A stretch of 41,526 nucleotides of DNA from Sulfurovum sp. GTDB taxonomy: Bacteria > Campylobacterota > Campylobacteria > Campylobacterales > Sulfurovaceae. The stretch spans positions 1 through 41,526 of the forward strand of contig JAMOTK010000033.1 of the NCBI GenBank assembly GCA_027062365.1, written 5' to 3'. The number at the start of each line of letters is the position of its first letter. The first letter of the stretch is position 1. Both the position numbers and the translations under genes were made by a program. Below the pieces are notes generated by a model. It saw only the letters and a list, made by a program, of their open reading frames with translations, ran no database searches and was not told where the DNA came from. Shown here piece by piece: positions 1 through 41,526 of this stretch.

Positions 1-66
1 TGGTAACTTTTCTAATATCTCTAGGGTCATCTCTATATCAATGAGTTCTTTTATTTCTATTTTCAT
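1..66 (-). CDS. Partial hypothetical protein, 5' end only (runs off left edge)
   Basis: A reading frame on the minus strand begins with ATG at 66-64 and stays open to the window edge, giving about 22 residues starting MKIEIKELIDIEM. The upstream sequence has only a weak AAATAAG in place of a ribosome binding site. It is divergent from the truncated vWA gene at 112. The product cannot be identified from so short a piece, and the frame may be fortuitous. Confidence 0.3.
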   Translation of the reverse strand, partial: MKIEIKELIDIEMTLEILEKLP

Positions 67-111
67 AGCTTATTTTAAACATATTTATTCTTTGTTATTG
101 CTTAGAATTGT

Positions 112-1116
112 ATGAAAATGACCTACAAACTCCTCACACAAAAACTACGCAAGAAAGACAAAGTTTCTATCGTGGTCTACGCAGGGAACTCAGGACTGGT
201 ATTAGACAGAGCTAGAGGAGATGAAAAATACAAAATCTATCAAGCCCTAGACAACCTAAGAGCAGGAGGTTCTACAGCAGGTGGTCGGGGTATACAATTG
301 GCGTATGCTGTTGCAGAGAAATCTTTTATAGAGGGAGGAAATAACCGTATTATCTTAGCCACAGATGGCGATTTTAATGTCGGTGTCTCTTCGCATGATG
401 GTCTTATATCGTTGATTGAAGAAAAGCGTAAAAGTGGTATTTTTCTTTCAGTATTAGGCTTTGGTAGGGGCAATATGAGAGACAATATGATGGAACAACT
501 AGCAGACCATGGCAATGGAAACTATGCCTATATAGATACGCTATTAGAAGCCAAAAAAGTCTTAGTCACACAAATGAGTGGGACACTCTACACCATAGCA
601 AAAGATGTCAAAATACAAGTAGAATTTAACCCAAATACCGTGCATTCTTATAGACTCATAGGCTATGAAAATAGAGTCATGGCAAATGAAGATTTCAACA
701 ACGATAGCAAAGATGCTGGAGAGATAGGCATGGGACATCGTGTGACAGCTTTGTATGAAATAGTCTTACAAAAAGAAGGATTGACTTCAAAAGTAGATGC
801 ATTAAAGTATCAAACATCTAGTACGAGAAACAGTGATGAACTAGCCACGGTCAAAATACGCTACAAAACCCCTGAGGGAAATACCTCTATGCTGATGAGT
901 CAAGTCATCACACTTCATAGTGACAGTATCCAAAGTAAAGACTATCATTTTGCACAAGCAGTCGCAGGATTTGGAATGCTCTTGCGTAAATCTGAGTATG
1001 CCAATGGCTTAGACTATGCAACCCTTATAAACATTGCCAAAGACTCCAAAGGTGAAGACACAGAAGGCTACAGAGCCGAATTTATACGAATGCTAGAAAT
1101 GGCTGAATTACTCTAA
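112..1116 (+). pseudogene. 5'-truncated YfbK-like von Willebrand factor A protein
   Basis: The 334-aa product matches the middle and C-terminal parts of YfbK-type vWA proteins, which are normally exported and carry a C-terminal YfbK domain. Visible landmarks are the core strand KVSIVVYAG (about 17-25), the MIDAS threonine in GSTAGG (53-58) and the MIDAS aspartate in ATDGD (83-87). The family normally has a signal peptide and an N-terminal vWA strand with the DxSxS metal-binding motif before this point. Both are absent, and bases 1-111 do not encode them in any forward frame. I therefore infer loss of the 5' end by recombination. A shortened product could still be made from the ATG at 112, but it should not bind metal normally. 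No good ribosome binding site is visible. Confidence 0.65.
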
Positions 1117-1123
1117 TCAGTCA

Positions 1124-1144
1124 CAAGGGCAACCCCTGCCCTTG
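1124..1144. terminator. Hairpin after the vWA gene, terminator-like
   Basis: CAAGGGC and GCCCTTG form a 7-bp stem around a 7-nt loop, eight bases after the stop codon at 1116. There is no immediate T-run on the plus strand, so this is a weak intrinsic terminator or a small intergenic repeat. Confidence 0.35.
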
Positions 1145-1176
1145 GACTCAAAAACGATATATTAATACTTTTTTTG

Positions 1177-1182
1177 TATAAT
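1177..1182 (+). promoter_or_regulatory. Extended -10 promoter of the Sel1-repeat gene
   Basis: TATAAT preceded by a T-run and TG (TTTTTG-TATAAT) fits the Campylobacterota sigma-70 style, which relies on a T-rich tract instead of a clear -35. It lies 30 bp upstream of the start at 1212, and GGAG at 1201-1204 serves as the ribosome binding site. Confidence 0.55.
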
Positions 1183-1211
1183 CCATAAAATTTAACTTTT
1201 GGAGTAATACT

Positions 1212-1787
1212 ATGGTACAAGAAGCCTATAAAGCATTGATGGCAAAAGAGTATGATAAGGCATTAGAGCTTTATACTGCACTTGAAAAACAGAAAGAACC
1301 TACCTCTTATTATTATCTAGGATTTCTCTATTTTAGAGGCTATGGGGTCAATCAAGATACCAAAAAAGCCTTTGATTACTACCTTGAATCTGCTACACGA
1401 GAAGTACCTGTAGCTCAGTTTGAAGTCGCTTTAATGCTCGAAAATGGTGAAGGATGCGAAAAAAATGAATCTGAATCAGCCTTTTGGTACGAAGAATCAG
1501 CCAAACGTGGCAATATAGATGCCTTCAATAACCTAGGAGCGATGTTTAAAGAAGGTCGTGGGGTAGTTCAAGATTATAAAAAAGCTTTTGTTCTCTTCTC
1601 CAAAGCAGCCCATGCTGATAATGCCAAAGCACAGTTTAACTTAGGGGCTTTGTATGATTTAGGATTAGGATGTGAAGAAGACAAAGAAAAGTCCATTCAA
1701 TGGTGCAGAAAAGCAGCCTACCAAGGACATGAAATGGCAAAAGGCATCATCAAACGTATGCAAAATGATGGACAAATTGTTTTTTAA
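1212..1787 (+). CDS. Sel1-repeat (TPR-like) protein
   Basis: The 191-aa product is built almost wholly of four Sel1-type repeats of about 36 residues. Each has the pattern A-x-x-x-L-G-x-x-Y/F-x-x-G-x-G followed by A-x-x-W/Y-x-x-K/E-A-A. Sel1 repeats form superhelical protein-protein interaction scaffolds. No signal peptide or membrane segment is seen, so it is probably cytoplasmic, unlike the cysteine-rich exported Hcp proteins of Helicobacter. It has its own promoter and the ribosome binding site TTGGAG. Its partner is unknown; the neighbouring stress-type operon suggests a related role, but that is only context. Confidence 0.85.
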   Translation: MVQEAYKALMAKEYDKALELYTALEKQKEPTSYYYLGFLYFRGYGVNQDTKKAFDYYLESATREVPVAQFEVALMLENGEGCEKNESESAFWYEESAKRGNIDAFNNLGAMFKEGRGVVQDYKKAFVLFSKAAHADNAKAQFNLGALYDLGLGCEEDKEKSIQWCRKAAYQGHEMAKGIIKRMQNDGQIVF

Positions 1788-1952
1788 AATGTGATGTGAA
1801 AAAGAGATTATTAAAATAACTATTACATAAATTTCATATTCTATTGTTTCATTTAGTTTAGGTGTTTAGTGTACTTTGAAATTATTTGTATATTTATCCA
1901 CTTTAATGATAACTATGATAGAATATTCTATATTTTCAAATAAAGGATAACA

Positions 1953-2045
1953 ATGTCAGGATATAAAAAAACATTTGGTTTCTTTTTTATCATATTTTCT
2001 TCGGGGTTGGCTGTGTGGTATCCACTTGGCAATCTTATAGGCTAG
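1953..2045 (+). CDS. 30-aa hydrophobic small membrane peptide
   Basis: A 31-codon frame begins with ATG at 1953, preceded by AAAGGA at 1942-1947 (good spacing), and ends with TAG at 2043-2045. The ATG of the XpaC-like gene follows at once. The peptide starts MSGYKKTFGFFF, has a basic N-terminus followed by a single hydrophobic stretch, and ends GNLIG, consistent with one membrane-spanning helix. It is the only frame with a good ribosome binding site in the leader of the operon, and translational coupling to xpaC is likely because stop and start touch. The function is unknown; it could be a small subunit of the membrane complex or a leader peptide. Confidence 0.55.
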   Translation: MSGYKKTFGFFFIIFSSGLAVWYPLGNLIG

Positions 2046-2888
2046 ATGATGTCAAAAGCAAAAGCATATAAACCCAAAAAAGAAAGCCATACAAACACTT
2101 CAAATACGCCTATCAAAGGAATATTGCTCTATTTATTTCTTGTGCCTCTGTTTATCTCTGTTCTTTTAGCCTTATTACAGACCAATATCAAACTTTTTAT
2201 CTTTAATAGTATTGCGTTTGGACTTTTCTTTCTTACGGTTAAAGTATCTCGTATAGGGTTTCAGCAAGAGCATGAGTATAAAAGCAGTGTTTTAACCAAA
2301 GCACCTAAAGTACCGTACAAAACCATTGCAGGATTTTTATTAGGTGGGTCTACTTTGTTTACAGCATGGTTAGCAGGAGGTGAGTCTTTTATCACTTCTG
2401 CTTTTTTGGCCACGATTTCTACTCTTGGATATTATCTCTATTATGGCTTTGACCCCAAAGAGGATAAGCTTGATAATATTGGGGATGTCTCTGCTGATTT
2501 TGTATTAGAGACTATCAATGAAGCAAAAAGCAAACTTCATACTATCGAAAATGACATGGAGAAAATTAAAGATGTTTCTTTGCATAACAAATTTAAAGTT
2601 GCTGTAGATAAGGCAAAGGATATTTTAGAGATTATTCAAAATGACCCAAAAGATATACGTGTGGCTAGAAAGTTTCTCATTGTCTATATCGATGGTGTCC
2701 TCAAAGTGACGCAGTCTTATGTTTCTATGGATGCTGTAGATGTAACAGAGCAAAGCAAAGAAAACCTTCATACACTGATAGAAGATTTGAACCATAGATT
2801 TGACAAAGAGTTAGAAAGACTTACACAAAACAATCAGTTTGATCTTGATGTACATATTGATGTACTCAAACAACAAATCAATCATTAA
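2046..2888 (+). CDS. XpaC-like membrane protein (5-bromo-4-chloroindolyl phosphate hydrolysis family)
   Basis: The 280-aa product has four predicted hydrophobic segments in the first 140 residues (two at about 25-65, two at about 95-135). A soluble helical half follows, with the XpaC pattern of amphipathic helices and a segment reading NDPKDIRVARKFLIVYIDG near residue 205. XpaC proteins are typically encoded next to TelA, as here. Their molecular role is not settled; the family name comes from an old plate assay, and the family is associated with tellurite and envelope stress. The gene starts directly after the 30-aa peptide gene. A 2-aa shorter start (second ATG) is possible. Confidence 0.75.
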   Translation: MMSKAKAYKPKKESHTNTSNTPIKGILLYLFLVPLFISVLLALLQTNIKLFIFNSIAFGLFFLTVKVSRIGFQQEHEYKSSVLTKAPKVPYKTIAGFLLGGSTLFTAWLAGGESFITSAFLATISTLGYYLYYGFDPKEDKLDNIGDVSADFVLETINEAKSKLHTIENDMEKIKDVSLHNKFKVAVDKAKDILEIIQNDPKDIRVARKFLIVYIDGVLKVTQSYVSMDAVDVTEQSKENLHTLIEDLNHRFDKELERLTQNNQFDLDVHIDVLKQQINH

Positions 2889-2898
2889 AAGGAAAAAG

Positions 2899-4074
2899 AT
2901 GTCAACACAAACACAAGAGACACTAGTAGAAGAGACTTTAGAATTGGCTACGATAGAAGAAAATGCACCTGTACCAGAAGTGACCGTTGAAGAAGTGACC
3001 TTATTGCAAGATGCTTTAAGTGAATTAGATATTAATGATAGAAATTCTATTATCTATTTTGGTTCTTCTGCACAAGAAAAACTTGATGACATCTCTAACC
3101 GTATGATTGAGGGGGTACAAAACAAAGACTTAGGAGCAGCTGGTGCTGCACTCAATGAAATGGTAGCGTCTATCCGTGGTTTTGATATGGAAAAATTTGA
3201 CCCCAATATCAAACTAGCATGGTATCAAAAGATGTTTGGTGTTGCCAAGCCTTTGGTAAAATTTGTCCAAGAGTATGAAGAAGTGAGAGACCAAATAGAT
3301 AGAATCTCTAATAATCTTGAAAAGCATAAGAGCCAACTTATGACAGATATTGTCTCTTTAGATAAGCTTTATGATGCCAATCTTGACTACTTTAGAGGAT
3401 TAGAACTCTATATCAAAGCAGGTGAGACCAAACTAGAAGAGCTTGAAGAGACGATTATCCCTGAGTATGAAGCCAAAGCACAAGAGAGAGAAATGATGGC
3501 GATTCAAGAAGTCAAAGAAATACGAGGATTTAATGATGAATTAGAAAGACGTGTACATGACCTTAGACTTTCACGACAGGTTACTATGCAGTCTCTCCCT
3601 AGTATCAGACTCATCCAAGAAAATGACAAATCTCTCATTTCTAAGATTACTTCTACTTTGGTTAACACCGTACCACTATGGAGAAATCAACTGGCACAAA
3701 CGGTGGCTATCTTTCGTTCTTATGATACAGCCAATGCCGTCAAAGATGCAGCAGACTTAACCAATGAACTCCTCGAACAAAATGCGCAAGGACTTAGAGA
3801 TGCCAATGTGGTTGTACGTACACAGATGGAAAGAGGTATCTTCGATATAGAGAGTATCAAAAAAGCCAATGAAACTTTTATTGCGACATTGGATGATTCA
3901 TTGCGTATTGCCCAAGAGGGTAAAGATGCTAGAAAGAGTGCTTTAGTAGAGTTAACCAAGACAGAAAAAGAACTCAAAGATGCCCTACTTGCCGTCAAAG
4001 CTAAAGCAGAAGCATTACCTGAAGAAACAGTAGAAGTTATAGAGCCAAAAAGCATAGAAAGTAAGGAGGTTTAA
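2899..4074 (+). CDS. telA: TelA-family toxic-anion resistance protein
   Basis: The product has 391 residues from the ATG at 2899, which has AAAAGGAAA just upstream. A longer in-frame start at 2839 lies inside the xpaC-like gene and is unlikely. The protein is almost entirely alpha-helical and coiled-coil, with the family's conserved features: a hydrophobic patch around AWYQKMFG, the RLSRQVTMQSLPSIRLIQ region and LWRNQLAQTVAIFR. TelA proteins are linked to tellurite and cell-envelope stress resistance and occur next to XpaC, SPFH or Ter proteins. The last codons carry a perfect AAGGAGG that serves as ribosome binding site for the next gene, so the genes are translationally coupled. Confidence 0.9.
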   Translation: MSTQTQETLVEETLELATIEENAPVPEVTVEEVTLLQDALSELDINDRNSIIYFGSSAQEKLDDISNRMIEGVQNKDLGAAGAALNEMVASIRGFDMEKFDPNIKLAWYQKMFGVAKPLVKFVQEYEEVRDQIDRISNNLEKHKSQLMTDIVSLDKLYDANLDYFRGLELYIKAGETKLEELEETIIPEYEAKAQEREMMAIQEVKEIRGFNDELERRVHDLRLSRQVTMQSLPSIRLIQENDKSLISKITSTLVNTVPLWRNQLAQTVAIFRSYDTANAVKDAADLTNELLEQNAQGLRDANVVVRTQMERGIFDIESIKKANETFIATLDDSLRIAQEGKDARKSALVELTKTEKELKDALLAVKAKAEALPEETVEVIEPKSIESKEV

Positions 4075-4075
4075 G

Positions 4076-5182
4076 ATGGGTTTATTTGATTGGGCAAAAG
4101 GTCAGTTTATTGATGTTATTGATTGGACAGATGATTCTAGTGATACGATGGTCTATCGTTTTGAGAGACATAATAATGAGATAAAATATGGTGCAAAGCT
4201 CACCGTACGTGAATCTCAAATTGCTGTGTTTGTCAATGAAGGGGTCATCGCAGATATTTTAGAACCAGGGATTTATGAGCTTGAGACGCAAAATATGCCT
4301 ATCATGACATCACTCAACCATTGGGACCATGGCTTTAACTCTCCTTTTAAAGCTGAAGTATATTTTGTCAATACCAAAAGATTTACCAACCTAAGATGGG
4401 GGACTAAAAACCCTATCATGGTACGTGACCCAGAGTTTGCTATGGTACGTTTACGTGCTTTTGGTACGTATGAGATACGTATCAGTGATGTGAAGATATT
4501 TTTAAATGATATTGTTGGTACAGATGGGCATTTTACCACCGATGAGATTACTTCTCAGCTTACAAATCTTATCGTCTCTAAGTTTGCCAATATTGTAGGA
4601 AAAGACAGTACCCCTGCCCTAGATTTAGCAGGTAATTATGATTTATTTGGTGAGTATTTGACAGAACATATAGGACCAGCTTTTAAAGAGTATGGACTAG
4701 AGCTTACCCGTATGCTTATCGAAAACATTTCTCTACCAGAAGCCGTAGAAAAGGCGATAGATGCTCGTTCTAGTCGTGCCGTTACAGGTAATCTTGATGA
4801 CCACCTCAAATACCAAGCAGGACTGGCTCTAGGAGACAGTGGTAGTGGCATGTCAGAGATGGCAAGTATGGGTGCAGGACTAGCCATGGGACAACAAATG
4901 GCAGGGATGATGGGTGCTATGCAAAACAACCAACAAGCAACCTCATCTCCTAGCAATGCCGCACCAAGTATGCCTCCTCCCCTACCTACAGCGACAGAAT
5001 ATTTTGTGGCTATCAATGGTAAATCCGAAGGACCTTACCTTGAATCAGCGATCAAAGAATTTATCAAAAGCAAAAAAATAAGCAGAAGCACTAAAATGTG
5101 GAAAGAAGGTATGTCTGACTGGGAAGAAGCCAAAGAAGTTGTCTCTACACTATTTTCTAGTATGCCTCCACCACTAGGATAA
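4076..5182 (+). CDS. SPFH/Band 7 protein with C-terminal GYF_2 domain (YdjI-like)
   Basis: The 368-aa product opens with the "virion core protein"-type SPFH fold (about 1-245). It has the short N-terminal strand segment, VRESQIAVFVNEGVIADI and a Gly/Met-rich linker (about 250-305, many MG and PPP). The last ~60 residues form a GYF_2-like domain (EYFVAINGKSEGPY, then a Trp pair in MWKEGMSDWEEA). The same architecture is known for Bacillus YdjI relatives, which sit in membrane-stress operons with zinc-ribbon proteins. The Shine-Dalgarno AAGGAGG at 4063-4069 is perfect. The stop codon overlaps the next start by one base. It probably oligomerises on the membrane and recruits its operon partners. 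Confidence 0.85.
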   Translation: MGLFDWAKGQFIDVIDWTDDSSDTMVYRFERHNNEIKYGAKLTVRESQIAVFVNEGVIADILEPGIYELETQNMPIMTSLNHWDHGFNSPFKAEVYFVNTKRFTNLRWGTKNPIMVRDPEFAMVRLRAFGTYEIRISDVKIFLNDIVGTDGHFTTDEITSQLTNLIVSKFANIVGKDSTPALDLAGNYDLFGEYLTEHIGPAFKEYGLELTRMLIENISLPEAVEKAIDARSSRAVTGNLDDHLKYQAGLALGDSGSGMSEMASMGAGLAMGQQMAGMMGAMQNNQQATSSPSNAAPSMPPPLPTATEYFVAINGKSEGPYLESAIKEFIKSKKISRSTKMWKEGMSDWEEAKEVVSTLFSSMPPPLG

Positions 5183-6270
5183 TGATGCGATATAGTGCTA
5201 CCCATTTTACCTGCCCTTCGTGTGGAGGGTCTCAAAAGTTTTCACCCACAACAGGGAAGCTAAGGTGTGAGTTTTGTGAGTCAGAGCGTAGTATTACGCA
5301 TGAGGATACACATATTATTGCTCATGATTATCATCAAAAGCTCAATAGTCTTGACCCTAAACATGATAATAGTATAGACAAAGAAGTCAACTGTAAAAAA
5401 TGTGGAGGGGTCTTTAGCCTGACCCCCTTTGTCTTTGCTAGTCATTGTCCTTACTGTAAGATACCTGCTTTAATCCAATGTATCAAAGAGATTCATCCTG
5501 AGTCTTTACTTCCTTTTACTATTGACAAAAAAGATGCCCAATCACGATTTAAAAAATGGGCAGGGTCTCGTTGGTTTGCACCCACTTCTTTTACAAAGTA
5601 TCTCAAAAATGACCATCAACTCAAAGGGTATTATCTACCTCATTGGAGTTATGATAGTGATACCATCTCTGAGTATGAAGGAAAAAGAGGCGATGCTTAT
5701 TATGTTACGGTGACTAGAACTGTGAGCGACAAAGAGGGTAACCAACGTCAAGAAAATGTACAAGAGAGACGTATCAGATGGACGCATGTTTCTGGTGTGG
5801 TGCATATAGATTTTGATGATGTCACAGTGGGTGCTAGTAAAACACTCCCCCACTCTCTTTTGGATACGTTAGAGCCATGGAATTGTCAGAAGTTAGAAGC
5901 CTTTGAAAAAGAGTACATTGCTGGATTTGAAGCCCAAGAGTATGAGATAGGATTAAAAAGTGGCTTTGATTTTGCCAAGACCAAAATGTCTTATAAGATA
6001 AAGCGTGATATACGCCAAGACATTGGAGGGGATGAACAACAAATTCATCATGTCAATACCCAATACAATGACTTAAAATATAAAAATGTCCTCTTTCCAC
6101 TATGGATATCTTCGTTTAAATGGAAAGAAAAAATCTACGATTATGCCATCAATGCCCAAACAGGTAAGGTTGTAGGAGAACGCCCTTATAGTATTGTCAA
6201 AATTGCTTTTGCTGTTGTCACAGTCCTTGCTATTGTTGCTGGATTTTTCTATTTTCAAAATACAAAATAG
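5182..6270 (+). CDS. Double zinc-ribbon protein with C-terminal membrane anchor (YdjG/TFIIB-ribbon type)
   Basis: The 362-aa product has two Cys4 zinc ribbons: CPSC with CEFC (within residues 1-32), and CKKC with CPYC (about 72-95). A beta-rich middle region follows, containing a conserved LPHWSYDSDT-like segment. A hydrophobic helix sits at the extreme C-terminus (about 338-358). This architecture is known from proteins encoded next to YdjI-type SPFH proteins, where it is thought to act at the membrane, not in transcription, despite the TFIIB-like ribbons. The start overlaps the SPFH stop (TAATG), so the two are co-translated. It is the last gene of the operon, and comF lies convergent 2 bp away. 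Confidence 0.8.
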   Translation: MMRYSATHFTCPSCGGSQKFSPTTGKLRCEFCESERSITHEDTHIIAHDYHQKLNSLDPKHDNSIDKEVNCKKCGGVFSLTPFVFASHCPYCKIPALIQCIKEIHPESLLPFTIDKKDAQSRFKKWAGSRWFAPTSFTKYLKNDHQLKGYYLPHWSYDSDTISEYEGKRGDAYYVTVTRTVSDKEGNQRQENVQERRIRWTHVSGVVHIDFDDVTVGASKTLPHSLLDTLEPWNCQKLEAFEKEYIAGFEAQEYEIGLKSGFDFAKTKMSYKIKRDIRQDIGGDEQQIHHVNTQYNDLKYKNVLFPLWISSFKWKEKIYDYAINAQTGKVVGERPYSIVKIAFAVVTVLAIVAGFFYFQNTK

Positions 6271-6272
6271 GG

Positions 6273-6851
6273 TTAAGACTCATTTACATCAGCCAAGGTC
6301 AAAGCAAAAAGCACATTGACACCACTCGCTATCAACACTTGTTGTGCTTCTTGTAGTGTGATACCTGTGGTGATAATATCATCTACCAAGATAGCATCAA
6401 TATTTTTTTTGCCTGTATAGTTAAAGTCTCTAGGATTTTCTAAACGAAATTGCAAATCTTTTCCTGCATAATGGACTCTATTTTGTGCCAGTAAAGAAGC
6501 AAACAAAGGGATAGAATTTGCTGTTTGCATCGATTTTGTAAGTATTGCTACATGGGCATATCCCACACTTACATACTCATCTACTCCTATGATATAGACG
6601 ATTCTATCATCTGATTCTATAAATTCTTTGATAAAAGGCTTCATCGTCATCTCTGCCAATGCTTTGTAGATACGATACCCTTCTGGTTTATGTTTGGTGA
6701 GTAAAAGAGATTCAAGATGAGCATATTTGTAGAAGCTTATCACATCAAGTGAGCCTATCTTTCGTGTACCCATCGTTGTACCCAAAAGTGTACGCTTACA
6801 TTGTGTACAGATAATACGATAACTCAATCTCGTACAAGCGTAACAACGCAT
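6273..6851 (-). CDS. comF: ComF family protein (phosphoribosyltransferase-like)
   Basis: The 192-aa product shows the ComF arrangement. An N-terminal zinc finger (CYAC, then CTQC at about 3-18) is followed by a PRTase-like domain with the PRPP-binding loop ILVDDIITTG near residue 155. ComF proteins are required for natural transformation in several bacteria, acting after DNA uptake. This fits the presence of a Cts DNA-uptake operon at 25-34 kb. The start has a strong GAGGAG ribosome binding site. It is divergent from eptA and convergent with the zinc-ribbon gene. It is somewhat short for the family but complete. Confidence 0.85.
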   Translation of the reverse strand: MRCYACTRLSYRIICTQCKRTLLGTTMGTRKIGSLDVISFYKYAHLESLLLTKHKPEGYRIYKALAEMTMKPFIKEFIESDDRIVYIIGVDEYVSVGYAHVAILTKSMQTANSIPLFASLLAQNRVHYAGKDLQFRLENPRDFNYTGKKNIDAILVDDIITTGITLQEAQQVLIASGVNVLFALTLADVNES

Positions 6852-6905
6852 AGTAAACTCCTCTTTTGTATTTTTATACGTGATAGTATATCAAGATTTT
6901 TTTGC

Positions 6906-6935
6906 TATACTTACTTTTATTATTTTATCAAGGAA
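6906..6935 (+). promoter_or_regulatory. eptA promoter (extended -10) and Shine-Dalgarno
   Basis: A T-run followed by TG-C-TATACT gives an extended -10 at 6906-6911, so transcription should begin near 6918. AAGGAA follows at 6930-6935, seven bases before the ATC codon at 6942. Both signals place initiation at 6942 and argue against the upstream in-frame ATG at 6801, which lies inside comF and before this promoter. Confidence 0.5.
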
Positions 6936-6941
6936 AATTTT

Positions 6942-8537
6942 ATCAAACATTTAACACAAAATAGACTGGTATTACTTGTATCGGTATTTTTTACACTTTT
7001 TTATAATTATACATTTTTTGACAACACCCTAAAAGTCTATCCTTTTGTAGAAAGTAATATTATTTTTCTCATCTCTTTATTTATAGTCTTGTCTGCTACA
7101 AGTGCCTTGGTCTTAACCTTACTTGCTAGTAGATGGACAGTAAAGTTCTTTTTGATGACTATCATTCTTGTGAGTTCTATGACTAACTACTTTATGAATA
7201 CCTATCATGTCGTGATAGATGATGATATGATACGCAATATGCTACAGACCGATATACATGAAACTATGGATTTATTTTCACTCAATCAAGTGCTTTACTT
7301 TGTCTTTCTTGGGCTTATCCCCTCTTATCTTGTCTATAAAACCCCTTTAAAGTTTGGCTCTATCAAGATAGAATTATTTAAAAAGATAAAACAAATAGTC
7401 TTACTTCTTTTGATTATTGGTCTTTCAGTCTTTAGCTCTTTTGGGCATTATAGTACGTTTGTAAGAGAGCATAAACCTTTACGATTTATGGTAAATCCTG
7501 CCTATTGGATATACTCTATAGGCAATTATATCAGTGCTACCATGAATACAGGAGAAGTTATCATTAAGCCTATAGGTACGGATGCAAAAGTCATAAAATC
7601 TGCCAATGCTCCCTCCAAAATAGTGATTATGATTGTAGGAGAAGCCACAAGAGCTGACCATTTTTCTCTCAATGGCTATGCAAAAGAGACAACACCCAAA
7701 CTCCAAAAAGAAAAACTCATCAACTTTTCTAATATACATTCTTGTGGTACATCTACAGCTGTTTCAGTACCTTGTATGTTTTCTATCTATACCCAATCGC
7801 AGTACAACTACAAAAAAGGCATACAAAGTGAAAACATCTTAGATGTACTCAATCATACCAATGACATCTCTATACTTTGGAGAGACAATAACTCAGACTC
7901 CAAAGGAGTAGCCCTTAGAGTACCTTATATAAGCTATAAGTATAACAATATAAATACTATCTGTGAAAATGGTGAGTGTAGAGATGAAGGGATGCTTGTA
8001 GGACTAGATAGCTATATCGAAGAACAAAAAGATAAAGATATTCTCATCATCTTACATCAAATGGGTAACCATGGACCAGCATACTTCAAACGCTACCCTA
8101 AAGCATTTGAAAAGTTTACCCCTGTATGTAAGACCAATCAGCTAGAAGAGTGTACACAAGAAGAAATCAGCAATGCCTATGACAATGCTATACTCTATAC
8201 AGATGATTTTCTCAGTAAAACCATTGCCCTACTTAAAAAGTATAAAAATACCCATCAAACTGCAATGTTTTATATGAGCGACCACGGAGAAAGCTTAGGA
8301 GAGAATGGTATTTATCTGCATGGATTACCCTATTTTATGGCACCATCTGCACAAACACATATCCCTGCATTTATATGGTTCAATGAAAGCTTCAAAAAAG
8401 AAGTCCAAGCACAAAAGATAAAAAGTAACGCACGATATACCCAAGACAATCTTTTCCATACACTCTTAGGACTTTTTAATGTCCAAACAAGCGTGTATGA
8501 CCCTACATTAGATATATTTTATACTACTGGAAAATAG
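6942..8537 (+). CDS. eptA: Phosphoethanolamine transferase (EptA/EptC-type), apparent ATC start
   Basis: The 531-aa product has five N-terminal membrane helices (to about residue 160) and a periplasmic alkaline-phosphatase-fold domain. The nucleophile threonine lies in GEATRADHFS; further metal-site landmarks are SDHGESLGENG and LHGLP. The enzyme moves phosphoethanolamine from phosphatidylethanolamine to lipid A, and in Campylobacter EptC also to flagellar and glycan targets. The natural N-terminus reads KHLTQNRLVLL, as is usual for the family. The codon before it, correctly spaced from AAGGAA, is ATC instead of ATG. No ATG, GTG or TTG lies in frame between the promoter and the first helix; CTG at 6969 is the only other candidate. 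Either ATC is used weakly or the start is mutated. Confidence 0.85.
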   Translation: MKHLTQNRLVLLVSVFFTLFYNYTFFDNTLKVYPFVESNIIFLISLFIVLSATSALVLTLLASRWTVKFFLMTIILVSSMTNYFMNTYHVVIDDDMIRNMLQTDIHETMDLFSLNQVLYFVFLGLIPSYLVYKTPLKFGSIKIELFKKIKQIVLLLLIIGLSVFSSFGHYSTFVREHKPLRFMVNPAYWIYSIGNYISATMNTGEVIIKPIGTDAKVIKSANAPSKIVIMIVGEATRADHFSLNGYAKETTPKLQKEKLINFSNIHSCGTSTAVSVPCMFSIYTQSQYNYKKGIQSENILDVLNHTNDISILWRDNNSDSKGVALRVPYISYKYNNINTICENGECRDEGMLVGLDSYIEEQKDKDILIILHQMGNHGPAYFKRYPKAFEKFTPVCKTNQLEECTQEEISNAYDNAILYTDDFLSKTIALLKKYKNTHQTAMFYMSDHGESLGENGIYLHGLPYFMAPSAQTHIPAFIWFNESFKKEVQAQKIKSNARYTQDNLFHTLLGLFNVQTSVYDPTLDIFYTTGK

Positions 8538-9081
8538 CATTTAAACGCTCTTGCGTAGACTGTTTTTTGACCTTAGGTTTTGGTTTTGCTTCTACTTTGT
8601 GGTATTTTACTTTGAATGTTTTTTTCTTTTTTGTATTTTTTCTTTTTTTCTTTACTTTTCGTTTTTTAGACTTCGTCTTTTTTACTTTTTTCTTTTTACT
8701 TTTACTTTTACTTTTTTGAAGTTCTTCTTCTTGTTTGGCTTCATCTAAAACTTTCTTAGCATCTTCTTCTTGTAATCGTTGTTGTTCTTCTTGTTTTTCT
8801 AATTTTATTCTATTTTTTTGTTGTTCTACTTCAAGACGATTGGCTTCATCTTTTATTTTTTGTTCTTGGACTCTTTTACTTTTTGCTTCTTCATTATGTT
8901 TTTTTATTAATGTTTTTTCAGCTTCCATCTCGATTAATTGACGTTTTTTCTTAACCTTATTAAGCTCTAAAAGAATACTATTTTGCTCTTCTTCTATCAT
9001 TTGAAGCTGTGTTTCTAAACTTGGTCTATCTTCTGCAAAAAGTATAGAACATAGTAGTAAAAAAGTGACTAATTTAAACAT
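8524..9081 (-). CDS. Exported lysine-rich coiled-coil protein, function unknown
   Basis: The 185-aa product has a signal peptide (MFKLVTFLLLCSILFAEDRP, cleavage probably after the alanine at 16). A long charged coiled coil runs over about 22-125 (E, K, Q-rich, with repeated EEEQ, KKKR and QEEQQ). A run of very basic KSKKKKVK-type repeats follows (about 125-165), and the protein ends in QERLNAIFQ. The shape, a periplasmic helix with a polycationic tail, suggests binding to anionic polymers such as peptidoglycan, LPS or nucleic acid, but no family is recognised. It is convergent with eptA and overlaps its 3' end by 14 bp. The low-complexity codons make homology calls risky. Confidence 0.6.
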   Translation of the reverse strand: MFKLVTFLLLCSILFAEDRPSLETQLQMIEEEQNSILLELNKVKKKRQLIEMEAEKTLIKKHNEEAKSKRVQEQKIKDEANRLEVEQQKNRIKLEKQEEQQRLQEEDAKKVLDEAKQEEELQKSKSKSKKKKVKKTKSKKRKVKKKRKNTKKKKTFKVKYHKVEAKPKPKVKKQSTQERLNAIFQ

Positions 9082-9488
9082 ATCATTTCTCTCTTATATT
9101 TTTTTAAAGTATAACATATTCTAAATATATTTGTTATCTATTTTGTTGCTCAATAGTGTTTTTAAATATATTTTTTAATCCACTATAATCATATATATAA
9201 TATTCACTGTTTTATTATTCTTAAATACTGTAGATTAGATTTATTTAGTACAAAAATACATTTACACTTTATAATAATTTTATCTTAAACAGTATGAAGC
9301 AATGCTAAAATAAGATATAAAAAATAATAGTGATGCTGTAGTGGCGTAAAAATATGTTATTAAGTAGTATTACTGAATTAAACCATAATTTTAACCTTTG
9401 ACGATGTGAAAGCTATCGTTTTCAATGAACTTTATATTTTATTGTTTAATTTAGAATAACTTATAAGACAATGAACAAAGGAGAAATA
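9082..9488. other. AT-rich 400-bp intergenic region, no gene seen
   Basis: No frame with a ribosome binding site and plausible composition was found on either strand. The stretch is very AT-rich and leads into the antitoxin-like fragment at 9489 (AACAAAGGAGAAA just before it). No tRNA cloverleaf or strong terminator hairpin is evident. Confidence 0.5.
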
Positions 9489-9527
9489 ATGCAAACCATA
9501 CAATTAGATATGAGTGATGATAAATGA
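9489..9527 (+). pseudogene. 5' remnant of a small antitoxin-like gene
   Basis: ATG at 9489 with a strong AAAGGAGAAA upstream encodes only MQTIQLDMSDDK before TGA. Both the leader (AACAAAGGAGAAA) and the peptide pattern (M-x-x-I-x-L-D-x-S-x-D) match the intact 73-aa gene at 11625. The parsimonious reading is a paralogue cut off when the restriction-modification genes arrived, though a functional 12-codon leader is not excluded. Confidence 0.4.
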
Positions 9528-9536
9528 GTATTTTAC

Positions 9537-10601
9537 ATGACTAAAAGTATGAAAGCCAATACCAACTTATTTGAAGAGCATAAATTCCCTCGTACGAGAT
9601 ATCAAGGGAGTAAATATAAGCTTCAAGAGTGGATTCAATCTCATTTGGAAACACTAGAATTTAATACGGCATTAGATGCTTTTTGTGGTACAAGTTCTAT
9701 TGCTTATATTCTTAAAGAAATGAATAAAACAGTTTATACCAATGATATATTAAAATGTAATTATGATATGTCACAAGCATTGATTACTAATAATAATGAG
9801 CAGATAACAAGAGAAGATTTTGAACAAATTCTTGTTAAAAAAGAATCTTATGATTATGCTTCTTTGATAGCCGATACCTTTGAAGATATTTATTTTTTAG
9901 AGGAAGAAAATACTTGGTTAGATATAGTGATACAAAATATTCATCAACTCAAAAATACCCATAAAAAATATATGTTTTTGTGGGCATTGTATCAATCTTG
10001 TATCTCCAAACGACCGTATAATCTATTTCATCGTAAAAACCTCTATGTAAGAACTTCTGATGTCAAACGAAATTTTGGCAATAAAACCACATGGGACAAA
10101 CCCTTTGAAGAACATTTTTATAAATTTATCAAAGAGATAAATAGGGCTATTTTTGATAATAAGCATACGCATAAAGCCTATAATAAAGATGTCTTTGACC
10201 TAGATATTCAAGTAGATTTAGTCTATTTGGATACGCCTTATATCCCACAAAAAGGCTCACTCACACATTATAGAGATTTTTATCATTTCTTAGATGGATT
10301 AAGTGATTATCACAATTGGCAAGAAAAGATAGATAGTTCTTCTAAACATAAAAAATTAAAATCTATCTATAATATTTGGGAAGATAAAAAAAATATTCTC
10401 AAAGGCTTTGAAGCCCTAATAAAAAAATTTAAAGAGAGTATCATCGTTATCTCTTATCGTGCTGATGGTATTCCTAGTATTGATGAAATTGTATCCATTT
10501 TAGAAAAAAATGCTAAAAAAGTAAGGGTTGAGATGATAGATTATAAATATGTACTTTCAAAGAAACAGAACTTAAAAGAAGTTTTGATTATAGGAGAATA
10601 A
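9537..10601 (+). CDS. D12-class (Dam-like) DNA adenine N6-methyltransferase
   Basis: The 354-aa product carries the AdoMet-binding motif I DAFCGTSS (about 47-54) after the TRYQGSKYKL segment typical of D12-class enzymes. Its catalytic motif IV is DTPY (232-235), a variant of DPPY. It stands one base upstream of an EcoRV-like endonuclease and is most simply its protecting methyltransferase, methylating adenine in the same site. It does not closely resemble M.EcoRV as I remember it, so the pair may have been assembled from different sources. The first good start is at 9537; a second ATG four codons downstream is possible. Neither has a strong ribosome binding site. Confidence 0.85.
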   Translation: MTKSMKANTNLFEEHKFPRTRYQGSKYKLQEWIQSHLETLEFNTALDAFCGTSSIAYILKEMNKTVYTNDILKCNYDMSQALITNNNEQITREDFEQILVKKESYDYASLIADTFEDIYFLEEENTWLDIVIQNIHQLKNTHKKYMFLWALYQSCISKRPYNLFHRKNLYVRTSDVKRNFGNKTTWDKPFEEHFYKFIKEINRAIFDNKHTHKAYNKDVFDLDIQVDLVYLDTPYIPQKGSLTHYRDFYHFLDGLSDYHNWQEKIDSSSKHKKLKSIYNIWEDKKNILKGFEALIKKFKESIIVISYRADGIPSIDEIVSILEKNAKKVRVEMIDYKYVLSKKQNLKEVLIIGE

Positions 10602-10602
10602 G

Positions 10603-11553
10603 ATGTCATTTGAAGAAAAGTTTAATGCATTCATTCCAGAACTTACCGAAGCACTGAGTGTACCTAAAGGTAGAGATTGGTCAGTTAAAGGGTTTATAGA
10701 TGTTCATCAAAATATTTATTCCATAAGTAATGATACCAAAGTAGTTTCAAAAATTATAGAATTGATGATTTTCCCCAAACTTTTAGAATTTGCACAAAGG
10801 CATGATTTAGAGTTAAAACTATCGCCCTATCAAAATTATTATCCCGATGTCACTTTTATAGACTCTACTGGTAAAAAATATGCTGTAGATTTGAAATCTA
10901 GTTATAAATCATCAAAAGACAAAATCAACGGAATGACATTGGGTGCATTTACAGGCTATTTTAGAAATAGAACTTCTTCAAAAAATACACTCTATCCTTA
11001 TGGTGACTATCATCAACATTATGTATTTGGCATTATCTACTCACGCACAGATATTACACAAATTGAAGAATATTTAGCTTCTTTGGATATAAATATTTCC
11101 ATTACAGTCAAAAAACTTTTTGTTGAGTATATCAATGAAAATAGTGATAGTAAATGGCAAAATATAATCCATAAAATAGCATTAAGCCAAAAAAATAGAG
11201 CTAAAATAGATAGCTTTATAATGAAAGAAACAGATATACATACGCTTGATAATTTTACACAAATTCAATCTGTAGTGAGAGACTTTGAGTTCTTTATTCA
11301 AGAAAAATGGAAAATAGCCACAGATAGAGCAGGAAGTGGAAACACCAAAAACATCGGTTCAGAACTAAATATACAAAGATTAAAATCAGGCGAAGGTCTC
11401 TTTCAAAGAAAATTTGGAATAGATGGTAAAAAAGTCTTTGATAATTATTGGATGAATTACGAAACCAAAAGCATGGCAAAAGATGCAGGTAGAGACAGTC
11501 CACACTTTAATAATATTGAGAGTTATTTGGAGTGGAAAAAGGGTTTTAAGTAA
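10603..11553 (+). CDS. Type II restriction endonuclease, EcoRV-like
   Basis: The 316-aa product follows EcoRV (245 aa) over most of its length. The active site is present: Glu53 (EcoRV E45), Asp82 in YPD (D74), and Asp96 and Lys98 in VDLK (D90, K92). The DNA-recognition loop AGSGNTKNIGS (243-253) is nearly identical to the EcoRV R-loop, and the Gln-rich loop before YPD is similar (YQNYYPD). TLGAFTGYFRN and NYWMNYE also align. Retention of the recognition loop predicts cleavage of GATATC. An extra ~50-60 residues lie between the two conserved blocks (about 150-220). ATAGGAG overlaps the end of the methyltransferase gene, so the pair is co-transcribed. Confidence 0.9.
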   Translation: MSFEEKFNAFIPELTEALSVPKGRDWSVKGFIDVHQNIYSISNDTKVVSKIIELMIFPKLLEFAQRHDLELKLSPYQNYYPDVTFIDSTGKKYAVDLKSSYKSSKDKINGMTLGAFTGYFRNRTSSKNTLYPYGDYHQHYVFGIIYSRTDITQIEEYLASLDINISITVKKLFVEYINENSDSKWQNIIHKIALSQKNRAKIDSFIMKETDIHTLDNFTQIQSVVRDFEFFIQEKWKIATDRAGSGNTKNIGSELNIQRLKSGEGLFQRKFGIDGKKVFDNYWMNYETKSMAKDAGRDSPHFNNIESYLEWKKGFK

Positions 11554-11624
11554 TCATCATATTAAGAAAAAGAACAAAAATTAAAAATATGTTATGATTA
11601 AACAATTAACAAAGGAGAAACACA

Positions 11625-11846
11625 ATGTATAGCATACGACTAGATATAAGTAATGATGTTTTTGATAAAGTGCTGTTTCTTTTAGAGAGTTTTCATAAAG
11701 ATAAAGTAAAGCTTCAAGTTGAAGAGTCTATTTCTATGGAAGATAAAACCTTTAATCCTAAAAACTTTTTTGCTGTGGGTGATAGTTCTAAATTGGAGAT
11801 AGATGAGTATTTGGATAGCAATAAAAAGGTGAATTCGTATTCTTAA
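11625..11846 (+). CDS. Small antitoxin-like protein, apparently without toxin
   Basis: The 73-aa product begins MYSIRLDISNDVFDKVLFLL, a beta-strand plus helix pattern seen in many short antitoxins of Campylobacterota. It continues with an acidic hinge (VEESISMED) and a tail ending LDSNKKVNSYS. It has a strong AAAGGAGAAA ribosome binding site. In such loci a RelE-type toxin gene usually follows, but here only 25 bp separate it from a convergent gene, so the antitoxin is an orphan or the toxin has been lost. The family assignment is by pattern only. Confidence 0.5.
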   Translation: MYSIRLDISNDVFDKVLFLLESFHKDKVKLQVEESISMEDKTFNPKNFFAVGDSSKLEIDEYLDSNKKVNSYS

Positions 11847-11871
11847 CAAATTCACTCTTAACAACTATTAT

Positions 11872-12468
11872 TTATTCTAATTTATCTAGTAAAGTAATCG
11901 AAGCTCTTAAACGAATCTCTTCATCATCGCTGTCAAGTAGTTTTTCTAAAACCTCTAATGCTTTCTTTTTTCCTTCATTAGAAGATATAGTTGGAGTAGA
12001 ATTTTTACTTTTTAGAAATACATCCATTTTTTCAGAATGTTGAGAGATATTTGATACTGTTTTCCTTGCTCCTGATAATGATTTTTGTATTGCTTTATCT
12101 AAACTAGTTTTTTCAATAGTTTTAAGAAACTCAACCCTAATCATATGAGGATTTCCTATTCCATCAATATCATTCTCCTTTCTATAGGTATAAAGAGTAA
12201 TGGTTTTAAAAACATGTAGAAAACCTTTTTTACTAATAGATGGAGTAAGCACAATCGAACCTTTAGGTATCTTAATAAATTGTTCTACTTGACTAATATT
12301 AATAGCACTTATATTAGGATAATTATGCTCTAAAATATCTTCTAATTCTTTTCTACTCTTATTTAATAAGTTTTGACCACAATGCCAACCGATACTAATA
12401 TCTCCATCTAAAAACTGCTTTTCTCTATTGATATTATGTGGTTTTGCTCTTAATATGTATAAATTCAT
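11872..12468 (-). CDS. Hypothetical protein with PUA/EVE-like N-terminal domain
   Basis: The 198-aa product starts MNLYILRAKPHNINR and continues with ISIGWHCGQNLL. This pattern recalls the PUA/EVE-like N-terminal modules found in Mrr-type restriction proteins and related modified-base readers. The middle has KIPKGSIVLTPS and a beta-rich stretch. The C-terminal ~45 residues form a helical, charged segment ending in a HEAT-like helix pair (DSDDEEIRLRASITLLDKLE). No nuclease motif is seen. It lies beside the EcoRV-like system, so a role in sensing or restricting DNA is conceivable, but this is inference. It has a normal ATG with AAAGGATT upstream. Confidence 0.5.
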   Translation of the reverse strand: MNLYILRAKPHNINREKQFLDGDISIGWHCGQNLLNKSRKELEDILEHNYPNISAINISQVEQFIKIPKGSIVLTPSISKKGFLHVFKTITLYTYRKENDIDGIGNPHMIRVEFLKTIEKTSLDKAIQKSLSGARKTVSNISQHSEKMDVFLKSKNSTPTISSNEGKKKALEVLEKLLDSDDEEIRLRASITLLDKLE

Positions 12469-12520
12469 ATTGTAATCCTTTTTGATTTGGTATGAGAAGT
12501 ATATCTATTTTAATCTTTAG

Positions 12521-12545
12521 AACTTCTTAGAACTTCTAAGAAGTT
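12521..12545. repeat. Perfect 10-bp inverted repeat, 5-nt loop
   Basis: AACTTCTTAG and CTAAGAAGTT flank the loop AACTT, upstream of both the 11872-12468 gene (minus) and the DmsBC gene (plus). Neither side has a T-run, so it may be an operator shared by the two divergent genes, not a terminator. Confidence 0.45.
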
Positions 12546-12632
12546 AAATTAATGCTTAAAAATAAATCATCTCTCATGCCAATATATGTCTTATTTTCGC
12601 TAAAATAACAAAAATATATATAAAGACCATAA

Positions 12633-14234
12633 ATGCCAACATTAAGCAAAACCACCCCACTACAAGACTTCATAAACCACAAAACAAACACAAATATGCA
12701 ATGTGGAAATTACTCCATAGACTTGCCCGACCTACAAGAGGGAGAGCAGTATCGTTTTCATTTTGATGCGACGGCTTGTGTGGGCTGTCATTGTTGTGAG
12801 GTGGCTTGTAATGAGCAGAATGCGAACCCTGATGATATAAAATGGCGACGCGTTGGGGAGATGGAGATGGGCGAATTTCCTGATACGCTTCAGCTTTTTA
12901 ACTCCATGTCTTGTAACCATTGTATTGAGCCTGAATGTCTCATCGGTTGTCCAACGGAGTCTTATATCAAGTTTGATAATGGTGTGGTGTGGCATGATGA
13001 CCCTAGCTGTATTGGTTGTCAATATTGTACTTGGAATTGCCCTTATGAAGTGCCTACTTTTAACAAAGAACGAGGGATTGTGACCAAGTGCCACATGTGT
13101 CATGACAAGCTTGAAGTAGGGCAAAGTCCTGCTTGTGTTCAGGCTTGTCCTTCTAATGCGATTGAGATTGAAGTCTTTAATGTCAAAGAATGGCTTGATG
13201 AAGATATGGCAAAAAATGGCATTGCACCTCATCTGCCTGATATTGAAATTACTAAGCCTACCACGCGTTATACTTTGCCCCCAATGGATGAAAATGCAGA
13301 AATTCGTGTAGCCGATGAGCATCTTCTCAAACCTGCCCATGCTGAACTGCCTTTGGTCTTTATGACGGTACTTACACAAGTAAGTTTAGGGGCATTTTTG
13401 GCTCTATTTTTAGGTCAAGTCTTGTTCTCTTTAGGCTTTAATCTACCTGAACCTACACTAATCATGGCGATGTTGGCATTTTTGCCCTCTGCTATTGGTT
13501 TGCCTTTGTCTGCTTTACATTTGGGTCGTCCTATTATGGCAATGATGGCAATGAAAAATTGGCGTACTTCGTGGCTGAGTCGTGAAGCGATTGCTTTGGG
13601 TGCGTTTACTGCGTTGGCTTCTGTAGTCGTAATAATGGTTTATTTAGATATTAAAGGCATCGCTCTTATCGCTGTAGAATCTCTTACACTCATGATTGGG
13701 ATTTACGGAATTTACGCACAATCCATGATATATCGCATCCGTGCTAGACCCTCATGGAACAGAAAGTCCACCACAAAACGCTTTTTTGGCTCATCCTATG
13801 TAGGCTTTTTACTCATCGCCACAGCACTACTCATAAGCAATGGAAGCCAAGGCGTGATGGTACTTTTAGCGATTACACTTTTAACAGGCATGGTGCAAGT
13901 ATTGGTCATTTGGGAAGAGATACTCTTTTACAAAAACTTAGACAAAGAAGACGCACTCTATTATCAATATAATAGAAGTAGAATATTACTCAATGAGCAT
14001 TTTGGCTTTATCAAAAGATTTAGGGTCTATTCTTTGATTACTTTTGCTTTAGCTTTGCCACTTTTGGCGATACTTTTTACGGCAAGTGGATTGATGAATT
14101 TGGCGATAATGACGCTAATATTGGCTACGATTGGTGCATTAGTGAGTGAACTAAGTGGGCGTTATTTATTTTATAGGACTGTTGTGCCTTTGGGATTGGC
14201 AGGGAACTTTTTTGCTGGGAATCAGAGGGGTTGA
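12633..14234 (+). CDS. Fused DmsB-DmsC-like iron-sulfur/membrane anchor subunit
   Basis: The 533-aa product joins two subunits of the DMSO-reductase family. Residues ~40-200 are a DmsB-type ferredoxin with sixteen cysteines in four clusters (CVGCHCCEVAC, CNHCIEPECLIGC, CIGCQYCTWNC, CHMCHDK...CVQAC). Residues ~235-533 are a DmsC-like anchor with about eight membrane helices. Such proteins pass electrons between the quinone pool and a molybdopterin subunit. No catalytic A subunit or chaperone is encoded nearby, so the partner is elsewhere or lost. The C-terminus NFFAGNQRG is encoded by the left copy of the repeat. The stop TGA falls within the -35 hexamer of the downstream promoter, suggesting that insertion replaced the original end of the gene. 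Confidence 0.85.
   Translation: MPTLSKTTPLQDFINHKTNTNMQCGNYSIDLPDLQEGEQYRFHFDATACVGCHCCEVACNEQNANPDDIKWRRVGEMEMGEFPDTLQLFNSMSCNHCIEPECLIGCPTESYIKFDNGVVWHDDPSCIGCQYCTWNCPYEVPTFNKERGIVTKCHMCHDKLEVGQSPACVQACPSNAIEIEVFNVKEWLDEDMAKNGIAPHLPDIEITKPTTRYTLPPMDENAEIRVADEHLLKPAHAELPLVFMTVLTQVSLGAFLALFLGQVLFSLGFNLPEPTLIMAMLAFLPSAIGLPLSALHLGRPIMAMMAMKNWRTSWLSREAIALGAFTALASVVVIMVYLDIKGIALIAVESLTLMIGIYGIYAQSMIYRIRARPSWNRKSTTKRFFGSSYVGFLLIATALLISNGSQGVMVLLAITLLTGMVQVLVIWEEILFYKNLDKEDALYYQYNRSRILLNEHFGFIKRFRVYSLITFALALPLLAILFTASGLMNLAIMTLILATIGALVSELSGRYLFYRTVVPLGLAGNFFAGNQRG
14207..14228 (+). repeat. Direct repeat copy 1 (22 bp) at the 3' end of dmsBC
   Basis: C, six T, then GCTGGGAATCAGAGG. The identical 22 bp recur at 20194-20215 and a diverged copy lies at 16465-16484. 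Here the repeat is coding (NFFAGNQR of DmsBC). The arrangement resembles attachment-site duplications made when elements integrate at the 3' end of a gene. Confidence 0.8.
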
Positions 14235-14259
14235 CATCATCTCAATAAAAGTATATAAT
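14231..14259 (+). promoter_or_regulatory. Consensus sigma-70 promoter of the tacA/tacT-like module
   Basis: TTGACA (14231-14236), a 17-bp spacer, then TATAAT (14254-14259) is an exact consensus promoter. The -35 begins two bases after the direct repeat and contains the dmsBC stop codon. ATATCC and GGATAT (14258-14263 and 14282-14287) form an imperfect dyad over the start region and could be the antitoxin's operator. Confidence 0.8.
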
Positions 14260-14290
14260 ATCCGTACATTAACCGTATAAAGGATATATT

Positions 14291-14569
14291 ATGTTAGCCA
14301 CAATACATAGTAAAGATACACGCATAGAGTTTAAAACTTCTAGTGAGATAAAAGCCCTTTTACAAAGGGGTGCGAATGCTTTGGGTATGGATTTGAGTTC
14401 ATTTCTTATCTCTACAGCCACACAAAGAGCCAAAGATGTGATACTAGAAGAGAAAATGCTTAGACTTATTACGCAAGAGTGGGAAAGTTTTGAAAAAGCA
14501 TTAAAGCATCCAAAACCTGCTACAAAAGAACTCAAAGCACTAATGAATATGAAAGGCTTTGATGCCTAA
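14291..14569 (+). CDS. DUF1778/TacA-like ribbon-helix-helix antitoxin
   Basis: The 92-aa product has an N-terminal ribbon-helix-helix pattern (RIEFKTSSEIKALLQRGANALGMDLSSFL), typical of DUF1778 antitoxins that bind DNA and partner GNAT toxins. A C-terminal helical tail would neutralise the toxin. The gene is preceded by AAAGGATA and overlaps the toxin start by 8 bp, so expression is coupled. Autorepression at the consensus promoter upstream is expected from the family. Confidence 0.9.
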   Translation: MLATIHSKDTRIEFKTSSEIKALLQRGANALGMDLSSFLISTATQRAKDVILEEKMLRLITQEWESFEKALKHPKPATKELKALMNMKGFDA

Positions 14570-15077
14570 ATTGAGACTTGTGACCTTTGATATTTCTATG
14601 ACTTACAAAGGATTAAAAAACTTTAATTGTGGCAATAGCATGATAAATACTTTTGTCTATAAGTCACTTAAAAAGCGTGTAAAAAAGCATTTTAGCCAAG
14701 CCTATGTCTTGCTAGATGAGAAAGAAAAGTTTGTAGGGTTTTATACCCTTGATACCTTTTCTATCACAAGAGAAATATTTGCGTTAGAAGATAGACCAAG
14801 TAGCCTACCTCCTATTGTTCCTGTGATAAAATTAGGTATGCTAGGCGTAGATATTTCTTTGCAAAATCAAGGTGTAGGGAAAAGACTGATTAGAGATGCT
14901 ATATTAAAAGTCGTTGCCATATCTAAACTTGCAGGGTGTGCAGGACTTTATCTATTGGCAGAAAAAGAAGCCATCATTTTTTATAAAAGTTTAGGGTTTG
15001 TTGCTATAAATCATAGTGAACCTTTGGCTATGTTTTTGAGTATAGATTCTATTTTGGAGAGTGTGGGTGAAGTGTAA
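14562..15077 (+). CDS. GNAT acetyltransferase toxin (TacT-like)
   Basis: The 171-aa product has the GNAT fold. The acetyl-CoA pyrophosphate loop is QNQGVGKRL (motif A, about 103-111), the LGMLGVD strand precedes it, and FYKSLGF near residue 140 carries the conserved tyrosine. Paired with a DUF1778 antitoxin, it should acetylate the amino group of aminoacyl-tRNAs and stop translation, as TacT and AtaT do. The ATG at 14562 lies inside the last codons of the antitoxin gene. A TTG one codon upstream is a less likely start. Confidence 0.9.
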   Translation: MPKLRLVTFDISMTYKGLKNFNCGNSMINTFVYKSLKKRVKKHFSQAYVLLDEKEKFVGFYTLDTFSITREIFALEDRPSSLPPIVPVIKLGMLGVDISLQNQGVGKRLIRDAILKVVAISKLAGCAGLYLLAEKEAIIFYKSLGFVAINHSEPLAMFLSIDSILESVGEV

Positions 15078-15086
15078 GATATAAAT

Positions 15087-15115
15087 TTGTATTTATTGGC
15101 TAAATAAGATACAAT
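15087..15115 (+). promoter_or_regulatory. Promoter and dyad upstream of the RHH-PIN module
   Basis: TTGTAT (15087-15092), 17 bp, TACAAT (15110-15115). TAGT-TACAT-ACTA at 15115-15127 is a small dyad overlapping the start of transcription and is a possible operator for the ribbon-helix-helix antitoxin. Confidence 0.55.
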
Positions 15116-15145
15116 AGTTACATACTAATTATACAAAGGATTTAT

Positions 15146-15418
15146 ATGATTTCATTAGTAGAAAAAACAAAATCAGAAAGAAAAACCTTTACTTTACCAA
15201 ACTACATCGTAAAAGAACTTGAACAATATGCAAAAAATTTTGGTAAAAAACAATCACAAGTTATAGCCCTAGCTTTAGAAGAGTTTTTAAGTAAAAAAAA
15301 CAATAAAGTAAGTCAACGCCTAAAAGCATTAGATGCTCTTACAGCCATTGCACCCAAAGGTTCACTAAAAGACTTAGACCTAAAAGCATCTCGTGTAAAA
15401 AAGACACTTGATGCATAA
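15146..15418 (+). CDS. Ribbon-helix-helix antitoxin of a PIN toxin pair
   Basis: The 90-aa product has RKTFTLPNYIVKELEQYAKNFGKKQSQVIALALEEF-type ribbon-helix-helix composition at residues 12-50. A basic C-terminal extension (KASRVKKTLDA) follows and should wrap the toxin. A clear AAAGGA lies upstream. Its 3' end overlaps the toxin gene by 8 bp in exactly the same way as in the preceding module, so the two modules share the architecture of promoter, RHH antitoxin and overlapping toxin. Confidence 0.8.
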   Translation: MISLVEKTKSERKTFTLPNYIVKELEQYAKNFGKKQSQVIALALEEFLSKKNNKVSQRLKALDALTAIAPKGSLKDLDLKASRVKKTLDA

Positions 15419-15848
15419 GAGAGTATATTTTGATACGAATGTCATTGTAGATTTATTTGATGTTGCTAGACCTTTTCATCAGGAGTCTTTACATGTCTTT
15501 AAAACTATTTTTGAAAATGAAGAGATAGATGTTTTTATCAATACGGATACAATAACAAATCTTTTTTATATTTTACGAAGTCATATTAAACTTTCTTTTG
15601 ATGATGCCATTGAAAAATTAGAATTTATCAAAAATAATTTTAACATCGTCTCTACTGAAATGATAGAAATAGACCAGACTATAGACTTATGTAAAAAACA
15701 TATTTTTAATGACTATGAAGATGGAATGCAATATATTTGTGCTTTAAAAGTAGAGTGTACGCTACTCATCACAAATAATGCAAAAGATTTTAAAAATGCT
15801 CAAATTAAAGTGATCACTAGTAAAGCATTGAGTGCTAAGTTAGCTTAG
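15411..15848 (+). CDS. PIN-domain toxin (VapC-like ribonuclease)
   Basis: The 145-aa product begins with the PIN motif VYFDTNVIVDLF (first catalytic Asp at residue 8) and ends with the acidic region IFNDYEDGMQY and LLITNNAKDF. PIN toxins are magnesium-dependent RNases that cleave tRNA or rRNA. The ATG at 15411 overlaps the antitoxin end; a TTG one codon upstream is also possible. The final part, IKVITSKALSAKL, is typical of PIN proteins, where the strand before it carries the last active-site residues. Confidence 0.85.
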   Translation: MHKRVYFDTNVIVDLFDVARPFHQESLHVFKTIFENEEIDVFINTDTITNLFYILRSHIKLSFDDAIEKLEFIKNNFNIVSTEMIEIDQTIDLCKKHIFNDYEDGMQYICALKVECTLLITNNAKDFKNAQIKVITSKALSAKLA

Positions 15849-15880
15849 AGATTAAATCTATAGAAATGCTTTTTGCTCTC

Positions 15881-15909
15881 TTGACAATAAAATAATTCTG
15901 TACTATAAT
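15881..15909 (+). promoter_or_regulatory. Consensus promoter with overlapping dyad upstream of yefM-yoeB
   Basis: TTGACA (15881-15886), a 17-bp spacer and TATAAT (15904-15909) form an exact consensus. GTAC at 15900-15903 and 15912-15915 flank the -10 as a short palindrome, the kind of site bound by YefM-YoeB complexes for autorepression. Confidence 0.8.
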
Positions 15910-15941
15910 AAGTACATAATATGGAACAGAAAGGATAAAAT

Positions 15942-16193
15942 ATGCAAGTAGTCAATTTTACAGAAGCGAGAAATAATCTTAAATCACTTTGTGATACGGT
16001 CTATACAAATAGTGAGGAAGTCATAGTCAATCGTAAAAATGGCGAGAATGTGGTTATTATCTCATTAGAGAGTTATAATGCTTTGCAAGAAACTAGCTAT
16101 TTATTGGCATCTCCAAATAATAAAAGGCGTTTACTCTCTTCTCTTTCTCATGCTCGTGCAGGAAAAGTCACACAAAGAGAACTCGTAGAATAA
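15942..16193 (+). CDS. yefM: YefM/Phd-family antitoxin
   Basis: The 83-aa product shows the YefM pattern: MQVVNFTEARNNLKSLCD at the start (beta strand and first helix), VIVNRKNGENVVIISLESYNAL in the middle, and a C-terminal SHARAGKV segment that in E. coli YefM masks the toxin. It is followed by yoeB with a TAATG overlap. The family binds its own promoter as a dimer, and the palindrome over the -10 upstream is a fitting operator. Confidence 0.93.
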   Translation: MQVVNFTEARNNLKSLCDTVYTNSEEVIVNRKNGENVVIISLESYNALQETSYLLASPNNKRRLLSSLSHARAGKVTQRELVE

Positions 16194-16453
16194 TGAATCT
16201 CCTTTTTACAGATGAAGCATGGGAAGATTATGGGTATTGGCAAAGTCAAGATAAGAAAATACTCAAAAAAATAAATACCTTTCTCAAAGAAATCAAAAGA
16301 ACACCCTTTGAGGGCATAGGAAAACCTGAAAAGCTCAAACATGAACTTCAAAATTGTTGGTCAAGACGCATAAACCAAGAACATCGTATCGTCTATGAAG
16401 TCTTTGATACGCAGATTAATATATTGGCTTGTCGGTATCATTATGGGAGTTAA
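16193..16453 (+). CDS. yoeB: YoeB ribosome-dependent mRNA interferase toxin
   Basis: The 86-aa product is close to E. coli YoeB throughout. It includes the RTPFEGIGKPEKLKH segment and the catalytic residues Glu46, Arg65 and His83, with Tyr84 beside them near the C-terminus (CRYHYGS). YoeB binds the ribosomal A site and cuts mRNA near the start codon. All active-site residues are intact, so it should be active. The gene overlaps yefM by one base. The diverged repeat copy 2 begins 11 bp after the stop. Confidence 0.95.
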   Translation: MNLLFTDEAWEDYGYWQSQDKKILKKINTFLKEIKRTPFEGIGKPEKLKHELQNCWSRRINQEHRIVYEVFDTQINILACRYHYGS

Positions 16454-16464
16454 CTATTTTGGGA

Positions 16465-16484
16465 TTTGCTATGAATCAGAGGGG
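16465..16484 (+). repeat. Direct repeat copy 2 (diverged, 18/20 identical)
   Basis: TTTGCTATGAATCAGAGGGG differs from copy 1 only at two adjacent bases (GG to AT) and also shares the two following G bases. Read in the dmsBC frame it gives FAMNQRG and continues DTTLFN before a stop. It may therefore be the displaced original gene end. It separates the toxin-antitoxin cassette from the four-gene cassette. Confidence 0.6.
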
Positions 16485-16518
16485 CGACACAACTCTCTTC
16501 AATTAATTAAGGAAAAAA

Positions 16519-17601
16519 ATGAATACTAAAAAAAATGAATTTCAAGATATTGTAGATGAAAGTGTTAATGTTTTATCTACTAATAATTTACAAGAAAATT
16601 TAGCTAAAATAATAGAAGATAGTACAGACTTAGATACACAGAAATCGAAACAGTTACTTAAAGACATCTCAGATACTATTGAATTGGTTGATAAAAATTA
16701 TAAAGATTTACAACAAGCTAAAAAAGATGGAAAGACCAGAACGCAATGGTTACAAAATAAAGTTGATATAATTGTTGAAGATTTATCAGATGAAGCCAAA
16801 ACAAAATTTATAGAAGAAGTAAAATCAAACCTTGATAGTGCCAATAATGATATGCTCGTAGAGGTATTTGATGAAACTGTTGATTTATCGAAAAAACTAC
16901 CAAATACTAAATATGAAGATTTAAATAAAAAAGTCATTATAGATGATTTTAATCGACAACTCAAAGACAACACAGTTTTAGGTGCTATAATTAACGAAGA
17001 TGGTAAATTTGAAATTGACACTAAACATAAAGAGATAAAAGCCGTCAAAGAATACTTTGAAGCAAAACTTGATTCTGATTATGATAAAGAGTTTAAAACA
17101 GCTGTTTCTGTTGCTACAGAGATAGCTAAAGATAAAGACTTGTTGCCACCCTCTTTAAAAGATAAAACTCCAGAAGAAATAAGTATGATAGTTGATAAAG
17201 GTGTAACTTCTGCAAAAGTTGCTTATAAATTGGCAAATGGTGAACTCAATGCTATGGACGCAATTGAGTATACTATAGATAGAAATACAGCTATCTTAAA
17301 TTCTGCAATAGTTACGGCTACTACAAAATATGGGGGTGCTATTGGTGGAAAAGTGGGTGGATTTATCGGTAGTATATTTGGACCAGCTGGAACTGTAACA
17401 GGTACAGCAATAGGTACAGTTGTTGGAAAATTTGCTGGAAATAAGATAGGTGGCTTAATAAATAAAGGTGTTAAAAAAGTAGCAAGTGTAGCAAAATCTG
17501 TTGCTAGTAGTGTTGTAAGTGGTGTTAAATCAGTAGTGAGTAGTGTAGGAAATGCAGTAAGTTCAGCTTGTAGTAGCGTAGCTTCATTTTTTGGATTTTA
17601 A
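16519..17601 (+). CDS. Glycine-zipper protein, uncharacterised (first gene of AAA+ cassette)
   Basis: The 360-aa product is not recognised. Residues 1-255 are acidic and helical, rich in K, D, E and L, with no signal peptide. Residues ~270-315 are a hydrophobic glycine zipper with repeated GxxxG/A (GGAIGGKVGGFIG, then GTAIGTVVGKFAG). The last 40 residues repeat VASSV/VSSV motifs and end CSSVASFFGF, an amphipathic pattern. Glycine zippers pack membrane helices and occur in channel- or pore-forming effectors, so membrane insertion is plausible but unproven. An AAGG sits before the ATG at 16519. Three co-directional genes follow within 90 bp in total, ending with an AAA+ ATPase that may remodel or hold this protein. 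Confidence 0.65.
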   Translation: MNTKKNEFQDIVDESVNVLSTNNLQENLAKIIEDSTDLDTQKSKQLLKDISDTIELVDKNYKDLQQAKKDGKTRTQWLQNKVDIIVEDLSDEAKTKFIEEVKSNLDSANNDMLVEVFDETVDLSKKLPNTKYEDLNKKVIIDDFNRQLKDNTVLGAIINEDGKFEIDTKHKEIKAVKEYFEAKLDSDYDKEFKTAVSVATEIAKDKDLLPPSLKDKTPEEISMIVDKGVTSAKVAYKLANGELNAMDAIEYTIDRNTAILNSAIVTATTKYGGAIGGKVGGFIGSIFGPAGTVTGTAIGTVVGKFAGNKIGGLINKGVKKVASVAKSVASSVVSGVKSVVSSVGNAVSSACSSVASFFGF

Positions 17602-17618
17602 AATAAGGATAAAATAAA

Positions 17619-18299
17619 ATGGCTAAAACAATAAAATTTAATCTTTTACTAGACGATAATCCAGTAAGAGATATAGAAAGTTTACAAAATAATTTTTGTA
17701 TAGATGATATACTTGAAGTGTATGAAAATGGTTTACTTCAAAAATGGCTAAAAGTTCGTGGATTTGATGCGTATTTAGAAAAAGTTAGAAACATTAACAA
17801 AGAGCATTCTATTATAGTTGAACTTATCAAAATATTTGATATACAAAAAGATGATGAAGCGATAAGAGAGAGTATCTATTCACTTGAATTTCAGGAAAAT
17901 AGAAAAAAATCTCTTGAAATTTTTGATACTAAAGATAATAATTTAAAAAATAGAATTGCTAAATATCATCAAGGGTATGAAGAACTTATAGAAGCTATTA
18001 TCGAACATAAAGAAAATATGGCATTTTTAAAAGTGGCTTCAAAAGAGATAAGTGATAAATATTTTAAACTATTTGAGCTTGATTATCTAAGAAGCTATAA
18101 TTTATATAAAAAAGAATCCCCATTTATGATATATGCGATTTTAATGAATAATAAATTATGTGATTTCTTTTTATACAATGATAAAATTAATGAAAGTTTA
18201 CATAAAAGTTTTATTTTAGATACACAGCCAAAAGTCAATAATTTATTTTATGATAATTTTGAAATATTTAAAAAATTGGAGGAGAAAGGAAATGATTAG
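17619..18299 (+). CDS. Uncharacterised protein (second gene of AAA+ cassette)
   Basis: The 226-aa product is soluble, acidic and mostly helical, with no signal or membrane segment. Its first ~55 residues have a distinctive pattern: IKFNLLLDDNPVRDIESL, then NF-IDDILEVYENGLLQKWL-VRGFD. I recall this as a recurring N-terminal module in otherwise unrelated bacterial proteins of unknown function, but I cannot name a family. The rest gives no motif. It starts 17 bp after the glycine-zipper gene, with AAGGATAAAA upstream, and overlaps the next gene by 8 bp. It is a candidate adaptor between the ATPase and its substrate. Confidence 0.6.
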   Translation: MAKTIKFNLLLDDNPVRDIESLQNNFCIDDILEVYENGLLQKWLKVRGFDAYLEKVRNINKEHSIIVELIKIFDIQKDDEAIRESIYSLEFQENRKKSLEIFDTKDNNLKNRIAKYHQGYEELIEAIIEHKENMAFLKVASKEISDKYFKLFELDYLRSYNLYKKESPFMIYAILMNNKLCDFFLYNDKINESLHKSFILDTQPKVNNLFYDNFEIFKKLEEKGND

Positions 18300-18681
18300 T
18301 TCAATCTTTGGAAATATAAACAGTATAAACACTAGCAATGAAATCTATGATTTATTAAATAAAAATAATGATGAAAATCCAGAAGATATTAGTTTAGAAA
18401 AGAATCTTAAAGAAAAAAAAGAAAAAGCTCTACAATTGGTAAAAGAAAAAACAGGATTAATAGAATTTAATGGTAAAACTGATGCTTACTGGAAAGATTT
18501 AGAAACATCAGATACAAAAGTGATGATTTTATCAATACCTTATGGTACATTTATAAGAAGTGCCAATGATTTAAAACAAGAGTTATCAGCAGAAGATGTA
18601 AATGGAAGTTTTTTAATTTTGAATGGTTTAGCTTACAAAAGTAATAATGACTATGAATCAATAGTATATATGAAAGTATAA
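18292..18681 (+). CDS. Uncharacterised small protein (third gene of AAA+ cassette)
   Basis: The product has 129 residues from the ATG at 18292, which has GGAGGAGAAAGG just upstream; an earlier in-frame start at 18250 lies well inside the previous gene. The N-terminal half is charged and helical (ISLEKNLKEKKEKALQLVKE). The C-terminal half looks like a small beta-rich domain (VMILSIPYGTFIRSANDL, then FLILNGLAYKS). No family is recognised. Its stop TAA is immediately followed by the ATPase start, which implies coupled translation and perhaps a fixed stoichiometry with the ATPase. Confidence 0.6.
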   Translation: MISSIFGNINSINTSNEIYDLLNKNNDENPEDISLEKNLKEKKEKALQLVKEKTGLIEFNGKTDAYWKDLETSDTKVMILSIPYGTFIRSANDLKQELSAEDVNGSFLILNGLAYKSNNDYESIVYMKV

Positions 18682-20166
18682 ATGATGAATATAGTAAATA
18701 AACTTTCATCTTATATAGAAGCGCTTAGACCTATACTTTATATACCTACTTTTGATTTTAACTCATTTGATAATATCATTAGAGATATTTCATCAAAGAG
18801 TAAAATTTATGAATATAATGAAGGTCTAGGATATGTGAATTTTGAAACCAAAAATCAAGAAACGGCATACTCTCTTGAAGAATTTTTAAATCTATTTTTA
18901 ACAGAACAAAATGAACCTATTTATTTGGTTTTAAAAGATGTGCATAACTTGATAGATAATCATAAGATAATCTCTCTTCTCAAATCAATAGCACTCAAAA
19001 CAATCTATGAAGAGAGTTATTATGTGACTATTTTTATCGTTTCTACTAAGTTAACTATACCTATTGAATTGGAAAAGCTTATCACAATTTATGATACACC
19101 TTTACCAAATAGAGCTAGAATTATAGCTACGATTAATGATTTCTCCGAAAGTATGGATATAACTATTGATACACATCTTATCAATGAATTGGCACTATCT
19201 TTAAAAGGATTTAGTGAATTTGAAATCATTCAGATTTTAAATCTTGCCTATCAAGAAAGTGGGAGTATTGAAAAAAAAGATACTCAACTTATACTTGAAG
19301 AGAAAGAACAGATTATCAAAAAATCTGGAATGATTGAGATACTTAACTTTAAAGAGAGTATTGATGATATTGGGGGGCTTGACAATTTAAAAGAGTGGTT
19401 AGATAATAAATCTAAAATCTTTAATAACCTTGAAAGTGCTTTAGAATTTGGTGTAGAAACACCTAGTGGTATGCTTATCGTTGGAATGCCAGGGTGTGGT
19501 AAAAGCTTGACAGCTAAGGCAACGGCTAGACTTTTTAATGTACCATTGCTTAGACTTGATATTGGAAAACTTCTAGGTAAATATGTCGGCGAAAGTGAAG
19601 AAAACATGCGAAGAGCCATAGGAATGGCAGAAGCAGTTAGCCCTTGTGTTCTTTGGATAGATGAGATAGAAAAAGCATTTGCAGGTGCTGGAGACACAGG
19701 AGGGAATGAAGTAACCACTAGACTTTTTGGGTATTTTCTAACTTGGATGCAAGAGAAAAGAAGTTCTGTTTTTGTGGTGGCAACCTCTAATGATATTTCA
19801 AACTTACCTCCAGAATTTTTAAGAAAAGGTAGATTTGATGAGATATTTTTTGTGGATTTCCCAAATGATGAAGAGAGAAAAAATATTATAGAGTTACACT
19901 TAAAAAGACGAAAAAAGTGGAATAAAAATATTGATACAATTAAGTTACTAAAAGAGACTGTAGGTTATAGTGGTGCAGATATAGAAGCAGTGATTAAAGA
20001 TACTATTGAAAAAGCTTTTATAAATGAGTGGAAAGATATACGAACTAAAAATATTTTAGATGAATTAGCAGATACGAAACCAATGTCAGTATCTTTAAAA
20101 GATAAAATTGAAAGTTTAAAAAAGACTTTGGATAAGCTTGATGTTAAAAATGCTAGTAAAATCTAA
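18682..20166 (+). CDS. AAA+ ATPase, Ycf46-like (fourth gene of cassette)
   Basis: The 494-aa product has the two-part Ycf46 layout. An N-terminal degenerate ATPase-like domain (about 1-205, starting ALRPILYIPTFDF) is followed by a classical AAA domain. That domain has Walker A GMPGCGKS (268-275), pore-loop region KYVGESE (300-306), Walker B with Asp327-Glu328 (WIDEIE), sensor-1 Asn370 and Arg fingers near 381/384. All catalytic residues are present. Such ATPases remodel proteins or complexes. The enzyme closes a four-gene operon with a glycine-zipper protein and two unknowns, and the right repeat copy follows 28 bp after its stop. It is probably the motor of the cassette; the substrate is unknown. 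Confidence 0.85.
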   Translation: MMNIVNKLSSYIEALRPILYIPTFDFNSFDNIIRDISSKSKIYEYNEGLGYVNFETKNQETAYSLEEFLNLFLTEQNEPIYLVLKDVHNLIDNHKIISLLKSIALKTIYEESYYVTIFIVSTKLTIPIELEKLITIYDTPLPNRARIIATINDFSESMDITIDTHLINELALSLKGFSEFEIIQILNLAYQESGSIEKKDTQLILEEKEQIIKKSGMIEILNFKESIDDIGGLDNLKEWLDNKSKIFNNLESALEFGVETPSGMLIVGMPGCGKSLTAKATARLFNVPLLRLDIGKLLGKYVGESEENMRRAIGMAEAVSPCVLWIDEIEKAFAGAGDTGGNEVTTRLFGYFLTWMQEKRSSVFVVATSNDISNLPPEFLRKGRFDEIFFVDFPNDEERKNIIELHLKRRKKWNKNIDTIKLLKETVGYSGADIEAVIKDTIEKAFINEWKDIRTKNILDELADTKPMSVSLKDKIESLKKTLDKLDVKNASKI

Positions 20167-20193
20167 GTAAATATATAGAAGAGTTACTTTTAG

Positions 20194-20215
20194 CTTTTTT
20201 GCTGGGAATCAGAGG
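20194..20215 (+). repeat. Direct repeat copy 3 (22 bp, identical to copy 1)
   Basis: The 22 bases match 14207-14228 exactly, including the six-T run, and here precede TAA in the dmsBC-like frame (FFAGNQR-stop). The copy is not inside any gene. It marks the right end of the accessory block that begins after dmsBC. Confidence 0.8.
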
Positions 20216-20327
20216 TAAACGAATACCTTTGGGTGTAAATAGAGGGTAGTAAAAAATGATTGTTGTATATTTTTGATTTATTTTTGATTATTTCTTTTAT
20301 TATAAGGTAGCATATTAAAAAGTAAGC

Positions 20328-20464
20328 TATAATATGTGCGATGAAAGATGAGTTTCGAGTTTCATCTATCGTGTGTTAAGTGTTATCGCTAGACCCCGAA
20401 AGAATTCTCTCTGATTTGGAATCCACTTGTAATAAAGTGAAAATTAATACCAAAAGGTACAAAC
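20328..20464 (+). promoter_or_regulatory. csp promoter and ~125-nt structured leader
   Basis: TATAAT at 20328-20333 should start transcription near 20340, leaving a leader of about 125 nt. Long leaders are characteristic of cold-shock mRNAs, whose fold changes with temperature. The first bases can form two mutually exclusive hairpins: GATGAAA (20340-20346) or AGATGA (20347-20352) with the same TTTCATCT (20360-20367). No clear -35 is present. Confidence 0.5.
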
Positions 20465-20683
20465 ATGGCAACAGTAGTAAACGGAACAGTAAAATGGTTC
20501 AACGATGAAAAAGGTTACGGATTTATTCAACAAGAGAATGGTGGAGACGATGTATTTGTACATTTCCGTCAAGTAAACAACGATGGTGGTGGACGTGTAA
20601 CATTGACTGAAGGTCAAGCGGTAACATTTGAAGTTGGTGAGGGTCAAAAAGGTCCACAAGCAGAAAACGTTACAGCACGTTAA
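20465..20683 (+). CDS. Cold-shock protein (CspA family)
   Basis: The 72-aa product is a complete cold-shock domain. It has RNP1 KGYGFIQ (about 16-22) and RNP2 DVFVHF (about 29-34), preceded by the [10 protein letters not shown] opening. It binds single-stranded RNA and DNA and melts mRNA structure. It is encoded alone, with its own promoter, long leader and terminator. The GC content is higher than in the adjoining cassette genes, as expected for a highly expressed core gene. AAAAGG upstream is a modest ribosome binding site. Confidence 0.95.
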
Positions 20684-20688
20684 TTATA

Positions 20689-20727
20689 ACTTTACGGGCT
20701 TTATGCCTGTAAAGTCTACTTTTTTAT
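20689..20727 (+). terminator. Rho-independent terminator of csp
   Basis: ACTTTACGGGC and GCCTGTAAAGT form an 11-bp stem (one G-U pair) around TTTAT, followed by CTACTTTTTT. It sits 6 bp after the csp stop codon. Confidence 0.9.
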
Positions 20728-20777
20728 TTCCTATTTTTTAATCTACACTTTTTACTAATTTTTTATAGTATTATCTT

Positions 20778-21155
20778 TTAATCACTCGTATTGTCTTCTT
20801 CCATATACTCTTCTATAAAAACACTTTGACTATTTTTAATTTGTAAATAATCATAAATAGCTTTGATTTCATCATTGGTCAAATAATAGCGAGGCATCAC
20901 TTCATGATATGTATTGACTGAATGAATCATTGTAGCAAGAGCATCGTGACGAATATTTGAACCTCTAAGTTCTATTTTATTGCCCTCTTTATCTTTATAT
21001 TCAACAATAATCATCCCTTCACCACTCTTACCATGACATTGGGCACAACTAACACCTCTAGGGTTTTGATAAAGCATCTCTCCATATTCATAATGAGAGA
21101 TAAAAGCCTCTTGTCCAAATGCTAAAAAAGGGTATAATAACCATAATAGTCTCAA
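20778..21155 (-). CDS. Small periplasmic c-type cytochrome, TTG start
   Basis: The 125-aa product has a short signal peptide (LLWLLYPFLAFGQ), one haem-binding motif CAQCH (about 37-41) and a distal methionine in VMPRYYLTNDEI. This is the class I cytochrome c pattern often seen in Campylobacterota electron-transfer chains. The start is TTG at 21155, correctly spaced from GGAG; there is no upstream ATG in frame. It is divergent from folD with only 61 bp between them, so the two promoters share this gap. The redox partner is not known. Confidence 0.85.
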   Translation of the reverse strand: MRLLWLLYPFLAFGQEAFISHYEYGEMLYQNPRGVSCAQCHGKSGEGMIIVEYKDKEGNKIELRGSNIRHDALATMIHSVNTYHEVMPRYYLTNDEIKAIYDYLQIKNSQSVFIEEYMEEDNTSD

Positions 21156-21216
21156 TATTTACTCCATAAAAGAAAATTTTTTTGATATAATACCTTAAAA
21201 AATATAAGGGCGTTCT

Positions 21217-22065
21217 ATGCAATTGATAGATGGTAAAGCTTTGTCTAATAAAGTACAAGCAAATGTAGCCACAAAAGTGGAGCAACTTAAACAAGAAAAG
21301 AACATTGTTCCAGGGTTAGCTGTGATTCTTATTGGTGATGACCCTGCAAGTCATGCCTATGTAAAAATGAAAGCAAAAGCCTGTGAAAAAGTAGGCTTTT
21401 ACTCTATCACCCATAGTATGCCTGATACCATTAGTCAAGATGAAATCATTGCCACCATAGAGATGATGAACAATAACCCTCGAATAGACGGTATCTTGGT
21501 ACAACTTCCCCTGCCCTCACATGTAGATACAGATAAGATACTAGAAGTCATCGACCCCAAAAAAGATGTTGATGGATTTCATGCCTATAATGTAGGTCGG
21601 TTGGTAACAAATCTAGATACTTTTGTTGCATGTACACCATTGGGTGTTATGAAAATGTTTGAAGCCTATGATATTAGCCTCAAAGGGAAAGATGTCTGTG
21701 TGGTGGGTGCTAGTAACATCGTAGGTAAACCGATGGCTTCACTTTTACTCAATGCAGAAGCCACCGTCACTATCACACATATCCATACCAAAGACCTCAA
21801 AGCACATACCTCTAGGGCTGACATCATTGTAGTAGGTGTGGGTGTCCCTAAGCTCATCACAGAAGAGATGGTAAAAGAGGGTGCTATCGTGATAGATATT
21901 GGTATCAACCGTATAGAAGATGGCTCTTTGGTAGGCGATGTAGACTTTGAAAATGTCAGTTCTAAATGTGCATACATCACACCAGTCCCAGGAGGTGTAG
22001 GTCCTATGACTATCGCCATGTTACTTAGTAATACACTCAAATCAGCAAAAGGTAGAATAATATAA
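21217..22065 (+). CDS. folD: FolD bifunctional methylenetetrahydrofolate dehydrogenase/cyclohydrolase
   Basis: The 282-aa product is of normal length. The catalytic Tyr and Lys lie in YVKMKAKACE (about 48-57), VQLPLPSH is the substrate-site signature, and the end carries the PGGVGPMT motif. A NADP-binding Rossmann region with GASNIVGKP sits mid-protein. It interconverts methylene-, methenyl- and formyl-THF for purine and methionine synthesis. The stop codon overlaps the lepB start (TAATG), so lepB is translated from the same message. Confidence 0.97.
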   Translation: MQLIDGKALSNKVQANVATKVEQLKQEKNIVPGLAVILIGDDPASHAYVKMKAKACEKVGFYSITHSMPDTISQDEIIATIEMMNNNPRIDGILVQLPLPSHVDTDKILEVIDPKKDVDGFHAYNVGRLVTNLDTFVACTPLGVMKMFEAYDISLKGKDVCVVGASNIVGKPMASLLLNAEATVTITHIHTKDLKAHTSRADIIVVGVGVPKLITEEMVKEGAIVIDIGINRIEDGSLVGDVDFENVSSKCAYITPVPGGVGPMTIAMLLSNTLKSAKGRII

Positions 22066-23009
22066 TGAAGAAATTTTTACACGCGTTTGGACGCTTCGCA
22101 GGTTCTTGGACAGGTACATTTGTTATCGTACTTTTTCTTATCTTTTTTGTAGCACAATCATTTGTGATTCCATCGGGATCTATGAAACGCACACAGCTCA
22201 TCGGAGACTTTCTCTTTGCAAAGAAGTTTTCCTATGGTATCCCTATACCTCATTTACCATGGTTGGAGATACCTCTATTGCCTGATTTTAATGACAATGG
22301 ACACCTTATCTCAGGACCTAGACCAGAAAGAGAAGATATTGTCATTTTTCGTTATCCCAAAAACAATAAAATACACTATGTCAAACGTTGTGTAGCCACA
22401 GGAGGTGATGAGCTTCTTTATGGTGAAAAAAAACTGATGATACATTTTAATGAAGGGGATGAATATATCAAAAAGAATTATCCTAAAGAGAAGATAATCA
22501 AACTCTATGATAAACTATGGGTTATCAATCCATACATGAGTAAATACCCAGGTATCCAATACACGCCAGAAGGGAATACTGGCTATGAGTATCTTACTGC
22601 TTCGTATAACTATAACAAAGAGATAGATATGAGTATCAAACGTATCACACACAATGATGGAACAGAAGAACATCTCTTTTACAAAAAAGTAGAAAAAGAC
22701 CACTTCTATATGATTGGTGATAACCGTGACAACTCTAATGATAGTCGTTTTTGGGGTTCTGTACCGTACAAGCTTATCGTAGGGCAACCATGGCTCATTT
22801 ATATGAGTATAGAGTTCCGTTCGTATGACCAAGTCTTTGATGGCATTGGTGGAGGACGAGACCATGACAAGCTTCACCGTATTTGCACGGATATGAACAT
22901 CGCCTCTACAGAGTGTGAAGCATTATGGAATAAGCAACGCTACACAGTACGTTGGGGACGTGTAGGACGACTCCTAAAGTCGATAGAACTTGAAGAACCT
23001 ATAGAATAA
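22065..23009 (+). CDS. lepB: Signal peptidase I
   Basis: The 314-aa product has an N-terminal membrane segment (about 16-34) directly before the catalytic serine in IPSGSMKRT. The general-base lysine is in HYVKRCVATGGD, and GDNRDNSNDSRFWG is the C-terminal box. It removes signal peptides of exported proteins at the outer face of the inner membrane. It is longer than E. coli-like minimal forms because of a ~70-residue insertion between boxes C and E. It overlaps folD by one base and is followed by rpiB 14 bp on, forming a folD-lepB-rpiB-apt operon. Confidence 0.96.
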   Translation: MKKFLHAFGRFAGSWTGTFVIVLFLIFFVAQSFVIPSGSMKRTQLIGDFLFAKKFSYGIPIPHLPWLEIPLLPDFNDNGHLISGPRPEREDIVIFRYPKNNKIHYVKRCVATGGDELLYGEKKLMIHFNEGDEYIKKNYPKEKIIKLYDKLWVINPYMSKYPGIQYTPEGNTGYEYLTASYNYNKEIDMSIKRITHNDGTEEHLFYKKVEKDHFYMIGDNRDNSNDSRFWGSVPYKLIVGQPWLIYMSIEFRSYDQVFDGIGGGRDHDKLHRICTDMNIASTECEALWNKQRYTVRWGRVGRLLKSIELEEPIE

Positions 23010-23023
23010 TATAAGGAAAAATA

Positions 23024-23482
23024 GTGAAAAAATTTTATATAGCCACTGACCATGCAGGGTATGCACTCAAAGCGTATGTCAAAGAATATGTACAAGAGCT
23101 AGGGCATGAGATTATTGATTTGGGTCCTGAGTCTGCTGACCGTGTAGATTATCCTGATTATGCTAAAAAATGTACAGAAGCTATCCTTTCTGATAAAGGT
23201 AGCTTTGGGATACTTATCTGTGGTACAGGTATTGGTATCAGTATCGCAGCAAACAAAGTCTCTGGTATTCGTGCAGCCCTATGTCATGATGGCTACACAG
23301 CAAAACTTACAAGACAACACAATGATGCCAATATACTTTGTTTTGGTGAACGTGTCGTAGGAAAAGGTGTAATAGAAGAGATGATAGAAGTCTTTGCCAA
23401 TACCGAGTTTGAAGGTGGTAGACATGCAGGACGTATTGCCAAGATAGAAAACTGTGCCTTTGGTGCAGACTTTAACCATTAA
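23024..23482 (+). CDS. rpiB: Ribose-5-phosphate isomerase B
   Basis: The 152-aa product has TDHAGYALK at the N-terminus, the catalytic Cys in [14 protein letters not shown] (about 67-80) and the phosphate-binding HDGYTAKL region. It interconverts ribose-5-phosphate and ribulose-5-phosphate. The start codon is GTG at 23024, with AAGGAAAA seven bases upstream. It precedes apt, which uses ribose-derived PRPP, so the pair makes metabolic sense. Confidence 0.96.
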
Positions 23483-23490
23483 GGATACCT

Positions 23491-24054
23491 ATGCACACTA
23501 TTTCACAAGAAGACAAAAAAATAATTCTCGATAGTATTAGAGATATTCCAGATTTTCCCAAAAAAGGGATTATCTTTAAAGATATTTCTACACTTCTTTC
23601 TAATCCAAAATCACTAAATACGCTAATGACACATTTGGAAAATCGTTATAAGACCTATGAACTTGACTATATCGCAGGTATTGATGCGAGAGGATTTATC
23701 TTTGGCTCTATATTAGCAGATAGATTGGGTCTAGGATTTGTCACCATTCGTAAAAAAGGTAAACTCCCCTACACTACCGTAGCAGAAAAATATAGTTTAG
23801 AGTATGGTTTTGATGAAGTAGAAGTACATATTGATGCGTTTGGTGACAATGGATGTTGCCAAACGGGTACTCCTGCGAAAGTCTTACTCATAGATGACCT
23901 CATAGCCACAGGAGGCACAGCTGTAGCTGCTACTAATCTTATCAATAAAGTAGGTGCAAAGTGTGTCGAAGTATGTTTTGTCATGGAACTAGGCTTTCTC
24001 AATGGACGTAAAGAGATAGATGCCCCTGTGTATTCTGTATTAGAGATAGACTAA
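23491..24054 (+). CDS. apt: Adenine phosphoribosyltransferase
   Basis: The 187-aa product has FKDISTLL near the start, [10 protein letters not shown] in the middle and the PRPP loop [14 protein letters not shown] (about 130-143). It salvages adenine to AMP with PRPP. It is the last gene of the folD-lepB-rpiB-apt operon, 8 bp after rpiB, with AAGGATA upstream. A hairpin at 24068 follows the stop. Confidence 0.97.
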
Positions 24055-24067
24055 GTCGTATCACTAA

Positions 24068-24102
24068 TAAATTACATCGCCCCAAGGGTACGATGTAATT
24101 TA
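24068..24102. terminator. Bidirectional hairpin between apt and the convergent membrane gene
   Basis: TAAATTACATCG and CGATGTAATTTA form a perfect 12-bp stem around an 11-nt loop. There is no long T-run, but the AT-rich stem base and the convergent arrangement favour a shared terminator. The right arm overlaps the stop codon of the minus-strand gene. Confidence 0.6.
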
Positions 24103-24765
24103 TGCTTCATCAAACATTAGGGGATAAAGTAATCCATAAAGCGTAACAAACATCAACGGCACTGCCCAAATTATACCAATCCCTAAAGCCAAAACACCCA
24201 AAAACATGATAAGACCTAAAAGAGACATTAGCCCTCCTACTTTAAACCAACGTTTCCCTACAGCTTTACGTGAGTGTTCCATCGCTTCCCAGACCTCCAT
24301 ATCCTTATCTACAATCAATATCACAGCAAAAACATAAGCTACACTCAAATAAATTCCTGGAAGTATCAAAAGTAGAAAACCAAAAATTGTCATGATATAA
24401 ATAAGAATACCTGCTAAAGCCAGTTTAGTAGTGAGATGGTAATAATTAAACATAGATTTAAAATTGATACTTTCTCCACGTGTGTGCTGAAGAGCCATCA
24501 TCATCAAACCTGCTATCAAAGGCATCAACACAGGATAACTAAGAATAGCAATAATTTGCTGATTTAATACATTGGAGGATTCTGTTGTAATAATAGATAC
24601 TATAAATCCTAAAATAGATTGTGTAATAAGTGCAATAGCAATATAAATAAAAATACCTATAACAAATTGTGCTTTGACTCCATCTATCCATTGCCATCCT
24701 GCTTTTGTTATCTCGATAATATCAAAATCATATTCTTCTGTAGTCTCTAGATTATTTTGTTTCAT
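24100..24765 (-). CDS. Polytopic membrane protein, function unknown
   Basis: The 221-aa product has about five hydrophobic segments and a conserved-looking cytoplasmic or loop motif VDKDMEVWEAMEHSRKAVGKRW (about 150-171). This motif is common in DUF975- and YciC-like families (E-A-x-x-x-S-x-x-x-x-x-G-x-x-W). Such proteins are of unknown function. The N-terminal ~25 residues are acidic and cytosolic. It has AAAGGAAA before the ATG and appears monocistronic. Confidence 0.7.
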   Translation of the reverse strand: MKQNNLETTEEYDFDIIEITKAGWQWIDGVKAQFVIGIFIYIAIALITQSILGFIVSIITTESSNVLNQQIIAILSYPVLMPLIAGLMMMALQHTRGESINFKSMFNYYHLTTKLALAGILIYIMTIFGFLLLILPGIYLSVAYVFAVILIVDKDMEVWEAMEHSRKAVGKRWFKVGGLMSLLGLIMFLGVLALGIGIIWAVPLMFVTLYGLLYPLMFDEA

Positions 24766-24862
24766 ACTATTTCCTTTTCAATTTAATATCTAATTATATC
24801 CTAAAAATAGTTTTTATTAAATATTTTTTGATATACTCTTCAAAATTAAAATAGGAGTCAAT

Positions 24863-25153
24863 ATGTCTGAATTAAAAAAGTTTAAACTTATCAATAAAAT
24901 AGAGGGAATATCATTTCTTATTCTACTCTTCATCGCAATGCCACTCAAATATAGCTTTGGGTATCCCATCGCTACCAAAGTTGTAGGTATGGCTCATGGT
25001 GTGCTAGTATTTGCATTCATTTACCAAATTATAGAAGCCAAAAAAGAAGCAGGACTTACACTCAAAGAAATAGGAATATATAGTATCTTATCACTCATTC
25101 CTTTTGGAAGTTTTTATACAGATACACTCGTTGCTAAAAAAATAGCTAACTAG
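24863..25153 (+). CDS. DUF3817-family small membrane protein
   Basis: The 96-aa product matches the DUF3817 pattern: NKIEGISFLILLFIAMPLKY (helix 1), GMAHGVLVFAFIYQI (helix 2 with the H) and SLIPFGSFYTDTLVAKK (third segment). The function is unknown; members are often fused to or near transporters. An extended -10 (TTTTTTGATATACT) and AGGAG precede it. It is convergent with the ctsF-like gene, 13 bp away. Confidence 0.85.
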   Translation: MSELKKFKLINKIEGISFLILLFIAMPLKYSFGYPIATKVVGMAHGVLVFAFIYQIIEAKKEAGLTLKEIGIYSILSLIPFGSFYTDTLVAKKIAN

Positions 25154-25166
25154 TGTCTAATGGTTC

Positions 25167-26408
25167 TTAGCCTTTTGCTGCTTTACCTAAATCCCACATA
25201 GGCATAAAGATTCCTAAGGCCATGAGTAAGACCAAAATAGCAATAAAAAACATCATAATAGGTTCAATGTAAGCAGATAGGTTTTCAATTAAATCTTGAA
25301 ATTCCATGTGATAATATTGCGTTACTTTTACTAGCATTCCATCTAATTGTCCACCTGCTTCACCTGCTTTAATCATTTGTAAAAGCATATTTTCATATAG
25401 ATTTGTAATTTTGAAAGCTTCAGCCAAAGACATACCTCTTCCAATATTTGCATTCACAGTGAGTAGTTTTTCTTTCATGACTGAATTGGTAACCATACCT
25501 ACAGCAGTATCAAGTGCCTCAGCCACAGGAATACCAGATTTTACAAGTTCACCAAAAACCAAATTATATTTATGCATAGTAGAGAGGAAAATAGCTTTGT
25601 TAATAAGAATAAACCTTGGATGAATCAGTACTTGATCCATTTTATACTTAAAGTCTTTATTATTAGCATACATATATTTTGTCATACTAATACTTCCAAA
25701 AATACCTAGTAAAATATAGATTCCATAATTAGAAAATGCCCATTCTAAATTCAATAAAACTTTAGTAGGCATAGGAAGTTCTGTTTTAAATTTAGAAAAA
25801 ATATCTTTAAATTTAGGTACAACTACCATAATCAAAACAGTAAAAGCAATCCCCATTGCTACAAGTGTAATAATAGGACCTTTAATCGCTTTTTTAAATT
25901 TGGATGCGTTGTCTCTCACACTTTCCATAATGTCTGCTAGTGTATGGTATGCTTCAGAAAGGTTACCTGTTCTCTCCCCCAAATTTGTCATAGCAATAGC
26001 AACATGTCCAAATTCTCTAGCATAAGGTTCCATAGCATCAGACATACTTTTACCTGCATTAATATCAGAATTTACCTTTGCATAAATTTCAGCTAAATGT
26101 TTATTTTCAGTATTTTCAGATACTTCGGCTAAACTATCATTAATAGGGATACCAGCATCGGTCATAACAGCAATTTGTCTAATCGTTGAAATTTTATCTT
26201 GCATAGGAATTTTAGCAGGTCTTTTTAAGGATTTAAAAAATTTAGCCATAGAGTCTTCAAGAGGTGCTGAAGTTTCCACTGCTCTTGTAACCATCGCAGT
26301 AGGAAACTTTTGTTTGGCTATTTGTACTGCTCCCATTTTCACTTCTGCTTCTATTATCTCTTGACGTTTTACACCTTTTTCCATGACTGTTACATTAAAA
26401 TACTTCAT
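25167..26408 (-). CDS. ctsF: Type II secretion/type IV pilus inner-membrane platform protein, CtsF-like
   Basis: The 413-aa product is a GspF/PilC protein. It has two duplicated helical domains (about 70-190 and 270-395), each followed by membrane segments, with AVMTDAGIPINDSL and VFGELVKSGIPVAEAL as the paired signatures. It forms the platform that the ATPase drives. Its place as the last gene after ctsE, ctsX, ctsP, ctsD and ctsR copies the Campylobacter natural-transformation cluster (ctsR-D-P-X-E-F as I recall it), so DNA uptake is the likely job; an MSHA-like pilus is the alternative. It is separated from ctsE by 1 bp. Confidence 0.88.
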   Translation of the reverse strand: MKYFNVTVMEKGVKRQEIIEAEVKMGAVQIAKQKFPTAMVTRAVETSAPLEDSMAKFFKSLKRPAKIPMQDKISTIRQIAVMTDAGIPINDSLAEVSENTENKHLAEIYAKVNSDINAGKSMSDAMEPYAREFGHVAIAMTNLGERTGNLSEAYHTLADIMESVRDNASKFKKAIKGPIITLVAMGIAFTVLIMVVVPKFKDIFSKFKTELPMPTKVLLNLEWAFSNYGIYILLGIFGSISMTKYMYANNKDFKYKMDQVLIHPRFILINKAIFLSTMHKYNLVFGELVKSGIPVAEALDTAVGMVTNSVMKEKLLTVNANIGRGMSLAEAFKITNLYENMLLQMIKAGEAGGQLDGMLVKVTQYYHMEFQDLIENLSAYIEPIMMFFIAILVLLMALGIFMPMWDLGKAAKG

Positions 26409-26409
26409 C

Positions 26410-28149
26410 TTATAACCTTGCTACTCTAAATATTTCTTCAATCGTTGATTTACCTTCTAATGCTTTAGAAATACCATCTTCAAACATAGTGACAAACCCC
26501 TCATCTATTGCCTGTTTTGTTAAATCTTCTTTAGATGCTACTTTTGCAATCATACGAGCCAATGTTTCTGAGATAGTTAATACTTCTGAAATCATCTCCC
26601 TTCCTGAATACCCAGTATTTCCACATTCTTTACAGCCTTCTCCTTTATAAAAAGTAGGATTTTCAGGTAAATATTCTTCAATTTCTTTGTAAAGTATAGG
26701 GTCAAGTATGGTAGTTACTTTACAATGTATACAGAGTTTTCGTACAAGCCTTTGTGCTTGAATAGCCACCAAAGCTCCAGAGACTAAATACTCTTCAATA
26801 CCCATATCTAATATCCTAGAAATAGAAGAAATGGCATCATTTGTATGTAGCGTAGAGAGTACCAAGTGACCTGTAAGTGCTGCTTGAATCGCAATACGTA
26901 AAGTTTCTTGGTTACGAATTTCCCCAATCATAATCTTATCTGGATCTTGTCTTAGTATCGATTTTAGTGCATCGGCAAAGCCCAGTCCTACACTTTCTTT
27001 TACATTGACTTGTTGTAACCCAGACATTTGATATTCCACAGGGTCTTCTACCGTAATAATCTTATCTTTTACATCTTTAATAGCATTAATTGCACCATAA
27101 AGTGTGGTTGTTTTACCAGAACCTGTAGGTCCAGTCACCAAAACAATACCATAGGGAACTTTAATAGCTTCAGAAAATTTTTGATAACAGTGACTACTCA
27201 TTCCTGCATCTTCTAATCTAATCATGGCTTTAGATTTATCTAAAATACGAAGTACGATAGATTCACCAAAGATAGTAGGCAATGTTGAAACCCTAAAGTC
27301 AAACTCTTTACTTGAAACAACGGCTGAGAATCTACCATCTTGAGGTTTTCTTTTTTCGGCAATATCTAAATTTGAAAGAAGCTTCATACGAGAAGATAGT
27401 GGACCAAATATATCTTTATCAAAAGTAAAACTTTGACGTAAAATACCATCAACACGTACTCGTACAATACAACTCTTTTCCGTGGCTTCAATATGAATAT
27501 CACTAGCCCCTATAAAAATAGCTGATTTCAAAATTACATCAATTAATTTCAAAACAGCTGGTGATTCATCATCTGCTTCTTTTGGACCACTGTCTTGACT
27601 TAAATCTCTACGAATATTAGAGACCAAACCCTTGATACTTTCATTAATTTCCAAACGTTGTAAATGTGCTCTAATCTGTTTTGGTTTGGCAATAGCTATA
27701 CGAATTGGTTTTCTTGGAAAGAGTCTTTGGATAGCATCTTGAGCTGCTAGATTAAGAGGGTCATCAAATACAATTAAAATATTTAAATCTGTCTCTTCTA
27801 CAGGCATAATATTATATTTCAAAAGTTGTTTATAGGGTACTTGAGAGAAGAGTCTCATATCAATTTCGGCATCATCTAAGTCTATATAATCTATATGTAG
27901 TGCTTTGGCTACCTCTTCGATAATAGGAATAATATTAATTCCTTCAATCTTTTCAAGATGTGCTAAAGTAATAACACTCTCTCGAATCTTTTTAGCTAAA
28001 AAAATCTCTACTGTATCAAGATCTATCATATTCTCTAATATCAAGTTTGAAAAAGATATTTTTTTAGGTGGTCTACTTTTAACCAATGTAGAAATTGCAT
28101 CTTTCGTAAGAAGTTTTTCTTTTAACATCATTTCAATAAGTTTAACCAT
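26410..28149 (-). CDS. ctsE: GspE/PilB-type secretion ATPase, CtsE-like
   Basis: The 579-aa product has an N-terminal MshEN-like domain (about 90-190) and a secretion ATPase core. It shows Walker A GPTGSGKTTT (about 350), the Asp-box TVEDPVE, LRQDPDKIMIGEIRN and the His-box HLVLSTLHTNDA. A zinc tetracysteine motif (CIHC...CKEC) is present, as in GspE and PilB. It powers pseudopilus assembly. All key residues are intact. Confidence 0.93.
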   Translation of the reverse strand: MVKLIEMMLKEKLLTKDAISTLVKSRPPKKISFSNLILENMIDLDTVEIFLAKKIRESVITLAHLEKIEGINIIPIIEEVAKALHIDYIDLDDAEIDMRLFSQVPYKQLLKYNIMPVEETDLNILIVFDDPLNLAAQDAIQRLFPRKPIRIAIAKPKQIRAHLQRLEINESIKGLVSNIRRDLSQDSGPKEADDESPAVLKLIDVILKSAIFIGASDIHIEATEKSCIVRVRVDGILRQSFTFDKDIFGPLSSRMKLLSNLDIAEKRKPQDGRFSAVVSSKEFDFRVSTLPTIFGESIVLRILDKSKAMIRLEDAGMSSHCYQKFSEAIKVPYGIVLVTGPTGSGKTTTLYGAINAIKDVKDKIITVEDPVEYQMSGLQQVNVKESVGLGFADALKSILRQDPDKIMIGEIRNQETLRIAIQAALTGHLVLSTLHTNDAISSISRILDMGIEEYLVSGALVAIQAQRLVRKLCIHCKVTTILDPILYKEIEEYLPENPTFYKGEGCKECGNTGYSGREMISEVLTISETLARMIAKVASKEDLTKQAIDEGFVTMFEDGISKALEGKSTIEEIFRVARL

Positions 28150-28169
28150 GTCTAGCCTTTAATTATAAA

Positions 28170-28784
28170 TTAATTATTTTCAATTCTAAAAAGTAATTTT
28201 TTTGCTTCCTCAGAGTTAGATTGTTTCATATATTTTTTAAGAATAGAAATACCTTCATTCACTTGTCCTGATTTTATTTTAGATTCAACAAAAATAAATA
28301 TACTCTCTTCCACATCAGAGTCCAATTTATTGGTTTCTAATGCCCAATATGCTGATTTTATATAATCACCTCTTTTATAATAACCATTGGCTAAAAAAAG
28401 TGCATCATCAATATCATGTGATTGTGCAAAACGTTTTTCAACATCTTCATAAGCAACAACACTAGAAGTGCCTATAATATTTAACTGTGTTTTATTATTC
28501 TCTTCTTCTAATACAGGTATATCAACTAATAATTCTTCTTTGTTACTATCAATATTAACCTTGACTATTTCTTTTGATACATTACTACTATTATCTTCAC
28601 TTGAAATAATTTTACTTATCTTTTGAATATAATTTTTCACTAGATCTAAATTCATATTTTTTGGAATAAATATTACAATAAGTACAATGACTATCATCGT
28701 AAATAAAAGAGTAAAAAGTAAAGGTTTTCTTTTGTTTCTTTTATATTGTATCCATTCATCTTCTAATGGTTTCATTTCATACAT
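28170..28784 (-). CDS. ctsX: Membrane-anchored TPR-like protein, CtsX-like
   Basis: The 204-aa product has a cytoplasmic N-terminus rich in K and R (YKRNKRK), one membrane helix (about 22-42), an acidic linker and a C-terminal helical repeat region. That region, with ALFLANGYYKRGDYIKSAYWALE and the final SGQVNEGISILKKYM, reads like TPR units. By position, between the AAA ATPase and the secretion ATPase, it corresponds to CtsX of Campylobacter, a membrane protein reported to interact with CtsP; MshN of MSHA clusters has a similar layout. It overlaps ctsP by 8 bp. Confidence 0.6.
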   Translation of the reverse strand: MYEMKPLEDEWIQYKRNKRKPLLFTLLFTMIVIVLIVIFIPKNMNLDLVKNYIQKISKIISSEDNSSNVSKEIVKVNIDSNKEELLVDIPVLEEENNKTQLNIIGTSSVVAYEDVEKRFAQSHDIDDALFLANGYYKRGDYIKSAYWALETNKLDSDVEESIFIFVESKIKSGQVNEGISILKKYMKQSNSEEAKKLLFRIENN

Positions 28785-29601
28785 GAATATACCCCAATTT
28801 CAACGATGCCATCTCAATTATTTTTTTAGGAATCTGCGAATAGTTAATTTTATTTGGTTCATTTTTATCATAATATTCACAAATTTCAAAAATAGTAAAC
28901 ATTAGTTTATTACACTCTCTATAATTTCCATTGGTAAATTTATAAATGAGCTTCATCTCTCTTGTTTTGATACTGTCTGCAATTTCAAAAAGATTTTTTT
29001 TCAAAAGTTTTTTATGTACATACGTCGCTTGGTCTTCTTTGGAAGCATTCTTTAGTTCAATCACTTCCCAAATACGAGACTGAAAATGTTCTTTAGCTAT
29101 CAAATCTTCATCTTCTGTTTTATGCAAAGAAATGACAAATTTTACAGATCTTGTATCGGAAAGTAAACGTATTTTTTCCATCATATTAGAATCATACATT
29201 TGTGCTTCATCTAAAAGGATAATAATTTCTCTTTTATCCCTTAAGGATTTACAATGATCAATTAAAATTGAAAAATTTACTTCTGTGTTAATAGGTAAAT
29301 CTTTTTTGGTAAGTACTTTAAATAATTTACGTAAAAATTCTTTTTCTGTTGGAGCAGGAGTATCAAAGTAATAAATCTCTTTTTGATGCTTTAATTTTGT
29401 CTGTATTCTATTGAGTAAAATACTTTTCCCTGTCCCAGGTCTACCAAATAGTAAAATCATTTTTAAGGGTTTACTCATACTATGCTCTAACTGCTTATAT
29501 GCTGTCACAGAAGAGTTTAACTCAATATAATCTTCAATATCTATTGAGTCAACAAATACATGCTTTGCAGCTTCATATCTATTCTTCATTGATTCCATCA
29601 T
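28777..29601 (-). CDS. ctsP: ExeA/MshM-type AAA ATPase, CtsP-like
   Basis: The 274-aa product has Walker A GRPGTGKS (about 52-59), Walker B IIILLDEAQMYD and sensor-1 residues around VKFVISLHK, the pattern of ExeA, MshM and CtsP ATPases. In Campylobacter, CtsP is a membrane-associated nucleotide-binding protein required for transformation. No transmembrane segment is seen; membrane attachment would be through CtsX. The start lies within the end of the secretin gene. It is longer than C. jejuni CtsP as I recall. Confidence 0.75.
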   Translation of the reverse strand: MMESMKNRYEAAKHVFVDSIDIEDYIELNSSVTAYKQLEHSMSKPLKMILLFGRPGTGKSILLNRIQTKLKHQKEIYYFDTPAPTEKEFLRKLFKVLTKKDLPINTEVNFSILIDHCKSLRDKREIIILLDEAQMYDSNMMEKIRLLSDTRSVKFVISLHKTEDEDLIAKEHFQSRIWEVIELKNASKEDQATYVHKKLLKKNLFEIADSIKTREMKLIYKFTNGNYRECNKLMFTIFEICEYYDKNEPNKINYSQIPKKIIEMASLKLGYIHV

Positions 29602-31177
29602 ATCCCAAATCTTTTAAAGAAATGGATTTTGAATTTTTAATAATATGTGGTGTAATAATAAGCACTAATTCTTCCACCTTATTAATTTTTTCTTCACGTT
29701 TAAATAAATCTCCTATCAGTGGCATATCACCCAAAAGAGGTACTTTATTATTTTCAAACCCTGTCTTACTAGCAATTAAGCCTCCAAGTATAGCATGTTC
29801 CCCATCTTTTACTTTAATCACAGAAGCGATTTGTCTTCTTATTAAATCAGGTGGTATCGTTCTTGTCACCCCTGGTGCAGTATCATCTAGTGCATCTGAG
29901 ATAGAAGGATTAATTTTAAGTGTGATATATCCATTGGTATCAATCTCCGGTGTAATATCCAATAAAATACCTGAAAAAACAGAAGAGACAGTATCTCCTT
30001 GGGCAGCTACTGCCCCACCAGACCCACCAGCAGTACTTGCTGATTGTATTTTATAAAACAGTTCTTTTCCTACAGAGATAAGTGCAGGTTGATTATTGAG
30101 TGTCATCACTCTTGGACTCGAAATAGATTTAACATCCCCTTGTGTGGATAAAAATTTTACAACATCTTTAACTTCAGTACTTCCTGAAATATTGACTACT
30201 TGTGCATTTCTAGGTTCAGTATCTACAGCAAAACCTATCTCTGTAAAAGCATGAGACTCGGCATCAAATGTATATGCTGATACATTTTTTTGAGCCATCA
30301 TCAATGAATCAATGGTAACATTTTGTAATTTATATAATTGAGACCAGTCTACACCTGAAGTGGTACTATCATCAAAAGAGACAGAGATAATTCGTACATC
30401 AATAAGCACTTGTGCATTCATTTGGGCTGTTGCGATATTGATATAACGTTCTACTCTACGAATTTGTCTATCTGTACCCGTAACAGTAATCATCCCTGCT
30501 TCTGGGTTAATAATAGGAGCAAGAGGATTGTATTCCCATACTTTGCCATCTGGGCCTGTCCAAGTATCTCCATTTCGAGTGTAATGGATACTTCCATCAC
30601 CTGCACCAATCAAGATGCGTTGTACTGAAGATTCAACTTCTTCCCAAAATTTAAATTCATTTTTACTCTCTATGCTAATATCAGTACCACTAGTACTACC
30701 TCCACCGCCTGTTGTACCTCCACCAGAACTTGTAGCCCCAGCACTTCCAGCAGAAGATTCTCCATTGGCAATTGTCACAGTAGCTGTGCTTTTCCCTGTT
30801 CTTCCTCCAGCGATATAATGGACACGAAAGGTTCTCGTAATGAGATAAGATATCTTTAACTTATTACCTTGTAAAGTATAACTCAAATCATTGTCTCTTA
30901 AAATAGTATTTAAGAAACCTTTTAATGTACTATTTTTTAATTTTACATAATAAAGTTTTTTATCCATTTTTAGTTTAGCAATATCATCTTTGACAACCAC
31001 GGTTAAAGCACAGGTATCTGCTAAATTATCAATTACATCTTTAACCGATAATTTATTGTCAATAGTCACTGAAAATAGTTTACTTGAACAATTATCAGCA
31101 AATACATGTACTGTAAATCCTAAAAAAATACTTATTCCAAGTAAAAACTTCATGCCTAGTTTCTTTATATTTATCAT
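29579..31177 (-). CDS. ctsD: Outer-membrane secretin, CtsD/MshL-like
   Basis: The product has 532 residues from ATG 31177 (GGAG 10 bases upstream). It has a signal peptide (about 1-28) and an STN-like N-terminal domain (about 36-100). A Gly/Ser/Thr-rich linker (about 140-165, GGGTTGGGGS) and the secretin core (about 260-515) follow, ending with VPLLGDMPLIGDLFKRE. It forms the outer-membrane channel for DNA uptake or pilus extrusion. A longer TTG start at 31195 is unlikely because it would destroy the signal peptide layout. It overlaps ctsP (23 bp) and abuts ctsR. Confidence 0.9.
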   Translation of the reverse strand: MINIKKLGMKFLLGISIFLGFTVHVFADNCSSKLFSVTIDNKLSVKDVIDNLADTCALTVVVKDDIAKLKMDKKLYYVKLKNSTLKGFLNTILRDNDLSYTLQGNKLKISYLITRTFRVHYIAGGRTGKSTATVTIANGESSAGSAGATSSGGGTTGGGGSTSGTDISIESKNEFKFWEEVESSVQRILIGAGDGSIHYTRNGDTWTGPDGKVWEYNPLAPIINPEAGMITVTGTDRQIRRVERYINIATAQMNAQVLIDVRIISVSFDDSTTSGVDWSQLYKLQNVTIDSLMMAQKNVSAYTFDAESHAFTEIGFAVDTEPRNAQVVNISGSTEVKDVVKFLSTQGDVKSISSPRVMTLNNQPALISVGKELFYKIQSASTAGGSGGAVAAQGDTVSSVFSGILLDITPEIDTNGYITLKINPSISDALDDTAPGVTRTIPPDLIRRQIASVIKVKDGEHAILGGLIASKTGFENNKVPLLGDMPLIGDLFKREEKINKVEELVLIITPHIIKNSKSISLKDLGYDGINEE

Positions 31178-31178
31178 C

Positions 31179-31595
31179 TTATTTTTTCTCCTCAATCTTT
31201 ATAAAATTATCTTTGTTTTTACGAAGATATAATTTTTTGATGTGATTTTCATTTCTAAGCACCACTCCTATTTTTCCTATTGCCTTTAATTCATAACCCA
31301 AAATACTCTCATCTACCTTTATCCAACTGTCATTAATATATGCTTTACCATTTACAATTGCATGTAAACTTAATTTAACATCTACTTCTTCTTTTATATT
31401 GGGGATAACAAAAGTTGAGACATTATTTTCTTTCTGAAGTCGGACAAAAGGTTCTTTTGTAGTAGCTAAAGTACTAAGGTCAACCCCTTCTCTTTTTTGA
31501 TGTATTTTATTTATCATAGATTGAATCTGTTCAACCGAGAGGTCAGCATAGCCTAATATAGACAACAATATAACTAATAATATTATTTTTTTCAT
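31179..31595 (-). CDS. ctsR: Exported competence/pilus accessory protein, CtsR-like
   Basis: The 138-aa product starts at 31595 with a signal peptide MKKIILLVILLSILGYA. The upstream ATG at 31613 would add six polar residues from inside the pilO gene and is less likely. The middle contains a beta-rich region (AIVNGKAYINDSWIKVDESI) typical of MshK- or PilP-like periplasmic proteins. It lies directly before the secretin gene, as ctsR does in Campylobacter. It probably binds the secretin periplasmic domain. It shares a TAATG overlap with pilO. Confidence 0.6.
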   Translation of the reverse strand: MKKIILLVILLSILGYADLSVEQIQSMINKIHQKREGVDLSTLATTKEPFVRLQKENNVSTFVIPNIKEEVDVKLSLHAIVNGKAYINDSWIKVDESILGYELKAIGKIGVVLRNENHIKKLYLRKNKDNFIKIEEKK

Positions 31596-32248
31596 TAGTG
31601 ATTTATCCCCCATACTGAAATGTTTATATCAGCTAATATATCTGATGAATTTCCATCTAAAGCCAACTTCGCTTCAAAAATATCTGTAACTAAAGTATTC
31701 TGTTCAAGCTCATTCATAAAAGTAGTAATTTGTTTATATGTACCTCTTACACCAAGACCTATCTCTAATACATGTCCAAAACTACCATTATTATCAGCAT
31801 AATGATTGCTAATATATTCCAAGTCTACATTATGTACAGAAGCCTTTGCCGTAATGGAATTTAAGAAAATAGACCATGACTTTTGATTAAAAAGCATATC
31901 AGATAATTTTTCTAAATTAGAATCTATAAATTTAATTTTATCATTAATATTTACAATTTTATTCTTTTTACCCATAATTTCTTTATTATATGTTTTGATA
32001 TAATATTCTCTATCTCCACCTATAGTAATAGAAGATAAATATGTATTATTTTCAGAAATTTTTGTTTGAATACGTTTTTTATCACGTTCGCTTTGATTAA
32101 ATAATTCTTCCGTATAAGGAAGTAAAAGTGAATACCCAAGGTATGCAATAACACCAGCAACCCCTCCTATTAACAACCACTTTTCACTCTCTTTTTTAGG
32201 AGCAAAATATATATCAAGTTTTTCTAATTTATCTTCTATAAGTTTCAT
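31595..32248 (-). CDS. pilO: PilO/MshJ-like inner-membrane alignment protein
   Basis: The 217-aa product has a short cytosolic N-terminus, one membrane helix (about 26-46) and a coiled coil (about 50-110). A PilO-like ferredoxin fold follows (LEIGLGVRGTYKQITTFMNELEQ near 160-185). PilO pairs with PilN in the periplasm to align the machine. The downstream gene start overlaps its stop. It follows the PilMN fusion with a 4-bp overlap (ATGA type). Confidence 0.75.
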   Translation of the reverse strand: MKLIEDKLEKLDIYFAPKKESEKWLLIGGVAGVIAYLGYSLLLPYTEELFNQSERDKKRIQTKISENNTYLSSITIGGDREYYIKTYNKEIMGKKNKIVNINDKIKFIDSNLEKLSDMLFNQKSWSIFLNSITAKASVHNVDLEYISNHYADNNGSFGHVLEIGLGVRGTYKQITTFMNELEQNTLVTDIFEAKLALDGNSSDILADINISVWGINH

Positions 32249-33774
32249 CTTACAACCTTTAAGAGACCTTTATAATAGCCATTCTCTGGATTTTTAACTA
32301 TTGTTTTAATATCAATTTCTTTTACATTATCAAAATGTGTATCAGAAATATATTTAATTAATTCTGTAAATTTCCTATCATCTGTACTTACAAGTGAAAG
32401 AAACAATGTATTACCTTTAAGTACTAAACTATCTATATGTACATCAAATTGATCCAATTCATCTGCAATAACATGAAAAAGTCCTGATTTTAATTTATAA
32501 TTTATTTTTTTATCATAAATAGCCTTAAGCGTTTTTGTTTTTCCACTATACATATTAGATACTTTTTTAATATTACTATCTAATCCATTAATTTCAGTTC
32601 TTTTTTTGCTCAATATACCTTTATATTTAACTGATTCAGCTGTTAGTTTTGTATTTTCGATATTTAAAGTATATATTTTTGCATCATTCACATAAGAACC
32701 TACTAAAAATATCAATGGATACGCAAGGCTCAAAGAAACTGCTGAGACTATAGATATAATAAACTGCCCACTAGCACGATTGATAAAATCAGGTGCACGA
32801 GGATACATAGTAAGATTTACAAAATCACTCTCATTTTCCATATATTGATGTGAAGCCAATAACATCATGTATTGATATTGGTCGGTATACCATTCTTCAT
32901 TATTTACATCATAATTGAAATTAAAGTCACTTGAATGTAAACCTAAATAGTTTTCACTATATTCATCTAGTCCTATAATTGGACCTCGTGAACTTCCAAT
33001 AAACATTTGGTCAATTTTATCTAAATCAAAAGCTCTTTTTGCATAAATAATAATATCATTGATACTAATAAAAATTTCACCAAAAATTTTCATAAAATTT
33101 TGTTGATAATCATTATTACTTGTTTTTAATCCTTCTGATTCCAAAATAGTAAAAAAATCTTTTTCATCAATTTTCTCACCAATATATTCACAGTATTTAT
33201 CATAGATTTGTTCTAATGAAAATTCGATAGATTTTGTATAAAGATAATCTCCATTCCTATACAAAGTAATAGAAGCATCATTTTCTGTAAAATAGACAAA
33301 ACAATGTGTACTATTGTCTTGTAAAATTTCTTTTGTATATAGTGTTTTATAGAGTAATGGTGCAGGGATAATTAAATCAATATACTTAATATCAGGCTTT
33401 ATAGGTAAAAATAATTCATCTAATTTTTCAGGTTCAGAAACAAAAATATGAAATTCTCTCTCTTCACCACTACTTTCTACTTCATAGTGAGAGATGATAT
33501 AACTACTTGCTTGGTCTAGCCCAAGCTCTTCATAAGCTTTAATATCAAGAATATCAGGAATATCCTCTTCGCTAATACTACGACTGATTTCCACACTTGT
33601 TGAGATTAATTCTTTGTTAGTCACATATGAAGTAATAAAATTATTTGTATTGTAAGAGAGTTTCTTTAATGGTCGAAACGAATCACTTTTAAATATATAA
33701 TTTTTCCCTGAAAATATATTCAGAGTTACAACATTTTTGATAGTTGATTTAGACGATTTTTTTTTCGAAAACAT
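32245..33774 (-). CDS. PilM-PilN fusion (MshI/GspL-like)
   Basis: The 509-aa product joins a PilM/GspL-type actin-like domain (about 1-325, with a weakly conserved nucleotide fold) to a membrane helix (about 335-358) and a PilN-like periplasmic domain. The latter has a coiled coil at 365-410 and a ferredoxin-like end with DVHIDSLVLKGNTLFLSL. PilM and PilN are normally separate but interact, and fusion is the MshI/GspL arrangement. ATG at 33774 is preferred over GTG at 33783 because AAGGA is ten bases upstream of the ATG but touches the GTG. It is the first gene of the competence operon. Confidence 0.7.
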   Translation of the reverse strand: MFSKKKSSKSTIKNVVTLNIFSGKNYIFKSDSFRPLKKLSYNTNNFITSYVTNKELISTSVEISRSISEEDIPDILDIKAYEELGLDQASSYIISHYEVESSGEEREFHIFVSEPEKLDELFLPIKPDIKYIDLIIPAPLLYKTLYTKEILQDNSTHCFVYFTENDASITLYRNGDYLYTKSIEFSLEQIYDKYCEYIGEKIDEKDFFTILESEGLKTSNNDYQQNFMKIFGEIFISINDIIIYAKRAFDLDKIDQMFIGSSRGPIIGLDEYSENYLGLHSSDFNFNYDVNNEEWYTDQYQYMMLLASHQYMENESDFVNLTMYPRAPDFINRASGQFIISIVSAVSLSLAYPLIFLVGSYVNDAKIYTLNIENTKLTAESVKYKGILSKKRTEINGLDSNIKKVSNMYSGKTKTLKAIYDKKINYKLKSGLFHVIADELDQFDVHIDSLVLKGNTLFLSLVSTDDRKFTELIKYISDTHFDNVKEIDIKTIVKNPENGYYKGLLKVVR

Positions 33775-33867
33775 TTTATACACTTCCTTCTTTAGTATAA
33801 TGATTATATATGTTATAATATTAAAAGTATCTTACAAAAGTAAAAAATCAATTATTTATCTTAAAAT

Positions 33868-34785
33868 TTAAAAAATATACCCTAAGTCTTCGAGTCCATC
33901 TCTATTTTTACTCCAACCCTTTTTGACAGAAACATGTAAATCTAAAAATATTCTTTTACCTGAAAATATTTCCATTTGTTGACGTGCTAGTTTCCCTACA
34001 CGTTTAATTCCTTCACCTTTTTGTCCTACTATCATCCCTTTTTGTGTATCTTTTTCTACGACAATCGTAGCATATACCGTATCCATAGCATCTGTTTCAT
34101 CTATCTTCTCAATCGTGACATCAGATTCATACGGTATCTCATCTGATAGATTTTCAAAAATAGACTCACGAATCAATTCTTTATAAATATCTCTAATATT
34201 TTCAGTCGTAAGTATTTCTGTATCAAACAAAAAAGGCGAACGAGGAAGATGCTTAGAAATTTCACTTAATAGCCCTGCTTTACCCACCTTTTTGTTCACA
34301 GAAAAAGGAATAATCGCTTCAAATCTATCTTGATATTTTTGATACTCCCCTAGCTTTTTAAGTACATCCCCTTGCTTCACATGATCCATCTTTGTCAAAA
34401 GTACAATGTGCTTAGTATTCTTTCGTTCAGACATTGCCAAAAACTTTTCATATTCTGTAAGTTTATCTGTAATAGGTGCTAAGAATACAATTAAATCAGC
34501 ATCCCCAATGGCTTTGAGAACCTCATCCATCATAAATTTATTAAGCAATTTCTCTTTTTGATGAATCCCAGGAGTATCCACAAAAATAATCTGAGACTCC
34601 GTCCCATACATATCCTCATGCATCACAATAATATTCATTCGCTTACGCGTAGCCTGAGCCTTCTTAGACACCATCGCCAATTTCTCACCCACAACATGAT
34701 TAAGTAGCGTACTCTTCCCTGCATTAGGTCGCCCTACAACTGCTACAAACCCTGCTTTTGTCTCTACATCTTCGTAATTTTTCAT
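33868..34785 (-). CDS. era: GTPase Era
   Basis: The 305-aa product has G1 GRPNAGKS (about 18-25), G3 DTPGIH, G4 TKMD, and a C-terminal KH domain with GMIVGQKGEGIKRVGK. Era binds the 3' end of 16S rRNA and helps 30S assembly. In Campylobacterota it normally follows hslU, but here a three-gene accessory operon sits between hslU and era. It has a GGTAAA upstream and is followed by the competence operon about 90 bp upstream of its stop. Confidence 0.97.
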   Translation of the reverse strand: MKNYEDVETKAGFVAVVGRPNAGKSTLLNHVVGEKLAMVSKKAQATRKRMNIIVMHEDMYGTESQIIFVDTPGIHQKEKLLNKFMMDEVLKAIGDADLIVFLAPITDKLTEYEKFLAMSERKNTKHIVLLTKMDHVKQGDVLKKLGEYQKYQDRFEAIIPFSVNKKVGKAGLLSEISKHLPRSPFLFDTEILTTENIRDIYKELIRESIFENLSDEIPYESDVTIEKIDETDAMDTVYATIVVEKDTQKGMIVGQKGEGIKRVGKLARQQMEIFSGKRIFLDLHVSVKKGWSKNRDGLEDLGYIF

Positions 34786-34809
34786 TTTTTCATTTTACCT
34801 TTTTTTAAA

Positions 34810-36468
34810 TTATTTCTCAAAATCAAATCCAAACAGCTTCTTAGTCTCATTTAATGTTTCTATCACAAAATCATCAAGATTAAGCTCACTATATTGTTTT
34901 GACTCTTTAAATTTTGTATCACTAATTGAACATATATATTGTGAGATATTGTGATTAGCATAATCAAAAGCATAACCAATTTGTCTCTCATCAACCATAT
35001 CAAAAAGTCTATTATCATGCCCTACTAATCCTATTAAATTTGGATTTAATTTATAGATAAGCATATCATAGATAAAAATTTTCATCTCATTAATACCGTC
35101 ACTTGTATTTTTGTTATCAATTTTTGGCTCAATCTTATATAATCTCTCGGTATTAAACTTTTCAAGTATTTCAATATGCAAAAAACCTGGCTTATCCTTA
35201 TAAAACTCTTCTGATATTTCTCTAAAAGATTGCCCTAAAAATTGTATTTTTTCTTTTAATTCATTCTCTAAGTCTATAAGTTCTAATTTAAATTGGTCTA
35301 TTTCTAATTTAATTTTAGCTTCATCTTTTTTATATTTCATTAAAGATTTTTCATCTCTTTGTATCTGTTCTAAATTTTCTTTTATTATATCTTTTTCTCT
35401 ATTTAATGCATGATACTCCTCTAAAGCACCTTTATTTTCTAAATATTTCAAAACTTCACTTCTTCTTTTATCTAAATCAAATAACTCTATTTCAATACTC
35501 TTAATAGTTGTTTTTAATATATTAATATCTTTTTTTGCTCTATTTTTTCTATTGTTGAAAAGTGTATTATGAAAATCTTGTACAGCCTCAATATGATTTA
35601 AAACCTCTTCTCCCAAAAAGAAACTAGCTTCTGCATACATATTTTTTAATTTACTTATGTCTATATCGGTTTGATTATTTGTCTCTATCGTATCTTTTTT
35701 ATTTCTAATCAGCCTATTATTATAGGCTATATCATTTCTTATTTGTTGTATTTTACTTGTCAAAGTATCAGCTTCATCTTTTAAATCATTAAAATTTTTG
35801 GCTATCTCAAAATTATTTAAATTTTGACTAAGCTCTTTTAATCTTTCTAAGAGTTCAAATTCTTTCTCTTTATCAAGACTTTTTTGAAGTTCTTTTAATT
35901 CTTTAATTAATACTTTAAGTCTATCACTTTTCTCTTTTAAATTCTTTTTCTTTTTTAGAAAAATTAAATCTAATCCCAAAAGAGAAGCATTTATAAAATT
36001 ATTTTGATAAGATTTTTCTCTTGTTGTCACTTGACTTGTAGCATCAATATAGCTCTCTTTATTTGTTCTAAAAAAGCGTCCCAATATATTTCTGAAACTA
36101 TGCTCACTATCAACTAATGTATCCAAAAAGAGAAGATACTCACTCTCTTTTTTAAATTTATCTCCATTCATAAAAATTTCATTATGTGTTCTATCTATAG
36201 AATAAGTTTTGTTTTTATGTTCAAAAGTTAAAGATAATCTAATATTTTCTTTTTCCAATACTTCTTTTAAATTTTTAATCTCTTTACTTGCTGTATTTTT
36301 TCCTAACATGAAATCAATACAAATTAAGGCTAAACTTTTACCAATACCATTAGAAGTCTGCTTTTTGTCTTTAATAAGTACTTTTTCACCTACAATAATA
36401 TTTAATCCTGAGGTAAAATTTAATGTATGAAATCTATTATCACTACTTGTTAATTGTAAAAGTTTCAT
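34810..36468 (-). CDS. SMC/Rad50-like ATPase with DUF2326 (ABC-3C ATPase)
   Basis: The 552-aa product is an SbcC-like ABC ATPase. It has an N-terminal half with P-loop SNGIGKS (about 41-47), a long coiled coil (about 170-420), and a C-terminal part with VGHDNRLFDMVDERQIGYAF, the DUF2326 signature. Such proteins are the ATPases of ABC three-component (ABC-3C) systems, which comparative genomics predicts to be antiviral conflict systems that switch on an effector. The gene is at the end of a three-gene operon and overlaps the small middle gene. It is AT-rich relative to era and hslU. Confidence 0.8.
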   Translation of the reverse strand: MKLLQLTSSDNRFHTLNFTSGLNIIVGEKVLIKDKKQTSNGIGKSLALICIDFMLGKNTASKEIKNLKEVLEKENIRLSLTFEHKNKTYSIDRTHNEIFMNGDKFKKESEYLLFLDTLVDSEHSFRNILGRFFRTNKESYIDATSQVTTREKSYQNNFINASLLGLDLIFLKKKKNLKEKSDRLKVLIKELKELQKSLDKEKEFELLERLKELSQNLNNFEIAKNFNDLKDEADTLTSKIQQIRNDIAYNNRLIRNKKDTIETNNQTDIDISKLKNMYAEASFFLGEEVLNHIEAVQDFHNTLFNNRKNRAKKDINILKTTIKSIEIELFDLDKRRSEVLKYLENKGALEEYHALNREKDIIKENLEQIQRDEKSLMKYKKDEAKIKLEIDQFKLELIDLENELKEKIQFLGQSFREISEEFYKDKPGFLHIEILEKFNTERLYKIEPKIDNKNTSDGINEMKIFIYDMLIYKLNPNLIGLVGHDNRLFDMVDERQIGYAFDYANHNISQYICSISDTKFKESKQYSELNLDDFVIETLNETKKLFGFDFEK

Positions 36469-36701
36469 CTCTTTACCTCTAAAATATCATCTTCTTTAAT
36501 TTTAATCTTATTAATCATAAATAAAAAATCAATAGCATATAAAAAATACTCAAACGAAATTCCTTTTTTAGGATAACTGTTATTAAATTCTATATATAAA
36601 TTATCAATGGAAATACTTTCATCTTGGAGTATAGATAAAATATATCCACCCATTGAGATATAGGAATCTTCTATTTTTACTATCTTATTCCCCATTATCA
36701 T
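36465..36701 (-). CDS. ABC-3C middle component, 78 aa
   Basis: The 78-aa product lies between the ATPase and the effector-like gene and overlaps both by 4 bp. It has the helix-rich winged-helix-like pattern of the short middle components of ABC-3C systems (LYIEFNNSYPKKGISFEYFLYAIDFLFMINKI). It is thought to link the ATPase to the effector. The specific middle-component subfamily could not be fixed by eye. Confidence 0.65.
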   Translation of the reverse strand: MIMGNKIVKIEDSYISMGGYILSILQDESISIDNLYIEFNNSYPKKGISFEYFLYAIDFLFMINKIKIKEDDILEVKR

Positions 36702-37615
36702 TCTATTGCACCAATATCACATATATCAAAAAAATATGCCATAGTAACCCATAAAGAAGTTTCCAAATTTTGGTCACTCTCTATTTTTGAATATATCTCT
36801 TTATGTGTATTTAATAAAGCTTGTTCAGGAATGATTTTTTTTTCATATTTTTGATATACTTCTTGAATATACTTTCCCATATACTCAAACTCATCAAATT
36901 CTACTTTCTTTTTAAAATCCTCAATAATTCCTGCTGATTTTTCAATATAAGTACCAAAAGTTTGAGAGAAATAGGCATCTTTTATATTTATATCAAGCTT
37001 TTCAATTCCATTTGGTAAAAAATTATTTTTTGAGAAGTTCATAAAATCATGATTACTTATATTTTTAATAGCTTGTTCTTTAGAAAGGAAATCAACAATA
37101 ATTTCAAATTTTTCAAAATCATTAAACAAACTAATATCTTTGTCCATCTCTAATAAAACATATATTTTTAAACTATTTTTAGGTTGCAAATCATAAATCA
37201 TATCTTTTAAAGTTTGATTATCAATTACTCTAATCTCTATAGTAGGATTTTTTTCTCTTAATTCATCAATTTTATGATGTACATCTCTATGAATATCCTT
37301 AAACTTATCATTCACAACAAAGTGCCACTCGTTGAAATTCCACTTTTCTTCTTTGGCTCGTTTAAAATCATGTTCTAGTTTTTCTATAGCTTTTTTAGCC
37401 TCAACCTTTTCAGGAGCATAAACTTGTAAAAGTAATTTACCTGCTAAATACCCATCATTTGCACCATCACCTTTTGAACCTTGTGGTTTAACACCAATAA
37501 GGTTAGGATATTTAATTTTATATAACTTCACAATAAAATTTTCAAAAGCATTAGCATCTTTTTCATAAAATGCTAGTTTGATTTTGTCATCTATATCAAA
37601 TAATGTGTGCATCAT
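36698..37615 (-). CDS. ABC-3C effector-like protein with predicted nuclease/adaptor domain
   Basis: The 305-aa product begins with a region (about 12-150) reading like a restriction-endonuclease-type fold: FENFIVKLYKIKYP, GDGANDGYLAGKLLLQVYAPE, then HFVVNDKF. An ABC-3C-type C-terminal domain (about 170-305, AYFFDICDIG) follows. In the family the N-terminal module varies and is the effector, commonly a nuclease. Here D and Q residues occur at the expected places, but a classical E-x-K is not clear, so the activity is uncertain. It is the first gene of the operon, with AGGAGTGA before ATG 37615, and sits about 40 bp downstream of hslU. Confidence 0.65.
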   Translation of the reverse strand: MMHTLFDIDDKIKLAFYEKDANAFENFIVKLYKIKYPNLIGVKPQGSKGDGANDGYLAGKLLLQVYAPEKVEAKKAIEKLEHDFKRAKEEKWNFNEWHFVVNDKFKDIHRDVHHKIDELREKNPTIEIRVIDNQTLKDMIYDLQPKNSLKIYVLLEMDKDISLFNDFEKFEIIVDFLSKEQAIKNISNHDFMNFSKNNFLPNGIEKLDINIKDAYFSQTFGTYIEKSAGIIEDFKKKVEFDEFEYMGKYIQEVYQKYEKKIIPEQALLNTHKEIYSKIESDQNLETSLWVTMAYFFDICDIGAIE

Positions 37616-37653
37616 TCACTCCTATAAAACTAATATATATTGAAAAAATTTCA

Positions 37654-38991
37654 TTACAATATATACCTAGTAGTATCCTCATCTTCAACCACAGCTCCAA
37701 TCTTATCTTTGACTAATGCTTCATCTACATTAATCGTCTCTCCTGCGTGTTCATCAGCAGAAAAACTTATCTCTTCTAATATTTTCTCCATGACGGTGTG
37801 CAGTCTTCTAGCTCCAATGTCTTCGGTTTTTTCATTTGCTTGTAGGGCATATTTTGCAATGGCTCTTAATGCCTCTTCGCTAAATTCCAAATTAACCTCT
37901 TCTACATTTAGTAAAGCGATATATTGCTTTATAAGTGAATTATTAGGCTCTGTTAAAATGCGATAGAGTATCTCTTCGTCTAGGCTTTCAAGCTCTACAC
38001 GCAGAGGAAAACGCCCTTGGAGTTCTGGCATCAAATCACTTGGTTTACTTGTATGGAATGCTCCTGCTGCGATGAATAAAATATGGTCGGTATTGACTGT
38101 ACCAATCTTTGTATGTACGGCTGAACCTTCTACAATAGGGAGTAAATCTCTTTGCACACCCTCTTTACTTGGGTCTTGTCGGCTTTGAGAATTTGCACCT
38201 ACAGCAATCTTATCTACCTCATCTAAAAAGACAATACCACCCTTTTCTACTTTTTCTACTGCCAAGGCTTTGAGTTCATCTTCGTCTAATAGCTCTTCAC
38301 TGGCTTCATTTTCAAGTATCTTTTTGGCATCTTTGACGCTTACTTCTTTCTCTTCACCTTTTTTGTTCATACCACCCAAAACTTTGACAATAGACGCTTG
38401 GACTTCTATCATTTGAGGAGGTAGTCCATCTTCTGGCAAAGAGATATTGTTTGGCATTTCTACTTTAATTTTGAGATGGTCAAGCTCACCTTTGGCAAAC
38501 TTCTCTTGCATACGCAAAAATGATGCTTCGTATTCAGACTTTTTCTGCTCACTCGCTCCTGATGGCAACGGTGGCAAAAGCTTTTCTATGATTTTATTTT
38601 CTATATAATTGGCAATTTTTTCTTTATTGTCTTCATTGGCTTCTACACGTACAATATCCATAGCAGTAGCAGACAAATCGCGTATCATAGACTCCACATC
38701 TCGTCCGACAAAGCCCACTTCTGTGTATTTACTTGCTTCAACTTTGATAAAAGGCAAGTTCATCATCTTGGCAAGTCTTCTTGCAATTTCAGTCTTTCCT
38801 ACACCCGTGCTTCCTATCATCAAAATATTTTTAGGGGTTACATCTTGTTGCATATCGGGGCTTAGTTGCATTCGTCTATATCTATTTCGTAATGCCACGG
38901 CAATGGTCTTTTTGGCATCGTTTTGTCCGATGACATATTTATCTAAGTACGCTACTATCTCTTTGGGTGTCAAATTATCCATTATGCTCAT
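37654..38991 (-). CDS. hslU: HslU ATPase subunit of HslUV protease
   Basis: The 445-aa product has Walker A GSTGVGKT (about 57-64), Walker B VFLDEVDK (about 254), an I domain between them (about 110-240), the RQDPSKEGVQRDLLPIVEG segment and the C-terminal tail ending in YIL used to activate HslV. It unfolds substrates for HslV. The start follows directly the hslV stop. rplI, hslV and hslU are tightly packed. Confidence 0.97.
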   Translation of the reverse strand: MSIMDNLTPKEIVAYLDKYVIGQNDAKKTIAVALRNRYRRMQLSPDMQQDVTPKNILMIGSTGVGKTEIARRLAKMMNLPFIKVEASKYTEVGFVGRDVESMIRDLSATAMDIVRVEANEDNKEKIANYIENKIIEKLLPPLPSGASEQKKSEYEASFLRMQEKFAKGELDHLKIKVEMPNNISLPEDGLPPQMIEVQASIVKVLGGMNKKGEEKEVSVKDAKKILENEASEELLDEDELKALAVEKVEKGGIVFLDEVDKIAVGANSQSRQDPSKEGVQRDLLPIVEGSAVHTKIGTVNTDHILFIAAGAFHTSKPSDLMPELQGRFPLRVELESLDEEILYRILTEPNNSLIKQYIALLNVEEVNLEFSEEALRAIAKYALQANEKTEDIGARRLHTVMEKILEEISFSADEHAGETINVDEALVKDKIGAVVEDEDTTRYIL

Positions 38992-39522
38992 TTACAATTC
39001 CAATATTTTTATATTTTTGTTTGTATAAATACAAATATCACCTGCAATTTCTAGTGATTTTTGTACCAATTCTGTAGGTGCTAAGTCTGCGTGTCTATCC
39101 AATGCCCTAGCAGCAGAAATCGCATAATTACCACCAGACCCAATAGAGGCTATCTTGCCATCTTCGGGTTCGACCACATCGCCAGTCCCTGTTAGGATAT
39201 AGATGTGTTCTGTATTCAAAACTATCATCATAGCTTCAAGTTGTCGCAAATGCTTATCTTTTCGCCACATCTTGGAAAACCCAATCACAGCTTTAAACAA
39301 ATCACCCTTTTTCTCTGCCAAAATCGTCTCAAACATATCAAAAAGGTTAAAGGCATCAGCCGTGCTTCCTGCAAATCCTGCCAAGACTTTACCTTCGCCA
39401 AGTGTGCGAATTTTGGTGGCATTGCCTTTAAGCACCGTATCACCAAAAGAGACTTGCCCATCGCCACCAATGACGGCTTTGCCATTGGCTTTATAGCCTA
39501 ATATCGTGGTTGCGTGGAACAT
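38992..39522 (-). CDS. hslV: HslV peptidase subunit
   Basis: The 176-aa product has a short propeptide (MFHA) before the catalytic threonine in TTILGYK, then GGDGQVSFG, and the end [15 protein letters not shown]. It forms the proteolytic core that HslU feeds. Its ATG overlaps the stop codon of rplI. Confidence 0.97.
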
Positions 39523-39965
39523 TAAACGCCTACTATTTCAACATTAATCTTAGCATGAATACCATGCCCCAATTTAATATCTACTTCATGAAAACCTTCT
39601 GATTTTAATGCTTTTTTGAGATTGATACTCTTTTTTTCTATAGCAATTTTGAGTTGTTCTTCAATCGCCTTAGCAATATCCACATTCCCCACAGACCCTT
39701 TGATACCTACAGGGGCTTTTCTTTTTTCTATCTTAATGGTAGTGGCTTCAAGGGCTTTTTTCTCTACTTCAAGTCTAGCCAAATCATCTTTGAGTTGTTG
39801 AGCCATATCTTCTTGTTCTTGTTTCCAATTTTCGACTACATCTGGTGTAGCCAATCTAGCAAACCCTTTTCCTATAAGAAAGTTTTGACCATACCCATCT
39901 TTGACCTCTTTAATTTCTCCTGCTTTTCCTAATGCTTTTACATCTTTTATCAATAATACTTTCAT
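39522..39965 (-). CDS. rplI: 50S ribosomal protein L9
   Basis: The 147-aa product has the L9 N-domain ([21 protein letters not shown] with GYGQNFLI at 25-32), the connecting helix (about 45-75) and the C-domain ending [16 protein letters not shown]. It binds 23S rRNA. It is first in the rplI-hslV-hslU run, with GGAG before the ATG. The GC and codon use fit a core gene. Confidence 0.97.
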
Positions 39966-40059
39966 TTTTTCTCCTAAGCTAATATAATTATAGATATTTT
40001 ATCTAAAGTTTACTAATAGGAGGAGTGAACTCTCCACTTTCGTAGAGCAAATAATATCC

Positions 40060-40152
40060 GTAGGGTGTCGTTTCCTAACGCACCAAATGTTTGCATAAAG
40101 AAAAGCTTTTGTTTCATATTGAATTAAAGGTGCGTTGGGAAACGCACCCTAC
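40060..40152. repeat. 93-bp element with ~24-bp terminal inverted repeats
   Basis: The left arm GTAGGGTGTCGTTTCCTAACG-CACC (40060-40084) and the right arm (40129-40152) are near-perfect inverted copies (one indel, one mismatch), with 44 AT-rich bases between. There is no coding sequence. It resembles a REP-like or MITE-like non-autonomous element. Confidence 0.65.
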
Positions 40153-40220
40153 AGGTTTGATTTTGAAAATCAGATTTATTTCGTTATAAATACCGTATTA
40201 TGTAAATGTTTCTGTAATTA

Positions 40221-40787
40221 TCAAGGATTTATCTGCTCTATGTGGTCGCCTTGTTGGGTGATGACACTATAGCCTTTATTGAGTGTTTGTTCTTGCAGAT
40301 GCTTGGGGAATATCTTCCCTGCTATAGCTCCTATCACTGTATAATCTTTATAGATGGGATGAAAGTAATCAAATCTATCCATAATTTTATCTAGCTGGTC
40401 TATACTCTTTTGGGTAACCTTATTTTTAACTTCAACCACTCCAATACTAGAGCCATTTTCCAAGAGTATATCTATCTCTTGGCTTTCACCTCTTAGGTTT
40501 CTTATATCATTTTGATACACATAGTCGAAGTTTATATTGGCAATTCTTGGATTTCTTTTGAGGGATGAATAAAAGAAATCTTCTACTTCTAAGCCTATGG
40601 ATTTATTTACGCCATTTATATTTTCAGTAAGAGCTTTGACATGTTTAGCCGTTTCTTTCATCTGATCATTTGTCTCTTTTGTAAGTAACTTCATATATGC
40701 TCGTGTCTCTTTCATCTGTTCGTTTGTTTCTTCTTGTGCTTTTTCTAGTCTTGATATTGCACTTGTCAGTTCTTCATTTGTTATCAT
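40221..40787 (-). CDS. DUF3782-like PD-(D/E)XK family protein
   Basis: The 188-aa product has an N-terminal coiled coil (about 1-60, with repeats of EETNEQMKET) followed by a PD-(D/E)XK-like domain. The active-site strand reads GESQEIDILLENGSSIGVVEVKNK, with Asp-x-Leu followed by Glu-Val-Lys. Such coiled-coil plus nuclease-like proteins are frequent in cyanobacteria and Campylobacterota; many are of unknown function, and some are linked to mobile elements. No operon partner is seen. The start has AAAGGCTAAA upstream. Confidence 0.75.
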   Translation of the reverse strand: MITNEELTSAISRLEKAQEETNEQMKETRAYMKLLTKETNDQMKETAKHVKALTENINGVNKSIGLEVEDFFYSSLKRNPRIANINFDYVYQNDIRNLRGESQEIDILLENGSSIGVVEVKNKVTQKSIDQLDKIMDRFDYFHPIYKDYTVIGAIAGKIFPKHLQEQTLNKGYSVITQQGDHIEQINP

Positions 40788-40844
40788 TATTTAGCCTTTG
40801 GATTATTATAACATAAAGAATTTAAGTAAAAAATAAACCCGTAG

Positions 40845-40866
40845 GGGCGAACCCAAGTGTTCGCCC
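40845..40866. repeat. Short palindromic intergenic repeat (GGGCGAAC / GTTCGCCC)
   Basis: An 8-bp stem with a 6-nt loop, GC-rich in an AT-rich gap and flanked by GTAGG. The motif GTAGGGGCGAACC...GTTCGCCC is a widespread intergenic repeat type in many bacteria. It could also act as a weak terminator. Confidence 0.55.
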
Positions 40867-40995
40867 TTGATATCTGATAAAATATAATTTATATAAACAC
40901 ATAAAAATCTATCTCCTCGGACACCACAACTTTAGTCTCATCATGGGCGACGCTAAAGCATCACATCCGAAAAAAGAGCAAAAGGTACAAAGTAA

Positions 40996-41439
40996 CTATT
41001 GTCCTGCTCTCACACAACGCACATACTTATGATAGCTCTTATGATGACTATTCACATCTCCATATTTAAAGTCTACATACCACAGATAATAAATACTATC
41101 TACATCAGTAGTCGAACTAAAATAGTATCCAGAAGTAGTATTTTCAAATTCACTATAAATACTAGGATGAGATACAGAGTAATCTACAATAGAAATAAGT
41201 TCATTTTTATTTGGTAGTCTCCATCCTCCTCCATCTAAACTTAGAGATTCACAATAATCTATAGCAACTTGCCAATACATGTTAAAAGCCTCTATATCAT
41301 CTTGCCACTCTAACCCTGTCCTATTATCTTTGACAATACTGCCACTTCTACTAAAGTCTGCCCAAAGGGCTATACTTGCTATTAATATTATTATATATAT
41401 CAACACCATAGCCAAAAAAACCCAAAAATCATCAAGCAC
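40996..41439 (-). CDS. DUF1566 (Lcl-like) protein with N-terminal membrane anchor
   Basis: The 147-aa product has one hydrophobic N-terminal segment (about 6-27), then a DUF1566 domain. It shows the family signature: VKDNRTGLEWQDD, AIDYCESLSLDGGGWRLPNKNELISIVDY, GYYFSSTTDVDS and the closing VRCVRAG. DUF1566 domains are extracytoplasmic and often occur in surface or lipoprotein contexts. The start used here is GTG at 41439, overlapping the stop of the upstream partial gene; an ATG eleven codons in (MVLIYIIIL) is possible. Confidence 0.8.
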   Translation of the reverse strand: MLDDFWVFLAMVLIYIIILIASIALWADFSRSGSIVKDNRTGLEWQDDIEAFNMYWQVAIDYCESLSLDGGGWRLPNKNELISIVDYSVSHPSIYSEFENTTSGYYFSSTTDVDSIYYLWYVDFKYGDVNSHHKSYHKYVRCVRAGQ

Positions 41440-41526
41440 TATCCCTATAAATCATAGAGAACTGGGCGATATGATTAATAGCCTTGCTAATTAAAATATC
41501 ATCCACTTTTTGCCCATAGAATTTTA
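41432..41526 (-). CDS. Partial hypothetical protein, C-terminal end only
   Basis: An open frame enters from the right edge on the minus strand and ends with TGA at 41434-41432. It gives about 30 residues, including GQKVDDILISKAINHIAQFS and ending MIYRDSA. It overlaps the GTG of the DUF1566 gene by 8 bp, implying an operon. Nothing identifies the product. Confidence 0.45.
   Translation of the reverse strand, partial: KFYGQKVDDILISKAINHIAQFSMIYRDSA

Follow-up and report, generated by a model that had tools for sequence, protein, structure and literature searches.

A near-cognate ATC codon, probably maintained by selection, as the start of a predicted EptA/MCR-like gene in Sulfurovum

The question raised by this locus is where translation begins in a gene whose apparent start codon is ATC, given that annotation usually accepts only ATG, GTG and TTG as starts, according to PMC5472188. 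The window, by which we mean the whole stretch of 41,526 nucleotides analysed (Sulfurovum sp., contig JAMOTK010000033.1), lies on one contig of a 2.30-Mb draft genome in 77 contigs. On its plus strand, at 6942–8537, it carries an EptA/MCR-like lipid A phosphoethanolamine transferase gene of 531 codons plus the stop (8535–8537), and the codons ATC AAA CAT TTA ACA CAA AAT AGA (IKHLTQNR), read from 6942, are in frame with that stop. The start codon that we read here from the sequence, the relatives and pN/pS, ATC at 6942–6944 (+), is neither ATG, GTG nor TTG; it is near-cognate. It is preceded by a Shine-Dalgarno (SD) motif, AAGGA (6930–6934, +), with a 7-nt spacer, and by an extended -10 promoter-like element, TGCTATACT (6903–6911, +), 30 nt before the ATC. 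No stop interrupts the frame over the 63 codons 5' of the ATC; the sole canonical codon in this open stretch is a TTG at 6801, 47 codons 5' of the ATC and 5' of the promoter-like element as well. In the 3' direction, the first in-frame canonical codon is a TTG at 7089, codon +49. A structure hiding the start was considered and rejected, as the region 6918–6977 folds at -0.9 kcal/mol (z +1.23) and therefore offers no stable hairpin at the eptA-like start.

The product of 6942–8537 is a predicted EptA/MCR-like lipid A phosphoethanolamine transferase. Both expected Pfam domains are present (EptA_B_N, 1.3e-44; Sulfatase, 1.5e-64), the family model NF028537 is matched with 647.8 bits against a cut-off of 500, and the structural homologues include MCR-1 (9nww, E 8.9e-129) and EptA (5fgn, E 1.3e-101). 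The motifs VGE, SCGTSTA, GNHGP and SDHGESLGENG..LHG align with those of MCR-1 9nww, which we take to be the nucleophile threonine and the zinc ligands. The divergent neighbour is a comF-like gene (6273–6851, minus strand; TIGR00201 E 6.8e-11, below the cut-off of that model), and this divergent layout recurs in six relatives: among loci L001–L090, comF-like tblastn matches adjoin eptA in L002, L003, L004, L007, L043 and L060. Further along the window, at 9537–11553 (+), a D12-class adenine methyltransferase gene stands beside an EcoRV-type restriction endonuclease gene (PF09233, 2.2e-87), probably forming a type II restriction-modification pair.

We read the start regions of 150 eptA-like loci, nine of which are partial or split (L029, L043, L045, L051, L059, L069, L129, L154 and L160). 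After removal of identical rows, rows below 45% identity and rows shorter than 430 residues, the tree set comprised 128 rows, among which we placed L062 and L169 in the AUH class (ATA, ATC or ATT) and L130 in the canonical class by hand, and likewise left L036, L037, L048 and L157 unclassified. AUH starts occur in 24 of the 128 rows (ATC 13, ATT 6, ATA 5, ATG 0) and canonical starts in 100 (ATG 54, TTG 37, GTG 9), the other 4 being the unclassified ones. The sequence-only reading had stated that homologues have ATG exactly at this position, which does not hold: the closest intact relatives (L002, L003, L060 and L005, 65–69% identity) show ATC, ATC, ATC and ATT, and canonical starts lie mainly outside the clade that contains the window (see below). 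The placement goes beyond chance. In 21 other relatives, AUH stands at the window's alignment column behind a scored SD; in L062 it occupies that column with no SD scored, and L169, outside the main clade, has an ATT with SD three codons 5' of the column. The scorer detected SD-like motifs of at least 4 bases in 22 of the 24 AUH rows, with lengths of 4–6 bases.

By taxon, 17 of the 24 AUH rows (the window included) belong to the window's genus and 7 to other families of the order. On the tree the AUH label requires 6 changes versus a shuffled mean of 22.3, and none of 500 shuffles was as low. The 37-row clade holding the window (SH-aLRT 97) contains 21 AUH, 14 canonical and 2 unclassified rows, with the remaining 86 canonical rows lying outside it; AUH is therefore not obligatory in this clade, although the smallest groups with support around the window, of 4 and 5 rows, are AUH throughout. 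Because orthologues are not independent, the 24 AUH rows represent fewer events. L043, the nearest relative with 86% over its best segment, keeps ATC and has in addition an in-frame ATG two codons 5', from which its SD would sit only about 1 nt away; the assembly of L043 (G039) shows split frames in its eptA and infC matches, making small differences in L043 unreliable. L036 and L037, which fall within the AUH portion of the tree, have an ATC at codon -3 with SD and an ATG at -10 without one, and were set aside as ambiguous; L063 and L064 duplicate these two sequences.

Every AUH codon encodes isoleucine, and with 63 open codons upstream in the window the ATC could be read as an internal residue of a longer protein begun further 5'. 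We regard this as very improbable. In six AUH relatives an in-frame stop precedes the codon with 0 (L078), 1 (L017, L066), 3 (L002, L003) or 4 (L010) codons between, so that the AUH codon there cannot be an internal isoleucine. Moreover, across 18 pairs of AUH orthologues pN/pS fell from 0.93 over codons -16 to -5 to 0.15, 0.24, 0.08 and 0.18 for codons 1–10, 11–20, 21–30 and 31–40, placing the onset of purifying selection at the AUH codon. In the 12 codons before the AUH codon, none of the AUH rows shows a canonical codon that has a scored SD, and the window's column is itself occupied by ATG, TTG or GTG in 46 of the 100 canonical rows, many of these starts having a similarly spaced SD. Fifteen of the 24 AUH rows carry the extended -10 pattern 20–60 nt before the start, compared with a mean of 1.2 (maximum 5) in 500 letter shuffles and 0 or 1 in each of eight control windows. 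Translation from the downstream TTG at 7089, which would yield a shorter enzyme, draws on the fact that TTG is a normal start in these genomes (TTG in both members, with SD scored, in 15 of 511 control gene pairs, see below). We consider it scarcely credible, however, since the first 40 codons, which such a start would leave untranslated, are under purifying selection in every ten-codon bin (0.08–0.24), L003, L009, L010 and L017 lack any canonical codon up to +49 and L060 lacks one up to +39, and the first membrane segment would presumably be dropped. The earlier choice of ATC at 6942, made from a well-spaced AAGGAA and the extended -10, is borne out by the pN/pS step and the relatives' stops.

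The ATC is a single base from ATG and the assembly is a 77-contig draft, and the sequence-only reading had raised the possibility that a start mutation had switched the gene off. A mutation or sequencing error leaving the gene silent or nearly so has, in our view, only a very slim chance of being correct: the same codon class occurs in 23 other rows with differing third bases, and dN/dS across the gene is 0.05–0.15 (seven pairs), which together with the intact frame indicates that the gene is not decaying. A class that persists, with changing third base, in clustered fashion over 24 rows would not be explained by a mutation in one strain. It might instead be that AUH is a real start that persists through drift or mutation bias and serves no regulation, any weak start being enough, and the mixing of AUH and canonical rows in one clade fits such an account. 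Nevertheless, among the eptA AUH rows ATA, ATC and ATT have interchanged at least 8 times on the tree, never giving G, and the third base is likewise not G in 30/30 DUF234 loci and 33/34 response regulator loci (see below), so that we deem this account unlikely. Initiation at ATC 6942 and avoidance of G at the third base are, on these sequence comparisons, well supported, and we consider it likely that selection has kept this ATC as a near-cognate start, one that would limit how much enzyme is made and render its level sensitive to initiation stringency.

For a control we set 1.2 Mb of G016, roughly half of that genome, against 0.8 Mb of the related G050, roughly a third of it, and obtained 511 non-overlapping reciprocal-best gene pairs. 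A shared canonical codon was present near the alignment start in 482 of these and absent in 29. When AUH with an SD was required in each genome, five pairs remained, of which two are clear cases; the three others (G016 613688, 232465 and 674276) were dropped, since an ATG with an SD lies close by in each. Of the other pairs among the 29, the part viewed included several alignments that extend past a normal start into the sequence before it, and two AUH genes is a lower bound. The eptA gene lies outside the compared stretch of G050; applied to L004 and L010, the procedure does detect it. When the window was compared with G016 as a blind control, eptA was the sole one of 24 pairs with AUH plus SD at the aligned start and no canonical start; five other pairs lacked a canonical start at the identical column, and none of these had AUH with SD. 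None of the 18 window/G050 pairs had AUH with SD. Within the window, another AUH candidate (20781–21161, minus strand) was rejected, as it reads as a TTG start.

The first of the two clear cases encodes an OmpR-type response regulator with Response_reg and Trans_reg_C domains (G016 348025–348708; loci L261–L294, comprising 30 genus loci, three from sister genera and one, L292, from the window's genome at G000:C22 near 13051). Its start is AUH in 33 of the 34 loci (ATT 24, ATC 8, ATA 1), each with a scored SD, and ATG in L274; tblastn failed to pick up five of the 34 loci, whose starts were obtained by scanning the sequence directly, and the pN/pS and base -1 counts for this gene use 29 of the 34. 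Of 24 further loci of the order, 22 carry an ATG for the regulator at the column or within 5 codons of it; L301 and L311 have ATT, together with TTG at +4 and an ATG at +5. In G016 a gene with HAMP and HisKA domains (a histidine kinase) overlaps the end of the regulator gene. The second case is a DUF234 protein (PF03008; G016 699460–700350; loci L339–L368), AUH in all 30 genus loci read (ATC 12, ATA 11, ATT 7), these being the best 30 from the 72 matching genomes of 78. Upstream of the AUH codon pN/pS was 0.98 for both genes, and in codons 1–10 it was 0.03 for the regulator and 0.34 for DUF234.

Counted over the three genes, 82 starts (the ATG of L274 among them) include 72 with a pyrimidine at -1. 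The corresponding counts are 245 of 516 for ordinary shared SD starts and 21 of 46 for the canonical eptA starts that occupy the window's column. The counts for the three genes come from orthologues, which are not independent. The gene for initiation factor IF3, infC (L091–L120), begins with TTG and an SD in 30 of 30 genus loci (15 codons scanned; best 30 of 64 matching genomes), which places the classic autoregulated AUU gene outside the AUH set of the genus. A special initiator tRNA was also considered and dropped: ARAGORN lists 26 tRNAs in G016 (1.2 Mb) and 22 in G050 (0.8 Mb), and three of the listed tRNAs have the anticodon CAU, in a comparison made by anticodon only.

How might such a start act? 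According to PMC5472188 and PMC13009471, initiation complexes are destabilised by IF3 unless the codon is AUG, GUG or UUG; in Staphylococcus aureus, AUU and AUA are translated at about 10% of AUG, with ccpN reaching up to 30% in rich medium (PMC13009471). By analogy, attenuation probably proceeds via IF3 proofreading. A normal SD would place the ribosome on the eptA-like mRNA, the initiator tRNA (CAU) would pair imperfectly with the third base of the AUH codon, and IF3 proofreading, if it works as in E. coli and Streptomyces, would reject most of the AUH complexes. The enzyme would then be held to a low maximum level. Its relative MCR-1 is harmful in excess, over-expression lowering growth and viability (PMC5727292), and the level of the eptA-like enzyme should rise as IF3 stringency falls. 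We infer low output, IF3 control and the toxicity rationale from such analogies, and the earlier expectation that a non-canonical start should limit expression stands on the same footing, as it is drawn from precedents in other species. More tentatively, the eptA-like gene, the OmpR-type regulator and DUF234 may form a small, lineage-wide set in Sulfurovum, a translation-level regulon responding jointly to initiation stringency (IF3 level or activity); we see this as possible rather than probable. If true, the regulon would join envelope modification and signalling.

In three unrelated genes of one genus, then, A, C and U change freely at the third base of the start codon and G is almost absent, which makes start-codon weakness a measurable and apparently selected trait. 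This suggests that a lipid A-modifying enzyme with a costly excess could be held low without a dedicated regulator. Conserved AUH starts have, to our knowledge, been described for few genes of bacteria. With annotation limited to ATG, GTG and TTG, AUH genes may be truncated or given wrong starts in databases.

Among known systems, the EptA and MCR phosphoethanolamine transferases have the same domains and catalytic motifs as the window product, and the full-text literature searched, which excludes most subscription papers, yielded no paper on a phosphoethanolamine transferase with a non-canonical start; the titles and abstract openings found likewise mention no AUH-start case for Sulfurovum or for such an enzyme. 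Binns and Masters reportedly described, in 2002, an AUU start for pcnB of E. coli. Like the eptA-like gene, pcnB would be an enzyme gene limited by an inefficient start, albeit an unrelated gene in another phylum. The infC genes of E. coli, Streptomyces and S. aureus share with eptA an AUU, AUC or AUA start, in S. aureus with a good SD (PMC5472188 and PMC13009471), but infC autoregulates via its own product, whereas the eptA-like gene encodes a lipid A enzyme. Closer in their conserved AUH codons are ccpN (AUA) and cvfC1 (AUU) of Staphylococcus, with an output of about 10–30% of AUG; these use extended SD pairing, while the scored SDs of the eptA rows span 4–6 bases (PMC13009471 for the staphylococcal genes). 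Finally, sigR of Streptomyces has a conserved non-canonical start with a third base other than G (GTC 32/34, GTT 2/34) that is repressed by IF3 (PMC5472188); it belongs to the GUC class, encodes a sigma factor and was established by experiment, whereas the eptA-like case is of the AUH class and concerns a lipid A enzyme.

Follow-up and report, generated by a model that had tools for sequence, protein, structure and literature searches.

An EcoRV-family nuclease of Sulfurovum is paired with a D12 methyltransferase from outside the M.EcoRV branch, a combination that recurs in Methanobacteriaceae

The 41,526-nucleotide stretch of Sulfurovum sp. DNA analyzed here (contig JAMOTK010000033.1, referred to as the window) carries two adjoining, intact genes on the + strand, the arrangement expected of a Type IIP restriction-modification system. 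The first (9537-10601, 354 aa) encodes M, a predicted adenine-N6 methyltransferase of the D12 class (alpha group), and the second (10603-11553, 316 aa) encodes R, a restriction endonuclease of the EcoRV family. M lies outside the branch of D12 enzymes to which M.EcoRV belongs, and since its type is found in every Methanobacteriaceae locus in which we detected an EcoRV-family nuclease, the combination constitutes a second, recurrent pairing. Type II restriction-modification and the EcoRV nuclease family are both known; what is new is the recurrent alternative methyltransferase partner of the nuclease, and our literature search, which covered sources other than REBASE, found no paper describing an EcoRV-type nuclease with such a partner. 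EcoRV is a textbook nuclease whose partner methyltransferase has been taken as given, and its association with two well-separated D12 branches, in bacteria and in methanogens, amounts to a natural partner exchange that lets one ask whether both branches mark the same adenine.

By profile, catalytic and loop residues, and fold, R is an EcoRV-family nuclease. It matches the Pfam family Endonuc-EcoRV (PF09233) at 2.2e-87 (293 bits; cut-off 25) and, by sequence, the solved EcoRV chains in the PDB at 1.4e-30. The original prediction held that the catalytic residues and the recognition loop of EcoRV are preserved, and the family alignment bears this out. E53 (10759-10761), D82, and D96 with K98 (10888-10896) correspond to EcoRV E45, D74, D90, and K92, with D82 closing the QNYYPD segment equivalent to the Q-loop (EcoRV Q69-D74; 10831-10848), and K46, Q77, N78, and T112 match EcoRV K38, Q69, N70, and T106. 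The R-loop, the main major-groove recognition element (G244-S253, EcoRV 182-191; 11332-11361), reads GSGNTKNIGS in R and GSGNTTNIGS in EcoRV, the single change being T187 to K; R has G, T, and K where EcoRV has S112, R221, and R226. The predicted structure agrees with this assignment: an AlphaFold (AF2) model computed from the window protein and 17 homologues (pLDDT 88.9) fits the EcoRV-DNA complex 1az0 with a Z of 25.6 and an rmsd of 2.4 over 231 residues, and the next-best other family, SwaI, reaches a Z of 12.5.

The extra 50 to 60 residues that had been noticed in R correspond to an insert of 53 residues relative to its homologues (about aa 157-209; 11071-11229), which falls between EcoRV positions 145 and 149 and lies, in sequence, at a distance from both the catalytic and the base-reading loops. 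In the model, the insert and its flanks form four helices (149-205, pLDDT 73-86). Among about 60 EcoRV-family members examined, the insert is found elsewhere only in the nuclease of genome G174, which is 67% identical to R. Queried alone, it returned no convincing family and nothing significant in the PDB; a match to CcdA, at 17 bits, fell below the cut-off and was rejected. The insert perhaps contributes to subunit contacts or stability. Because the methanogen homologues of R lack it, the insert and the change of methyltransferase represent separate events.

M matches the D12 class profile PF02086 (1.8e-19, 70.9 bits; cut-off 22) and shares 19% identity with M.EcoRV in a multiple alignment. 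Its placement in another D12 subgroup than M.EcoRV, first proposed from the sequence, is upheld by a maximum-likelihood tree as well as by the partner survey described below. The tree separates, with a 100/100 split, the M.EcoRV types and the N-terminal domain of a double methyltransferase whose neighbor nuclease is AlwI (PF09491, 4e-115) from the side that holds M, which groups with the C-terminal domain of the same double enzyme. M retains the N-terminal SAM-site motif TRYQGSK of the motif X region (aa 20-26; 9594-9614), TRYxGSK being invariant in its subgroup, and a conserved motif I, LDAFCGT (aa 46-52; 9672-9692). Its motif IV (10230-10241) reads DTPY against the D12 consensus (D/N)PP(Y/F/W), which takes the form DPPY in M.EcoRV and other close relatives. 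Within the compared set of methyltransferases, DTPY is limited to the EcoRV-partnered enzymes of M's type, and all seven from Methanobacteriaceae have it. A search of the window's genome with PF02086 found no methyltransferase other than M, the M.EcoRV type included, which leaves M as the sole obvious guardian of the host DNA. Given that M is unrelated to M.EcoRV at branch level, its target does not follow from homology. An AlphaFold (AF2) model of M built from two sequences was poor (pLDDT 44) and was set aside.

We surveyed which methyltransferases adjoin EcoRV-family nucleases elsewhere. Within the phylum of the window, 23 of 397 sampled genomes hold such a nuclease, and the methyltransferases found beside these nucleases are of the M.EcoRV type, the window excepted. 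Two members of the window's own genus (G418 and G429) also have M.EcoRV-type systems. In G174 the R gene sits at the end of a contig. Plasmid-borne loci from Antarctobacter, Rhodothermus, and Geobacillus likewise have an M.EcoRV-type enzyme where one was detected, as do the viral contigs, where an alignment-based scan yielded 32 EcoRV-family loci and every detected methyltransferase was of that type. Close relatives of R were absent from viral contigs in a peptide search, and a search of phage GenBank entries gave no match. Some viral contigs (L147-L159, also L140-L142) encode short EcoRV-like nucleases of 197-212 aa, with no M.EcoRV-type or window-type methyltransferase detected in the fetched flanks; these are possibly solitary EcoRV-type nucleases of phages.

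In Methanobacteriaceae, 7 of 139 genomes (G430, G534, G550, G557, G558, G560, and G561) have an EcoRV-family nuclease, and all seven loci carry a window-type methyltransferase, 48-55% identical to M. The methyltransferase gene precedes the nuclease gene in the five intact loci, and the nuclease gene is broken in the other two. Whether the alternative pairing arose only once was tested with the nuclease tree: a clade of R with the methanogen nucleases is rejected (AU p 0.016), and R falls next to viral nucleases whose partners are of the M.EcoRV type (98/94). In the methyltransferase tree, M stands beside the methanogen enzymes, weakly (42/7). As the nuclease tree does not unite the window with the methanogens, the simplest reading is that the nuclease lineage would have exchanged its methyltransferase partner at least twice.

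GATATC had been predicted as the target of R, and residue conservation, the fold comparison, and a genome-wide avoidance of this hexamer all support it, the extreme avoidance being an independent line of target evidence that needs no wet-laboratory data. The window holds exactly four GATATC sites, at 6105, 9598, 30849, and 40869, the same four that the original prediction had listed as a minimum, against an expectation of 11.7 by dinucleotides and of 21 by a maximal-order Markov model. Across the whole genome (2.30 Mb) 180 sites were counted, and no other of 41 congeners has a lower density. Those three of the 41 that have an EcoRV-family gene show the three lowest densities (78, 172, and 203 per Mb, the median being 484), with a thin margin between the third and the fourth-lowest (206 per Mb); the difference between R-bearing and other congeners gives an exact Mann-Whitney p of 9e-5, calculated from rounded genome sizes and ignoring relatedness. 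In a 294-kb sample of stretches from the window's genome, with expectations drawn from pentamers and tetramers, GATATC occurs 11 times against 150 expected, the lowest z among all 4096 hexamers, and the resulting ratio of 0.07 is much deeper than in any other congener tested.

The R-less congener G399 has 58 sites against 53 expected, and the R-less G421 has a ratio of 0.47; the ratio in G559 is 0.47 as well. CTAG-containing palindromes (TCTAGA, GCTAGC) and CATATG are also low in the window's genome, and this, together with the value in the R-less G421, means that the depletion may in part go back further in time or be unspecific. In the methanogens with the M-R pair, no palindrome is more depleted than GATATC (0.38-0.40); with their R-less neighbors at 0.47-0.66, this supports the target weakly. 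Long-resident orthodox Type II systems typically go with avoidance of their sites, which can persist after the systems are gone (PMC4687349). The depletion supports GATATC as the target of R and points to past activity of the system. One of the four sites in the window lies within the M gene itself (9598-9603; AGA TAT CAA, codons of RYQ), which is odd for a genome purged of GATATC, and a Methanosphaera M gene has GATATC at the homologous RYQ codons (L030:3906-3911). This may reflect codon choice only; a self-regulatory site is possible.

Judged from sequence, we consider it very likely that the pair is a Type IIP operon in which R cuts unmodified GATATC and M methylates an adenine there, thereby shielding the host. 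M, translated first, would methylate an adenine in GATATC and protect the host DNA. R would be translated after it, its start being preceded and overlapped by an SD-like GGAG with which the M gene ends (TAGGAGAATAAGATG), and homodimeric R would then cleave unmodified GATATC, presumably leaving blunt ends as EcoRV does. No helix-turn-helix regulator gene was found at the locus, and the gene order, M then R, may take the place of one. The ATG of M has no clear ribosome-binding site of its own. We infer that the pair is active at present.

A variant of this arrangement, in which R cuts GATATC and the mark set by M differs from that of M.EcoRV, appears rather unlikely to us. M would in this case act on the inner adenine (GATm6ATC), or recognize GATATC as one instance of a broader or degenerate motif. 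Such a difference would suit the position of M with the C-terminal, and of M.EcoRV with the N-terminal, domain of the double methyltransferase, as the two domains of the FokI methylase reportedly each modify a different strand (Sugisaki 1989, as listed in PMC12898733). However, the AlwI target, GGATC, carries GATC on both strands, and the C-type domain may therefore likewise mark the A of GAT. The central A-T pairs, for their part, matter to EcoRV although it does not contact them directly (PMC4081073), which speaks for this variant. The exchange of partner would under this reading have been a change of mark as well. Less likely again is the fuller version, in which the EcoRV nuclease lineage on at least two occasions took on a guardian from a branch that methylates another base of GATATC or a broader motif, the insert being a lineage-specific adaptation; were it true, one and the same cutter would exist in nature alongside protective marks of two chemically different kinds.

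Comparably unlikely is that the pair is a recent arrival, possibly weakly active or silent, and that the depletion of GATATC is the relic of an older M.EcoRV-type system. Congeners do hold such systems (G418 and G429), the R-less G421 also avoids the site, remnants of lost systems have been documented (PMC4687349), and the GC content of M (0.28) and R (0.30) is lower than that of the genome sample (0.347). Against this reading stand the intact state of both genes, the absence of an M.EcoRV-type methyltransferase from the genome, and a depletion in the window's genome (G000) that far exceeds that of the other congeners tested. That the target of M is an unrelated motif and M no guardian, with R inactive or guarded by another methyltransferase, is highly improbable: the nearest relatives of M without an EcoRV-type partner do sit in differing contexts (clusters with a BrxC/D-like ATPase, and beside an AlwI-type nuclease), so that its branch serves various targets, but the seven Methanobacteriaceae loci keep this type beside an EcoRV-family nuclease, five of them intact and in M-R order, a persistence that makes little sense if M does not protect the site of R, and in the set compared DTPY is confined to these EcoRV-partnered enzymes.

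The BrxC/D-like clusters are worth a separate remark. Two of them (L067 in G163 and L068 in G251) consist of four genes, encoding a protein of ~371 aa, a BrxC/D-like ATPase, a ~580-aa protein without known family, and a D12 methyltransferase that is 40% identical to M; they may represent an undescribed BREX-like defense system.

In keeping with its low GC content, the M-R pair was probably acquired horizontally. It is bracketed by two copies of a diverged direct repeat of ~75 bp that comprises a leader, a ribosome-binding site, and a gene start (9448-9521 and 11579-11657; + strand; alignment score 78, against a maximum of 62 in 1000 shuffles). The small gene begun in the upstream copy stops after 12 codons (9490-9526), and the downstream copy leads into an intact ORF of 73 aa (11625-11846); the upstream copy may serve as the leader for M. 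The low GC and the bracketing repeat suggest that the pair was inserted or recombined at a small-gene locus. We infer this from the locus itself, as the comparison with congeners gave no empty site and no clean insertion boundary, the flanks not being syntenic and only a DmsC/Fer4 gene (12633-14234) being conserved beside the locus.

Several neighboring genes recall defense functions. Directly 3' of the pair, a 198-aa protein on the - strand (11872-12468) weakly matches the candidate phage-defense model PDC-S02 (1.2e-9). Toxin-antitoxin genes lie near the locus, namely a TacA-like antitoxin paired with a GNAT acetyltransferase and, after these, a PIN-domain protein (14291-15848). Further along, an AAA ATPase (18682-20166) matches PADLOC IetA (1.6e-29); beside it are three small proteins (16519-18681), one of which contains a glycine zipper, and together they possibly form a further defense cluster.

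Among known systems, that of EcoRV on plasmid pLG13 (L034) shares with the window the nuclease family and fold, the catalytic residues, the Q- and R-loops, and the predicted GATATC target. There, however, M is divergent from a regulator-R unit, with the regulator gene between the two, whereas in the window M and R follow each other on one strand and no regulator was found; the window also differs in the D12 branch of its methyltransferase and in the 53-aa insert of R. The EcoRV-family systems of the phylum, plasmids, and viral contigs have nucleases of the same family (about 27-45% identity over aligned parts), but their detected D12 methyltransferases are of the M.EcoRV type (48-65% identical to M.EcoRV) and, G174 excepted, their nucleases lack the insert. 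The Methanobacteriaceae systems resemble the window in methyltransferase type, in DTPY, and, in the five intact loci, in gene order, and differ from it in nucleases that have no insert and form no clade with R. The double D12 methyltransferase of the AlwI-type system (G235, L070), finally, has its C-terminal domain in the branch of M, but this is fused to an N-terminal domain from the M.EcoRV side, and its partner is a PF09491 AlwI nuclease with an asymmetric site.
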